64,000 nt of DNA. Origin: Terebella lapidaria. Its lineage: Eukaryota; Annelida; Polychaeta; Terebellida; Terebellidae. Shown one piece after another: positions 1 to 64,000 of this stretch (position 1 is its first letter; each line of letters starts with the position of its first letter). The notes beneath the pieces were generated by a model. The model did no database searches, was not told where the DNA came from, and was given only the letters and a program-made list of their open reading frames with translations. A program made the position numbers and the translations under genes. The stretch spans positions 31,556,165 to 31,620,164 of the forward strand of contig OX424564.1 of the NCBI GenBank assembly GCA_949152475.1, in the 5' to 3' direction.

Positions 1-2043
1 TCCCCTCCATAATGTACAAATTGCTCCCTGTTATGAAGATAGTCTCGAAACCAGTTTAAACATTTGCCCCTTATCCCATAAAACTCTAATTTGTTCAATA
101 ATATGTTGTGATCAATGGTGTCAAATGCTTTTGAAAGGTCTAGAAATATAGATAAAGTGGGTATTTTATTGTCCAGGTATTTTACGGAATCAATTACAAA
201 TTTTGTTATGGCATCTATTGTGCTATGTTTCTGACGGAAGCCGTACTGATTTTCGAAGAGAATGCCATTGCTCTCCAGAAATAGGGCTAGACGTTTGTGT
301 ATAATTTTTTCAAGTTCTTTAGACATAGAGGACAACAATGAGATTGGTCGATAGTTTGTAAACTCTGATTTTTCTTTGGCTTTATATATATGACTTTTGC
401 TACTTTCATTGCCTTTGGAACCTTGCCCGAGTCGAGAGATTTGTTGACAATTATGCTCAAAGGATTACAGATTGTAGAGCCGATATATTTCAAAAGCTTG
501 CAACTAATATTGTCAGGTCCTGAGCTAGTTTTTGGTTTGAGCTTTTTTATTGTTTCTAATACTTCAATTGGGTCAGTCGGGGCTAAGAACATTGATTTGG
601 GGTTGGGTTGTTTCTTGTGATGCAAATAAAATCGGACATCGTTTTCAGGTGTTGCTAAAAGCCTTCGGCAATTAGTTTGGGGTCGGTTGTCTCAGAATTT
701 CCTAATCTAAATTTCTGTGTTATGTCACTTTTGTTGTTGAGTTTCCCAATAGTTTCATTTAGAATTTGCCATGTCTTTCTAATATCTGTTTTGTGCTCAT
801 TAAGTAGGTTTGCGTAATATTCTCTCCTTGTCCGTCTTTTAGCAGAGTTATAAGAATTCCTGTATGTTATATATTCCTTGTATTTTGTGTCTGTTTTAGT
901 TTTGTTGATACATTGTGCATAGAGCTTATTGCATTTCTTTGACATTTTCAAGAGATTTTTATTCATCCATGGTGTTCTGGCAATATTTTTGTAGGGAATA
1001 ATAATGCGTTTAACTGGGGCAACTACATCTAATATAGACGATAGCTTCGTACTTACATAGTCGCATGCGGTGTCAACTGACATAGGTTCATGTATTTGCC
1101 AGTCGACTGCTTTAATATTTGTGTTAATGTCTTGTAATTTGTTGTCATCAATTTTACGACTATATATAACTGTGGATTTTTTTCTCATTTTTGTGAGTAC
1201 TTCGTTTGTTATAGAACACAGTATAGGTAGATGATCTGAAATATCACTAAGCAGTATTGAAGATTTCAGACTGGGATGTTTGTCGATTCTGACATAAATG
1301 TTATCGATGAGTGTGGCACTACTATATGTGATTCTTGTCGGCTTTGTAACTGTTGGAAGTAATTGGTGAGAAAACATAGTGTCTAATAGCTCTGATGTCG
1401 GTTTGTGTGTCTGACATTTCAATAAGTTAAAATTTTGGTCAGTACCAATGAAAATATTTTTGGAAGGTTTAATTTTTGAAAGCGTATCTTGATAGCGTTC
1501 GACCGATAGTGAGGCGTTACTATTTGGGACCCTGTATATTTCACCGATAACAGTTTGTTTGTTACCATATTCTGCTTCTATAGAGATCGACTCATACTCA
1601 CCTTCTATAAACAAGTCTAAATCAGTTCTACGCTTGTAATTGATACCCTCCCGAATGTACATACCTACCCCACCCCTTGTCATAGTTGATCGATTGTTGC
1701 ATATGAATGAGTACCCAGGAATATTAAACAGACTTGCATTACCTTCATGTAGGAAGGTTTCACATAACAAAATGGCGTCAAGCTTTATGTCACTGTTCTC
1801 CAACCTGCTTATGATTTCCTGTAGTTTGACAAACTTAGAGGACAGTGACTGTATATTTAGGTGCATAATTGTCATGTCAGGGGTTAAATGATTGTCCTCT
1901 ATCACTCCACGGATGTCGTCAATGTTAATGTAGGTACAGTTTGTATTTACTTTCAGATCGTCAGTATCTTTCATATACTCATCCAGACAGTTAATATCAT
2001 CACATTGTATGCTACCATTTGTCGCTGTATTGTTATCTATCAT
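1..2043 (-). pseudogene. LINE-A ORF2: endonuclease plus start of reverse transcriptase (broken, runs off left edge)
   Basis: ORF2 of a non-LTR retrotransposon, which nicks target DNA and reverse-transcribes the element. From the ATG at 2043, about 460 codons carry an apurinic-type endonuclease: an early LNIQSL segment, LCETFL, a GGVGMYI stretch and a late SDHLPILC segment with the catalytic SDH. A stop near 655 ends that frame, and the RT begins in another frame (SSGPDNIS, about 520-500). A second frameshift near 390 lies in a TA run. After it the frame reads NYRPISLLS, then YGFRQKHS and [13 protein letters not shown], with RT continuing past base 1. I place it in the Jockey/CR1-like group without choosing a clade. 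At least two frameshifts make this copy dead. Strand and order fit ORF1 at 3655-8681 belonging to the same element. Confidence 0.85.
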
Positions 2044-3654
2044 GGTGGATGATAGAAAAACATGTCTGTCTTTTCCATGAGCTCCAGAGCTGAATCACAC
2101 GGCGAGAAGCGACCATAAACCCACGACCCCCACATTACCCAGACCGGCCGAGAGGCGCCCGGCAGAGACGCGGCCACAGGTCTGACTCCACACTGCACCT
2201 GCAACAGGAAAAGAAATATCACACACACGTTTAAAGTTATTGAAGTCATGGCTGTACTGGAAGTGAGCATGGGTGCGAGCAGATTCAAGTCTCCAAAATC
2301 ACCCCCCCTTCCCTTCTCTATATATAGTTCCATTTTATTCTGTACAAGCATAATCACGTGAGTATAACAAGATAACACATATTGGACAACTGGTCAACAA
2401 AGCACTGTGATTATCACATCCCACATCAGATCGAACATTTCATTAGTGGCATGCTCTGCGAATTAAAATAATTTATGTCTGCACCAACATAATACAAACA
2501 AATTACACGAGTTGGTCATACTGTTTGGGAAACATGAACTACTCGGTATCGATACCATCATAGTACAGACAATGCACATAATATTTGATAGGTCAAAGAA
2601 CTACTGACGAGTAGACCACACAAACATCGATAGGCCTGCAAATTTTATGAGCTAAGACAGTGTGTATTAATCGAAGGCAGGTCGAAGGCCCTGAGTAAGA
2701 ATTTAAGTTACACGCAACAGGACGGTATTAAGGTGAGAAGTTATTTTTGTACAAGGATTATGTTCCAAGACTCCGTCAAGTGGCTTAATACCAGACGGTC
2801 ACTAGGTTGATGTTTCACGCAAATGCAATAGAGCATAAACAAACATGCTACTTTTTACACAATATTCACAGTTCTTGAATATCGAGAAATACACGGAACA
2901 AATATGAGAAAATGTGTGGAACATGAAGTTATATAAATTGCTGATATATCAGACACACATTTCCGTGTTGAGTGTGTTTTTTTCAAAATTTATGAATTTG
3001 AGTTTAATATGAATTTGAGTTTGAGTATGTAGATAGATAAATAAGATTTAAAAAGGCTCGTACACATTGTCACTTGACGTGAATTCTTTGGGTCATATAT
3101 TACATCTACATACAGCGTATTGGACTTCGACAATCACTATGTATTCGAATTTACTGAGTTTCATATGTCATGAGCGTATAAAGCAAGTTTTGGCGTCAGA
3201 AAGTATTGTGAATGACACACAGGGTCATATCTGGGACACATCATAGACTTGAATTATTAAATCAGTTCCAAGTCAGAAGAATTTCCAGTGAGGACCAAGA
3301 CAGTATAGTGCAGATGTACACCAATTGTAGCTCAAATCAGTCAAGTGGGTGGAAACACAAGCTACAGTGAATGCAGCATATTCACCTTCAATTGATTTTT
3401 CACCGATTTGAATTCAATACATTCCATTTGAGAGCCATATATGTATGTAGAACACTATGCTGATACTAGAATATTTGATATCGAACAAAAGCACACGAGC
3501 AAAATACGATCAAAAAGCACACATTGTACAGTGTTTTGTGTCAGGATACAATTTATGTACATGTGGTCAGCACCCGAATGCACCAGTCAAATCAAAAACA
3601 TGGGGCTTCAAACCAGTTCGCTTACTACAGTCTGTATCATTTCACAATAGTAGC
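2044..3654. other. Gap between LINE-A ORF1 and ORF2, no recognised gene
   Basis: About 1.6 kb with no convincing coding signal. It is mostly AT-rich, apart from a GC-rich block at about 2095-2215. On the minus strand that block is preceded by a pyrimidine tract ending in CAG (about 2210), so it could be a host exon or a LINE 5' segment; I cannot decide. This is longer than the usual spacer between LINE ORFs, so extra inserted sequence is possible. Confidence 0.4.
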
Positions 3655-4251
3655 TCAATTTGACTTCAAGCTGTTCCTTGTCTTGTCTAGTAGCTGACCC
3701 ATCCTGTTTTCACCGGTCCACTTGGTCGGATCAGAGCTGTTGTCGTCGCTGAGCGGGAGACCTACACCCCAGGTCCTATCTCGAGAGCACTCGACGAAGG
3801 AGCGTGACCCAGTGTCCAGCAGCTTGGACTTGAGATCCTGGTTCTGCTCGAACTTCGCGGTTACACATTTCTGCAGGATTTGCGGAGCGCACGATTTCCA
3901 GTCAGACGGCATGGGCACACGGTCCCCTATGGATTTGATCGTCAGGGGGTCGGACTCAGACATGATCTCCATGACTGCAATGTCATCACCGGCGAGCTCT
4001 GCCTTGCGGCGTTGGAAATATTGCTCGGTACTGACGTAGGCGGTGTCATCGAGCTTGAGGAGGTCTCGTCGTGTGTAGAAATTACTGAAGGGTGATAATC
4101 TTCCGCTGAAGAGGACATGGTTGGCTGTTACACGAGTACCAAGGGATGATATGTCAAATGGGATCTGGTCCAGCGTATCAATTGTGTATGGCTTGCTCTC
4201 TATGACGAGGGTGTCCTGTATGAGAGAGGCCAATTTCTTTTGTTGTCTGGC
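3655..4251 (-). CDS. LINE-A ORF1, C-terminal part: NADAR domain (separated from its N-terminus by an insertion)
   Basis: About 198 codons, of which roughly 150 (about 4120-3670) match the NADAR/YbiA-like fold. Visible signatures are SPFSNFY, STEQYFQ..KA, an isolated Trp, AKFEQNQDLKSKLL, FVECSRDRTWGVG and GENRMGQLL. Known NADAR proteins are N-glycosidases that act on riboflavin intermediates or remove ADP-ribose from guanine. The conserved Glu of STEQYF and the WG.G motif are present. The frame begins without an ATG, directly at the TAA target duplication of the 4255-8051 insertion. Across that insertion it is in phase with the ORF1 RRM region at 8055-8681, so this is the tail of a LINE ORF1 and not a free gene. 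Stop TGA is at 3657-3655. Confidence 0.85.
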   Translation of the reverse strand, partial: ARQQKKLASLIQDTLVIESKPYTIDTLDQIPFDISSLGTRVTANHVLFSGRLSPFSNFYTRRDLLKLDDTAYVSTEQYFQRRKAELAGDDIAVMEIMSESDPLTIKSIGDRVPMPSDWKSCAPQILQKCVTAKFEQNQDLKSKLLDTGSRSFVECSRDRTWGVGLPLSDDNSSDPTKWTGENRMGQLLDKTRNSLKSN

Positions 4252-4949
4252 TAATGCCTAAGTCACATTTGCACCGATGCCTCCTCAGATGTGGTTACGA
4301 TGCGTGAAAAGGCTGAAATTTGGCCATTTCGGCTGGTCACCCACCGAGCGCCGGAGGGTCGTCCGTGACTGTCGGGCAGCAATCGGACATCGTAGACACG
4401 TCGGTGGAGGCATCGGAAGAAAATAACGCAGAGTTATTTTCTTGCGGCGACCGGTGGAAAAAATGACATCGCCTGTTAATCGTTGTCAGATCTGCCGGCG
4501 ACCGATCACAGCTCCTCCATGTGCCCATCGGGCGCCGAGGGGATCGGCCAAATTTATCGGCCGATTGATATGAGTAGTTCACCAGGCGATCACCGCAGGG
4601 TGTCCTGTCATGCGCCGATGGATGTGTGGTGGGTGTTGTTCAGATTATCGATCGATTTTGACATACGAGACGGTCAACGCAGGGTATCATGCCAGGCACC
4701 GATGGATGTGCGGGAGGTGCTTTTCCGATATTCGGCCGATTTGTACATACGAGACGGTCACCTAGCAGTTATATGTAGGGTACCGTGGGGTTTCCGGTAG
4801 GGCGTGATTGGTTGGCCGGTCGATACCCATTATCTTATGGATAATATTTATTAATTATTTTTTTGTCTATTAATTAATCTTCAATAATTATTTTTTTGTC
4901 TATTAATTTTTGTCTAAGCGATTTGATAATAATTTGTATTAACTGTTAT

Positions 4950-5690
4950 ATTGTCTAAAATTAAACAGGGTCTCCGAAAGTACTGTGAAACCATCTATTC
5001 TAGAAGTGGTATAAACCAAATGTGGATATTGAAAAATTCCAAATCTTTATTGGAATATCTACATGCTCACACACTTTCAAAAGTAACGTCTGTCAAAGCA
5101 TTTGATTCTCCACTTTGTACACAACTATACCTCATTCTGAACTGAAGTCTCAGCTAAAAAAAACTCATCAATAATTCATTTATCTCTAAAAAGGGACAAC
5201 GTCGGTACCAATATATTGTAGTTAAATATAATACTGCTTGAGGCGACTCTGATGCCCCATACAAATATACTGAAATAGATGTGGTAAATATGGTTAACTT
5301 TATGATTGATAATATTTTTGGAATTTGGTGGTCGAATATTTCAACAAACTATTGGTATTCCCATGGGTACAAACTGTGCACCATTATTGGCAGACCTGTT
5401 TTTATACTCATATGCATCAGATTCCATCCAACATTTACAATGAGGAGGTTCTAAGAAACAAACATGTAATTTTAATTACACTTTTCGATATATAGACGAT
5501 GTATTGTCGCTAAATTGGTGACTATTTGGATGTCATATATCCCAATGAACTTGAAATTAAGAATACTTCAGACTCTGCTATTTTTTTCCAACTATCTGAT
5601 GATTCTAACCTATCAATCAGATTGTATGACAAGCGTGATGATTTCTATTCTTCCATAGTCAATTACCCTGGTGGTAATTCAAGCATTTCC
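4950..5690 (+). pseudogene. Penelope-like element reverse transcriptase remnant
   Basis: Broken RT on the plus strand with several frameshifts. Pieces in order are a YSRSGINQMWILKNS-type segment (about 4995-5035), a KAFDS/LYTT-like palm start (about 5095), KYTEIDVVNMV (about 5265), GIPMGTNCAPLLADLFLYSY (about 5350-5410), FRYIDDVLSLN with the YIDD catalytic box (about 5490-5515), and RLYDKRDDFYSSIVN (about 5620-5660). The GIPMGTNCAP plus YIDD combination is typical of Penelope-like elements rather than LINEs. No GIY-YIG endonuclease is visible. It ends where the 3' tail of LINE-B begins, which suggests LINE-B landed in or beside it. Confidence 0.8.
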
Positions 5691-5712
5691 ATTCTATGAG
5701 AAAGTTCGAATA

Positions 5713-7690
5713 CGAACGAACGAACGAAAATGTTTATTAAAGTCACCAGTACATTTGCACCCAGCCCTCAATTTGGGCTTATTAGTGACTATAAACATGG
5801 TAACACAAATAAATTCACTTAAGTATAATTAGTTGTATAAATACCGTTTTCGTGCCTCCCATATGGACATTACATACACAGAAAATTGTTTGGAAAAATT
5901 TTGCATTAAATATATAAACTTGTCTTCATCACAAAAATTTGTAAACTCTTGGTATTTAGTTTGAACATTTCTATAAAATTCATTTCTATATTCATCATAA
6001 AAAGGACACTGACACACAAAATGTATTTCATCTTCCACAGCAAGATAACAGAGATCACATAAACGGGAGGCTACAGGGAGATACTGGTACCTACCTGTTT
6101 CTAACTTTAATGGTAATATTCCAAACCGTAATTGTGCTAAAATGGATCTACAGTTTTTACTTAAATTATATTTGATATAATTCTCCGTACAAAAATTCTC
6201 TTTAAACTGCACATAAGTCCGTAGTTTTGGTTTCATATACATACAATGTAACCAATCTAAATACATGATATTCTCAAACTTATGCTTAGCTAATTGAAGA
6301 TTAACAGACCTCAAGTTAAACAAATGATCATTAAATTCTAACATTGAAAAAATATCTGCAATATCTTGGGTCCATGTAGGGGTCCTTGAGAACAAATCCC
6401 ACAGGAGAATTTGTTTTGTTAGTCGATTATCATTCAAACTCATTAAACGGTTCCAGTATCTGAGTAAACTGTACATATGTCTATATTTAGGTGCAACCCA
6501 ACCCATGTCCCCCTGCAGAGCCGCTGTCGGCGCATATCTATGTACACCCAAGTAAAAACGTTGTGCCCTATTTTGAACGGTTTCACATTTATCATAATAT
6601 ACACCTCCCCATACCTCAGATCCATAGTCCATAACAGGAATAACTCCTGCGTCATACATTCTACTAAAAGTATTATACCCTACATCCTTGTTACATTTAA
6701 TTTTGTGAATAATGTTACCTAAAGCCCTACCTGCAGCATCAGCTAAAATGTTCACACCAGTTTTAAAATCCATATATTCATCAAGCACAAAACCAAGGTA
6801 TTTATATTTGGATACAACATCAATATTATCAGTCCCAAGACAAAAGGTATGTGAAGTACGATCTACATTCCGTTTTCTGAAGTGAATTATCTTAGATTTA
6901 CCAACATTAATATCCATCCTCCATTTTTTTTACACAAATAGTCCATTTTTGACAATATACGTTGCAAATCTTTTACATTTTCACTCAAAAGAACAACATC
7001 ATCAGCATATAACAAAATACTAACCAAGTCTTCAGATACACTCATACCAACATTCATTGCAAGTATTTCTTTAGCGATATTATTAATAAATAGATTGAAC
7101 AACATAGGTGATAGGTTGTCACCTTGACGAACACCAAGATCATTCTCGAACCAACCAGTATATATATTTTCAGCCAAACGAACACATGAAATAGTATTTT
7201 TGTACATAGAACTTACAGCATGGTATATTTTACCTCTAATATTATAATTTATCAGGACAGCAAGAAGCATTTGTCTATTAACACGGTCAAATGCCTTTCG
7301 AAAATCAATAAAGGCCACGAATGTGCTATGCTTATGTTTTAACCTGTTTCGAACAATTGTAGTTAATACAAATAAATGATCAGTACAAGAACGTTGTTTG
7401 CGAAAGCCATTCTGTTCATCTAGTATTATATTTTTAACATCACAAAATTTGACCAGTCGATTATTGATAACACCACTATATAACTTTGACACAGTGGATA
7501 ATAAGCTAATGCCCTTGTAGTTCAGCGGAACACTGGGGTATAATAATATAATAATAATCAGATTTATTTTATCATCATTTGGATTTTTGGGAATAGGGGA
7601 AATAAGTGCATTCAGCCATGGGAATAATACTGTAATTTTGCGTGGACACTCTACGCGCCATCTAATGTGTATCTGGCGGGCAACCACCGA
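5713..7690 (-). mobile_element. LINE-B, 5'-truncated non-LTR retrotransposon
   Basis: The element reads on the minus strand, with its 3' end at about 5713-5730 as a short TTCG microsatellite tail (seen as GAACGAACGAAC on the plus strand). It has a ~100-bp 3' UTR and the RT ORF upstream. The 5' edge is lost somewhere in 7610-7690, where sequence changes to the GC-rich arm of the surrounding DNA element. There is no endonuclease or ORF1, as expected for 5' truncation during target-primed integration. Confidence 0.75.
5829..7640 (-). pseudogene. LINE-B ORF2: reverse transcriptase and C-terminal zinc-binding region, one frameshift
   Basis: The first piece (about 7640-6887) is RT. Landmarks are ALISPIPK, NYKGISLLSTVSKLY, NGFRKQRSCTDH, FIDFRKAFDRV, the VRQGDNLSPMLFNLF box and LLYADDVVLLSE with the YADD catalytic site. 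A frameshift in an A8 run (about 6924-6931) moves the frame, and the second piece (6917-5829) continues with INVGKSKI, KYLGF, DYGSEVWG and a C-terminal C..C......H....C segment ending EDEIHFVCQCPFY. The element had full RT and tail domains before truncation. The stop near 5829 is followed by a short 3' UTR. Confidence 0.85.
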
Positions 7691-8054
7691 CTGCCTTTAT
7701 AAATCGGAGACAGACTGTCCGGCACCCGTCCGGCAATCGGCCGATGTTTCGCCCGCCAGGGAAGAACCGTCCGGACGTCAGACGGTCACCGGCCGATGCC
7801 TGCTAGGTGATTGGTTGGTCTCCCGTAGGCATCAAGGTACACATTCTCCCCACATTCCTACTTATGCCGGCCGGTCAGTGTACGATGTCCGGATAGGTGT
7901 CCACCGGTGATCTGCCAATGCCCGGTGCTTTCATGACCACTTGAGAGATATGTGAAAGATACCTGAAAAAAGTTACCGGCGGCCGGAACATCGGTGAGAA
8001 CCACCGATGTATTCGCATCGGCCGGCGACCGGTGCAAATGTGACCTAGGCATAA

Positions 8055-8681
8055 CTTGAACACTGGCCTCAGTGTGTTCCTTCTTTGGACTATTTCTTTA
8101 GGATATTGTTCATTGATATAGACGGGATTAGGGCGTGACGCTAGGCTTTTGGCAGCATACAGAACCATTTTCTTGGAACTATGTCGGGAGAAGCGTGCTA
8201 TGATGTCACGGGAAGTGTTCTATTTTGCCTTACCCAATCTGTGGCAGCTGACGATGGAGATGTCAGTGACGTCCAAGCCCATGTCTGTGGAGAAAAGCTC
8301 AGTGAGTGTCCGTCGAATGTCATCCTCTGACTCATCCTCCTGTTCGGCTAGTCCCGAGAAAATCAGATTTTCGCGCATGGTATAACATTCCAGTTTTATC
8401 AGGCGATCTCTGGTGTCCTTAGTTTTGTTTTTCCACAATTCCATGAGAGTTCGCTGTGTTTTCAAATTTTGTTTCAGGTTTTCATTTTCATCAGATACAC
8501 GCTTCATGTTGGTAGATAGTTCTTTAATTGTTGAGGTCAGAGCATTTTTTATTTCCGTTTTGGCTTTGTTTACCATGGACTTCAATTCTTCTTTCAGAGA
8601 AGAAATGATTTCTTCCTTCAGTGAGTTGACCCATGAGGGGGGCTGGTCGGGTAATTTGTCTCGAGTTGTTGGGCCAGACAT
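8055..8681 (-). CDS. LINE-A ORF1, N-terminal part: coiled coil plus RRM-like domain (one in-frame stop)
   Basis: The first ATG of this frame is at 8681; an upstream GTG is less likely. About 209 codons precede the insertion point. Residues about 15-110 are a charged heptad-rich coiled coil (SSLKEELKSM, ENENLKQNL). Next come the ORF1p RRM signatures ECYTMRENLIFSGL, a DDIRR.L.ELF helix, ISIVSCHRLGK and the C-terminal YPKEIVQRRNTLRP. These match LINE ORF1 nucleic-acid chaperones that trimerise and bind element RNA. A TAG at 8222-8220 interrupts the frame once, but the same frame continues. At 8052 the DNA-element insertion begins, and the frame resumes at 4251 with the NADAR part, giving about 408 codons in all. 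Confidence 0.85.
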
Positions 8682-9007
8682 TGTTTGTGTGGCGTTCACA
8701 GTTCAGGTATGTATGTATGTGATTATAATAGTATATTTCGCCTGGTGCTCAGCCAGGCATGAAACAATGGCTTCTTGTTTCAATGATTGACTTTCAACAT
8801 GTAAAGTTATTTTGTATGTTGACAATGTCACAGAATAGTTGCCAGTTCATGGTATCCAAATATCCAAAAAGTCATCTATATATCCTTAGGTGTCCATTAG
8901 TGGTAAGAAGTAAGTCCTGCTTGCATTGTGTATTGGGGTAGGAGGCAAGGATTCAGGAGACTAGAAATAGCACGTTCACTGCAAGACCGCCATTTAACAG
9001 TCATATC
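8682..9007. other. LINE-A 5' flank, no gene seen
   Basis: Probably LINE-A 5' untranslated sequence near 8682-8760, grading into unannotated DNA that ends where the ~95-bp satellite starts. No promoter or ORF could be supported. Confidence 0.3.
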
Positions 9008-9150
9008 CATGCGGATGAGTAAAATGATATGGAACCAATTAGTTTACAAGATAATGCTAGTAATATACTGAGGGTAATGCGGACGAGTAACATCGAGGTG
9101 GGCCGACAGGGAAAATGATATGGAATGAACCAATAAGTTTACAAGATAAT
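9008..9150. repeat. Left part of the ~95-bp satellite, cut by the Gypsy insertion
   Basis: About one and a half units of the satellite that continues at 22540-24385 (ACAAGATAAT, ACTGAGGGTAATGCGGA, GAGGTGGGCCGACA). It stops exactly at the 5' LTR, and the next bases of the unit are found directly after the 3' LTR. Confidence 0.9.
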
Positions 9151-9884
9151 TGTAGTAATTTTAGCGACTGTTACTCCCGTCCCTCCCGCGCACTACACAT
9201 TTCCACAACAAACATTCATTCTACATGACTTACATACAGGACAAGTACACACTATACGATCACAAGCATAAACTCCATGTAGTCATGGTTACATACACAG
9301 GTCAAACCACGCACCTGCGGCCCCGCTAGCTCAGTACACTCGGCCCCGTTTACTCGACCTTGACCTTCACATGCACTGACTTCTAAACATAGAACTTGAC
9401 ACACATACTCCATACATCACGTGCACACATACAGGCATTCCAAGTATTGACACGAGCCGGGGAAACCCACTTTCCCGGTGACATCAGCGCATTGCACCAC
9501 ACATTCAACCTATCACAACACCGCTTACACTTGGCGGGAAATTACACAGCCACATGGTCCCTCGGCCCCAGTATACTGCGCAGAAGTGAAGTGTAAATCC
9601 CAGTGGCAGGACGTATATACAAAAGTTCCTGTGAGACTGTCGATATTAATATATATAATCTATCGGATATATGTGCAAGTTGTATAAAGGACTATACTAG
9701 GAATTTATAGAAACATAGACTGGGATATCACCCGACGTAGGTGAGAGTGCGACCCTGATTGTGCGTGATTGATCATCAGTCTTATCACCACAATAAACAG
9801 TTAAATTGAAACTGCCGGCTTATTGTATCACACGACGACCCAGTTAAACCGGCTTGATATCGGCCGTGAACGATATTCGTCACA
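9151..9884 (+). repeat. 5' LTR
   Basis: 734 bp, TG...CA, matching 21806-22539 with no difference seen by eye. The 3' LTR begins TGTTATGTAG while this copy begins TGTAG, so 5 bp are missing here, possibly by slippage between two TG dinucleotides. It contains a TATA box, a poly(A) signal and several CGRCCCHG motifs (9318, 9341, 9750, 9836). Confidence 0.95.
9683..9688 (+). promoter_or_regulatory. TATA box of the 5' LTR promoter
   Basis: TATAAA in the context TTGTATAAAGG, placed to start transcription about 30 bp downstream, just before the AATAAA of the LTR. It is the only clear TATA box in the LTR. Confidence 0.65.
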
Positions 9885-9885
9885 T

Positions 9886-9903
9886 TGGCGCCGTTCGACC
9901 AGG
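9886..9903 (+). other. Primer binding site
   Basis: Begins TGGCGCC one base after the LTR, as expected for pairing to a tRNA 3' CCA end. The following GTTCGACC does not let me name the tRNA with confidence. Confidence 0.65.
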
Positions 9904-9948
9904 ATCTGAGCTAGTCTCGGATTATCGACCCAGACCTGACCGGCATTG

Positions 9949-12525
9949 ATGGCATTGGCCCCGGGAGCCTCCCGCGGTGAGCCACTCGACCCTACGGATG
10001 ATGAAGTGACGATCAATCCGAATTCGGCCTTCCGACCTTCCGGGCCTCGCTCAGTTGCCATGAGCGATACAGTTCCACTGTCGCAGGAGCAACAACCGTC
10101 CGGCCTTTTCGACTCCATTGGCGACCATTCGTCCCTGAGATCGTTTTCGCCGCCTACCGACCTGGTGCAGGAGTTCCTAGACGAAGACCCGCTCGACCCG
10201 TCACATACAGTAAGTGACATTCTGCGTGCGCACGCTAGAGCGTACTCGGCCACGCCGGCTAGAGCGACCCAGAAAAGTGACTTTGCCGACAGAAACTATA
10301 CGCGCTCACGTCAAAGAGCGAGCGTAGATTGTGATATCGACCCAGAACAATTAGCAGTGGACGTTCGGCCGGTAACCATAGACACGTCAATGGTTACGCA
10401 CCCACCAAGTAACTCTCGGATACGACAGTGGGTTTGTCAGTCTGACAATGTTCCGGAATCGACCCCGCCGAACGCTTATTCGGCCAATCGACCCCTGGCG
10501 CCGTCCATGACGCCGAGACAACACGGCCCCGCGCCAGAAATGTACTCACGCATACCGACCGAGCCTACGGTGGTAGAGTACACACGACCCAGCCAGACGG
10601 GTGCGACATCCGAAGACATCCTGATGACGACCGCTACCCGGATCGCGACGCCGCTACGACAACAACGACCCAGCGACACAACGGCGGAACCTCGCGCCAC
10701 CATGCGACAAGCGCGACCCCGACAAGCACCCTCGACATCAAGTCGCCGACCCTGCGACCCCGACACGCCGACTTCCGACACACGCGCTCCCGCGCCGACC
10801 ACGCACCGACCATCGCCGACTACCGGAGAACAACCGCGCTTCGATCCGTCGCAAGATCAAGTTGTGTCTGCTCCGGCAGAAAGTGTTGTGCAAATGATCG
10901 AACCTCCGATCTCACAATCAGTCGGAAACACCAACGGATATGGTGTACCGCCAGTCGGATACCCTGGCGCAACAAGCGGTGTTCCAAATGGAGTAGCTGT
11001 CGGATACTATTCACCGCATGTCGGCTACGCGAACCCACCGCCTGGATATGGTGGCGTTCCCAGCGTGATCGCTGACACCGGCTATCATGGTACACAACCC
11101 GGATTAGTGTACCATGGTGTATGCCCGGATGGATCGGTATACCGATATCCACCACCGGCTGTATTCCCACCCTCAGTCGGGATACCATGGGTGACGCCTC
11201 CATACAGTCAACCGGCCCCCGCTGCACAAGCACCACACGACCCCAGCCACACGACGGCACCACCCGCCGCATCGCTCGCCGTCTCCGCGACGACAGCACC
11301 GACCGCCCCCGCTAACGCGACCCCGATCGGCCCAGATACGACGGCTCCGGCGACTTCGGCTGTTCCGACTCCGACGGCCACTACAGCGACTACACCAGTT
11401 GCGGTGAGTGTTGACACGCCCACGCCACAGAGACTCACGTCTGAGCCCCAAACGTTGGCTACGGCTAAGATGGCTCAATGGCGTGCGACCTTTAAGGAGG
11501 GCAATCTCACTCAATACGTTCGGAGTTTCGAACAATTCGCTGCGGCCTTTACTTACTCCGACCTCAACAAGACGACGACCTTCCGGAGCACGCTACGCGG
11601 CCGCGCTGAAGCGCTAGCTCTCAATATCCCGGTCGCAACTCCCTGGGGAGAGTTCCGTCGCCAACTCCTAGAGGGCTGGGAACCCGAGCCCCGTCGACAG
11701 TCCAAACGGGACGATTTCCCGTTCCTCAAGCGGGAACGAAAAGAGGACGCGGAACACTACATGGAGCGACTCCAGGCCCTGGCGGAGCAAGTGTTCGACG
11801 ACGTTACGCCAACGTCGCGGCAACGAACTGTGATTGCGCAATTCGTGAACGGCCAACCCGACCCCATCGCCGATAAACTGTGTGCCCTCACTTTTAACAG
11901 TTACAGTGAGGCACTTACGGCCGTTCTCAAGGTAGAGAGTCGTCAACAGAGGACAGCCAGAGATCGACATCGAGGCACACGACGTGCTGACATTTCCGCA
12001 AGCGGATACGCGGAAGACGACCCTGTCAATGAGGAACTGTCCTGTGCCATGGGACAAGTCACTCAGGGGGAAACACTAACCCCAGAGCAAATTGCGGCCT
12101 ACTACGACCCCGCGGACAGTGACACTACCGGCCTACAAGGTTGCGACGAACACTCAGTGCCAACCAGCTCACGCGAGTGGGTGGCTGAAGCCTTCCAGTG
12201 CGTCCTTAGTGACGAGAATGGACTGTGCGAGGAAACGGCTATCTTCTCTGTCCTACGAACAACGGCCCCGATGAAAGGTGATCGACCCCCGCAACCCGGA
12301 CGACCCATGGTTTGCTTCTTTTGCAAGAAGCCCGGCCATCGCTGGATGCGATGCTTTCGGCTTAAGGATGTGCTAGTACGTAACGGCATGAAACCGCTAG
12401 CATTTCGGCCCAATGGTTCAGGTACTGACAGAAGGACAGCTCAAGTGTTGTCAGTACCTAACCAAACCGGTAACCAAACTAAACCGGCCCCACCAACACC
12501 TCCGACCCCGTCGTCAAACCAGTAG
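9949..12525 (+). CDS. gag: Gag polyprotein
   Basis: 858 residues from the first ATG at 9949; a TTG just before it is not needed. The first ~500 residues are low-complexity, rich in Pro, Thr, Ala and Ser, with GY/PP-rich repeats around residues 330-430. The capsid-like part (about residues 505-680) is recognisable by KMAQWRATFKEGNL, PWGEFRRQLLEGWE and the LKRERKEDAEHYMERLQAL helix typical of retrotransposon gag. A zinc knuckle C790-x2-C793-x4-H798-x4-C803 lies near the C-terminus. The protein should form the particle and bind element RNA. It ends in TAG and overlaps the open pol frame by 43 nt (12483-12525), with pol in the -1 frame. I saw no classical slippery heptamer in the overlap, so how pol is expressed is open. 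Confidence 0.9.
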   Translation: MALAPGASRGEPLDPTDDEVTINPNSAFRPSGPRSVAMSDTVPLSQEQQPSGLFDSIGDHSSLRSFSPPTDLVQEFLDEDPLDPSHTVSDILRAHARAYSATPARATQKSDFADRNYTRSRQRASVDCDIDPEQLAVDVRPVTIDTSMVTHPPSNSRIRQWVCQSDNVPESTPPNAYSANRPLAPSMTPRQHGPAPEMYSRIPTEPTVVEYTRPSQTGATSEDILMTTATRIATPLRQQRPSDTTAEPRATMRQARPRQAPSTSSRRPCDPDTPTSDTRAPAPTTHRPSPTTGEQPRFDPSQDQVVSAPAESVVQMIEPPISQSVGNTNGYGVPPVGYPGATSGVPNGVAVGYYSPHVGYANPPPGYGGVPSVIADTGYHGTQPGLVYHGVCPDGSVYRYPPPAVFPPSVGIPWVTPPYSQPAPAAQAPHDPSHTTAPPAASLAVSATTAPTAPANATPIGPDTTAPATSAVPTPTATTATTPVAVSVDTPTPQRLTSEPQTLATAKMAQWRATFKEGNLTQYVRSFEQFAAAFTYSDLNKTTTFRSTLRGRAEALALNIPVATPWGEFRRQLLEGWEPEPRRQSKRDDFPFLKRERKEDAEHYMERLQALAEQVFDDVTPTSRQRTVIAQFVNGQPDPIADKLCALTFNSYSEALTAVLKVESRQQRTARDRHRGTRRADISASGYAEDDPVNEELSCAMGQVTQGETLTPEQIAAYYDPADSDTTGLQGCDEHSVPTSSREWVAEAFQCVLSDENGLCEETAIFSVLRTTAPMKGDRPPQPGRPMVCFFCKKPGHRWMRCFRLKDVLVRNGMKPLAFRPNGSGTDRRTAQVLSVPNQTGNQTKPAPPTPPTPSSNQ

Positions 12526-15449
12526 GGGAAGGTGCTGAGGAGCAAGGACCTTCCAGACAACAGGACAACGTTCCCCGCTCCACATCTGCGGTTGTCACGA
12601 CTACTGTACCGGTAACGACACCAATAACGACCCCGCAGCCGGCCCAGCCCACACCTCAGCTCCTTGAAGGGGTGTGTACAAAATGTCAAGCTCCGACCCC
12701 GAAATCGGCCTCTTTTCATGAAGGGGTGTCCGCACCGCGGCCACAGCGACCACCACGTGGAGACCGTCGTCCTGAAGGGGTGTCACCCCCGACCGCCAAC
12801 GGCACCGGAACGGACAGCATGTCCGAGATCGAGTGGATCTCCGACGACGGAGGATTCTACGCTTTTCCGAGTGGACCGGAATCCAAACTGCCGCCTCTGC
12901 ACACACTCTTCCGGCCACCGCTAGACGACCCCGAAATTCCGGCTGTCATCAACAACTCCAGCGCCACCAATCACAAATGCTGGAAGTTGCCGGTACACGT
13001 CGGAAACAAGACGATAAAGGCTGTACTCGACTCCGGAGCGCAGATCTCCCTGCTCCGACGCGATCAGCTACGTCACGTCCCCGCTGACCAGCGACATTTG
13101 CGGTCTACTTCGGCTATTATTCGTGACGTCACCGGACAGTCAAGCCCGATCGATGGACTGATCGACCTCTCAATACAGGTCGGAACTAACCATATGGTCG
13201 TAACCTTTTGTGTGGCTGACATACATGACGACATGATTCTCGGCATGAACTTTTTTCGGCAAGCTCACGCTGTAGTGAATTACGGTGAAGGGACGATACA
13301 GGTACACAAAGAAATCCTGTTCGCACATAAAGACATTGAGGCCAATGTTGTCAGAATGGCCGTGCGACGAGCTGTCACCGTCCCCGCACGCAGCGAAGCA
13401 ATAGTGGAGCTGGTCCCGACTTCCCGAGTTCGAGTTCGACAACACCCGAGGATAGTCCAGCCACTTACGACCTTTCCCGAGGAAACCGACCTCATCATGG
13501 GGAGAACACTTACGACCCTGAATCGGCAGTGCGTAAAGGTGTCGGTAGTCAATCCAGCAGATACCGGCATGACGCTCACCCGTTCCGACCCTGTCGCCAT
13601 AGCAAGCCCTGTCGAAAGTGTCGTCGGAGCTCTGCCACGACCCGGAGAGGAGCCCGACCCGGCCACGGTAGACGCCAGTCACTACCGCGACCTACCGCCA
13701 CATCTACAAGAAATGGTGGATCGCGCCGGACTAGCGCCGGAACAGCATCGGCGTTGCGCCAACCTGGTTCACCAATACCAGGACACATTTATGCACCCAG
13801 ACGGCCAACTGGGACGGACCCAAGTCGTCCAGCATAGAATCGACACCGGCAACTCGGCCCCAATTCGACAACGACAGCGACGCGTCCCTCAGGCACAGCA
13901 AAGCATCATCGACGAGGAGATCGACAAGATGCTCCGCTTGGGGTGTATTGAGCCGTCCGATTCGCCCTGGAGCGCACAGGTAGTGCTCGTGCGGAAGAAG
14001 AACGGACAAGTACGCTTCTGTGTCGACTATCGGCTCCTGAATGACGTCACCCGCAAGGATTCGTATCCCTTGCCCAACATTCAGGATACTCATGACGCCC
14101 TGGCAGGCGCCAACTACTTCTCGGCCCTAGACCTGGCCTCTGGCTACTGGCAGGTTGAAGTCGACCCCAGCGACAGACCGAAGACTGCCTTCGCCACAAG
14201 GAAGGGACTCTATCAGTTTAAGGTCATGCCATTCGGCCTTAGCAACGCCCCGGCAACCTTCGAACGGCTTATGGAGACCATACTCCGTGGTTACTTGTGG
14301 ACCCGGTGTATGTGCTATCTCGACGACGTGATAGCTTACGGCAGAACATTCGATCAGGCACTCGCAAACCTGGAAGCGGTCCTGGATCGAATCAGATCGG
14401 CAGGCCTGAAACTTCAGCCCAAGAAGTGTGAGTTATTCCAACGGGAAATCTTGTACTTAGGGTTCATAGTGAGCGGCCAAGGAATCCGAGTCGACCCCAA
14501 CAAAGTCAAAGCCATCAGAGAATGGCCGACCCCGTGCGAGATCACCGACGTCAGGGCTTTCCTTGGTTTCGCCAACTACCACAGGCGATTCATCAAGGAC
14601 TACGCTGAGATCGCTGAACCTCTCGTAGCGCTTACCCGAGGTGAATGCCACTTCACTTGGGGACCGGCCCAGCGACGAGCTTTCCAGCGACTCCGCGACG
14701 CCCTCATCAAGGCGCCCAAGCTCGCTCATCCGACCCAGAATCCGGAGGACTACTTCATCCTCGATACGGATGCAAGCGGCTTTGCTGTGGGAGGAGCCCT
14801 CTCACAAAGGGTTAACGGGAAGGAGATCCCCATCGGGTTCGCCAGCAAGACCCTGTCCCGGACCCAGCGGAACTATTGCACCACCTATCGGGAACTACTG
14901 GCAGTAGTTGAGATGGTGCAACACTATCGGCACTACCTCTGGGGTAGGAAATTCCTCCTCCGAACCGACCATAGCTCGCTAAGGTGGCTGAAAAACTACA
15001 GCGACGCCGACGGCATGCTCGCTAGGTGGCTCGCCAAGCTACAGCAGTATGACTTTCGGATAGAGCATCGACCCGGAAAATTACACGGTAACGCCGACGG
15101 CTTGTCACGGTGCCACAGTTGCAAACACCAAGACTGTCCCGGACGACTCGTCACACCTCCGACCGACCCAGAAACAAGTTCCGGAGAACTTCCAGTTCGT
15201 CGGATAACTGTTGTTCCGACCCAGACAAGGGCAGACCTCCTGGACAGTGATTCGATAACATCACCGGTCTTGCCCCAGCTAGTTTCGGCACGCCAAGTTG
15301 TTCGAGTCCGTGCTTTGGACGCCACACTTGATGGACAAAAGTGGCTTTCGGACTATTCGACCCAGGACATTGTCGCGGCACAGCAAGCCGACCCCAGCGT
15401 CGGAAAAGTGCGGCAATGGATACTAGCCGGCACCAAGCCCGACTCATGA
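12483..15449 (+). CDS. pol: Pol, first part: protease, reverse transcriptase, RNase H (ends at an in-frame TGA)
   Basis: Open from just after a TAA at 12480 to TGA at 15447-15449, about 988 codons counted from 12483. The N-terminal ~90 residues are low-complexity. Aspartic protease: LDSGAQISLL with the catalytic Asp at about residue 183, and a second motif ILGMNFF. RT: the FCVDYRLLN and ALDLASGYWQ segments, FKVMPFGLSNAP, and YLDD at about residues 612-615. RNase H: FILDTDASGFAVGGALS (Asp 761), a later ELLAVVEM and RTDHSSLRW. The reading frame stays open directly after the TGA into the integrase part, so the stop interrupts pol between RNase H and integrase. Either it is a nonsense change in a young copy or it is read through. 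Confidence 0.95.
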   Translation, partial: TGPTNTSDPVVKPVGEGAEEQGPSRQQDNVPRSTSAVVTTTVPVTTPITTPQPAQPTPQLLEGVCTKCQAPTPKSASFHEGVSAPRPQRPPRGDRRPEGVSPPTANGTGTDSMSEIEWISDDGGFYAFPSGPESKLPPLHTLFRPPLDDPEIPAVINNSSATNHKCWKLPVHVGNKTIKAVLDSGAQISLLRRDQLRHVPADQRHLRSTSAIIRDVTGQSSPIDGLIDLSIQVGTNHMVVTFCVADIHDDMILGMNFFRQAHAVVNYGEGTIQVHKEILFAHKDIEANVVRMAVRRAVTVPARSEAIVELVPTSRVRVRQHPRIVQPLTTFPEETDLIMGRTLTTLNRQCVKVSVVNPADTGMTLTRSDPVAIASPVESVVGALPRPGEEPDPATVDASHYRDLPPHLQEMVDRAGLAPEQHRRCANLVHQYQDTFMHPDGQLGRTQVVQHRIDTGNSAPIRQRQRRVPQAQQSIIDEEIDKMLRLGCIEPSDSPWSAQVVLVRKKNGQVRFCVDYRLLNDVTRKDSYPLPNIQDTHDALAGANYFSALDLASGYWQVEVDPSDRPKTAFATRKGLYQFKVMPFGLSNAPATFERLMETILRGYLWTRCMCYLDDVIAYGRTFDQALANLEAVLDRIRSAGLKLQPKKCELFQREILYLGFIVSGQGIRVDPNKVKAIREWPTPCEITDVRAFLGFANYHRRFIKDYAEIAEPLVALTRGECHFTWGPAQRRAFQRLRDALIKAPKLAHPTQNPEDYFILDTDASGFAVGGALSQRVNGKEIPIGFASKTLSRTQRNYCTTYRELLAVVEMVQHYRHYLWGRKFLLRTDHSSLRWLKNYSDADGMLARWLAKLQQYDFRIEHRPGKLHGNADGLSRCHSCKHQDCPGRLVTPPTDPETSSGELPVRRITVVPTQTRADLLDSDSITSPVLPQLVSARQVVRVRALDATLDGQKWLSDYSTQDIVAAQQADPSVGKVRQWILAGTKPDS

Positions 15450-17057
15450 GAAGTCGCCCGCCAAGGAGAGGAGGTAAAGACACTTGTTTCTCGCTGGAAC
15501 CTCCTGGCGCTACAAGACGGTGTGCTAGTTCGACATATAAAACCCGACCCTGCTGGACGGCCCGTGGTGCAAACCGTGCTCCCCGTAGCACTCAGGACAC
15601 AAGTTCTGCACCAATTACACGACCTCAAGATTGTCGGACATCTCGGCATACAGCGTACCATCGAGAGAGTCAGGCGCCGATTCTACTGGCCCGGCTTGGC
15701 GCTGGACGTCGCCCGCTGGTGTGCCCGCTGCCCGCAATGTGTGACCCGCAAGGGTAAACCGGCCCCAAAAAGATCGCCCCTGACACAGCTACCGACAGGC
15801 GCGCCGTTCGACAGAATAGCGATGGACATCCTCGACACCCACAAGGTCACGGGGAGAGGCTATCGGTATGTACTAGTCGTGTCGGACTACTTTACGAAGT
15901 ATACTGACGCTTTTCCGCTACGGCGACATACGGCCAAAAATGTTGCCGACACCCTGGTGAATCGGTGGATAGTCTACCACGGTGTCCCCAAAGCGGTCCA
16001 TAGCGATCAAGGTACTGAGTTCGAGTCGTCCCTGTTCCGGCATGTTGTGCGTCTACTGGGCGCTAAGAAGATTCGTACGACCCCATACCGACCCCAGAGC
16101 GACGGCCAAGTTGAGCGATTCAACAGGACATTGCTCAACATGCTGAGTGCGTTCGTCAGCGATCGTGCAAACGATTGGGACTTGCACCTGCCATATGTGT
16201 TAATGGCCTATCGAACCTCAGTACACTCGTCCACGGGATGCACCCCGCATCTGATGGTGTATGGACACGAGTGTAACTTGCCAGTCGACCTCATGTTTCC
16301 GACTTACGACCCTGAGCCTCTACCTCCGTGTGGTCCGGAGTATGTGGAGTATTTGCGGCAAGCCATCAGAACGGCCCACGGTTTCGCCCAAGACCATCTC
16401 GAGAAAGCGGCAATTCGGCAAAAGATGGGTTATGACGCCCACGCGAAACCACGACCCCAGTTTCAACCAGGCGAACTGGTCCGGTATTATTATCTGCCAC
16501 TCACGCAGAATAATAAGTTCGCTCGGCCCTGGACTGGTCCCTGGAGGATCATCGACCGTGTAACCGAGGTGGATTACCGAATCGCCCTGGTTTCCAACCC
16601 TCGGAACACTCGTGTTGTTCATCTGGATGTGCTCAAGCCATACGAAGGTGACAACCAAGCGGCCCACATCTACTCCGACCCTGTACGACCCACGTCGTCG
16701 TCAAGCAAGTCCGACCCAGAACAGTCACCCGACCCCATGGGACTTCTCAAGGAGTTCTATTACCCTTGGGAGGTAACAGTCCAAGATCGACATACCGATT
16801 CAGACCAAACAGCAGAGTCTGATTCGCAAACGACCCAGGATCGTCAATCGCGATCTCCGACTTCATCCGGCTCAAGTCGACATCGGCAACGGAAAAGATC
16901 ACACAGATCAAGTTCCGACAATCCAAAACCGGCACGCAAGACACGCAGGCAAAAGCCTGTGGTATCTTCCGACCCCGAGACAAGCGAGGCTACGCCCCCG
17001 CCTGCACGACCAAGTCGACCCAGACGCCACGCACGCAGACCGGCCCGCTACAGATAA
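15450..17057 (+). CDS. pol: Pol, second part: integrase
   Basis: Same frame as the upstream pol, with no intervening stop other than TGA 15447-15449. It has the HHCC zinc-binding domain (H...GHLG....WCARCPQC), then a DD35E core with Asp126, Asp186 and Glu222 counted from 15450 (AMDILDTH, AVHSDQGTEFE, PQSDGQVERFNRT). The 59- and 35-residue gaps fit Gypsy integrases. A GPW motif (ARPWTGPWRIID) corresponds to the GPY/F module. The last ~120 residues are Ser/Pro/Arg/Lys-rich, ending RPRRHARRPARYR, with no chromodomain visible. The first in-frame ATG lies well inside the domain, so this piece is not an independent gene. Confidence 0.92.
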   Translation, partial: EVARQGEEVKTLVSRWNLLALQDGVLVRHIKPDPAGRPVVQTVLPVALRTQVLHQLHDLKIVGHLGIQRTIERVRRRFYWPGLALDVARWCARCPQCVTRKGKPAPKRSPLTQLPTGAPFDRIAMDILDTHKVTGRGYRYVLVVSDYFTKYTDAFPLRRHTAKNVADTLVNRWIVYHGVPKAVHSDQGTEFESSLFRHVVRLLGAKKIRTTPYRPQSDGQVERFNRTLLNMLSAFVSDRANDWDLHLPYVLMAYRTSVHSSTGCTPHLMVYGHECNLPVDLMFPTYDPEPLPPCGPEYVEYLRQAIRTAHGFAQDHLEKAAIRQKMGYDAHAKPRPQFQPGELVRYYYLPLTQNNKFARPWTGPWRIIDRVTEVDYRIALVSNPRNTRVVHLDVLKPYEGDNQAAHIYSDPVRPTSSSSKSDPEQSPDPMGLLKEFYYPWEVTVQDRHTDSDQTAESDSQTTQDRQSRSPTSSGSSRHRQRKRSHRSSSDNPKPARKTRRQKPVVSSDPETSEATPPPARPSRPRRHARRPARYR

Positions 17058-18505
17058 CCCCGGCCCTGTTATCTGATTGATGTCATTGATGATGAAATAT
17101 GCATGTCTAATGGACTATGATATCATGTCTTTCCCAATAATAATATATTATATTACAATAACAATATATGCATTTAAGATGTACAAGATGTCAGTGAGGC
17201 AAATTCGAAATATACACACTAGATATGATATTATAATTATGATGCTGGTGAAAAATTGGTTGCATTATGATATGTGTTTCGACCCCGTATAACATGTACC
17301 ATTGATCAAGGCGTATGTTACGCAATGACTAAGATTATCATGTAAAGCTTCCATCCATGTGCCAGCCGAAGAGGATAATAACCAGTCACACCGTGAGTAA
17401 GGCCACTTAGTTGTCGAAGAGGTGATAGTGTGATTCGTTCTGGAGTATGCGTCGACAGAGCCTCTACTCACTCCATGTAATATTCGGAGGAACGGCCCAG
17501 TGGTACGTGAACCAGTCACTACATAGCTATCATGCCAAGATGCGGCCTGTCATCAAATTCATCACCCAAAATATTCAAAGCGCCGCGGTGTGACCGACCC
17601 AGATCATTGCAATTTCGACCCCTACAATATTTGCGGCCCCGTCGTCCTGTGAACTGGCTGAAAATGAATGGAACGATGTCCGCCCCTGTGAGTGATTGAT
17701 ATTCATATCTCAGCCTTTAATAACTGTGTGTCGTCTGTGAAACAGCAACTCGACCCCGTAGTTTATTGTGCGCTAACTTGTGGGAGAAGGAATGATGGAC
17801 TGATGAGTTCACAAGGCACGCACGAGCGCTAATAAACATTTTAGCTGTTTACAGCACCTACATGAAGTCGCCCCTAATAATTACAATAGTGAGTCGTCGG
17901 GCAAAAAGAGCCCAGTAATCTGAACAGTCGACTAGTATAAATAGACAATGATTCGGCACGAGTTATCCAGGGGACGGCAGATGGACATACGGAAATCTGG
18001 ACAGTGTGAGGACACCCCTACTGTCGTAATGGACTGACCCAAGAGGTCAGAGAAGGATCGCTCCGCGTTTCCTTGACGACGGCCCCGCCTTGCTGTGTGT
18101 ACGCTTGGAACAATGATACATAGCGTAAAGACGTTTTCTATACATATAGAGAGCGCCCCCCGGCCCTGTTCTAAGAATCGAGATGCTGTCAGCATCTTTG
18201 TGTACGGCATTGAAGATTAGCGGCAATCAGGTCACTTGTGCCTGAGACTTTGGAGGAGAAGGACTATTGTCAGAAGTTTCGGCTATTGAGATACAGACTA
18301 TTGTTATAGAAACTGTGCTAATCGAACAATATTTATCGGCCTATAGACTGTGATATCATTGAAATCCTGGTCACAAGACTTTGGAGTTAATTCGGCTTGT
18401 ATCATCGGCATTTGAACTAGGCTGGTTTTGAAGAAATCCAGACTTTGTTACAGCCAGCCTAGTCAGTACTTGGGAAGTACTTCGGCTTAATTTCGGCCCG
18501 TCAGC
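17058..18505 (+). other. Element-internal non-coding spacer between pol and the extra ORF
   Basis: 1.45 kb with no ORF of note, inside the Gypsy element. It is AT-rich near 17080-17280, then more mixed. It carries at least eight exact CGRCCCHG motifs on the plus strand (17061, 17280, 17493, 17595, 17634, 17751, 18080, 18161). It could hold a splice acceptor or internal leader for the extra ORF; I did not identify one. Confidence 0.6.
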
Positions 18506-21304
18506 ATGGCTGACAAACCCGGAGACGACCGGGAAAATAGCGACCCAGGTGACAATCGGCCCCGCACAGTTAAGTTGGACGGCGATAACATCACCGTCCA
18601 AGTGATCGACACCGGGGATGAATCGGATCATCCTATAGTCGTCCCCGACAACGAAGTTTCGTCCGGCCCCGACTCGCAGCCTGAACAGCGCGATCCAGTC
18701 ACGCTCAGTGACACGGCAAGCGGATCAGAAAAGGGAGCGCGACCCAAAACGGCCCGGAGCAAGCTGGCGCAACGAGGAGAGCGCCATACACCGAGCCCGA
18801 CTCCGGATGATATCTTCAATATCGACCCCGAACGCTTCCGCCGACTCGAGGAGGGCGGAAGTATCGTCCAGCGTGCGATTGAGGCACGACAAGCGGCCCA
18901 AGAAGCTCAACGAGTCGCTACCGCGAGCCGCCAACCCGACCCAGCAAATCAGGTGATCGCCCCGATCGCTCCGGCCCCGACTTCACCCGCTTCCGGTTCA
19001 GCGGTAGCACGACCTGCGGCCTCCCGTTCTCCAAATAAGAGAACTTATACTTCTTTCAAGAAGAAGCATGGAGCGGGAGCCCGATCGACCTCCAGCAGTT
19101 CGTCACGCTCCAGCGGCGGATCTGCTATTACGGCCCCGACCTCGACTTTCCGTCGGCAAGTGGCGGAATTAATGGAATTGGTGCCACCTCCCGTGACACC
19201 CTACGGAACTCGGCCCATAGACTGGAACAAGGTTCCACTCAGTAAGCGAAATCGGAGCGCTGGATACGGCCACATCCATAACTTCGATGAGCAGTCGACC
19301 CTGTCGGAGGGAAACCTCCTCACATTGGCCCCGCTACAGCGTGGAGACGGTCGATTCGAGTGCCCCTTCTGCATCGGCGAAGAGGAAGGAGCAGGAGAAC
19401 GACAGTGGTCCTCCGTGCCACGACGCGGACCTTTTCGGACGGCCCAGAGTCTTGATGCGCACGTGCTAGCGTATCATTTTCCGTTCCTGCGCTACTTCGT
19501 GTGTCCGGCCCGCGACGGCTTCCGGACATTGGCCCAGGAGGAGATGTTCCGGCATCTGTCTCAAGCGACCCCGCAACACGTGACGTCGTTCCCCTTCTAC
19601 CAGGAAGGACGACTATCGGCATCCGGCCCCATGCTCGTCAGGTTCGCGCTACGCTGCAGAGTCGACATGCAGCCGAACCCGAATTATCGACCCCCAAGAG
19701 TTCCGGCCAACATCCCGATCTTCAGGAGGGATGTCAACACCGTCCTGACGTTCGGCATCTGGCACATGGCGCCAGAGCTCTTTGAGCAGTATCCGCCCAA
19801 CTCGGCCCCGGAAGTGCAACAGGTACTCCGTCGACTGGAGTACAATCGTGCTTCGACCCCGGCAGACGAGATTCGGCTTACCCGCATGGTCAGTGACATC
19901 GAGACCATGAATACGCGGGTTCGAATTCGACGACCCAGTACGATCTTCTTCGTTCGGCCCATAAACTACCAGACGACATCAGTGAGCACGGCGGAGGAGG
20001 TCCCGACAACGACCACCGGTGTTTCGGCCTCGGCAGTCGTCACGACGGCTTCTTTCGCGACAGTGGTGTCGCCAGCGACAACTCGACCGGTCACCACAGT
20101 GACATCCTCGACCCCGTCTAGAGCTCGGCCGTCGGATATCATACCCCGGCGGATGGTTGTGGAACGACCCACGGCCTCTAACGTCACGGACTACCGAGTC
20201 CGTGAGGGATTGGTCCCTCCACCTGAGGAGTATCCGCCACTCCCAAGTCGACCCCTGAATACCACACCGGTATCGTCATCAACCGGCAAGGAGACTCCCG
20301 AGCCGAAGAGCCCAGTTGAGGATCGGCCACCTCCACTCAGGGAGATTGCACCCGGATCTCCTGTACGTGCGACCCCGACACCGTTTTCGACCCCGGAATC
20401 TTCACCGGAGCCTTCACGACGGATGGTGGAACCCGTCCCGCTCCCACCGTACCTCACGGAGGAAGTGGAGCCTCTGCGCTCCGTTCCGACACGCGGCACC
20501 GATAGAGACCGGCCCCGACTCCAAGTGGACGACCCAGAGCAGCTCGAGTCACTCCACCGAGACCTCGACGAGCGTCTGCCGCTTCATGGATCCGGCGAGT
20601 TCGCGGCCGATTTCCAGTTCCTGCGGCAACACGGCCGACGTTTGGCGACCCGCTCGCTTCCCGGCCTGCAGGCACTACCCGGCCAGAATCCCGACCTCAC
20701 AGACTTCCTACGGGATGAGGACGCCCAGCGGCTCCCGAACTACCTCGGATTTCACGAGGACTTTTGGACGGCTCGTCTCGAACAGGCCGCCCATAATGCC
20801 GACCCCTTGCTCCTGCCGTCAGAACCGGAGGAGCACCTTCCGACCCTGTCACTCGCCCGCGCTGACGACTTAGCGCACCAGTACTTGCGACTAATTCGTC
20901 GGGAGTACTTGTCGGCCCTGGATCATCACATCAGGCAGGCAGAGTACAACGGCCTGTCTGTCGGCTTTGGGATGGGGGCTCTGCATGAGCGCCACCAGCC
21001 CACGTTCCCGGACGCTCTGTCCGAGGAGAACCTTCGACTTCGAGTCCGCGTGACCCAGTTGGAAGATCAAGTCGCCAACCACCAACAGGAGATCGCTCGA
21101 CTTCGAGCCACTTCGACCCCGACCCCATCAGAAGCACCAGCTTCGTCGGCCCCGACCACTCCGACCATCCCGGGAGAGCTATTGGCCACAATCGTGTCAA
21201 TCCTGCCAAGATTGCCCCCGGACGAGCAGCTGCAATTGATGCGGCAGGCATCACCAGCGGCCCCGCCTCCTCCCGCCAGCAGGCGTGAACGGGAAGAGAA
21301 ATGA
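18506..21304 (+). CDS. Extra ORF of the Gypsy element: zinc-finger and coiled-coil protein, function unknown
   Basis: 932 residues from an ATG at 18506, intact. It lies where env lies in errantivirus-like elements, but there is no signal peptide, no transmembrane segment and no cysteine-rich ectodomain. Residues 1-230 are acidic then Ser/Pro/Ala-rich. A cysteine-histidine cluster follows (C286-x2-C289-x29-H319-x4-H324, then C333 and further His), resembling an enlarged C2H2 finger (FECPFCIGEE, SLDAHVLAYH). A Pro/Thr/Ser-rich linker covers about 490-680, a predicted helical region about 690-830, and a short leucine-rich coiled coil about 840-872 (LRLRVRVTQLEDQV). The layout suggests a nucleic-acid-binding multimer, perhaps a second gag-like or regulatory protein. 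No family is recognised. Confidence 0.85.
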   Translation: MADKPGDDRENSDPGDNRPRTVKLDGDNITVQVIDTGDESDHPIVVPDNEVSSGPDSQPEQRDPVTLSDTASGSEKGARPKTARSKLAQRGERHTPSPTPDDIFNIDPERFRRLEEGGSIVQRAIEARQAAQEAQRVATASRQPDPANQVIAPIAPAPTSPASGSAVARPAASRSPNKRTYTSFKKKHGAGARSTSSSSSRSSGGSAITAPTSTFRRQVAELMELVPPPVTPYGTRPIDWNKVPLSKRNRSAGYGHIHNFDEQSTLSEGNLLTLAPLQRGDGRFECPFCIGEEEGAGERQWSSVPRRGPFRTAQSLDAHVLAYHFPFLRYFVCPARDGFRTLAQEEMFRHLSQATPQHVTSFPFYQEGRLSASGPMLVRFALRCRVDMQPNPNYRPPRVPANIPIFRRDVNTVLTFGIWHMAPELFEQYPPNSAPEVQQVLRRLEYNRASTPADEIRLTRMVSDIETMNTRVRIRRPSTIFFVRPINYQTTSVSTAEEVPTTTTGVSASAVVTTASFATVVSPATTRPVTTVTSSTPSRARPSDIIPRRMVVERPTASNVTDYRVREGLVPPPEEYPPLPSRPLNTTPVSSSTGKETPEPKSPVEDRPPPLREIAPGSPVRATPTPFSTPESSPEPSRRMVEPVPLPPYLTEEVEPLRSVPTRGTDRDRPRLQVDDPEQLESLHRDLDERLPLHGSGEFAADFQFLRQHGRRLATRSLPGLQALPGQNPDLTDFLRDEDAQRLPNYLGFHEDFWTARLEQAAHNADPLLLPSEPEEHLPTLSLARADDLAHQYLRLIRREYLSALDHHIRQAEYNGLSVGFGMGALHERHQPTFPDALSEENLRLRVRVTQLEDQVANHQQEIARLRATSTPTPSEAPASSAPTTPTIPGELLATIVSILPRLPPDEQLQLMRQASPAAPPPPASRREREEK

Positions 21305-21800
21305 TTCGACCCTGAACTGTTCGGCCCTTTGATGCGGCCCCGAGTGACCAAGCAATTCTGGTCACGGCATAAATATATGTTGTAAATAGTGTACATATAC
21401 ATTTAATATCCTAGTCATGGCTTTTTGTTTTTATACATGTAATTTTAGTTAAATTTAATCTACATTTTATTTCTGTTCATTAGGCTCTTAAAGTTATAGT
21501 TCCGTTTCGCTTTGAAACGTCGAGGAGTTTTGTTTCTCATTCCATATCATACATTCCATTCATTGTTGTGCATGTATTTGTATATGTATCATCGTAGAGA
21601 CTGCTGACGGACTGACTGCTGACGTTTATTTTGACAGTTAGGAATTTTTATTGTATGAAGTGTTTTCTCATTTCGCGCGGCGTGTGTGTGTGAGTGCTTT
21701 TGGGTTTGACCTTTAGGACTTTTTAGCTTTTTATTGTTTAGTTTTGGCGACGGTAGGGTCCGGGGAGGGTAATTCCGAGGGCGTAGAATTAATGAAGGGG
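21305..21800 (+). other. 3' untranslated region of the element ending in the polypurine tract
   Basis: AT-rich 3' UTR with no ORF, ending in the purine run GAAGGGG at 21794-21800 immediately before TGTTATG of the 3' LTR. This is the expected plus-strand primer position. Confidence 0.75.
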
Positions 21801-22539
21801 TGTTATGTAGTAATTTTAGCGACTGTTACTCCCGTCCCTCCCGCGCACTACACATTTCCACAACAAACATTCATTCTACATGACTTACATACAGGACAAG
21901 TACACACTATACGATCACAAGCATAAACTCCATGTAGTCATGGTTACATACACAGGTCAAACCACGCACCTGCGGCCCCGCTAGCTCAGTACACTCGGCC
22001 CCGTTTACTCGACCTTGACCTTCACATGCACTGACTTCTAAACATAGAACTTGACACACATACTCCATACATCACGTGCACACATACAGGCATTCCAAGT
22101 ATTGACACGAGCCGGGGAAACCCACTTTCCCGGTGACATCAGCGCATTGCACCACACATTCAACCTATCACAACACCGCTTACACTTGGCGGGAAATTAC
22201 ACAGCCACATGGTCCCTCGGCCCCAGTATACTGCGCAGAAGTGAAGTGTAAATCCCAGTGGCAGGACGTATATACAAAAGTTCCTGTGAGACTGTCGATA
22301 TTAATATATATAATCTATCGGATATATGTGCAAGTTGTATAAAGGACTATACTAGGAATTTATAGAAACATAGACTGGGATATCACCCGACGTAGGTGAG
22401 AGTGCGACCCTGATTGTGCGTGATTGATCATCAGTCTTATCACCACAATAAACAGTTAAATTGAAACTGCCGGCTTATTGTATCACACGACGACCCAGTT
22501 AAACCGGCTTGATATCGGCCGTGAACGATATTCGTCACA
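21801..22539 (+). repeat. 3' LTR
   Basis: 739 bp, TGTTATG...GTCACA, directly after the polypurine tract. Bases 21806-22539 match the 5' LTR. The TATAAA copy is at 22338-22343. Confidence 0.95.
22447..22452 (+). terminator. Poly(A) signal of the 3' LTR
   Basis: AATAAA about 100 bp after the LTR TATA box (also at 9792-9797 in the 5' LTR). It is likely the signal for the full-length transcript. Confidence 0.6.
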
Positions 22540-24385
22540 TAATTCTAGTACTATACTGAGGGTAATGCGGATGAGTAACATCCAGGTGGGCCGACATGGA
22601 AAATGATACGGAATGAACCAAGTAGTTTACAAGATAATTCTAGTAATATACTGAGGGTAATGCGGACGAGTAACATCCAGGTGGGCTGACATGGAAAATG
22701 ATATGGAAGCAGGTTATCATGGAAAATGATATGAAATGAACCAACTAGTTTACAAGATAATTCTAGTACTATACTGAGGGAAATGCGGACCAGTAATATC
22801 CAGGTGGGCCGACAGGGAAAATGATATGGAATGAACCAATTAGTTTACAAAATAATTCTAGTACTATATTTAGGGTAATGTCGACGAGTAACATCGAGGT
22901 GGACCGACATGGAATATGATATGGAATGAACCAATTACTTTACAAGATAATTCCAGTACTATACTGAGGGTAATGCGGATCAGTAACGTCGAGGTGGGCC
23001 GACATGGAAAATGATATGAAATGAAACAATTTATTTCACAAGATAATTCTAGTACTATACAGAGAATAATGCGGACGAGTAACATTCAGGTGGGCCAACA
23101 TGGGAAATGATATGGAATGAAACAATTAGTGTACAAGATAATTCTAGTATTCTACTGAATGAAGGTAATGCGGACGAGTAACATCGAGGTGGGCCGACAC
23201 CGAAAATGATATGGAATGAACCAATTAGTTTACAAGATAATTCTAGTACTATACTGAGGGTAATGCAGACAAGAAACATAGAGGTGGGCCTACAGGGAAG
23301 ATGATATGGAATGAAAAAATTAGTTTGCAAGATAATTCTAGTACTATACTGAGGGTAATGCGTACGAGTAACATGGAGGTGGGCCGACAGGGAAAATGAT
23401 ATGGAATGAACCAATTAGTTTACAAGATAATTCTAGTACTATACTGAGGGTAATGCGTACGAGTAACATGGAGGTGGGCCGACAGGGAAAATGATATGGA
23501 ATGAACCAATTAGTTTACCAGATAATGAGGGTAATGCTATACAGGGAAAATGATATGGAATGAACCAATTAGTTTACAAGATAATTCTAGTACTATACTG
23601 AGGGTAATGCGTACGAGTAACATGGAGGTGGGCCGACAGGGAAAATGATATGGAATGAACCAATTAGTTTACCAGATAATGAGGGTAATGCTATACAGGG
23701 AAAATGATATGGAATGAACCAATTAGTTTACAAGACAATTCTAGTACTATACTGAGGGTAATGCGTACGAGTAACATGGAGGTGGGCCGACATGGAAAAT
23801 GATAAGGAATGAACCAATTACTTTACAAGATAATTCTAGTACTATACTGAGGGTAATGCGGATGAGTAACATCCAGGTGGGCCGACAGGGAAAATGATAT
23901 GTAATGAACCAATTAGTTTACAAGATAATTCTAGTACTATACTGAGGGTAATGCGTACGAGTAACATGGAGGTGGGCCGACAGGGAAAATGATATGGAAT
24001 GAACCAATTAGTTTACGAGATAACGAGGGTAATGCTATACAGGGAAAATGATATGGAATGAACCAATTAGTTTACAAGACAATTCTAGTACTATACTGAG
24101 GGTAATGCGGATGAGTAACATCCAGGTGGGCCGACAGGGAAAATGATATGTAATGAACCAATTAGTTTACAAGAAAATTCTAGTACTATACTGAGGGTAA
24201 TGCAGACGAATAACATTGAGGTGGGCCGACACCGAAAATAATATGGAATGAACCAATTAGTTTACAAGATAATTCTAGTACTATACTGAGGGTAATCGGA
24301 TGAGTAACGTCGAGGTGGGCCAACATGGAAAATGAAATGGAATAAACCAATTTGTTTACAAGATAATTCTAGTACCATATTGAGG
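22540..24385. repeat. ~95-bp tandem satellite interrupted by the Gypsy element
   Basis: About twenty units, with core words AAGATAATTCTAGTACTATA, GAGGGTAATGCG, GTGGGCCGACA and AAAATGATATGGAATGAACC. Most units are about 95 bp. Shorter ~55-60 bp variants (near 23520, 23680 and 24020) have lost the middle and recur together with a full unit, so higher-order duplication has occurred. Units differ by point changes of a few percent. Confidence 0.95.
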
Positions 24386-24390
24386 GTAGC

Positions 24391-24784
24391 GTCGGCCTCC
24401 CACACCAAGGCTGGTAGGAGTAGCAGTAGCAATAGCAGTAGCAGTAGCGCCCACCTGCCAGACCAGACCTTGGAGTAGCAGTAGCAATAGCAGTAGCGTC
24501 CGCCTGCCAGACCAGTCCTCGAGGGAGTAGCATTAGCAATAGCAGTAGCGTCCGCCTGCCAGACCAGACCTTGGAGTAGCAGTAGCAATAGCAGTAGCGT
24601 CTGCCTGCCAGACCAGTCCTCGCGGGACTAGCATTAGCAATAGCAGTAGCGTCCGCCTGCCAGACCAGCCCTTGGAGGAGTAGCAGTAGCAATAGCAGTA
24701 GCGTCTGCCTGCCAGACCAGACCTCGGGGCAGTAGCAGTAGCAATAGCAGTAGCGTCCATCACTCACACCAGCCCTTGGAGGCG
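24391..24784. repeat. ~50-bp VNTR containing AGCAGTAGCAATAGCAGTAG
   Basis: Seven to eight units of 49-52 bp joining a CCGCCTGCCAGACCAG block to an (AGCAGT/AGCAAT)n block. It abuts the 95-bp satellite. Open frames across it are produced by the repeat and are not taken as genes. Confidence 0.9.
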
Positions 24785-24876
24785 TAGCAATTTCTGCTGA
24801 TCCTCAAAACTCGAAAGATGGAAGAATTCTTGCTGTACAGAAAGGCGATGGAGCAAATCACGACCATACTCGATAT

Positions 24877-25878
24877 GGCTTAGACTAATTTGCACTCCGC
24901 GCGAGCGCGGTGCGCGGCGCGGCGCGCACGTATTTCATATTTTAGTCGGTGTTTAGCTTATCATATAGATCTATAGCGACCGAAAAGGACCAAAGGTACG
25001 GTAACCTAAAAACTGCACCCGCCCCTGTCTGAAGATTGTCGATATCATAGGTCACAATTATCGTAGTTCAGTCCAATAGGGGGTTATCAAACATCATTCA
25101 ACAGGGGGCAGCATTGTACTATCAGTCCTTTTTGGCGCCAAAATCATAAACGGATATCGTCTGTAATCATTAATGACGTACATTTTGGCGGGAAAATTAC
25201 GTTTATATTGATAACGCCAGCAAAAACAGTAAAATGACGTCATAAGACTGATAAAGCAGTGCTGCCAGCTGGTGATTGCAGATATTTCTGATAACCCCTC
25301 ATTACGGGTGATCGTGCTAAAATTATCGTGTTACTCAGAGAAATGTCATCACTGTTTTAACAGCATTAATTGCAGTGTTACAGCATTGTGGTAAACAATT
25401 CTAGTAGTAAACAGTTCTAGGGGTAAACAAGTTTAGCGCTCTCAAAACCTACAAAAATAGTAGGACACACTGCCCTTCTTTGATAGGACGAGAAAGGCCT
25501 GATGGATAAATATGACATCACGATTAACCAATGACAAAAAACAAAGGAATAAAAATAAAAACACTAACATCTACATTCTGAATGAAGTCCATATTGAGCA
25601 AATCCATATTGAGTGTTTGTTTGGTAATTTTGGATTTAGTGCAGACTATTTGGCTTGCTTCTAAACTTCGAATATATTGTCCTATAAATTTGTCGTCGGT
25701 GTTTAATGCAATAACAGGAACTCCATCAGCGCGGGCGGATCGAAGCCATTTCTTTACAATGCACGTAGGCTAAATTAAATATTAGGCCTACTTCCCTCCC
25801 TTCTGGAACAAACTAGCGCGCCGCGCCATATTTAGCGCGGCGCGGCGCGCTGGCGCGGAGTGCAAATTAGTCCAAGCC
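24877..25878. mobile_element. 1.0-kb inverted-repeat element with 8-bp target duplication
   Basis: Ends are GGCTTAGACTAATTTGCACT at 24877 and its near-perfect inverse ending AAGCC at 25878. The inverted match continues into CG-rich GCGCGGCGCGGC-type stems. CTCGATAT flanks both sides (24869-24876 and 25879-25886). No transposase is present, so it is non-autonomous. Eight-base duplications with GG-starting ends fit Merlin or hAT-like families; the choice is not secure. Confidence 0.85.
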
Positions 25879-25886
25879 CTCGATAT

Positions 25887-26524
25887 TCTATGTTCAATGC
25901 CGGCGTCCTAGATCAATTATCTGATGACGAACGTTATCAGAGAATTCGGTAGGCTATGTTAATTTTATCAGAGAGTATTCTACACTCTCTGGTTTAAGTT
26001 GGTTGACGAACGTGACCCAGTTATTCTACACTCTCTGCTTAAACTCTCTATTATCTCGAAAGTTTAAAACGTTGTCGATCTTTAGTGACACCGGAAGAAA
26101 GTATTTTGTCCATGCTCCACGCGCGAGTATTACAACAAATATAACAAACTTGTTTTTGAGAGAAGTTTTATCGACATGTTTTGAACAGAAAATTACTACA
26201 CGTTTCAAATAAATAATTTATGGGGCACGGGAAAAAGTGATCAATACCTCAATCGTCGATAAAGAAATATTTTCTCTAAAGAGGAAACGTCGGTATTTCA
26301 TCTTGCCTATAGCTTAGTTTATTCATAATGCAAATTGCACTGCTAACATCAAACACACTAATGAAGATGGATGCCTTTGGAACTCAGGGACACGGGCCTT
26401 AGAATTACAGCATTCAGTTTAGAGACGTGGATAATTATCGTTTATCATTGATGATGTTGACTGTAAACGAAAGTGGTCCTGGAAACTATCATGTTGGCAG
26501 TACGGCAGTCTATTAGTGGCATAC
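25887..26524. other. No gene seen
   Basis: AT-rich unique-looking DNA. The only structure noted is a short direct repeat of TTCTACACTCTCTG at about 25977 and 26027. Confidence 0.3.
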
Positions 26525-26715
26525 GACTTTTTTTTTAAAACTTGAATATTCAAGTTAATCCGTTGAATAGTCGAGATAACAACTTCAATATTCAAGATAA
26601 TAAATTAAGTTGAATATTCAAGATAATAAGTTGAATATTCAAAATAACAAGTTGAATATTCAAGATTTATAGTTGAATATTCAATATAACAACCTGAATA
26701 TTCAAGATTTTGCAG
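26525..26715. repeat. Tandem array of the palindrome TTGAATATTCAA
   Basis: About eight copies of the 12-bp perfect palindrome, or one-base variants, separated by short AT-rich spacers such as GATAATAAG. The unit is about 17-24 bp. Each unit can form a hairpin. Confidence 0.85.
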
Positions 26716-28352
26716 CTCTGAAAAACTGATTATTCAAGCCGATAACATGACCAATAACCCATAGATCACCAGCGACTACTTGATACATTTTAGCAATTGT
26801 GCATGCATGCATATCTGTAAAGTGTCCGAGATAATATTTTTTTACACAAAGGTAACTTCAGAGCCACCGTACTTCTTATGGCCTTCTCGAAGTAGCACTT
26901 GTAGTGGTAGTTAGTGGTGCTAATGTGTTTCATAAAATCATTAATTCAAGTATCATATCCATCTTGTTAAAAGAATTATCACATTGTCACAAAGATTTGT
27001 ACGGTGGCTGATTTATGTCATAACACGTTTTTGGTGTTGACATGTTATATTTTTTTAGGTTTAACCGTGCTTTTTGTTCGATAACTTATTGGCATGGCGT
27101 TTCGTCCATTGGCCGTCGTAGTATGTGTACATTTTTATTTTTAAAATTTTGAACAAAAATAACTAAAAGTATTCCAAGAGAGACGTATTTTTCAGGTTTT
27201 CTTTTATCATCGCAAAAAAAAAATGGCTGCTATTTCTGAGGAAAAAAATCTGCTAATTTCGGACTTTGGCGGTCATTTTTCAAAATCTGTACGTATAGGA
27301 TAGCTCGGAAAGCCCGAGTAGTCGACCTAAACCGATCAAAATTGCATCTTTTGAAACTTTGCTCGAAATCTATTTGGTAACTTTTTCTCTAATTTCACAT
27401 GTGGATGGCATTCAAGACTGTGTATGGAGGAAGATCGCTTTGAATCACTCGAAAGGCCTGAAATGTAGGGCAAAAGGCCCCAAAGGGCCTTGAATTGCTC
27501 AAATGACCCGAGATGCCTATTGAGTAGCTTTCTCTATAATTTCACATATGCCTGACATTAGGCCACACCAATTTATATAAGTTGGTCTATGGATTTTTGT
27601 CCGAGAAAAATCGTACGTGGGAGCGACATTTTTTTACATTTAATAATAATTTTTTTGTCTTTGGAATATTTCACTTGAAAAATGGTGCGAGCGATATATT
27701 TTTTTTTACAAACAATTTCTGTCTTTGGAATTTAGATTGCCAAAATTTGTGCGAGGGATTTTATTTTAAATGATAACTTATGTATTTGCCGCTTATTTTG
27801 ATAGTGTGTTCGACCGTCATGACCTTAAAAAATAAAAATTGGCCAGTTTGGCGGGAAATTAGGATCATTTAAACCAATTATAACCTGTTCTTTTCTCTGT
27901 TAACCCTTCTATATAGAGGTTGTATGGGTAAATTTTAGTGAATGAACAATTCATTATGTATTTTTTGCCTTTTTGCACAGTAAATAGTTTAGAAATTTGG
28001 GAACGGTTTTCAATGTGTCATGTTGAAGTACATGTCATGTTTATGTCATGTATTTGATGATGCAATTAAATTTTGTCTAAAATAACGCAAAGTATTGCAG
28101 TATTACTGAGTAAAAATCCGAACTGTCCTGCTGTATTCAAATAACTATAGGTAGACATATAGATGTATACGTTCTAGAAGAATTATTTATAGCAGGATAC
28201 TATTAGTTAAGCTCCGGAAGATTTTTGCAATCCAATTAGAATAAATACGTTTAAACTTTAAACTATATTCTGTTGAAATCATGTATATCAACATTTCACG
28301 CCAGGCAAACGAGCCCGGAGTGGTGCCAAAGGCCCAAAAAGCAGATATTTTT
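26716..28352. repeat. AT-rich DNA with degenerate long-unit tandem repeat
   Basis: No gene seen. From about 27285 the phrases TTTCTCTAATTTCACAT, TGAATCACTCGAAAGGCC and GCGAGCGA(T/C) recur at irregular ~150-bp spacing. The same phrases return at 29263-30050, so the array continues on the far side of the R1 copy. Confidence 0.55.
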
Positions 28353-29262
28353 TGACATTAGAGCGTTGGGGGCGAAGCCCCCAACCCTCTACATGTCTAT
28401 GTGCTGACTTTTTCATGGAGGTTTCATGCCAACCTATCGACGCCCGTTTTGGCATGTAAACGTTTAGAAACCTACTTCAAATGAGAATTTTCTTCGTCCT
28501 TGACATGAAATCTCTCGAATTGATGGTAAACTTTGAATATTCCACACATGTATAATGCATAAATCGATGTGTTAGGTTTGAGAAAATTACGCAAAATGCT
28601 GAGATTGTTTGGAAAACGTCAAAATGGCGGAGCCGATGGAAATTGACGTTCCCAGAATGCAAAGCAAATTTACCGCAATGACGCGTATTTTGGAGCACAC
28701 AATCTCCTGTGCAGCATCCATGTAAGCTTGCGTGTGCCGTGTGGCATTCCTCGGTCTTATGAAGCGAACACAACGATTCGTCTGCGATGCCACGGCTACA
28801 TTTACCATAATTTGACGTATTTTATATGTCAAGGTGATGGGTTTGCGAAGCCTTCAAAAGATCCTTTATATTTTAAACTGGTCTTTTCATTAGCCCAGTG
28901 GGCATATATGTTAATTATCATGATATCAGATGGAGATATTCCTCATAGTTTAAAATATTCTTAAGGATATTTCATTAAGGTTCAATACCATTTTAGCAGG
29001 AGTATCTGTTTCATTGAGTTCAAAATGAATGTTTACTTATTAGAAAAATATGAATTCATGGAGTAGGCCTATGCTTTCATCATAATATACGGGAATGAAT
29101 TGGAATCATTTCAGAGAGGATATCATTATGGTAGCATTATTATTTGGAGGGGGGGGGTTACGTTGAATAGAATACATTCCGTTGTATAGGGTGCTGATGG
29201 TGTGCTCGAGCTCTAATGTCGACTCTCACAGTTAGCTGTATTTTCTTGTTGCTTACAGGTGA
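28353..29262 (-). mobile_element. Interspersed repeat R1, copy A
   Basis: Shares its order of landmarks with 34802-38085 and, inverted, with 56570-57395: GACATTAGAGCG, GGTTTCATGCCAACC, CTTCGTCCTTGACAT, AAAATGGCGGAGC, ACAACGATTCGTCTGCGATG, ATTCCTCATAGTTT, a G-run, and an end with GTGCTCGAG and TCTAATGTC. It carries no ORF of note. The AAAATGGCGGAGC stretch resembles a CpG promoter motif. Class unknown. Confidence 0.7.
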
Positions 29263-30050
29263 TCCTGTGTAGTGTTGGCACACAATGATTCAAACAGTTC
29301 CTCTGGAAACGTCGATACTGACTCTTTAAATGCGATTTTTGACAACCATTTGGATGAATTCAAACTGTGATTTCGATTTGGGGCAAAAACTAAGTTGTCG
29401 ATGGATTTCATTAGCCCAAAATTGGTGCGGCGATTTTTTTTACCGAAATTTTGAGAATGAATTTTCAGGAGCGGCGAATCCATCGACCAACTCCATATAT
29501 TGGTGTGGCCTTATGTACTGTCTACCTTATGTGTAAGGATGAAATGCCTTGAACTGCACGAAAGGCCCAAAATGTACCCCGCAAAGAAAAATCCCACTTT
29601 TTGGGATTTCGCTCGAAATCTAATCAATGACTTTCTCTCTAATTTCACATAATTTATGGCATTATGTACTGTCTATCTCATTAATGATGCCTTGATGCCT
29701 TGAATCACTCGAAAAGCCCAAAATGTAGGCCCGAAAGGCCTAAATTTGACTTTTTTTGACACTTTACCCGGAATCTAAGGAGTAACTTATCCTCTACATG
29801 TATTTATGACATAGTGTGCTGTCCAGCGGGTGTATACAGATGAAATGCATTGAAAATTACACGTTTTGGCACTTTGCCCGACATCATATCAGTAACTATT
29901 CCATTAATTTCACACATATTCCTGAGATTGTGTGCTGTTTATTTTATTATAAAATTATATGGAATGCTTTGAATGGCTCGAAAGGCCCTAAGTATAGGCC
30001 ATAATGGCCTCAAACCGGCCTGAAATGCACGAGTTGGCCCCTATAGACAA
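29263..30050. repeat. Continuation of the degenerate ~150-bp repeat
   Basis: Contains repeated CTCGAAA(A/G)GCCC, TAGGCC and 'AATTTCACA' phrases in the same order as at 27285-27565. The R1 copy A therefore split one array. Confidence 0.5.
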
Positions 30051-30084
30051 AACGGCTATCGATACAGCTTGGACATGTATTATG

Positions 30085-30690
30085 GACATATAGGATGTCA
30101 CATTATTCTGTTTTTTTCTGCTCTTGATCGCACATGACCTTGTATGGTAAATCTCAAGATCACGTCAAAACTGAAATGTGTAATTTGACCTCTACACACG
30201 AGACAGCTGTAGATAAAGCCTAGGTTTGTTATATGAACATACTGGAAGTAATATATTGCGGATCTTTCGGAAGTCTTGAAGTTGACTTCTTGACCTTGAG
30301 TGGTAAATAAGAAGGTTGCATCTGACCTGGAATGTGTAAATGTGACTCTACATATAGAACGACTGTAGATAGAGCTTCGGTTCGTAATTTGAACATGGAA
30401 ATTCATATATTGTGGATCTTTCGATAGTCTCGAAGTTGACCTCATATGACCTTGAGTAATAAATACATCCCAAGGTCACTTCCGATCTGAATTGTGTATA
30501 TTGGAATCTGCATATAATAGCTGTATATATATAAAACTGGATTTGATTTATGAGCAGATACGAAATCATATATGATGGATCTTCTGAAGAGTTTCATTTT
30601 GACCTCAGATGATCTTGAGTGGTAAATCCAAAGGTCACATCTGACCTTAAATGTGTAGATTGGACTCTGCATAATACACTTGTAGATAGA
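30085..30690. repeat. ~150-bp tandem repeat with TGACCTTGAGT boxes
   Basis: About four diverged units sharing CTGTAGATA(A/G)AGCC, GTGGATCTTTCG and TGACCTTGAGTGGTAAAT. The TGACCTTGA word equals an extended nuclear-receptor half-site in reverse. Confidence 0.7.
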
Positions 30691-30770
30691 GCCTATCTAC
30701 ACTGTTCAATCTACGTTTTCCAATAAAAACATATCTACCTAGCTACGTTTTTTCAATAAAACACCTTCCC

Positions 30771-31620
30771 CGGTGTAAAGCTTTCAAGCTACCCCCATTT
30801 TCAAGCTACCTCCTCTGTTTTCAAATTTCTCCCCATGTTTCGCCTTTATAGCGCGGGTTTTCAAGCTACCCCCTTCTGTTTTCAAAGTACCCCTCCCGAA
30901 TATATATAACAACAAAAGGGTACATGACAAAGAATCAGATATATAAGTGATACTATATTTGCAATAATATATTTTACCGCCGGGAAAAGCCACTGGGTCA
31001 AAGTTTGCATCATCGTACCTTGATTTAGTTCATTATTTCCAGATACCTAGTAATTTTTTCGAAATAATATTAGCACATCCACAAGAATATCAGATTTTGA
31101 TATATGCCGTACGTGCCCTGCACGCCCCCCCCCCCCCCTCCCCCCTTGCGAAAAATGTTCTCCTCCTGTCACCTGTATTTTGATTCAGTGATTTTCTCAA
31201 ATTCGGTTTCAAGTTTGACCTTGTGTGAACGTGCATGCATTTTCTGTTTTATTTAACTAGAGGAAAAAGAATACCTTTATACATGACAACAGTGGGACAT
31301 TTTCTCGAAGTTAAAATACATGTAACACTGCTTAACACTGTTTGCATGGACAAACATAATGTTAGATCCAATATTCATACACAATATAATAAATATATAT
31401 TCAACAAATTGAAGATATATTGTGGGTTATTTGCTATAGGCCTATAACATATAACAAACCATGCACGCGAAGTATACCGCACTTGAGGGGGTAATTTCAA
31501 AACAAGGGGGGTAGCTTGAAAACGTTTTCAGGCTACCTCCCGGTAGCATGGAAACGTTTTCAGACTACCGGGGGGTAGGATCTGTAGGGGGTAATTTGAA
31601 ATCGCTACACCGGTGTTTCG
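30771..31620. mobile_element. Foldback-like element with inverted tandem arms (second type)
   Basis: The left arm (about 30771-30900) carries repeated TTTTCAAGCTACCCCC-like units. The right arm (about 31484-31620) carries the inverse, GGGGGTAGCTTGAAAACG. Outer ends CCCGGTGTA and TACACCGGTG are also inverted. The centre is AT-rich with a C-run at 31125-31145 and no transposase. Target duplication is unclear. Confidence 0.6.
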
Positions 31621-31914
31621 AGCAACCTCAAATGAGCTGTTATATATGTAGGACCATATATCACCGAAACCAAAGGTGAACCAATACTATGCACCACGTT
31701 AGATTTAGTGCAAATAGTTCGTGAGGCAGAGATATAATTTCGTGTCTGTCCAAAAAAGGCGTTGTTTCATTCTGATTGCTTTGATAGCTGACATTAATCA
31801 GAGTACATGTACATGAAACATGCCCAATGTTAAACTTGGGCACTATTAGCACTTTGTAAGTTAATGTAGCCGATTGATGGCTTGGTCTTCCATAAACACA
31901 TTGACAAAGAATAT
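31621..31914. other. No gene seen
   Basis: Short unique-looking AT-rich spacer. It is the 3' side of the minus-strand ORF that follows. Confidence 0.3.
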
Positions 31915-32850
31915 TTATTCAAACGACCCATTTCTACTGAAATGTGACGAACTTTCTATACGTATTTCAGGTAAAAAACGTTCTGTCGGCGTATGTTGAG
32001 AAACAGTCATTTGAGTCGTTGTCGAACCAAGTTTCTCGCGAGGGGTGTTCGTCCGCCTTATGGACCTAGACTCTTTTGGTGGAACCACCTGTGGCAAACT
32101 AATGATTTCGGATTTTTGTCTTGTGTTAAGCATTGTTGTCTGACTGGAATCCGCACCTAGTCTCCACAGCCTGACGTTGACTTGCCTCTGCCGTGGGTAG
32201 GCACCGAGCGCCACGCCCACAGGCTTGGTCCTCGTGGACAGACAGTTCTTATCATGACTGGCACGCCCGTGACTGTAGATGTCCAGGCCCCGCATGGGCA
32301 GCGATGATATGTCGCTCTCTAGGGACAGTCCGGTCTCCGGAAACGTCTCCAGGATGAACTTGAGGTGGTCAGAAGTGGTCAGCGGTGGCTCGGTCGGCAG
32401 CCCGTTTTCCTCGCACATTCGCTTCCAGTGTGCATCGTTGTGCATTTGTTTCTGGATGTAACAACCCACGACGTGGTCGACCACTTGGTTTATATGAGCG
32501 CGGCGATCGGCGTGTAGCTGGAGGAGGTCGGACCCCGCCACTGGGAAGGTTCGCCTGATGGAGCTCAGGGTCTCTTTGACTTGGCGGCTCGCCTGCTCCA
32601 GACAGAGTCGTCTAGTCGTCATCTCCTGTTCGAGCGTCTTGTGAACCAGCCGACTGTGTGCATCGAGAGCGTGGTTCTTGTGGTTGGCCTGCTTTATCGT
32701 CAATGTTTCATATTTGATTTTGGTAGAAGCATTGGGTCGGGGTCTCATGCCAGACATTTCAAAAGATATGAATTTACCTCTACGGTGTACAGCTAACAGC
32801 CAAATCGTAATGTGCACATAGGGCAGTAGTATGCACTGATGTGTTTTCAT
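31915..32850 (-). CDS. Hypothetical protein, single open exon
   Basis: 311 codons from an ATG at 32850; a second in-frame ATG at 32757 (MSGMRPRPNAS) may be the true start, because the first 31 residues look unlike the rest. The sequence is locally GC-richer than its surroundings, which supports coding. Residues about 45-160 form a charged helical region (KTLEQEMTTRRLCLEQASRQ, HADRRAHINQVVDHVVG). Next comes a conserved-looking middle (HWKRMCEENGLP, DHLKFILETFPETG, MRGLDIYSHG) and a basic, Ser/Thr-rich tail. There is no signal peptide in the shorter form and no enzyme motif. It may be an intronless gene or one long exon. Family not recognised. Confidence 0.6.
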   Translation of the reverse strand: MKTHQCILLPYVHITIWLLAVHRRGKFISFEMSGMRPRPNASTKIKYETLTIKQANHKNHALDAHSRLVHKTLEQEMTTRRLCLEQASRQVKETLSSIRRTFPVAGSDLLQLHADRRAHINQVVDHVVGCYIQKQMHNDAHWKRMCEENGLPTEPPLTTSDHLKFILETFPETGLSLESDISSLPMRGLDIYSHGRASHDKNCLSTRTKPVGVALGAYPRQRQVNVRLWRLGADSSQTTMLNTRQKSEIISLPQVVPPKESRSIRRTNTPREKLGSTTTQMTVSQHTPTERFLPEIRIESSSHFSRNGSFE

Positions 32851-33308
32851 GTGGATCTATTATTGTTTATTATGACGTTTTTTGTCATTAGTCCAATTAC
32901 GTCATTTTGCCTAATTAATGACCTTTCTAACCATGCCAGAATCATGTACGAGACATCGTTGCCTTTCAGCCCTACATACATGTAGCTTTGCTGAACCTGG
33001 CCGAACTATTTGGAACCAAAACGACACCCTAACAATATAATTACATGTAGTAAGAGTCGCAATATTCATCACAAGACGCATCCCAATATAAGTGTCACAA
33101 CATTTCAGAAACAACAGCTTTTCCCAGAAAAGGCATCAGTAAGCACAGATTTCATTTCATGGCCTACATCGGTAGATCCATTCATGGCACATGCAGTTTC
33201 ACAAGTATTTTGAAAATTCGCAGTAGCTTTACTTTGTAAGTCTTTGTAACTGTGATAGAAGGTACTTTGGCCATATAAACATGATTATAGACAGAGTAAA
33301 TTTCAGTT
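32851..33308. other. 5' flank of the hypothetical gene, nothing recognised
   Basis: AT-rich. No TATA box at a persuasive position and no coding signal. Confidence 0.3.
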
Positions 33309-33473
33309 AAAATCGGGTTGATCCGACCGGGACTCGAACTACGAACCTTGCGTTTGCCGGGCGACTGCTCTGCCTGCTTTGGGCGCCAGTTTAGCTCAAA
33401 TGATATATGTGTATCAGTCGCCCGGCAAGCGGAAGGTCATTAGTTCGAATCCCGGTCGAGTCCACCCGATTTT
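33309..33473. repeat. Inverted repeat with tRNA-like B-box arms
   Basis: Arms at 33309-33365 and 33419-33473 are inverse copies (AAATCGGGT...GCCGGGCGA). Each contains a TTCGAA-type RNA polymerase III B-box look-alike (right arm AGTTCGAATCC). The loop is about 53 bp. It could be a small foldback element or two head-to-head tRNA-derived fragments. Neither arm folds as a full tRNA. Confidence 0.65.
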
Positions 33474-34574
33474 TCACTGCAATTCACTCTACCGGTGAAT
33501 ATCTACAACAATTGTTTAGGTTCTAACTGACACGCTCTATTTGCAGGTACATGAAGCACAGGACTTGATATGTTCAAGTTTATAATGTGGAGGAGAGTTC
33601 TGTCGGGTGTCGTATCGTGGGTACTGTGGAGGCAATTCGTCCAAGATAAAACTCACGGCGCACTCCGAACCGAAGAAGAGAAAATAAACAGCCAATTGTT
33701 TTCTGTTGAACATAAAATCTGACGTCGAGTGATGATTTGTATACATGTTGTTTGATCATATAAAATTGGTTTGTTTTAGAGTAGGCCTGTAATACAGGAA
33801 TAGTTCAAGTATTATGTTTTCGTTTTATATTCGTTAAAAAAATGGTGGTTAATATGACTGTCAAGCAGAAATTCTGACAAAAATGGGGCCAAATGGTGTG
33901 TTTGGAATGAAAAATTTCCAATGATGTCATACCCACGCGGAGCCGAATTCCGATATGCAGAACTAAACTGTGCTACGTCTCTGCTTGTGACCACTACTAT
34001 GCAGTCGACTTACTCTTGCAATATGAGGGAATTACAAGTTTTCGAAGTTTATAAAAAAAAATAATAATTCGTATTCCAAATGCTAAAGGTATCACAGTAG
34101 TAATTGCGTCACATCCGGGTTGAATGGTAAATAAACCAAAAAAAAAAACTGTGGTTATTTGTGTCAAGAAAACAGAAAAAAATCCACGTTTTTGTATTTG
34201 TTTGGAAAGCACACAAGACAACTACATGATTCATGGCGTTTTGATGTGAATAATGCTAGAAAAAATGTGAGTTTGACCAAAAATCGCATATGATGTCTGT
34301 TTCTACACATTTTTTTTCTCACCGGCAAATTCTAGTGCGGTTCATCTTTCAGTCCATAGTTCGAAAACGAATCACACAACATATATCTTAAACTTGATAG
34401 AAAATATCCCAGAGAGCACGGCTTTCCGATGATATATTACACTAATGGGTCAGGAAATTTTAACATGCACTAAAACGATGATATTTGGATGATGATCTTG
34501 AAATTTCGTCTAAACAGAAATTATTTACTACTGTGACACCTGAAAGATCGCATCATCATACACAATTTCAAGAT
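33474..34574. other. No gene seen
   Basis: AT-rich, with short ORFs only. None shows composition or motifs that support coding. Confidence 0.3.
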
Positions 34575-35211
34575 TCAGTTTAAAAAAAACAAGAAAACGC
34601 AGCTAACTGCATTAGACCTCGAGACGACATTAGACCTTGAGCACATCATCAGCACCACGCTGAATGTATCTTACACAACGCCCCTCCCTCCTCCCCCCCC
34701 CCCCCCAAAAAAAAAGATACCATACATTCCCCCACATGGTTCCAATTTATTCCCGTATATTATGATTCATTCATATTCCTAATAAGTAAACATTCATTAC
34801 ATTTTTGACATTAGAGCGTTGGGGGCGAAGGTCCCTACTGACCTTCTTATGGAGGTTTCATGCCAACCTACCGACGCCCGTTTTGGCATGTGAACGTCTA
34901 GACACCTACTTCAAATGAGGATTTTCTTCGTCCTTGACATAGAATCTCTCGAATTAATAGCAAACTTTGAATATTCCACAAATAATGCATAAATCGATGT
35001 ATTAGGTTTGAGAAAATTACGCAAAATGCTCCAGTTCTCTGAAAACGTTCAAAATGGCGGAGCTGATGGAAATTGACGTTCCCAGAATGCAAAGCAAATT
35101 TTACCATAACGACGCGTTTTTTGGAACACATATTTTCTGTGCAGCAATTCGTGCATGCATACATGTGAGCTAGTTTGCGTGTGGTCTTCTTTCGCTTCAC
35201 GAAGTAAACAA

Positions 35212-36183
35212 ATCAAATTAGTAGTTCCTATCTTATTGTATGGGTCAGAAATTTGGGAGCCGAAAAAGGGGGAATCAATAGAACTAGTTCAAAGGAAATT
35301 TTGTAAATATTTACTCTCTGTTTCTTATAGTACCTCAAATTCAGCAGTTTCAGCAGAAATCGGGCGATTACCTCTGTTGGTTCAGTATAAATATAGATGT
35401 GTAAAATTTTGGTATCGTGCAAGATGACAGCAAGAAAATACGTAACTCACTTTACAAAATGTTAAACCAATTCGATACAGTCGGGGGCAATAACTGGGTT
35501 ACAGAGATAAGAAATTTGTTATATACATATGGGTATGGTCATGTATGGCATAATCAAGGGGTGGGTAATGTTTCTGTATCATTTTAAACAAAGGCTTATT
35601 GATACTGCACATCAAAATTGGCACGATGATATGGGTAATAATTCTAAATTGGATCTGTATGCTAGATATAAAAATAATTCAGATCTCGAAATGTACTTAA
35701 CATTGGATATATATTGAAAACATAAAGTAGCACTGGCAAGATTTCGATGTATAAATCATAAACTAGCTGTTGAACGATTAAGACATGTAAACGTAACCAG
35801 ATCTGACAGACACTGTAGATTCTGTGAAAATAACGATATTTTAACTGTAGAGGATGAAATACATTTTTTTTTATTAATTTGTCCTTTATTCCAAGACTTA
35901 AGAGATGTACACTTACGGGAACACGTTCCTGGGCAATCTAATTTGGTGGAAGTTTTCACAAAATTGTTATCTTCTGAAAATGAAAAATGTGTAAAAGATA
36001 TCGCTGCTTTTGTATTTCATGCATCTAAGGTTCATAAAACTTATGATTATTTGTAAAAGGGATAACTTGTAAATGTGGAATTCTTCTGTACATGTAGATA
36101 TATGTGTAACACTTTGTTTCGTCTGTTATGCACATTCATTGTAATGCACATAGACTCGAAGCCTTTTGTGAAATAAACATTTT
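35212..36183 (+). pseudogene. LINE-C: 5'-truncated LINE, RT C-terminal region
   Basis: The 972-bp insertion is flanked by ACAA (35208-35211 and 36184-36187). It opens inside the region after RT (PILLYGSEIWEPKKGESIEL, FCKYLLSV), is broken by at least two frameshifts (about 35425 and 35595-35720), and ends with a C..C...H....C segment (CRFCENN..TVEDEIHFFLL.CP). It has an AAATAAACATTTT 3' end with no long A tail. It differs in sequence from LINE-B, so it is another family. Confidence 0.85.
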
Positions 36184-36302
36184 ACAACGATTCGTCTGCG
36201 ATGCCACGGTGACATTTGTTGTAATTTGACCATATACATAGAAGAGAGACGTATTTTATCACATGACAAGATGTTTTATGCTCGGTTGCGAAGCCTTGTT
36301 AT

Positions 36303-37679
36303 TGTAACGGTTTTGGGGTGTACCCAAAAGTTTCCCCTAGGTAATTCTATTAGTGTTTTGTGATATTATGGTTAAATAACCGTTTATTAAAATGTATATG
36401 TGTTTAAAGGTTCATTCGGTTCCGTATTGGTAATGTTTAAAAGGTTTTCCGTTTCGGAACTTGGTATATTTGTGATGATGGCAAAGCCGGAGACGGATCC
36501 GGAGACGGAGACGGAACCGGAGACGGAGTCGGAACAATGGAGTACAAAAACGTTATTTCCGGAAGGTCATGTGATCAGCCTCGTTTTCGGTTTAAAAGGT
36601 GACGTGTCAGCCACTGATTGGTTCTAGAGTGTTTTTAGAAATCCGGAAAATATCAGTGTTTTGGCGGACTATGACGTCACAATAGGTTGGTCACGTGACG
36701 TGGGTCTCAGGTCTATAAAAGCCCCCGCTTCACAGCGGACGGCGGAGTTGGTGTCCTGACGTCGACCTGTGCAGACCCCTTCTCCCATAGCAGAGTACTC
36801 CCTTGTTCCGGATAGAGTCATCCAGATGATCGCAGTTTTTGTCTTCCGACTGGGCACTTGGAAAATAAACATGAAAACTTCAACCGAGTTGTTTTTCCGT
36901 GTTCGTTAGGGAACTGGAATTTATAATAAAGTTAGTTCACCGGAAAAGAAAGTAATACGGAGAGAAGGGAGATAAGACCACAGTCGGTTAAGACCAAGTT
37001 GTAACGACGTCTTAGGGTGATCCAAGAACCCAGATCACCAAGGAAGGAGACGGAGACGGAGGTGGAATTCAACGGAGCAACTACGGAGGTGGTACCGGAC
37101 GGAGCAGTTGCAGAGACGGGAACGACGAAGCAGTTGCAGAGGCGGTACCGGACGACGGAGTAGCAGAGGCAGTACCTGACGGAGCGGTTGCGGTAACCGG
37201 AAGTGAGAACACTCCCGAGATTCTCCATTTCAGGTGCAGTCGCAGGTTGCGGTGAGGCGGAGTCAACCGGAGCAGTTTGCAGTGAGGCGGAACCTGGCAG
37301 AGCGGTTGCAGTATTCGGAAACGGCAACGTTTCCGGATTCTCTATTCCAGGTGCAGTCGCAGTGGCAGTAAGGCGGAAAACGACGGAGCTGTTGCAGTAA
37401 AGCGGTATCCCGACGGAGCAGTTGCAGTACCCGGAGACGGAAACGCCTCCGGATTCTTACTTTACAGGTGCAGTTGCAGATTGGCAGTCGGACAACGGTT
37501 AAGAGGTCCATTCCAGACCACGCTACCAACCTTCAAAGACTTCTAGCCGGAGTTTAACCGTACAGCAGTAGCAGTTTCCCGGAGTTTTACCGTTTCAGCT
37601 CCGGTTAAATAACAACTCACCCACCTCCCTAGAAAACCGTTTCATCAAGACGTCACAGAAGGGTGAAGAACCCGTTACA
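36303..37679 (+). mobile_element. 1.38-kb solo LTR
   Basis: Ends are TGTAACGG...CCGTTACA and the flanking duplication is TTAT (36299-36302 and 37680-37683). It contains TATAAAA at 36714-36720 followed by AATAAA at 36864-36869 and 36925-36930, the expected promoter and poly(A) layout. Upstream of the TATA box is a palindromic TGACGTCA (about 36672). Low-complexity GGAGACGGA-type tracts fill 36480-36530 and 37040-37450. There is no internal gag-pol, so it is best explained by LTR-LTR recombination that removed the body. A short non-autonomous element is the alternative. Confidence 0.85.
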
Positions 37680-38227
37680 TTATTTTAAACTGGTTCTCCA
37701 ATTTGCCCATCAGGCATGTCTTATGCTATATCATGATATCAAATGCAGATATTCCTCATAGTTTGCAATATTTTTTTTAAGGATATTTCAGTGACGTTCA
37801 ATAACATTTTAGCAGGCATATCTGTTTCATTGAGTTCAAAATAAATGTTTATTTATTAGGAATATGAATGAAGTAGTTTTTCATCATAAATCGGTAATGA
37901 ATTGGAATCATGTGGGGATTATGTGGGAAAAGCAATTTTGAATCTTTTTTTTCTGGGAGCGCGGGGGGGGGGGGGGTGGGTAACGTTGTGTGAGATAGCC
38001 TACATTCAGCTGTCGTGGTGCTGATGATGTGCTCGAGTTCTAATGTCTCCCGCAGTTGGCTGCATTTTCTTGTTTTGTTCGAAATTTAAGCAAGATTCGA
38101 ATGTAAATCTCAAAGATAAAAATGTAGACAACGAACGACAACGCACGATGGGCGCAACGCCATGTCAATAGGTTATCGTACCTAAGACCCGGTAACCAAA
38201 AATTTAAACGAGTAAAATTTTACACGA

Positions 38228-38450
38228 GTACAATTATTTCCTCCCGCAAGGGAAATGTTTCCCTTGCGAGGAAAATATTTCTTCCGTGAGGGAGACTATT
38301 TCCCTCATGGGAAACGTTTCCCCTGCGAGGAAAATGTTTTCTCCGTGAGGGAAACTATTTTCCCCACGGGGGAAATGTTTCCCCTGCAAGGAAAACGTTT
38401 CCCTGTTAGGAATACATTTCCCTCGCAAAGAAAATAGTTTACCCCGCTAA
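38228..38450. repeat. Tandem array of the near-palindrome GGGAAAYGTTTCCC
   Basis: About eight units alternating GGGAAACGTTTCCC- or GGAAAATGTTT-like palindromes with short CTGCGAG or GTGAGG spacers, every ~20-28 bp. Hairpin-forming. It has the same design as the 26525-26715 array with an unrelated sequence. Confidence 0.85.
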
Positions 38451-38639
38451 TTACATTAACTAATACATCTTCCCGAAGTAAACCAATTCTATTTATAATT
38501 TAAGAAATATTCTTGGTTGATCTCGGAGGCCTCTCCCCCTATCGGGGCGAGGGTAAGAAAAACGAAAACAAATCTCAGGGAATTAGCCCAAGGAATGTTG
38601 TAGTGAATTTTCAGAAAACTTCATCAAGGCACAAAAAAG

Positions 38640-38710
38640 CTATTTGCCGGCCGGACGACGGACGACAGACGGCGAACGAAAATCCACGACAATAGCTTAT
38701 CTGCTCATAT
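38640..38710. repeat. Fragment of an interspersed repeat shared with about 44470-44550
   Basis: GACGACGGACGACAGACGG plus CCACGACAATAGCTTAT. The inverse occurs at 44470-44550 (GATAAGCTATTGTCGTGG, CGTCCGTCGTCC), there expanded into a (CGT)n run. Confidence 0.7.
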
Positions 38711-38859
38711 GGGTCGGTAAGCTAAAAATCGACAAACTCACAAAAATTAGTAGCTACGAAGTCACATCTATTGTATAAAAACCTCCAATATTGGGCTTGC
38801 ACTCCCTCCCCCGATCTCGGTATAGCAGATAAGTGTTTAGTCATTGAGTCTGCCTCTTG

Positions 38860-39149
38860 AAGGGCGATGGAATGCAGCCATACACAAGACTCTACTCAAA
38901 CTGCCATTGTTCCCGTAACACTATTGTGGTAACGAGGAGGGAGACAGCAGGAAGGTAGCAGTCGAAACGTGTCATAAACTATTCGAGTTATTGGCGGTCG
39001 ATCGGAACAGATAATTGTTGTTATCTGTGGCATTATTGTTTTCCACACAGTTTGACCATACTTTTTCAGCTGATTTTTTTTGTATGGCAAAATATCACAT
39101 TTTGGATAGATAATCATCTGTAATAAATACATCAAAGGCTGGTAATTTC
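38860..39149 (+). promoter_or_regulatory. Upstream region shared by the two PAN-like genes
   Basis: Blocks GACTCTACTCAAA, ATTGTTCCCGT, AGGGAGACAGCAGGAAG, GTGTCATAAACTATT and TTTTGGATA(G/A)ATAATC recur in the same order at 51400-51791 upstream of the paralogue. The duplication therefore included the promoter. No clear TATA box. Confidence 0.55.
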
Positions 39150-40633
39150 ATGGAAATGGCGACAGTTTTAGGGACTACGTTTCTACTGCTAACAACTTTG
39201 CACTGGCATCACGCTTTTGGAACGTTTTCCAGCACAGTATATGATTTGACGGAGGGAGTAACAACCACTGGAGACCCGTTCAAGACGATGACGGCTAAGA
39301 CGCCTATAACGTGTGGGATAGAGTGTGCAAAGATGCGCTACTGTTTGGCAGTGGCTGTAGTTCCGAATGTAGGGAATGCTGGTACAGTGACTTGCAAATT
39401 CCATAACGCGAGTAACGCGCAAGACACGGTGCCAATGGCATCTTCGTCCATTTATAGCATTGGTAGGTATAATACACCATCGTTAATAAGATACTGTAAA
39501 CATTACTATATCAACACAATATAATATATGTGATGCTTTTTCAGTTCAAACAAAGATGTGGTAACTGAAAAGTGCCTGGTCGGCGTCTAAGCTAATATGC
39601 ATTAAAATTATGTTACTGGCATGAACAATTCTGGCCGAAATCAGAACCCACATGCAAAAACAGCTATTTTCATAAAATAGGTCTCCGGTGAAATGCATGT
39701 ACATAAGAAATATACCTCATACCAACTTTGACAATCAGACGGATAGTTATCAGTTATATTGACTAAGAAGCCTTAAGCAATACCTCTAGGAAATTCACTG
39801 AAACTACAATGGTATCTAAAACCCTATGGTTTTAACTTTTATGTACACATCTGCATCAAAGATTAATAATTGAGATTAGTAACTAAGTTTTGATACTTTT
39901 TACTAAAGCTAGCACATGAAATATATTTTGTAATATGGTAACTTGTTTTTAAACTCTTTCTTTTCCGAGACTGCACCAAGTTCACGGAGTACCAGAACGG
40001 CTGTATTTCCACGTCACACTACTTTGATACCTTTGCGGCCACTCTGGACGAATGCAAGCGCCACTGCATTGACGCCACAAGCGAGTACTGCAAGTCCCTG
40101 GATTTCGCATCCCAGTACAACGTGTGTATTCTCATGCGCAGTCGCGGTTCTGAGGTGCCTGCCGGAGATTTCTTCCCGCACAACTGCACTCGCGGTTCGT
40201 TCAGTCACTACTCACGTCCAGCTGCTTGCGATCCGGGTAAGGTTTAGTAAAGAAAAAAGGTCTATGAATTGGTGTCAACTATTAACTTTTGTAAGCTCCA
40301 TCAAGTCGTCTAACATGTATTCTCATGTTATCAACTCTATTATCATTTGATTTTATATGTGCGAGTCGTGGTATTTCGCACTGGGTCACTGATTTTTACT
40401 TGTTTGTCTTCGTTTGGTTTCAGTTGTTTTGCATTGTACATTAATACATCTCGGGTATGCCTAAGTTTGTAAATTTTCTCTACATTTTGGTTTTCTGTCA
40501 GAATTCTGGTACAGTTGCATTTCATTTCATTTCTTCCTTCATGAGTTTCTTTCCAATGAATTTGATTTTCCGTCATCCAAATACATTGTTTTATTTATCG
40601 AAACTCATTTCTGTTTTTCCAACAGATATTTAG
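39150..40633 (+). CDS. Secreted PAN/apple-like protein, copy 1 (three exons)
   Basis: Proposed CDS is 39150-39462, 39970-40236 and 40626-40633, with two phase-1 GT-AG introns, 195 residues. Exon 1 encodes a signal peptide (FLLLTTLHWHHAFG) and a first cysteine module (TCGIECAKMRYCLAVAVV, then CKFHN). Exon 2 encodes a PAN/apple-like module (DCTKFTEYQNGC, TLDECKRHC, EYCKSLDF, CILMRSRGSEVP, NCT). Exon 3 adds only Asp-Ile and a TAG. The protein should be extracellular, with disulphide modules of the kind that bind proteins or sugars. It is very similar to the gene at 51792, exon for exon. Exon borders come from conservation between copies and splice signals. Biological role unknown. Confidence 0.8.
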
Positions 40634-42805
40634 AAGCGCGTGCAGTGTCTGACGTGGAACTGCTACAGAGCGTGATGAAGTGGCGCCAGCGTGATGGACA
40701 ATATCAATTACATTGTAGATGCATCATACTGCAGTGTGTACACAATGACTGATAGAAAGTGATCACTCCATTTGTCATCGATATTCCAGATATAATTTTT
40801 ACGACGCAAATACGGCACAAAGTTGTCATAAGTTTTTGTGATTCTGTTTTACTTTCGGGCAATTGTACTATCAAGGTGTCGTTGCGGGATTACATAGGCG
40901 GATTTAGAGTGGGGCGCACCCGGCGCGCTGGTTTTTGTCCGTTTTTATGCTGCATAAAGCCTGAAGTCTGCCGTGCGAATTGAGCGGTGGTAGTCTCACT
41001 TTCAACTCTTTCATTCACATTTATTGAATTAAAAAGTAACAATGTCGTAGGCATATAGATAATTCTTCACTAAATAATTTTAATTTTAAGTCACTTTTAT
41101 AGTCGGCGTCACTAGTCTGTGAGCGGTAGGTTTTTTTTCGCGATTATCAATAATTAACATATTTTGATGAAATTTTGGCAGGAGTGTTATTTTATGTTCG
41201 CCTACCAGGGTATAAATGTTTGGAAAGATTGGTGTGTAAACAAAAAAGTTAGCCCTAACGGAACAGGAAAACGTTATCTATAAAAATGCTGCGGCGACCT
41301 GTCAAAATTCTATCGGATCATCCCAAAAAATGACAGAGTAATTGCCAAAAAAACACTGCTCAAAGACCAATGACACCGACTATAAATGAATTGAATTGAT
41401 GTCTAGATCAACAATATCGTTAAAGATCCAGGACCATAATCAACTGTTGGTGACATGTGATTGTGATGAATGATTGTCAAGCATGTCGGATTTGGGTTCG
41501 TTTGCCTTATATCATATGCACTGCGGAGCCCTGAAAATGAGGTAACAAGGTAATTGTCATCCATGACACATGAATCATACACGTATCATATTTACAATGT
41601 AACATATACCTTCATAAAATAATAATGACGTAAAGTTGCATAAAAAGATGTATGGTTGTATAGTTATGTACTATGTTATCTTATAGTAATATTATGATAG
41701 CTGTCATCGAGTTTATTGGAGCGTCAACGTGAAAAAAATGTATTGTAAAAGCTTCCCTCGTTTCCTTCAGTGATGTATTATTTGTTTTCAGCTTTTGAAT
41801 TCTGTAAATAAATAAAAGTAGTAATATATGCTATCTTTTGTCACAGTTAATCGCAGACCATGCAATTTTTATAGCATACTGCTAATTTCTTATATCATGA
41901 ATCAATTTGATACAGTATGTTGCTAATCATAACAAAAATGAGTAAAATGCTGAGTACGAGGTTTTACATTTCGCATGTCGTGAGACACTACTCTGACTTT
42001 TGTCTGAAGAAAATGTAATGTTCAATGCAGCCATCGACTTTGCAATCAGTATACGTTTTCTTGTGTTCAATGACCATGTAGTGCACGGTGGTTATCCATT
42101 CACGATTCTGAGCGCACAAATTCTAGTTGCGTGTGCAGAACGGATTCCATGTGTGCGGGTCAAGCCCGGCTCTAGCACACCTGAAAACTGGTAATATTAC
42201 ACGAATAATTTAAGCTTAGTTGTGAACTCACATCTCAGCAAGCTTTATCAACATTTATACTGTTAGCCGCTTGATTCAGCTCTGTAAAAATGCATTAATC
42301 GAGACAGGAATGGGTGTGTGAACCACTCCAATTGTAGTTTGGACTCGGTTGCCATTTTCACGTGAAATTAGCGTGAGCTGGTTCAAAACGAAGTGAAATT
42401 ATTGACTGGGCATGGGGACTGAGTCATACTGGGCATGCTAATGCTACCAATGACCATTAGTCAGCACGTAATAGCCGAGAAGAGAGGGTTTGATTTTCAA
42501 CAGAGAACGGATTCTATTCAGTTGCTGTTTTTCAGTGAAATTTAGTGTCATTGAGCCCCGGATCCCCTACGGATTTCCGGGACAACCCCGGATCTCACGG
42601 CACCAGAACCATGGTGCTACCGGGGTGCTCCGGCGTGGTCTGGGACGTTCAGGGGTAAGAATAAAACAGGAGTGGTCACACCAAAAGTTACACCCCGGTG
42701 GTTGCATAATATCAACCGATCACCGCTAATGTGTTACTGGGTGTGATATTTCAGAGTTCTCACAATATCACACCATGTTTCTGATTAAGTTTACAGCATC
42801 GGTTG
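40634..42805. other. 3' flank of PAN-like copy 1, no further gene recognised
   Basis: The first ~130 bp are conserved in the other copies (GTGATGAAGTGGCGCCA, GATGCATCATACTGCAGT), so they are likely 3' UTR. The rest is AT-rich. An AATAAA at 41807-41812 is a possible distant poly(A) signal. Confidence 0.4.
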
Positions 42806-42811
42806 GTATCC

Positions 42812-44002
42812 TACGGTGCCCCTGATAGGACATGATGGAAAAATAAACTACTTCGTTTGCACGAAGTACTAAGTAGTTCGCACGAAGAACTACTTCGTTT
42901 GCACGAGGTATTAAGTCGTTTGCATGAAGTACCAAGTCATTCGCATGAAGTACTACTTCGTTTGTACAAGGTACTAATTCGTTTGCATGAACAACTAAGT
43001 CGTTTGCACGAAGTACTAAGTCGTTTGCACGAAGTACTAAATCGTTTGCACGATGTAATGTTACATAGTTGACAAACCCATCTGCATCATCTTACCCCAT
43101 TAAATAACAAGCGCTACATGGCGCTCCACATGGTGCTTCAAATTTGGTGCCTTATATCTCCATAAGCACCACATAGCGCTCTAAATCATCCAGACTTTCC
43201 CTGGCAAAAATGTCCTGATCAATTAGATATTACTGTATAAATCTTCTGCTATTATTTGAGGTAAATTTATCTGTATCGATGGACTATTCATTATTCTATT
43301 AGTTGATTAATAGATGTAAATAGGGTTATCCAGATTTAGAACATGGGGAGGACCCTGAAATTTAAATTTAAATGATGATTAACCCTAAAATGATAATTAA
43401 AGGGCTAATTGGTAACATCAGGATTAATCATTTCATAGGCCTATTACAATGTCCGAATGCTATGTATGAATATGTGAATGACTTATTATTTCGTGCGAAC
43501 GACTTAGTACTTCGTGCAAACGAAGTAGTACTTCGTGCAAACGAGGTAGTACTTCGTGCGAATGACTTAGTACTTCGTGCAAACGATGCAGTACTTCATG
43601 CAAAACGACTTAGTAATTCGTGCAAACGAAGTAGTACTACGTGCAAACGACTTAGTAACTCGTGCAAATGAAGCAGTACTTCGTGCAAACGACTTAGTAC
43701 TTCGTGCAAACGACTTAGTACTTCGTGCAAACGAAGCAGTACTCCATGCAAACGACTTACTACTTCATGCAAACGATGTAGTACTTCAGGCAAACAACTT
43801 AGTACTTCGTGCAAACGATTTACTACTTTGTGCAAACGACTTAGTACTTCGTGCAAATGGAGTAGGTTTTTTTCATAACTTAGTACTTCGTGCAAACGAA
43901 GTAGTACTTCGTGCAAACGACTTACTACTTCGTGCAAACGACTTAATACTTCGTGCAAACGAAGTAGTTTTTTTTCCATCATGTTCTTTAAGGGGCACCG
44001 TA
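42812..44002. mobile_element. Foldback element whose arms are inverted tandem arrays
   Basis: Outer inverted ends are TACGGTGCCCCT (42812) and AGGGGCACCGTA (ending 44002), flanked by GTATCC duplications (42806-42811 and 44003-44008). Inside each end, ACATGATGGAAAAA is also inverted. The left arm (about 42843-43065) is a tandem array of CGTTTGCACGAAGTACTAAG units. The right arm (about 43475-43970) is the same unit in the opposite orientation and about twice as long. The ~400-bp centre is AT-rich and has no transposase. Continuous frames through the arms are artefacts of the 21-bp unit, a multiple of three. Confidence 0.9.
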
Positions 44003-44008
44003 GTATCC

Positions 44009-44877
44009 TGATTAAAATACGTTGGGTGGATTTCTGATCAATGGTAGAAACCTTAGTTTAAATCACCTCGAAACTACTAGACTGTTGAAACTCGGTCGTG
44101 GAAAATCTGGTCTGAACCGTTTTTTTTTTGGTGTGGTTTCAATTCCATTCAAGCAGTAATTTTGTGTTGCATAGAATTCTGAAGGAAACTATGGGAGTTG
44201 ATGATTGTATTATACTTGTAGATGAATCTGAGATTACTGTATAGCACAAGCTCTGTGGCAATGAATTACATGTACTTGTTTTACAATGAATTTTCCCCAT
44301 CAGAAAACCCATCAGTATCAATCATACACAGGTTTTTGAGCATGATTGTCATGGATATTGTACATACGAGTATATTGTATATACCATGTTGACGCGCCTT
44401 CAAGTTCGGTTTAGCATATGCCAAGCATTGGGCATAGTATTATTTCAAAATATGTAGGACATCCCGAAAGACCATAAGGGCCGATAAGCTATTGTCGTGG
44501 TTTTTCGTCCGTCGTCCGTCGTCGTCGTCGTCGTCGTCGTCCGCCACATCATCTGTTAACATTTTTTATCTTTTTTTCGGGCAGATGAATTTGTCCATAA
44601 ATTTGTGTGAATATGTATTGGGTCAATACCCCCAGACGTTTTTTTCATTTTTTTGATTGAATCGATTATGCAGTTTTGGCAGCCATTTTTATGCTGAAAA
44701 TTATCATTTTTGCATGCTTTTAATTTTTAAAATTATTTTCTCAAAAACTGTTTGATCAGTTTTGAGATTTTAGTTTTAAAATGTTTCCCTCATGTATCCT
44801 TATAATGTGTATAAGTTTCGATGCTCTTGAATCGCCGGTCTGCGTGTGGCGGCCATTTAGATGTTTTTTACGGGGCC
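44009..44877. other. Spacer with a (GTC)n run, no gene seen
   Basis: Contains the interspersed fragment at 44470-44550 with a GTC microsatellite (about 44510-44540). Otherwise AT-rich. Confidence 0.4.
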
Positions 44878-45865
44878 CAAAAAATTGGAATCAATTGTGG
44901 ACGCAAAGGAAACAATATATGCTGAATATTCTCGTGACCTTGAATTTGACCTTCAACCTCATTTTCAAGGTCAAAGCACAAAATGGCCAATATCTCACTT
45001 ATCATTGACTTTACAGCTTAGGAATCAATTGTGGACATATAGGAAGTGATATATGCTGAATATTTTCGTGGCCTTGAATTTGACCTTTGACTTCATTTTC
45101 AAGGTCAGAGCACAAAATGGCTAATATCTCGCTTATTATCGACTTTACAGCTTAGAAATCTACTGTGACCATATAGGAAATGATATATGCCGAATATTGT
45201 GATGACCTTGAAATTGACCTTTGACCTCATTTTCAAGGTCAGAGCACAAAATCGCTAATATCTCGCTTATTATTCACTTTACAGCTTGAGAATCAATTGT
45301 GGACATATAGGAAATGATATAAGCTGAATACTCTCATGACCTTGAATTTGACCTTTGACCTTATTTTCAAGGTCAAAGCACAAAATGGCTGATATCTCGC
45401 TTATTATCGACACTACAGCTTAGGAATTAATTGCAGACATAGGAAATGATATATGTCGAATACTCTGATGACCTTAAGTTTGACCTTTGACCCAATTTTC
45501 AAGGTCAAAGCACAAAATGGCTATTATCTCGCTGATCATCGACTTTACAGCATAGAAATCAATTGTGGACATATGGGAAATAATATATGCTGAATATTCT
45601 GATTACCTTGAATTTGACCTTTGACCTCATTTTCTAGGTCAGAGCACAAAATGGCTAATAACTCACTTATTATTTACTTTTCAGCTTGGAAATCAATTGT
45701 GGACATATAAGAAATAATATATACTGAATATTCTCGTGACCTTGGATATGACCTTCGACCTCATTTTTAAGGTCAGAGCACGAAATGGCGCATATCTCAC
45801 TTGTTGTGAACTTTACACCTTACGAATCAATTGTGGACATATAGGAAATGATATATGCTGAATAT
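44878..45865. repeat. ~134-bp tandem array dense in nuclear-receptor half-sites
   Basis: Seven units. Each has AATCAATTGTGGACATATAG, GATATATGCTGAATATT, a TGACCTTGAATTTGACCTT stretch, TTTTCAAGGTCA(A/G)AGCAC and AATATCTCGCTTAT. TGACCTTTGACCT, a perfect DR1 of AGGTCA in reverse, occurs at 45215, 45349 and 45615. TCAAGGTCA half-sites lie on the other strand in most units. Spacing was measured from the TCAAGGTCA word (about 44965, 45099, 45233, 45368, 45499, 45633, 45768). Confidence 0.9.
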
Positions 45866-46036
45866 ACTTGTAATCTTGAAGTTACCAGACCATTGGTTCG
45901 ATCACTTATTGGCTAGCCGGTAAGCTACAGGTTCCTGGGGCCTATGTTTTTGTATAGCATGCACACAAGAACATCACATAATAATAGAACCAGTGTTAAA
46001 CCATAGCAAGCCTTCCGCTGGCCAGGTTTGTATTTA

Positions 46037-46576
46037 GACAGCTTGGACTTTTGGACAAACATCTCTGAGGTGCCTCTCGGAGATTTCTCCAACACAACTG
46101 CTCGAGAGGTCCATTCAGTCACTACTCACGACCAGTCGCCTGTGATCCAGGTATGGTTTAGTAAAGAAAACTGCATCTATGGGACTGATGCTAACTACTA
46201 ACTTTTGTGTAAGCTCCATCAATAATCTGTTTGATTAATATTCTCATATTTTCTTTTCAACTCTACTATCAATTGATTTTGTGAGTCTTTGTATTTCGGA
46301 CTGAGTCAATTATGTCAACTTGCTTCACTTCGTTGCTTTGGCAGTTACTGGGTTTCGATGATTCAGTTGTTTTGCATTGTACCAGAATACATTGCCGACT
46401 TGCCTCCTTTTGTAATTGTTCTCTACATTTAGTCTACTTTAACAATTCTGGTAGAGTGATATATTTCACTTCATTTTTGCTCCATAAGTTTCACTCCAAT
46501 GAACTTGGTCATCTGTCATGCAAACACATTGCCTTATTTATTGAAACTCATTGCTGTTTTTCCAACAGATATTTAG
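46037..46576 (+). pseudogene. Decayed third copy of the PAN-like gene (end of exon 2, intron 2, exon 3)
   Basis: 46037-46150 keeps a SLDF segment, then after an internal deletion SEVPLGDFS, and the end of exon 2 (GTGATCCAG followed by GTATGG). Intron 2 (46151-46568) aligns along its length with intron 2 of copy 1. Exon 3 begins at 46569 with ATATTTAG and is followed by the same 3' UTR words. Exon 1 and most of exon 2 are missing and the frame is shifted, so it is non-functional. Confidence 0.85.
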
Positions 46577-48947
46577 AAGCGTGTGTAGTGTCAGATATGG
46601 AACTGCAACAGAACGTGATGAAGTGGCGCCAAACATGATGGACAATATCAATTACATTGTCGATGCATCATACTGCAGTCTGTACACAACGACGGAAAGA
46701 AATTGATCACTCTCATTTGTTATCGATACTCTAATCGTTGGTTTTTCACTCATATGGCACAAAATTGTCATATACTCTGATTTTTTAAAACTCGTGTACA
46801 CCGTTTTTTGCTGATATTTTTGCGATGCTAAATCGTATCGTGTTATAACTTCGCATAGCTCACCTTGGGACAAAACGGTTTGCATCATATACATGTATTA
46901 TTCAGATAAATAGTTCGCTTGAAGTAATTTGACCGAAACAACGGCCAAAAACGGTGTAAACGAGTTAGGAAAATTAGAGTACAGGTGTTTTTGCTTCTGT
47001 GTTACTTTAGGGCCATCGCATTATGAAGGTGTCGTTGCGAGGTTGTTGTAGATTCTACGTGTTGCTTTGTGGATGACTCGAGAAATCAAAATTATTCCTG
47101 TTACAGATTTGTTAATCCAAAATATGATATTGATATTGACATGCAATACTTTGTAGTTTAAACCTACAAACAATTAGGCAGTACGTCAAAGTAAGCAGAT
47201 ATGAAGAATGCAACAAAATCGAATACCAGAGGCCAAGTATGTTTGGATGACGATGGGAAAATTCACGTTCTGAGTCCCCAGACGAGCATCGAATTGGAAA
47301 GCAAAAACGACCGTTTTGCAGTTGTACCACTGCACAACGGTTATGAAAAAATGTAAGCCTATACTAGGGTTGGGGTCAAAATAGAAGATGTAATTGAGGA
47401 TTGAGGGTTGGGATAAGGATACATGAATGTGGTTGAGTTAGTGATGATGGTAATAAATTTCTTGTAAGCTGTGGACTAGTTGGCCTGCTGTTCTAGACAG
47501 AACATACTGATGGCAGATGTGCGTGACCTTCTGACTGCATTACAGATATGGCCTGAGGCCGTACAATGACGATGATGGTATTCCATCAAAAATGTAATAT
47601 CCTATTTTTCGATTCCGTATCTTTATTACTGGGCCCAAACACAAACCTGAAGAAAAGGGACTGGACAATATTTCGAAAGACGTGAGTGTCTCAATGCAAG
47701 TGAAATCAACCTAATATTGAACATGCCTTTATAGCTGCCATGATCATATCCGTTTACAATCAACATCATCAATAATGAAGATGGAGCGTTCATGTTTATG
47801 ACGGTAAATGCTGTAATTCAAAGGCCATCGTCCCTGAATTGATCTTAGGGACATTCATCTTCACTTGCATGTTTGATGTTCACAGGACAGTGAACCTAAT
47901 GAATATCATATCAAGTGATTGGCACAAGAAGAATCATCACCGTACCATTTGTAGGTGGGTTTTCCTGTTGATATTATTGGATAATATGAGGCATCAATCA
48001 TTTGTGTACTCCACGATTTACTGACGGACATGCGTCGTATTTCTATGTGTTGTACAGTCGTGCTTTTTACAAGGATATGTGCTCTGAATGTGCTCTGAAT
48101 GAAGTATGTTGTTACACAAAATACACCGAATTTTTAAAAATAACATGTTCATCCAATACACAAGTTGCACAGGCGAAAATGTTCACATGTAAAACATAAA
48201 AGTTCAATAGAAAAATTGATGTAAACTCCTAACTAAACACCAGGAATATGCAACAGTTATGATGCATGTCCTCTTTGACAGCTAAATAGACGTGGAATCA
48301 ATACCCAGTATCAAGTATTCCGAGCAAACAAAACAGGGTCCGTTATCCAATCTCATAGTCCGGGGACAGAAAGTCATATCAGGCATACGAAGTGAGAGAA
48401 AACAAAAATGACAGGGAAACTCATGAACCCCGTAAATGGCCATCAGGAGGTGAAATCAGGTGTTCCGGAAAGAGTTATATGTTATATGTTATATTAGATT
48501 ATGTTATATACGATTTACAACCAAATGTTATATAAGATATATATATATATATATATATATATAGATATATATAGATATAATATATGTTATATAAGATTTA
48601 CAACCAAATGTTATATAAGATTTACAACCAACAATCACATGATTGTGATAGAATTCCTTTAAATCAATTCACACCATTACAATTTTGTCAGATTACACAG
48701 AGTTTCGGTAGCATGATCATGAATGTAGTGGACATTGTACAACAATCATTTGTATTGAAGCCTTCGGTGGTCTGTATGGCGATATGAACACAAGAATGTT
48801 TTGTTTTCTAAAAAGAATGTAGAATGGTTGACAATGGATATCAGGAATTTAAACAAGTTGAGTATTTGGTCATATTTATTGACATATTACTGCATAACTG
48901 GTCTAATACTCCACGCATTCTTCACAATATAATATGGTTGGTCAAAT
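46577..48947. other. Spacer without a recognised gene
   Basis: The start is pseudogene 3' flank. About 47780-48030 resembles 61220-61400 (GTAAAT.CTGTAATTCAAAG, GTCCCTGAATT). A TA microsatellite lies at about 48538-48562, with GTTATATAAGATTTACAACC repeats around it. Confidence 0.45.
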
Positions 48948-51356
48948 CTGAATAGCACTTGTTTCTGATTCTAGCTTTTTGTCAAAACGATAAAAAATCA
49001 GATATAGAAAGTTCAATGCATTGATATTGTTCAACTGAACATTGATTGTTATTGCAACATTCGTGCTTTATCTAGTCTGGTCACTGACTCCATGGTGCAC
49101 AATGTCAATAGCACATCACAATTGTAGTTCCATTACTGTTATTAACACATTGATGGATGCAGCATAATACATGCTCACCAACAGAAGGTTATGTGAACAA
49201 ATAATCGCCCATTATGCTATACACTTTGGGTGAAGTGTCTGTTGCTTCGAGGGGAATGTATCCAGGTTCCACACGAAAATGAAGACAATGGAACCATGAA
49301 AATGTATTTGGCCAGTGATAGCTAGTCATGGATATTCATACCATACTATGTATTATTGATCATATCGACATATAGCTGGGTATGTGTTCAGAACATGCAT
49401 TCAGTTATTTGTTAGAACAGCCATGAAATATGAGTTAGTAAAATGGAATTGCACTGACAACCGCGAAAATTGTCCATGGAACTTGATTTATATTTAGCAT
49501 TATTCCATGGTTTCATAATGGTATATATTAAGGCATTTCTTGAATATTAATAATTCACAGATCACAACACACAATACTTAAGGCTCATATTGTCAAAACA
49601 TCACCAAACAATACGATGTTTTTAAAACTAGGAATCAATTAGTTGTTGGGTGATCGAATGCCGCTTACAAACACATCAAGTATGCAATGTGGATGGAAAA
49701 AGTCGATCTGTTTCGTCAGCTTGGCTGGATATATACGGGGATAAGAGGGTTCAAAAAGGACATACATTTGGAAAACGTGCAACTTTTCCTATTTGGATCA
49801 ATATCTTGTCCTGATTATGCGTGTTTCCCAGTCAATAATATTTTAGCATATCTGCTGAGAAGATATTGGCATTAAATTGAGCCATCATCGTAATCAGATA
49901 CCCGACAGTCGATAACTTCAATAACGACCATGACGTGTATTTGATATTCCACCAAATATACACATTTTCCAATATATGATGAGAAATTTAACTGATTCAT
50001 TTCTCGGAAATGCAGAAAGTTCTGCAGAAAATAAAAAATAGAGTCAACTGAAGTGCATACAATGTAATAGAAGATGAAACGATATATGCTTTATTCAGAA
50101 GACCGCCACAAATGGACGTGCCACAACATACTTCCCCTCCCCCTCCCCTCCCCTCTGAATACCACTTGTTTCTGATTCTAGCTTTGTGTCAAAACGATAA
50201 GAAATCAGAGATAAAAAGTTCAATGCATCGATGTTGTTCAACTGAACATTGATTGTTATTGCAACATTCGGGCATTATCTAGTCAGGTCACTGACTCTAT
50301 GGTTCACAATGTCAATAGCACATCACAATTGTAGTTCCATTACTGTTATTAACACATTGATGGATGCCGCATAATACATGCTCACTAACAGAAGGTTATG
50401 TGAACAAATAATTGCCCATTATGCTATACACTTTGGGTGAAGTGTCTGTTGCTTCGAAGGGAATATATCCAGGTTCCACGCAAAACTGAAGACAATGGAA
50501 CCATGAAAATGTGTTTGGCCAGTGATAGCTAGTCATGGATATTCATGCCTTACTATATATTATTGATCATATCGACATGTGGCTGGGTATGTGTTCAGAA
50601 CATGCATTCAGTTATTTGTTAGAACAGCCATGAAATATGTGTCAGGAAAATGGAATTGCACTGACAACTGCGGAAATTGTCCATGAAACTTGACTCATAT
50701 TTAGGATTAATCCATGGTTTAATAATGGTAGACATTAAGGCATTTCTTGAATATTAATATTTCTCCGATCACAACACACATTACTTAAGGCTCATATTGT
50801 CAAAACATCACCAAACAATACGATGTTTTTAAAACTAGGAATCTATCAGTTGTTGGGTATCGAATGCAGCTTACAGACACATCAAGCATTTAATGTGGAC
50901 GGAAAGTCAATCTGATTCGTCAGCTTGGCTGGAGATATACGGGGATAAGAGGGTTCAAAAGGGACACACATTTCGAAAACGTGCAACTTTCCCTATTTGA
51001 ATCAATATCTTGTCCTGATTATGCGTGTTTCTCAGTCAATAATAATATTTTAGCATATCTGCTGAGAAGATATTGACATTGAATTGAGCCATCATCGTAA
51101 ACAGATAGCTGACAGTTGATAACTTCAATAACGACCATGACGTGTATTTGTTGTTCCACCAAATATACACATTTTCCAATATATGATGAGAAATTGAACT
51201 GATTCATTTCTCGGAAATGCAGAAAGTTCTGCAGAAAATAAAATATAGAGTCAACTGAAGTGCATACAATGTAATAGAAGATGAAACGATATATGCTTTA
51301 TTCAGAAGACTGCCACAAATGGACGTGCCACAACATACTTCCCCTACCCCTCCAGG
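48948..51356. repeat. 1.2-kb tandem duplication
   Basis: 48948-50148 and 50155-51356 are the same sequence, offset by about 1207 bp with a few percent differences (CTGAATA.CACTTGTTTC at each start, CCACAACATACTTCCCCT at each end). A pyrimidine/C-rich seam at 50140-50156 marks the join. The CACTGACTC...ATTAACACA part belongs to an interspersed family also seen at about 55860-56060, 57560-57900 (inverted) and 62650-62850. Copy 2 ends just before the PAN-like gene 2 promoter. Confidence 0.9.
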
Positions 51357-51399
51357 GATGTGGTAACAAATAGCATTTACCCGAGGTGAGCCAGGCCCA

Positions 51400-51791
51400 G
51401 TGAGGATTGTGGAATGCGGCCAGACACAGGACTCCACTCAAAGTGTCATTGTTTCCGTCGTGTGATTGCGGCACTGGGGAGGGATACAGCAGGGAGACAG
51501 CAGTCGGAATGTGTCATAAACTATTTGGGACATTGCCAATCGATTGGCGCAGTAGGTTGGTTATCTGCCTGAGCTGCCATTAGGTAGAATATACGGTCCA
51601 TCAAATATGGATACATTACCGCCATCAAAACTAGATTATTTGGGCTGGATTAATGATTTCCTCACAGTTTGTGGTTGATAAATCAATCCATCGTTCGAAG
51701 AAAATATCATTAAAACTCTCTTCAGATTTTCAGATCACGTTTTGGATAAATAATCGTCTGGGATTGTACACACAAAGAACAACAAACGAAG
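51400..51791 (+). promoter_or_regulatory. Upstream region of PAN-like copy 2
   Basis: Homologous to 38860-39149 in the same order of blocks (AGGACTCCACTCAAA, AGGGAGACAGCAGTC, GTGTCATAAACTATT, TTTTGGATAAATAATC). The ATG-proximal ~60 bp differ. Confidence 0.55.
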
Positions 51792-53900
51792 ATGCCTTCA
51801 GTGACCACACTTTTGCTTCTTCTAGCAACTTTGCACTGGCATCATGCTGCCGGAACGTTCTCCAACACTGTATATGATTTGACGGATGGAGTAACAACCA
51901 CTGGTGACCCGTTCAAGACGATGACGGCTAAGACGCATTTAACGTGTGGGATAGAGTGTGCAAAGATGCGTTATTGTTTGGCAGTGGCTGTAGTTCCGAA
52001 TGCCGGGAACACCGGGGCAGTGACTTGCAAGTTCCATAACGCGAGTAACGCACAGGACACTATACCAATGGCGTCTTCGTCTATTTATACCATTGGTAGG
52101 TATACAAAAACATATACATTAGATGAAAGTAATATATATTGTTAGAGCTTTAACGTCAAAACACTATACCATAACGTTGCAATTCATGTGTGAACATTGA
52201 TAACGGTTTGATTTTGCTCAACCCGAATTGTGACTGTAGAAAGATTGTATCACCAGCTATGAACAATTTAACGGATAGTTGTCATATTTCTAGACAAAAA
52301 TCTTTGTGTCATACCTATCTGAAATATTCCTGAAACTGAATTGATATACACAACTGAACGATCAACGTTTACTATTTTAGTTTAGCATGAAATACTAAAG
52401 ATATTGATCAAATCGACCAGTATATGTTATACCATGCCATATAGTGCTCTAAGCTACATGCGAAAATGTGAAATTAAGAATACTATGTAATGTTTGATGC
52501 CCGCTACCTAGGGCGCAAGCATCCCACACTTCGGCATGATCACGGCAGGCTCCGTAATTACTCAAATATGACCAGGTACTTGTCAACGGGACAGGTCCAG
52601 CCTAGTACATAACATCTGACATTACATCATCATGGTAATGTAGCACGGTGTGTACGTTTGAGCCCGAGAGCCATGGGCTCGTTGAGCCCGAGAGCCAGCG
52701 GCTTCTCGAGACACGAGCCCGAGAGTCAGCGGCTTCTCGAGACACCTGACGCACTGCCAGAGCCTGTACGCGCCATCCATGGGCAAGAGACTTCTGTCCT
52801 TTGAGTGTGTGAACATCCATGAGTGTGTGAACACCTGGATCATAGTAGCCCCCTCCTGGGCCACCGATTGGAATTGACCCGGGTCCTAAGACCCTCCTAG
52901 CCAGACAAAAGGTACCCTGGACAGGGAGCACATGAACGTGCCCACCGTCAATCTCTCGCCTTGACGGCGCTGAGACAACTCAAAGAAGTCATGTTGGGCT
53001 ACCAGCTATTTAACTGCCAACGCACGAGACCGAGGGTGTGACGTCACATTCCGAAGAAACAGTGCAGTGGACCATAAAAGACAATGCGTCACCAGGGTGA
53101 CGCACGAGCTTCGAACATGAAGCAGCAATGGTGTACATAAAAGGCCAAACTCCTATCGCAATTTTGGGCAAAATCGCCCCGTATATATTATGATGATAGA
53201 ACTCCATGCTTTTTGTCCTTTACCCCAGATTGCACTAAGTTCACGGAGTACCAGAACGGCTGTATTGCCGGGTCACACTACTTTGATGCCCTTGCCGCGA
53301 CTCTGGACGAATGCAAGCGCCACTGCCTGGACGCCGCAAGCGACTACTGCAAGTCTGTGGATTTTGGCTACGATGTCAACTCGTGTCTGCTCTCGCGCAG
53401 TCGAGGTTCTGAGGTGCCTCCCGGAGATTTCTCCCCGCACAACTGCACACGACCTTTCAATCATTACTCTCGCCCAGTCGCTTGTGATCCAGGTAAGCTT
53501 TAGCCCAGATTTCTTCAGTGATACCAATAAAACAGTCATATTATTCAGAATTTCCTTTATATATTTTTGAAGTATTTGCATTTACCCTGTTGTGTCAGTA
53601 CATTTTGTATATGTTCATTGTTAGTGTTTTGTACCACATCACTAATGCTAAAATGTCTATTACTTTTTTTGGCAGGTATTTGTTTTCCAAGATTCATTTG
53701 GTTCTTTTTATTTCTCATATGCTTTTTTTTGCATTCCCCCTACATTCAGGTTTCTTCTGTACTCCTGTTAAACTGTCATTGTTTTGCTTCAAATGGTTTT
53801 ACTTCAAGAGTTTCGTTTTACTTCCAACAAACTTTGTCATCTGTAATGCAAACACATTGTTTTACTTACTAAAACGGATTGTTATCTCACAGATATATAG
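51792..53900 (+). CDS. Secreted PAN/apple-like protein, copy 2 (three exons)
   Basis: Proposed CDS is 51792-52095, 53229-53492 and 53893-53900, phase-1 GT-AG introns, 191 residues. Exon 1 has a signal peptide (LLLLLATLHWHHAAG) and the module TCGIECAKMRYCLAVAVV...CKFHN. Exon 2 has DCTKFTEYQNGC, TLDECKRHC, DYCKSVDF, SCLLSRSRG and NCT. Exon 3 supplies Asp-Ile-stop (ATATATAG). Intron 1 is 1.13 kb, twice that of copy 1, and holds a GC-rich stretch with a short direct repeat (GGCTTCTCGAGACAC, about 52695 and 52731). The exon at 58168 has the same phase, so an alternative longer C-terminus is possible. The strong match to copy 1 in exons, with freer introns, supports selection on the protein. Confidence 0.82.
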
Positions 53901-54044
53901 AAACGTGTGAGACAGACGAAACGTAACCGAGTGGCGCCAATGTGACAGACGACGCATATCAACTACATTATGGATGTATCATTTAAACTGTGAACTACAC
54001 AAACAAATGGAGTGATATTGATTCCACATTTTTTGGTCGATCAT

Positions 54045-55319
54045 TTTCATACACTCATATGATTTTGTGTTCTCTTCGTTACGTCATATGATGGTTCTCA
54101 CTCAGTTTAATGGAATACGTGACACTAGGTGGTCATAGCCTGTTCAAATGAATATATGTAAATAATTATGGTTCGTATGTTGTACATATACACCCTCATG
54201 TGAATAAATATATTTGTGAATATAGGAATATATGCATGATAACCATTTTGAGGTATATACATACCGTTCATTAGGAACTGAGAGATGCCCACTACATACT
54301 ATTTACAAAAGTCATTTAAAACCAACAAACATTTAATCATGTTCGCCCAATAATGTGAAAAAATATAGCCAGCCAAATTAGGTAGCCAATAGTGGCTTGA
54401 ATATTTTGATGGAAATGTATGCTTGACTTCCATATCGAATTTGACATGTTCATAATACTTAACTTCCATATATTGAATTTGACATATTCATAAATCACAC
54501 AAGCAACATTCAAATGCTTAGCTATGAGTCTAATGCATGATATTGGATTAACCTGGATAAATCCCGTGATACAAATGAACAATGTCTGCTTGATACTCCA
54601 CATTACAACACCAGAATAATGATTTCAATTGTCACTTTTCATATCAGTTTTGCAACTTGTGCTCTCATATTCACGATTGATGTATTGCAATATCAATTAC
54701 AGCTTATTCATTTTCAATCAAGTTATTCTTGAAAGAAATGATTTTATGTGGGGTTTATTTAATATTTCGAAATTGGTAACTCTCTTGTCGGAAAGTTGCA
54801 TTGTACTGATTTCATCAGGTGTACAGTAGTAATAGCTAGATTTCACACACTCTCATCTACATTTTATACAAAGAACGAATATTAGGTTGGGCAATGTTTC
54901 TATGCGGAACTATTTTATTTTAGGTTTTTTATTGTCATTATTAAAATCTTGTGTTACTGGCGTTGAAAGGTTGGTAAAAGCATGTACCTGTGTGATACTA
55001 TGTGTGGCATTGGTGGTGATACGTTGATAAAAGCATGTACCTGTGCAATATCATTTGGATTTTATTACAGCAGATTCATTTGGGTATACGTCCTCGTGTA
55101 AAATCTCATTATATGATACAATCACTGCAGCTACAAACCGTTTAGTCACACTCAACTATACTGATATAAAAAATATAATGATATATCATATATTTCATTC
55201 AGAGCTAATAACTTCTATAATCGGGAAGTGATGAGTACATCAGTTGAAGTATTTCATAGAGCAGCCCATACTGACAGTATGTACTACCAACATGATGGTT
55301 CCCACGATCACTATCGTTT
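54045..55319. repeat. Segmental duplication block A (first copy)
   Basis: Matches 58955-61178 in order (ATATGATTTTGTGTTCTCTT, CACTAGGTGGTCATAGCCTG, GATACTCCACATTACAACAC, GGTTCCCACGATCACTATCG). It lacks the ~420-bp insertion and the expanded minisatellite of the second copy. It begins about 100 bp after the gene 2 stop. Confidence 0.9.
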
Positions 55320-55344
55320 AGATGCAACATCATAATATATATAA

Positions 55345-55595
55345 TAATAATAATCCGATTTATTTAACGACGGTCCATGATGATAGGCAATTCTGCCTGT
55401 CTTCCTCATCCCCCGTCGGGTGGCAATTTAGAACTTGGAAAGCACATTCGAATGGAGAAACATTTGCATTGCCAGGATGAAAACTCCACCTACTTTGTGC
55501 CGGTGACGGGGATCCAACACGGGGATCACCTACCGCCTCTGAGCTTCGTTGCTTCAAGAGCCACCGGTCCCATCCACTCGGCCACAGAGGTAACA
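55345..55595 (-). mobile_element. tRNA-derived SINE
   Basis: On the minus strand the 5' end carries an A box TGGCCGAGTGG (55574-55584) and, about 70 bp further, a B-box-like GTTGGATCCCC, spaced like a long-variable-arm (Leu/Ser type) tRNA. The 3' end is an (ATT)n tail near 55345. AACATC on both sides (about 55327 and 55592) may be the target duplication. The second copy of the duplicated region lacks it. Confidence 0.75.
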
Positions 55596-55604
55596 TCTTC
55601 AATG

Positions 55605-56569
55605 CTTTGAAGACCAGTGACAATCAGAGAGGTCTTCATATTGATGGATGTATAATTGGCACAATTTTAAATTTGATGGAGGTGTTCTACATTCTGTTCA
55701 GAAATGTCATAATGAAATGATAATAGACATATTCAATTCCGAATGCTCTGAAAACATCTACCACATTAATCATTCATCTGGGGTAACAACATACCTTCCT
55801 TTATTGAGAAGAATTAGTTCAACCAGTCAGTATTGCTCAACAGAGCACTGATTCATACATTCCACCAATGCTTCATTACATCTATAGTCTGGTCATTGAC
55901 ACTATGGCTCTTAAAATGTCAATACCTCATAACAACTGATAGTATTTTCACATCGCTATTAACACACTGATGGTCGAATTATAATAGTTGCCTATCAATG
56001 GACGGTTGTGGAACAAATAGTCACCCGCGATGCTATACACATTCATAAATACAACTTCATAAATAGTATTTTGTTGCTTAGAGGGAAATGTGTCCAGGTT
56101 CTTCACGTTCTATGAAACAAAATATGGAACACAAGGCAGAGGTATTTAACCTGTAATGTAGATTGCATCGTTGATAATATTCATATTCGTACCGTGGGTA
56201 ACACCTTTAACAATAGGCCAGACTGTGGTCTACAGGGCTGGTAAGTCACGTGCCGTCACGATGGGATTTCTGGTGACAAACAAACATACTAATACACCTT
56301 TTGTTTAATACGAGCAACCCCTTAGAACTGTAATAAAAATGTATGTTTGTTTGTCACAAGATCACACTGTGACGGCATGTGATTACCAATCCTATCAAAC
56401 ATAAATACCTAGGGGTGTGTCGTGTGAAATAGTGTGATTGTAATACCAACTGTGATAACAATCAAATGATATGCACAAAATTCAGAAGCTATAAAGGTGC
56501 ATACATTGATAAAAAGAAACAAAAAGTCGTGCCATAAGCTAACCCCTCCACCTCGTGGTAACAGTAACG
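55605..56569. repeat. Segmental duplication block B (first copy)
   Basis: Matches 62417-63357 (AAGACCAGTGACAAT.AGAG, GGTGTTCTACATTCTGTTCA, CAATAGGCCAGACTGTGGTC, AAGTCACGTGCCGTCACGAT). It ends where R1 copy D begins. Confidence 0.9.
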
Positions 56570-57395
56570 AACAAGAAAATGCAGCTAACTGCGGGAGACG
56601 ACATTAGAGCTCGAGCACACCATCAGCACCACGAGACCTGAATATATCTTACACAACCCCCCCCCCCCCTTATAAAAAAAAAAATTGAAACATATCATGT
56701 CCCACATGATTCCAATTCATTCCCGTATATTATGATGAAACACATAGGCCTACTTCAATCATATTCCTAATGAGTAAACATTCATTTTGAACTCAATGAA
56801 TCAGACACGCCTTATAAAATGATATTGAACCTCAATAAAATATCCTTAAAATATTGGAAACTATGAGGAATATCTGCATCTGATATCCTGATATAGATAA
56901 CACATGCATACTGAGCAAATTAAAAGACCAGTTTAAAATAAAAAGGTTTCGCAACCCAGCATGGAACACCTACAATATGTCCAATTACAGTAAATGTAGT
57001 CGTGGTACCGCAGACGAATCGTTGTGTTTACTTCATGACGCCAAAGAATGCCACACGCAAGGTTACATGTACAATTGTACATGCATGCACAAATGCTGCA
57101 CAGAAAATTGTGCGTTCCAAAGTACGCGTCATTGCGGTAAAATTTGCTTTGCATTCTGGGAACGTGAATTTCCATCGGCTCCGCCATTTTGACGTTTTCC
57201 AGACGAGCTGACCATTTTGCGTAATTTTCTCAAACCTAACACATCGATTTATGCATTATATATCTGTGGAATATTCCAAGCTTGCCATCAAATCGAGAGA
57301 TTTTATGTCAAGGACGAAGAAAATCCTCATTTGAAGTAGGTGTACAAAGGTTTACATGCGAAAACGGGCGTCGATAGGTTGGCATGAAACCTCCA
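56570..57395 (+). mobile_element. Interspersed repeat R1, copy D
   Basis: Same landmarks as copies A and B in reverse order: AACAAGAAAATGCAGCTAAC, GAGCACACCATCAGCACCAC, a C-run at about 56657, CCATTTTGACGTTTTCC, ending GGTTGGCATGAAACCTCCAT. The second copy of block B continues without it at 63357, which places its left boundary. Confidence 0.7.
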
Positions 57396-58020
57396 TAAAA
57401 AAGCACCAGATCTCCTCGGACGGAAGAAGTCAATAGCGTGTTCATTTCTAGCACTTTTTTCCAAAAGTACATTTCACCATATTATATTCCTTACCAGTTG
57501 GAACAAGCATGTGGCTGCAAGTCCTAAATACCTACTGCACCATAGATATGGTTATTAATATGAATATTATTAATGATGCAATTGCCATTGCGGGTCAAGT
57601 ACCTCGTCATTGTTTCCATTTATTGTTTCATAGAAAATGTGGAACCTAGATACATTTCCCTCCAAGCAACAGACACTATCCGTGCAGTTGTATAAATTGT
57701 ATAACATAGTGGGTTATTATTTATTGAACAACCTTCTATCGATAGGTAACTATTATAATGCCACCATCAGTGTGTTAATAGTAGTGTTAAAATACTATCA
57801 ATCGTAATGAGGTATTGGCATTTCGTGAGCCATAGTCAAACACCAGACTGTCGATGAGATGAAGCAATATTGCAATGTATTAGTAAATCTTCCGTTGAAC
57901 AATACTGATTAGTTAAATTAACTTTTCCCAATAAAAAGAATCAGACAAGTAATATTGTTAGATATATGGGAGTTGAATCCGATCACTTCCTACGTAACAT
58001 TATAATTGACCACATTAATT
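57396..58020. repeat. Spacer with an inverted copy of the 48.9-51.3 kb repeat family
   Basis: 57403-57465 resembles 63764-63830 (GCACCAGATCTCC, GAAGAAGTCAATAGCG). About 57560-57910 is an inverse, diverged copy of the family seen in the 1.2-kb tandem duplication and in block B (CATCAGTGTGTTAATAG, GAGCCATAGTCA). No gene. Confidence 0.6.
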
Positions 58021-58180
58021 TGGTTTGCCAATCGTCACTTTTCCACCTGAAATATGTGTTGTTTCTCAAATAATTAACTTCCCCCAGATGTGAAGGTTAC
58101 TGGTTTGCTAATCGTCACTTTTCCACCTAAAATATGTGTTGTTTCTCAAATAATTAACTTCCCACAGATGTGAAGGCTAC
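58021..58180. repeat. 80-bp tandem duplication that doubles a 3' splice site
   Basis: 58021-58100 and 58101-58180 differ at only a few bases. Each contains the pyrimidine-rich acceptor CTTCCCCCAG or CTTCCCACAG followed by ATGTGAAGG. Confidence 0.95.
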
Positions 58181-58322
58181 TGGGGTAGATGCTTTCAGTA
58201 TAATAAGGATTGACGATGTCAATTGTCAGATTGTCAATGCAACCAATGCAACTCTCGTCAATGCAACCAATGGCTCTGTACCCCACTATGTAAATGAACT
58301 CGTTCGCGAAAATGTTTCATAA
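58168..58322 (+). CDS. Candidate terminal exon, Asn-glycosylation-rich tail
   Basis: Starts after CAG at 58167, in the phase that continues a codon begun by a G, exactly as exon 2 of the PAN-like genes ends. It reads DVKATGVDAFSIIRIDDVNC, then a segment with four N-x-S/T sequons (NAT, NAT, NAT, NGS), then HYVNELVRENVS and TAA at 58320-58322. It could be an alternative last exon of the gene at 51792 or the remnant of another paralogue whose other exons are lost. No upstream exon was found between 53900 and 58020. Use of the upstream duplicate acceptor (58087) would give a different tail that stops at about 58172. Confidence 0.5.
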
Positions 58323-58954
58323 AGGACTGCCAGTTCCATCCACCTTCGAGATCATAGAACAAATCTTATGACATACGATTAATGACAGTGGAATAAGGAA
58401 CACTCATTCGGATAATCAGCAAAGATTGTGAATAACAAAGCTTTTGTGATTTTTGTTTATTTTCTATTTCCTGTATACAAAATAGAACTGCGGACAAATC
58501 TTGTGTGCACAATTTCATAAATGGGTGTTACGTCAGGTGTAATGAATGAGTTGTACCAACTTCCGCCATCACGTGACCCTCCAGTAGCCCCATTTCACCC
58601 GATTATGTTCAGTATCCTTGGACTCTAATTGTGGAACATTTTTCTAGGCATTCCTGGGTCTCTAGGTATCTTGGTGTATGTGAGATATACCAATGTATAT
58701 TTGTAGCATGAATAGAACATAGAACTTGTTTACTGTATCAATACGATGTATGCGATGATTTTTGGTGCATAAACTCCGTGTGAAAAACCTGTGTAATAAC
58801 AAATTTTGTTGACATTACTTGACATACCTTGTTTGCTATAGTTACGAATAATTAATATATATTTTCGTCATTAATTTGCGAGTCAAACAAGTGATGGAGA
58901 ATACCCCCAGTTGGGCATCGGAAAAAACCACATTCGTCTTCAAAAGGAAACGTC
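58323..58954. other. Possible 3' UTR of the 58168 exon, no other gene
   Basis: AT-rich sequence between the candidate exon and segmental block A, with no supported feature. Confidence 0.3.
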
Positions 58955-59689
58955 ATTTGCATACACTTATATGATTTTGTGTTCTCTTCGTTACGTCATA
59001 TGATAGTTCTCACTCAGTTTAATGGAACAAGTGACACTAGGTGGTCATAGCCTGTTCAAATGAATATATGTAAATAATTATGGTTCGTTTGTTGTACATA
59101 TACACCCACATGTGAATAAATATATTTGTGAATATAAGAATATATGCATGATAACCATTTTGAGGTATATAAATACCGTTCATTAGGAACTGAGAGATGC
59201 CCACTACATACTATTCACAAAAGTCATTTAAAACCAACAAACATTTAATCATGTTCGCCCAATAATGTGAAAATATATAGCTAGCCAAATTAACTAGCCA
59301 ATAGTGGCTTAACTATTTTGATGGGAATATATGCTTGACTTCCATATCGAATTTGACATGTTCATAATACTTATTAACTTTCATTATGAATTTGACATAT
59401 TAATAAATCACACATGAATGTCATTTGATTCAAACAACATTGAAATGCTTAGTTATGAGTATAATGCATGATATTGGATCAACCTGAACAAATCCCGTGA
59501 TACAAATGAACAATGTCTGCTTGATACTCCACATTACAACACCAGAATAATGATTTCTATTGTCGTTTTTTTTTTCATATCAGTTTTGCAACTTGTGCTC
59601 TCATCTTCATGATTGATGATTGATGTATTGCAATAACAATTACAGCTTATTCATTTTCAATCAAGTTTTTCCTGAAATAAATGACTTTA

Positions 59690-60110
59690 TCATGCAGAGA
59701 CTACACGAACGGCGTTACATGTATATCAGCACAAAATCTTAATGTCAAATCGAGATTTCGCGAAATAGGAGTTGACTGGTGTTGGGTTGTCAATCAGTTG
59801 GAACCAAAAGATGGCTTTCACGAAAGCATTTTTAAACCAGTACCAGGAAGTGTCCCGCCTCAACCAAACTTTCTAGTTTGTCCCGTTATATATATACCTG
59901 TCCACCCGTCCCGCTTCGTCACACTTTCAACGGCTCTCGGCTAACCCTCCCACCCTCCTGGGCTATTGTGTGTGTGGGATTTGTCTATGGGGTTTTGTCT
60001 ATTTTATTATACATGTTCTTCATTTGTCAATACCATGTATTATTAACATGTCGTTTTTAGTACAGTAGAATACTTTGCCCACACACACGTGCTCTGGTTT
60101 AAAGAATTTT
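59690..60110 (+). other. ~420-bp segment absent from the first block A copy
   Basis: Flanking sequence on both sides matches 54730-54760 without it. It is GC-richer than its surroundings and holds an open frame (59681-59944, CRDYTNGVTCISAQN, DWCWVVNQLEPKDGF) that could be a captured exon or chance. No inverted ends or target duplication were recognised. Confidence 0.5.
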
Positions 60111-60289
60111 TGGATTTTATTTTATGTGGAGTTTTTTTTCCATATTTCGAAATGGTTTACTCACTTGTCGGAAAGTTGTATTGTAATAATTCCATCAGGT
60201 GTATAGTAGAAACAGCTACATTTCATACACTCTTATCTACAGGTTGGTTTTTGTTTCTATGCGAATTTTTTGGATTTTAGGAATTCATT

Positions 60290-60905
60290 TTCATCATTAA
60301 AATCTTGTGGTATTAGTGGTGGTAGGTTGATAAAAGCTTGTACCTGTGTAATATTATGTGTGGTATTGGTGGTGATAAGTTGACTAAAGCATGTACCTCT
60401 GGAATATTATGTGTGATATTGGTGGTGATAGATTGATAAAAGCTTGTACCTGTGTAATATTATGTGTGGTATTGGTGTTGATAGGTTGATACAAGCTTGT
60501 ACCTGTGTAATATTAGGTGTGGTATTGGTGGGTAATTTATAAAGCTTGTGCCTGTGTAATATTATGTGTGGTATTGGTGGGTAATTTGTAAAGCTTGTGC
60601 CTGTGTAATATTATGTGTGGTATTGGTGGGTAATTTGTAAAGCTTGTGCCTGTGTAATATTATGTGTGGTATTGGTGGGTAATTTGTAAAGCTTGTGCCT
60701 GCGTAATATTATGTGTGGTATTGGTGGGTAATTTGTAAAGCTTGTGCCTGTGTAATATTATGTGTGGCATTGGTGGGTAATTTGTAAAGCTTGTGCCTGT
60801 GTAATATTATGTGTGGTATTGGTGGGTAATTTGTAAAGCTTGTGCCTGTGTAATATTATGTGTGGTATTGGTGGGTAATTTATAAAGCATGTACCGGTGT
60901 AATAT
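60290..60905. repeat. ~45-60 bp minisatellite (GCTTGTGCCTGTGTAATATT)
   Basis: About twelve units of GTGTGGTATTGGTGGGTAAT plus TGTAAAGCTTGTGCC. The first few units carry a longer GGTGATA(G/A)GTTGATAAAAGC version. The first block A copy has only two such units (about 54960-55050). Confidence 0.92.
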
Positions 60906-61178
60906 TAGTTGGATTTTTTATTACAGCAGATTCATTTGGGTATAAGTCTCGTGTAAAAACTTATTATACGATACAATCACTCCTGCTACAAACCGTTTAG
61001 TCACACACACAACTATATTGATATAAAAACTCTATTGATATATATCATATATTTCATTCAGAACTAATACCTTATATAATCAGGGAGTGATGAGTATATC
61101 AGTTGAAGTATTTCGTAAACCAGCACATACTGACAGTATGTACTACCAACATGATGGTTCCCACGATCACTATCGTTT

Positions 61179-61840
61179 TACATTTCACATATTCAATAAT
61201 AAATGATAATTACCCACGACGCTGAAGTAAATACTGTAATTCAAAGCCAGTGTCCCTGAATTAGCATTGATGGCATTTTCTTTGGCGTATTTGATGTTAG
61301 CAAAACATTATGAATAAATTAAGCCATTGGAAGCATGAAATACTGAAAGTGAATGTTTTTTCCTGTTGACAATCTGGGGGTATCCGTCATTTGTGTGACT
61401 CACATGTTATTGATGAAAATATCAATTAATTATTTGTAATTATAAAGAACTGTCAAGACCTTGCAATTGAGTAAGGTTAATATAGTTGGTTGCTTAACAA
61501 TTGTTTATACAAAGTACACCACAAATCATGCAAGAATCTTATCCATACAGTACACTAATTCTATGTTCAACACGAGTCATGCCAGAAATATACATTGGTA
61601 TATCTTATATATACTGAAATACCCAAAATCCCTGGCATGACCAGAGAAATGTTTTGCAATATGGGTCCTACAATACTGAATGAATGTCACCATAATTGCT
61701 ATGCTGGGCGTGTGTAATCAGGAAAATCAGGCTACTGGTCAGGTGATGGTGGAAGGTTGAAGTTGTTATAGTTATCGCCATCATGTGAAATAAACACTGC
61801 CACGTTGTGATAGTGAAGGATGAAAAAATGATGCGAGTCA
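61179..61840. other. Spacer partly shared with 47.8-48.1 kb, no gene
   Basis: 61220-61400 resembles 47800-48010. The rest is AT-rich with no feature. Confidence 0.4.
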
Positions 61841-62164
61841 ACTTCGTCAAGTTCATCTCTGAAATACCGAACACAATGTTACAGGGTTTGGGAAATCTGC
61901 TTGCCCGAGAGGGGGTTCGAACCCAGGACACGACGAATGGTAGTCCAACTCTCTACCAAGTAAGCTAAAGGTATATCCATCTAGCCGAGCTAACTAGTAT
62001 GAATGCTGACTACCAAACTGGGCGAACCCTGAATGGGCCCTGGCACATACTGCCTCCTCTTCAGAAATCTTGTCCTCGAGTTTTGGACAACTCCCGACAT
62101 TGCGTAGAACACACTACTTGTATCCTCACTTCGTCAAGTTCATCTCTGGAATACCGAACACAAT
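61841..62164 (-). mobile_element. tRNA-derived SINE-like insert flanked by 37-bp direct repeats
   Basis: The direct repeats 61841-61877 and 62128-62164 differ at one base (ACTTCGTCAAGTTCATCTCT...). Between them, on the minus strand, are an A-box-like TAGCTTACTTGGTAGAG (61951-61967) and a B box GGTTCGAACCC (61914-61924) at tRNA spacing. Acceptor ends do not pair, so it is not a functional tRNA gene. A 37-bp duplication is long for a SINE target site. Confidence 0.6.
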
Positions 62165-62416
62165 ATTTGTACGCAACCTTATTTTGGATACAGGAAAGGC
62201 CTCTAGGGCCAGAAAAAACAAACATCGCACAAACTGTATTATTCCGAAAACATGACGATGGTGATACAACTGGAATTTTCTTTTCTCTCCACTCGATAGT
62301 ACTTGTCTGTAATAAAATTAGTTCTAGGATCTTGAAGGTGGATGGAGCTGACAGAGCCTTCCGTCAAACATTCATGCAGACAAGCTCATCTATATTGTAA
62401 TGTACAGAGCCATAGG
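62165..62416. other. Short spacer, no gene supported
   Basis: An open frame at 61999-62400 crosses the direct repeat and shows no domain, so it is not taken as coding. Confidence 0.3.
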
Positions 62417-63357
62417 TTGCTTTTAAGACCAGTGACAATTAGAGAGGTCTTCATATTGATGGATGTATAATTGGTACAATTTTAAATTTGCTGGAGGTGT
62501 TCTACATTCTGTTCAGAAATGTCATAATGAAATGATAATAGACATATTCAATTCCGAATGCTCATTACAGTAATCATTCATCTGGGGTAACAACATACCT
62601 TCCTTTATTGAGAAGAATTAGTTCAACCAGTCAGTATTGTTCAACAGAGCATTGATTCATACATTCCACCAATGCTTCATTACATCTATAGTCTGGTCAT
62701 TGACACTATGGCTCGTAAAATGTCAATACCCCATAACAACTGATAGTATTTTTCACATTGCTATTAACACACTGTTGGTCGAATTATAATAGTTGCGGTT
62801 GTGGAACAAATAATCACCCGCGATATACACATTCATAAATACAACTTCATAAATAGTATTAATTGCTTAGAGGGAAATGTGTCCAGGTTCTTCAAGTTCT
62901 ATGAAACAAAATATGGAAACAAGGCAGAGGTATTTAACCTGTAATGCCGATTGCATCGTTGATAATATTCATAATCGTACCATAGGTAACACTTTTAACA
63001 ATAGGCCAGACTGTGGTCTACAGGGCTGGTAAGTCACGTGCCGTCACGATGGGATTTCTGGTGACAAACATACTAGTACACCTTTTGTTTAATACGAGTA
63101 ACCCGTTAGAACTGTAATAAAAATGTTTGTTTGTTTGTCACAAGAATCACACTGTGACGGCAAGTGATTACCAACCCTATCAAACATAAATTCCTAGGGG
63201 TGTGTCGTGTGAAATAGTGTGATTGTAATACCAACTGTGATAATAATCAATTGATATGCACAAAATTCAGAAGCGATAAAGGTGCATACATTGAGAAAAA
63301 GAAAATAAATCGTCGTGTCATAAGCTAACCCCTCCACCTCCTGGTAACGGTAACGAA
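62417..63357. repeat. Segmental duplication block B (second copy)
   Basis: Matches 55605-56569 with small indels. It ends at GGTAACG(A)ATAACATG, where the first copy has R1 copy D instead. Confidence 0.9.
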
Positions 63358-64000
63358 TAACATGCTTATTACAGTACATTTCCCTGGTAACCATATTTAC
63401 TCATCTCGGGCTAAATTTCCTGTTATTTGTTTATGTTTTTGTTACGTGGTGTACTAATTTTTGCTTACATAAGTGCCAGTGATGATTGGTAGAAATACAC
63501 ACCGAAAATACTGGATAAAGACTTGACAGACGGTTGAAATATATCGATGTAAATATATATTTGTGGCATTTGTTCTATATAAACACTTACATGTGATACT
63601 TTGAATATGTATAATAACAATTTGTTGTATATCAATAAAGCTTATATATATGCAAAAAAGGGTATTTAGGGATTTAAAACCATGGACGTTTCATTATGTG
63701 GGTCCTACATATGAAAAAAAGGTCAATAAATAGATAGTCAACAAGAATCATATCTGGTGCAAAGCACCAGATCTCCCCGGATGAAAGAAGTCAATAGCGC
63801 GTCCATTTCTAGCACTGTTTCCAATTTAATTCCGTGCGCATATTATATAGGCCTACAATGTCCATGCACGACGAATACCGATGTCAAGGCAATTGGTACC
63901 GTATAGTTCGTATGAACACTGGTGAATAGTATCCCTGATCAAGAACGCCCATCAAAAAATAGCCAAGGTGTTCATAAAATTCAGCACCGTTTTCTATTTG
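63358..64000. other. Right edge, no gene seen
   Basis: AT-rich. 63764-63830 repeats a phrase found at 57403-57465. No coding feature. Confidence 0.4.

Follow-up and report, generated by a model that had tools for sequence, protein, structure and literature searches.

A LINE whose ORF1 protein ends in a NADAR domain was identified in a 64,000-nt stretch of contig OX424564.1 from the annelid Terebella lapidaria (hereafter the window). The protein is of type II (human L1-like), with a coiled coil, an RRM, and a CTD followed by a C-terminal YbiA-type NADAR domain. The copy in the window is dead, its ORF1 being split by an inserted element, and belongs to a large, recently active family. A preliminary description made from the letters alone held that the ORF1 frame stops at a target-site duplication and resumes in the same phase with NADAR, so that removal of a 3.8-kb insertion would restore about 408 codons; this reconstruction is borne out by an intact sister copy.

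An RRM-CTD-NADAR frame split by an insertion

The features of the window copy are as follows, in the order in which the LINE is read.

8682..8991, minus strand: 5′ untranslated region of the LINE (boundary at 8991 common to the window and sister copy L045; blastn alignment from 8992)
8052..8681, minus strand: ORF1 part 1, with start Met, coiled coil, RRM, and beginning of the CTD (profile and structure of relatives)
8052..8054, minus strand: left TTA target-site duplication (junction letters; a single TTA in L045)
4255..8051, strand not given: inserted element of 3797 bp with terminal inverted repeats, missing from L045
5829..7696, minus strand: nested remnant of a different LINE in two frames, with reverse transcriptase in the first; outside the present finding
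4252..4254, minus strand: right TTA target-site duplication (junction letters)
3655..4254, minus strand: ORF1 part 2, with CTD end, linker, NADAR, and stop (Pfam match 4095-3664)
4024..4026, minus strand: Glu matching E43 in the NADAR of P. nicotianae (alignment; role per PMC11543638)
4003..4005, minus strand: Lys equivalent to K50 of the same protein (alignment; PMC11543638)
3790..3792, minus strand: Glu equivalent to E125, the mark of the YbiA subfamily (alignment; PMC11543638)
2095..3654, minus strand: ORF1-ORF2 spacer of about 1.56 kb, with many stops in the ORF1 frame
655..2094, minus strand: ORF2 part 1, endonuclease (EEP), with a weak Exo_endo_phos match under its cut-off
287..691, minus strand: ORF2, start of the reverse transcriptase, which a frameshift has moved to a different frame in this copy, with the remainder expected past the window edge

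The NADAR assignment of 3655-4257 (minus strand) rests on a PF08719 match with an E value of 3.1e-32 and 112.5 bits against a curated cut-off of 35.1, and the predicted structure of the domain displays the YbiA fold. The motifs SPFSNFY, STEQYFQ, WGVG, and GENRMG named in the preliminary description are all present. RRM and CTD resemble those of human L1 ORF1p, and a coiled coil ahead of the RRM is predicted as a model helix spanning residues 22-111 of relative P0006. The type II architecture is complete, since a CTD, which the preliminary description had passed over, sits between RRM and NADAR. Single-sequence Pfam scans of the ORF1 pieces and their relatives returned no match to Transposase_22 (PF02994).

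Both TTAs sit in ORF1 phase, and the two parts therefore add up as 209 + 199 = 408 codons. The frame opens at Met 8681, and the initial reading of 8681-8055 as ORF1 was correct in phase but overlooked an in-frame TAG at 8222-8220, inside part 1. The decisive evidence comes from L045 (G000:C16, minus strand), which matches the window by blastn with 98.0% identity over 8992-8048 and 96.9% over 4254-3211, with nothing between the two segments and one TTA only. Its frame is uninterrupted, comprising 415 aa from stop to stop and 408 from Met, and ends in the same NADAR (111.3 bits against PF08719). This confirms that the ORF1 and NADAR frames of the window were formerly one reading frame. The inserted element has inverted ends of 23 nt that are 96% complementary (arms 8030-8052 and 4254-4276). 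Within it, the nested LINE remnant gave an RVT_1 match in 6887-7696 (E 1.7e-30), and no Pfam match was found in the remnant frame 5829-6929 or in five other frames of the element (84-129 aa).

The preliminary description had also overlooked the ORF2 fragments downstream on the same strand (2094-655 and 691-287). The first shares 44-45% identity over 409-469 aa with ORF2s found behind NADAR-bearing ORF1s; the second, which alone gave no Pfam match, shares 47-55% identity over 30-96 aa with the ORF2 of L074, L075, and L079. The end of the L045-window match at 3211 suggested an ORF1-only (HAL1-like) element. This reading is not supported, because L045 departs from the window at an apparent further insertion and other copies possess both a spacer and an ORF2.

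A large family with divergent ORF2s

At least 150 places in the genome carry a NADAR above the Pfam cut-off. Among 60 loci fetched, all 35 open frames of at least 380 aa also contain the RRM, and two family copies are identical across 2952 nt. RRM and NADAR in one ORF, which the preliminary description proposed to look for, were found in this genome, and fused proteins occur among public sequences as well. Copies lacking NADAR had been named as a finding that would count against the fusion. When the 30 best genomic matches to the RRM half were followed (window counted), 28 had a NADAR match downstream on the same strand; the remaining two look like damaged copies, because L085 breaks within NADAR and L086 departs from the family sequence at the NADAR start. 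More distant ORF1 relatives without NADAR do exist, both in Mytilus (P0017, P0018, P0020) and in this genome (L080-L082, L084), and sibling ORF1s of the genome have UPF0029 in the place of NADAR.

NADAR and RRM co-diverge. A single capture of NADAR by LINEs received an AU p of 0.125 (quick method, 43/44 rows, short V_L006 dropped), and in the free tree both P0021, which stands alone, and P0016, which is fused, fall with genome group A. For 13 loci from viral_contigs, the match was confined to the NADAR part (query residues 259-416).

An endonuclease-reverse transcriptase ORF2 follows ORF1 on the same strand in all six downstream stretches read (L074-L079), with the endonuclease match of L074 lying under the Pfam cut-off. 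Spacers in six other copies range from about 0.5 to 2.1 kb. Across 15 spacer sequences, conservation amounted to 93.5% over 446 nt between L045 and the window and otherwise to just 54 nt, between L062 and L066. The window's own reverse transcriptase lies mostly off the window. The ORF2 relatives of the window family are far from human L1 ORF2p, with E values of about 1e-16 to 1e-18; the nearest of them, L075 and L079, reach 3e-17 to 4e-18 at best. The ORF2 of L078, from another NADAR family, is L1-type (E 4.6e-85 against L1 ORF2p). NADAR-bearing ORF1s in this genome are therefore not confined to L1-type elements.

Active-site constraint and the role of the domain

The catalytic Glu/Lys/Glu is kept in all 59 covering loci (60 examined), and none of the three residues varies across 23 copy clusters. 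The last-strand catalytic residue is Glu, not Asp or His, in 59/59 covering loci and in the 11/11 fused public proteins; the Asp of DarT1-linked NADAR antitoxins does not occur in the covering loci. Fold and active site, as judged from models and alignments, favor a working hydrolase. Two arginines that hold the pyrophosphate in the ADP-ribose complex 8bau are not conserved: over the 59 covering loci, the R79 position is D in 28, N in 16, K in 13, E in 1, and R in 1, while the R93 position is A in 30, S in 26, and C in 3. The ligand may therefore not be ADP-ribose in its usual pose.

The preliminary description called for a test of dN/dS below 1; for NADAR, values well below 1 were obtained in the four usable pairs. 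For the whole ORF, 3 of 595 pairs were usable, all of them L014 against one cluster, and gave 0.076-0.079 for NADAR, 0.055-0.058 for RRM plus CTD, and 0.14-0.16 for the coiled coil. Eight pairs for the RRM gave 0.17, 0.06, and six values of 0.67-0.90, the latter from comparisons of distant groups in which dN exceeds 0.9 and is saturated. Near-identical copies displayed a pooled pN/pS of 0.48.

Members of the NADAR family can take ADP-ribose off guanine, and erasure by the ORF1 NADAR is a plausible hypothesis. As a whole, the best explanation, held tentatively and at somewhat less than even confidence, is that NADAR is a cis-acting, element-borne eraser of host ADP-ribose marks. ORF1p trimers would coat the LINE RNA and accompany it into target-primed reverse transcription. 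There, the tethered NADAR could cleave the N-glycosidic bond of an ADP-ribose adduct carried by guanine in the RNA or cDNA, or of a related conjugate. Such an adduct, placed by host ADP-ribosyltransferases, would block translation or reverse transcription. Host ADP-ribosylation of retroelement nucleic acid is, to our knowledge, unproven. A search of the genome for a Scabin-like guanine ADP-ribosyltransferase gave no match and was uninformative, as no control responded. NADARs from outside DarT1 operons are described as inefficient DarT1 antitoxins despite in vitro activity (PMC11125620), from which it follows that guanine-ADP-ribose activity alone would not show a protective role.

It is possible, but rather unlikely, that the substrate is not a defense mark on nucleic acid or protein but a small molecule or RNA end, such as reactive riboflavin intermediates, NAD-capped RNA, or cyclic ADP-ribose, and that the domain tunes signaling or RNA processing around the RNP of the element. 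E. coli YbiA is reported as an N-glycosidase of riboflavin intermediates (PMC11543638), soluble ADP-ribose derivatives have been proposed as substrates of viral, chiefly phage, NADARs (PMC9503650), and the altered pyrophosphate contacts of the ORF1 domains point the same way. A free-floating metabolic role, however, would not explain why many divergent families have the domain fused to an RNA-coating protein, and the NADARs of eukaryotic RNA viruses are argued to target macromolecular ADP-ribose (PMC9503650).

The altered ligand contacts would also suit a domain retained for binding to RNA, ADP-ribosylated partners, or a host RNA-processing complex, with no need for turnover. A parallel is the nematode SNA-3, a triple-NADAR protein that has RNA-processing factors as interaction partners (PMC9303266). 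We consider this reading unlikely: a pure binding surface would not require all three catalytic positions, yet these are invariant over the 23 clusters, and SNA-3 loses function upon mutation of homologous residues, for which its authors allow misfolding (PMC9303266).

Retention as a passive passenger after chance fusion appears quite improbable. In its favor, module shuffling is described for LINE ORF1s (PMC4120745), UPF0029 occupies the same place in other ORF1s of this genome, and near-identical copies have the pooled pN/pS given above, but the low NADAR dN/dS, the invariant active site, and co-divergence with the RRM all argue against it. That NADAR belongs to an independent host gene next to a piece of ORF1, as the 3.8-kb distance between the two might suggest in the window taken alone, deserves practically no credence, being refuted by the uninterrupted L045 and by many one-frame relatives.

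Related systems and significance

The preliminary description knew of no such fusion, but a YbiA-family NADAR in ORF1s of Tx1-clade LINEs from Crassostrea gigas (Repbase families) was already mentioned in a 2025 paper, which suggests an RNA-processing role (PMC12477816). That paper devotes one sentence and a supplementary alignment to it; here, such ORF1s are found with both L1-type and distant ORF2s. A NADAR-bearing LTR retroelement likewise acquired the domain, with the difference that it is an LTR element carrying NADAR in Pol and that its database matches are, according to its paper, almost all bacterial. Animal positive-strand RNA viruses are also mobile RNA-based replicators with a proposed removal of host ADP-ribose, but their polyprotein NADARs adjoin an RNA-dependent RNA polymerase and no ORF1 (PMC9503650).

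Human L1 ORF1p (PDB 2yko) shares the type II architecture and ends after the CTD, where the annelid protein continues into NADAR. The P. nicotianae NADAR (8bau) and E. coli YbiA (2b3w) share the fold and the catalytic Glu, Lys, and Glu; relative to 8bau, the present domain lacks conserved R79 and R93 and is fused to an RNA-binding ORF1. What is new here is the occurrence of NADAR ORF1s with clearly different kinds of ORF2, the active-site constraint, and the UPF0029 siblings.

On a broader and rather doubtful reading, ORF1 in this animal lineage would be a platform that swaps small enzyme or regulator domains at one fixed position after the CTD: NADAR at no fewer than 150 places and beside two or more highly dissimilar types of ORF2, and UPF0029/IMPACT in other families. 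NADAR would erase ADP-ribose from the RNA or cDNA of the element itself, competing evolutionarily with host ADP-ribosyltransferases of the guanine or PARP type, and UPF0029 might similarly blunt a host translation-stress response (GCN1/GCN2). The job of NADARs across eukaryotes is described as unclear (PMC11125620), and a multiplying LINE with an invariant-site NADAR on its RNA-coating protein offers a defined substrate pool for a direct test. Its replacement by UPF0029 in sibling ORF1s points to the C-termini of ORF1 proteins as a source of undescribed counter-defense or regulatory domains.

A split ORF1 and its uninterrupted relatives

The broken LINE copy in the window carries its ORF1 in two parts, arranged as follows.

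8681–8052, minus strand: first part of ORF1 (the RRM half), from the Met codon at 8681 to TTA at 8054–8052, a frame with a single in-frame TAG
8222–8220, minus strand: the in-frame TAG within the first part
8051–4255: inserted element of 3797 bp, with 23-nt inverted ends and TTA on each side
4254–3655, minus strand: second part of ORF1, from TTA at 4254–4252 to the stop at 3657–3655, containing the NADAR domain

The resumed frame matched the NADAR family PF08719 in a Pfam search (E 3.1e-32). The split RRM–NADAR frame noted in the preliminary description was thus correctly observed, although the copy is broken twice, by the insertion and by the TAG at 8222–8220. The inverted ends of the inserted element are GC-rich, and nested inside it is a fragment of a different LINE, whose reverse transcriptase (RT) was recognized by Pfam; five other frames of the element gave no Pfam match, transposase included. 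Judging from the TTA duplication, we take the element to be PIF/Harbinger-like. A Gypsy-type LTR element occupies 9940–15449 on the plus strand, with a Pol (aspartyl protease, RT, RNase H) at 12483–15449 preceded by an 861-aa frame that is gag by position and had no Pfam match.

That NADAR was fused to ORF1 in a single frame is, in our judgment, virtually certain. A search of the 761.6-Mb assembly, in which the window lies on contig C11, with the window NADAR retrieved G000:C16:27611427-27612023(-), 99% identical and embedded in an uninterrupted 415-aa frame. This uninterrupted sister copy, L045, aligned to 8992–8048 at 98.0% identity and to 4254–3211 at 96.9%, with nothing between the two blocks, and has its 5′ boundary at 8991 in common with the window. 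Downstream of its ORF1, L045 itself appears to be broken by another repeat (minus strand, from ruler position 1077 down). Queried independently with only the RRM half, the public proteins yielded four sequences, three of 393–460 aa with a precomputed NADAR and one 226-aa fragment. Three more matched the NADAR half, one being a stand-alone NADAR (196 aa) and the other two proteins of 421 and 436 aa, whose long N-terminal part is alignable with the RRM half of other fused proteins.

Among 29 proteins (18 chosen genome representatives and 11 public proteins), identity distances of RRM and NADAR agree (Mantel r 0.81, 0 of 5000 permutations), which fits inheritance of the two domains as one unit. 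When viral NADARs and two stand-alone ones were included in a NADAR tree, a single LINE clade was neither rejected nor shown (AU p 0.125), and the free tree places one stand-alone NADAR among those of LINEs. In three IMG/VR viral contigs (L005, L008, L009), NADAR forms the C-terminal end of a ~2,800-aa open frame.

Genomic copies and their ORF2s

PF08719 gave 973 first-look candidates across the genome; all 150 that were scored exceeded the cut-off, 89 of them in open frames of at least 380 aa. Sixty loci were fetched, comprising the 30 best by Pfam score and the 30 nearest to the window NADAR (window included), a set in which NADAR is present by selection and RRM was not selected for. A frame of at least 380 aa occurs in 35 of the 60, and profiles built here detected both domains in 35/35. 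Approached from the RRM half, 28 of the 30 best matches (150 listed; window included) have a NADAR match downstream on the same strand, as compared by eye; of the other two, L085 breaks within NADAR and L086 departs from the family sequence at the NADAR start.

Loci L064 (contig C8) and L065 (C9) show no difference across 2952 nt, and L066 and L067 share 98.7% identity over 2970 nt; the family has therefore been mobile in the recent past, carrying along no less than 1.5 kb of sequence downstream of ORF1. An endonuclease (EN)–RT frame follows ORF1 on the same strand in all six downstream stretches examined (L074–L079; split over two frames in L074), at a distance, by coordinates, of about 0.5 kb in one copy and 1.5–2.1 kb in five. 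This spacer is hardly conserved between subfamilies, though mobile together with the element. The window spacer (2095–3654) is long, as in those five copies.

Judged by alignment, the ORF2s behind NADAR ORF1s are of differing kinds. The window ORF2 fragments 2094–655 and 691–287 are 44–45% (over 409–469 aa) and 47–55% (over 30–96 aa) identical, respectively, to the ORF2s of L074, L075, and L079, and the L077 ORF2 is 26–27% identical to those of L075, L076, and L079 over 840–995 aa. That of L078 matched human L1 ORF2p at E 4.6e-85, spanning EN and RT (versus 4e-18 for L075, 3e-17 for L079, and 3e-20 for L077), and aligns with the remaining ORF2s linked to NADAR solely across the RT (22–27%); the ORF1 ahead of it is a 460-aa frame with NADAR and an RRM-half match (E 4.4e-5). 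In L079, a 295-aa RT fragment of another LINE lies beyond ORF2 on the opposite (minus) strand. The window-type RT motifs presumably resemble those of the CR1/L2 group. Type II ORF1s occur in the CR1 and L2 lineages, and ORF1 evolution is described as reticulate, according to the Jockey-group ORF1 paper (PMC4120745), whose text does not contain the word NADAR.

Sibling ORF1s with a UPF0029 domain

One RRM-half match, L080, lacks NADAR and encodes an ORF1 (L080 169–1674) with a C-terminal UPF0029 (IMPACT) domain (E 1.7e-17). Across the genome, PF01205 gave 381 candidates, of which 150 were scored, all above cut-off, many sitting in repeated frames of 450–650 aa. Five UPF0029 frames were examined (L080–L084), L080 and L084 chosen as RRM-half matches and the others from the UPF0029 list alone; among the latter, L081 and L082 have an RRM and L083 a PHD finger instead. 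NADAR is absent from all five. L080, L081, L082, and L084 are type II-like LINE ORF1s with UPF0029/IMPACT at the C-terminal position that NADAR holds elsewhere. The L083 frame (1080–2201; PHD finger under the Pfam cut-off) is perhaps another ORF1 kind; by eye, a stretch resembling the start of an SGNH-type esterase follows it. A literature search found no paper on UPF0029 with retrotransposition, and "IMPACT domain" was absent from the matches listed for a query combining it with ORF1 and retrotransposon.

Active site, selection, and possible role

PMC11543638 shows, by mutating the E. coli C7 enzyme, that the residues corresponding to E43, K50, and E125 in the P. nicotianae NADAR matter, with Arg for Lys tolerated in vitro but not in a rescue assay. 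Of the 60 loci examined, the 59 that cover each of these positions all have Glu, Lys, and Glu there; the 11 fused public proteins have Glu at the first and third without exception and Lys or Arg (9/2) at the second. The equivalents of R79 and R93, the ADP-ribose pyrophosphate contacts, are varied (see table), which counts against a simple reading.

Residues at the R79 and R93 equivalents
R79, 59 covering loci: D 28, N 16, K 13, E 1, R 1
R79, 11 public fused proteins: D 4, K 2, R 2, E 1, G 1, A 1
R93, 59 covering loci: A 30, S 26, C 3
R93, 11 public fused proteins: A 4, S 2, G 2, Q 1, C 1, K 1

The 58 loci with a long enough NADAR formed 23 clusters at dS <0.1, whose representatives yielded only four unsaturated pairs, with NADAR dN/dS of 0.24, 0.08, 0.18, and 0.35; the 0.35 pair has members in common with two of the other pairs. 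Both signs of constraint that the preliminary description asked for, a conserved catalytic Glu and dN/dS below 1, are seen in these loci and pairs. When near-identical pairs were pooled, pN/pS was 0.48 over 59 NADAR pairs and 0.43 over 38 RRM pairs, as expected if many copies are dead.

The preliminary description knew of no LINE architecture described with this fusion; it is already in print, since PMC12477816 reports NADAR in ORF1 of several Pacific oyster Tx1 LINE families. That paper also places it in an Ectocarpus Gypsy Pol and proposes RNA processing as the role of transposable-element NADAR. This was the sole paper on NADAR in transposable elements among the matches listed, most others being judged by title.

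The ORF1-borne NADAR would most likely be a working hydrolase transported on the RNA of the element. That it removes host-placed ADP-ribose from this RNA or its cDNA is a tentative reading, to which we give somewhat less than even weight. No Scabin-like match was obtained in the genome, in a search in which no control matched either. The best-supported NADAR substrate, according to PMC11543638, is N2-guanine ADP-ribose, and the authors of that paper name the clam enzyme CARP-1 as a presumed, untested target; N2-guanine DNA ADP-ribosylating activity is reported from six edible clams (PMC11209040). A mollusc guanine writer and a LINE-borne eraser may thus constitute a testable pair.
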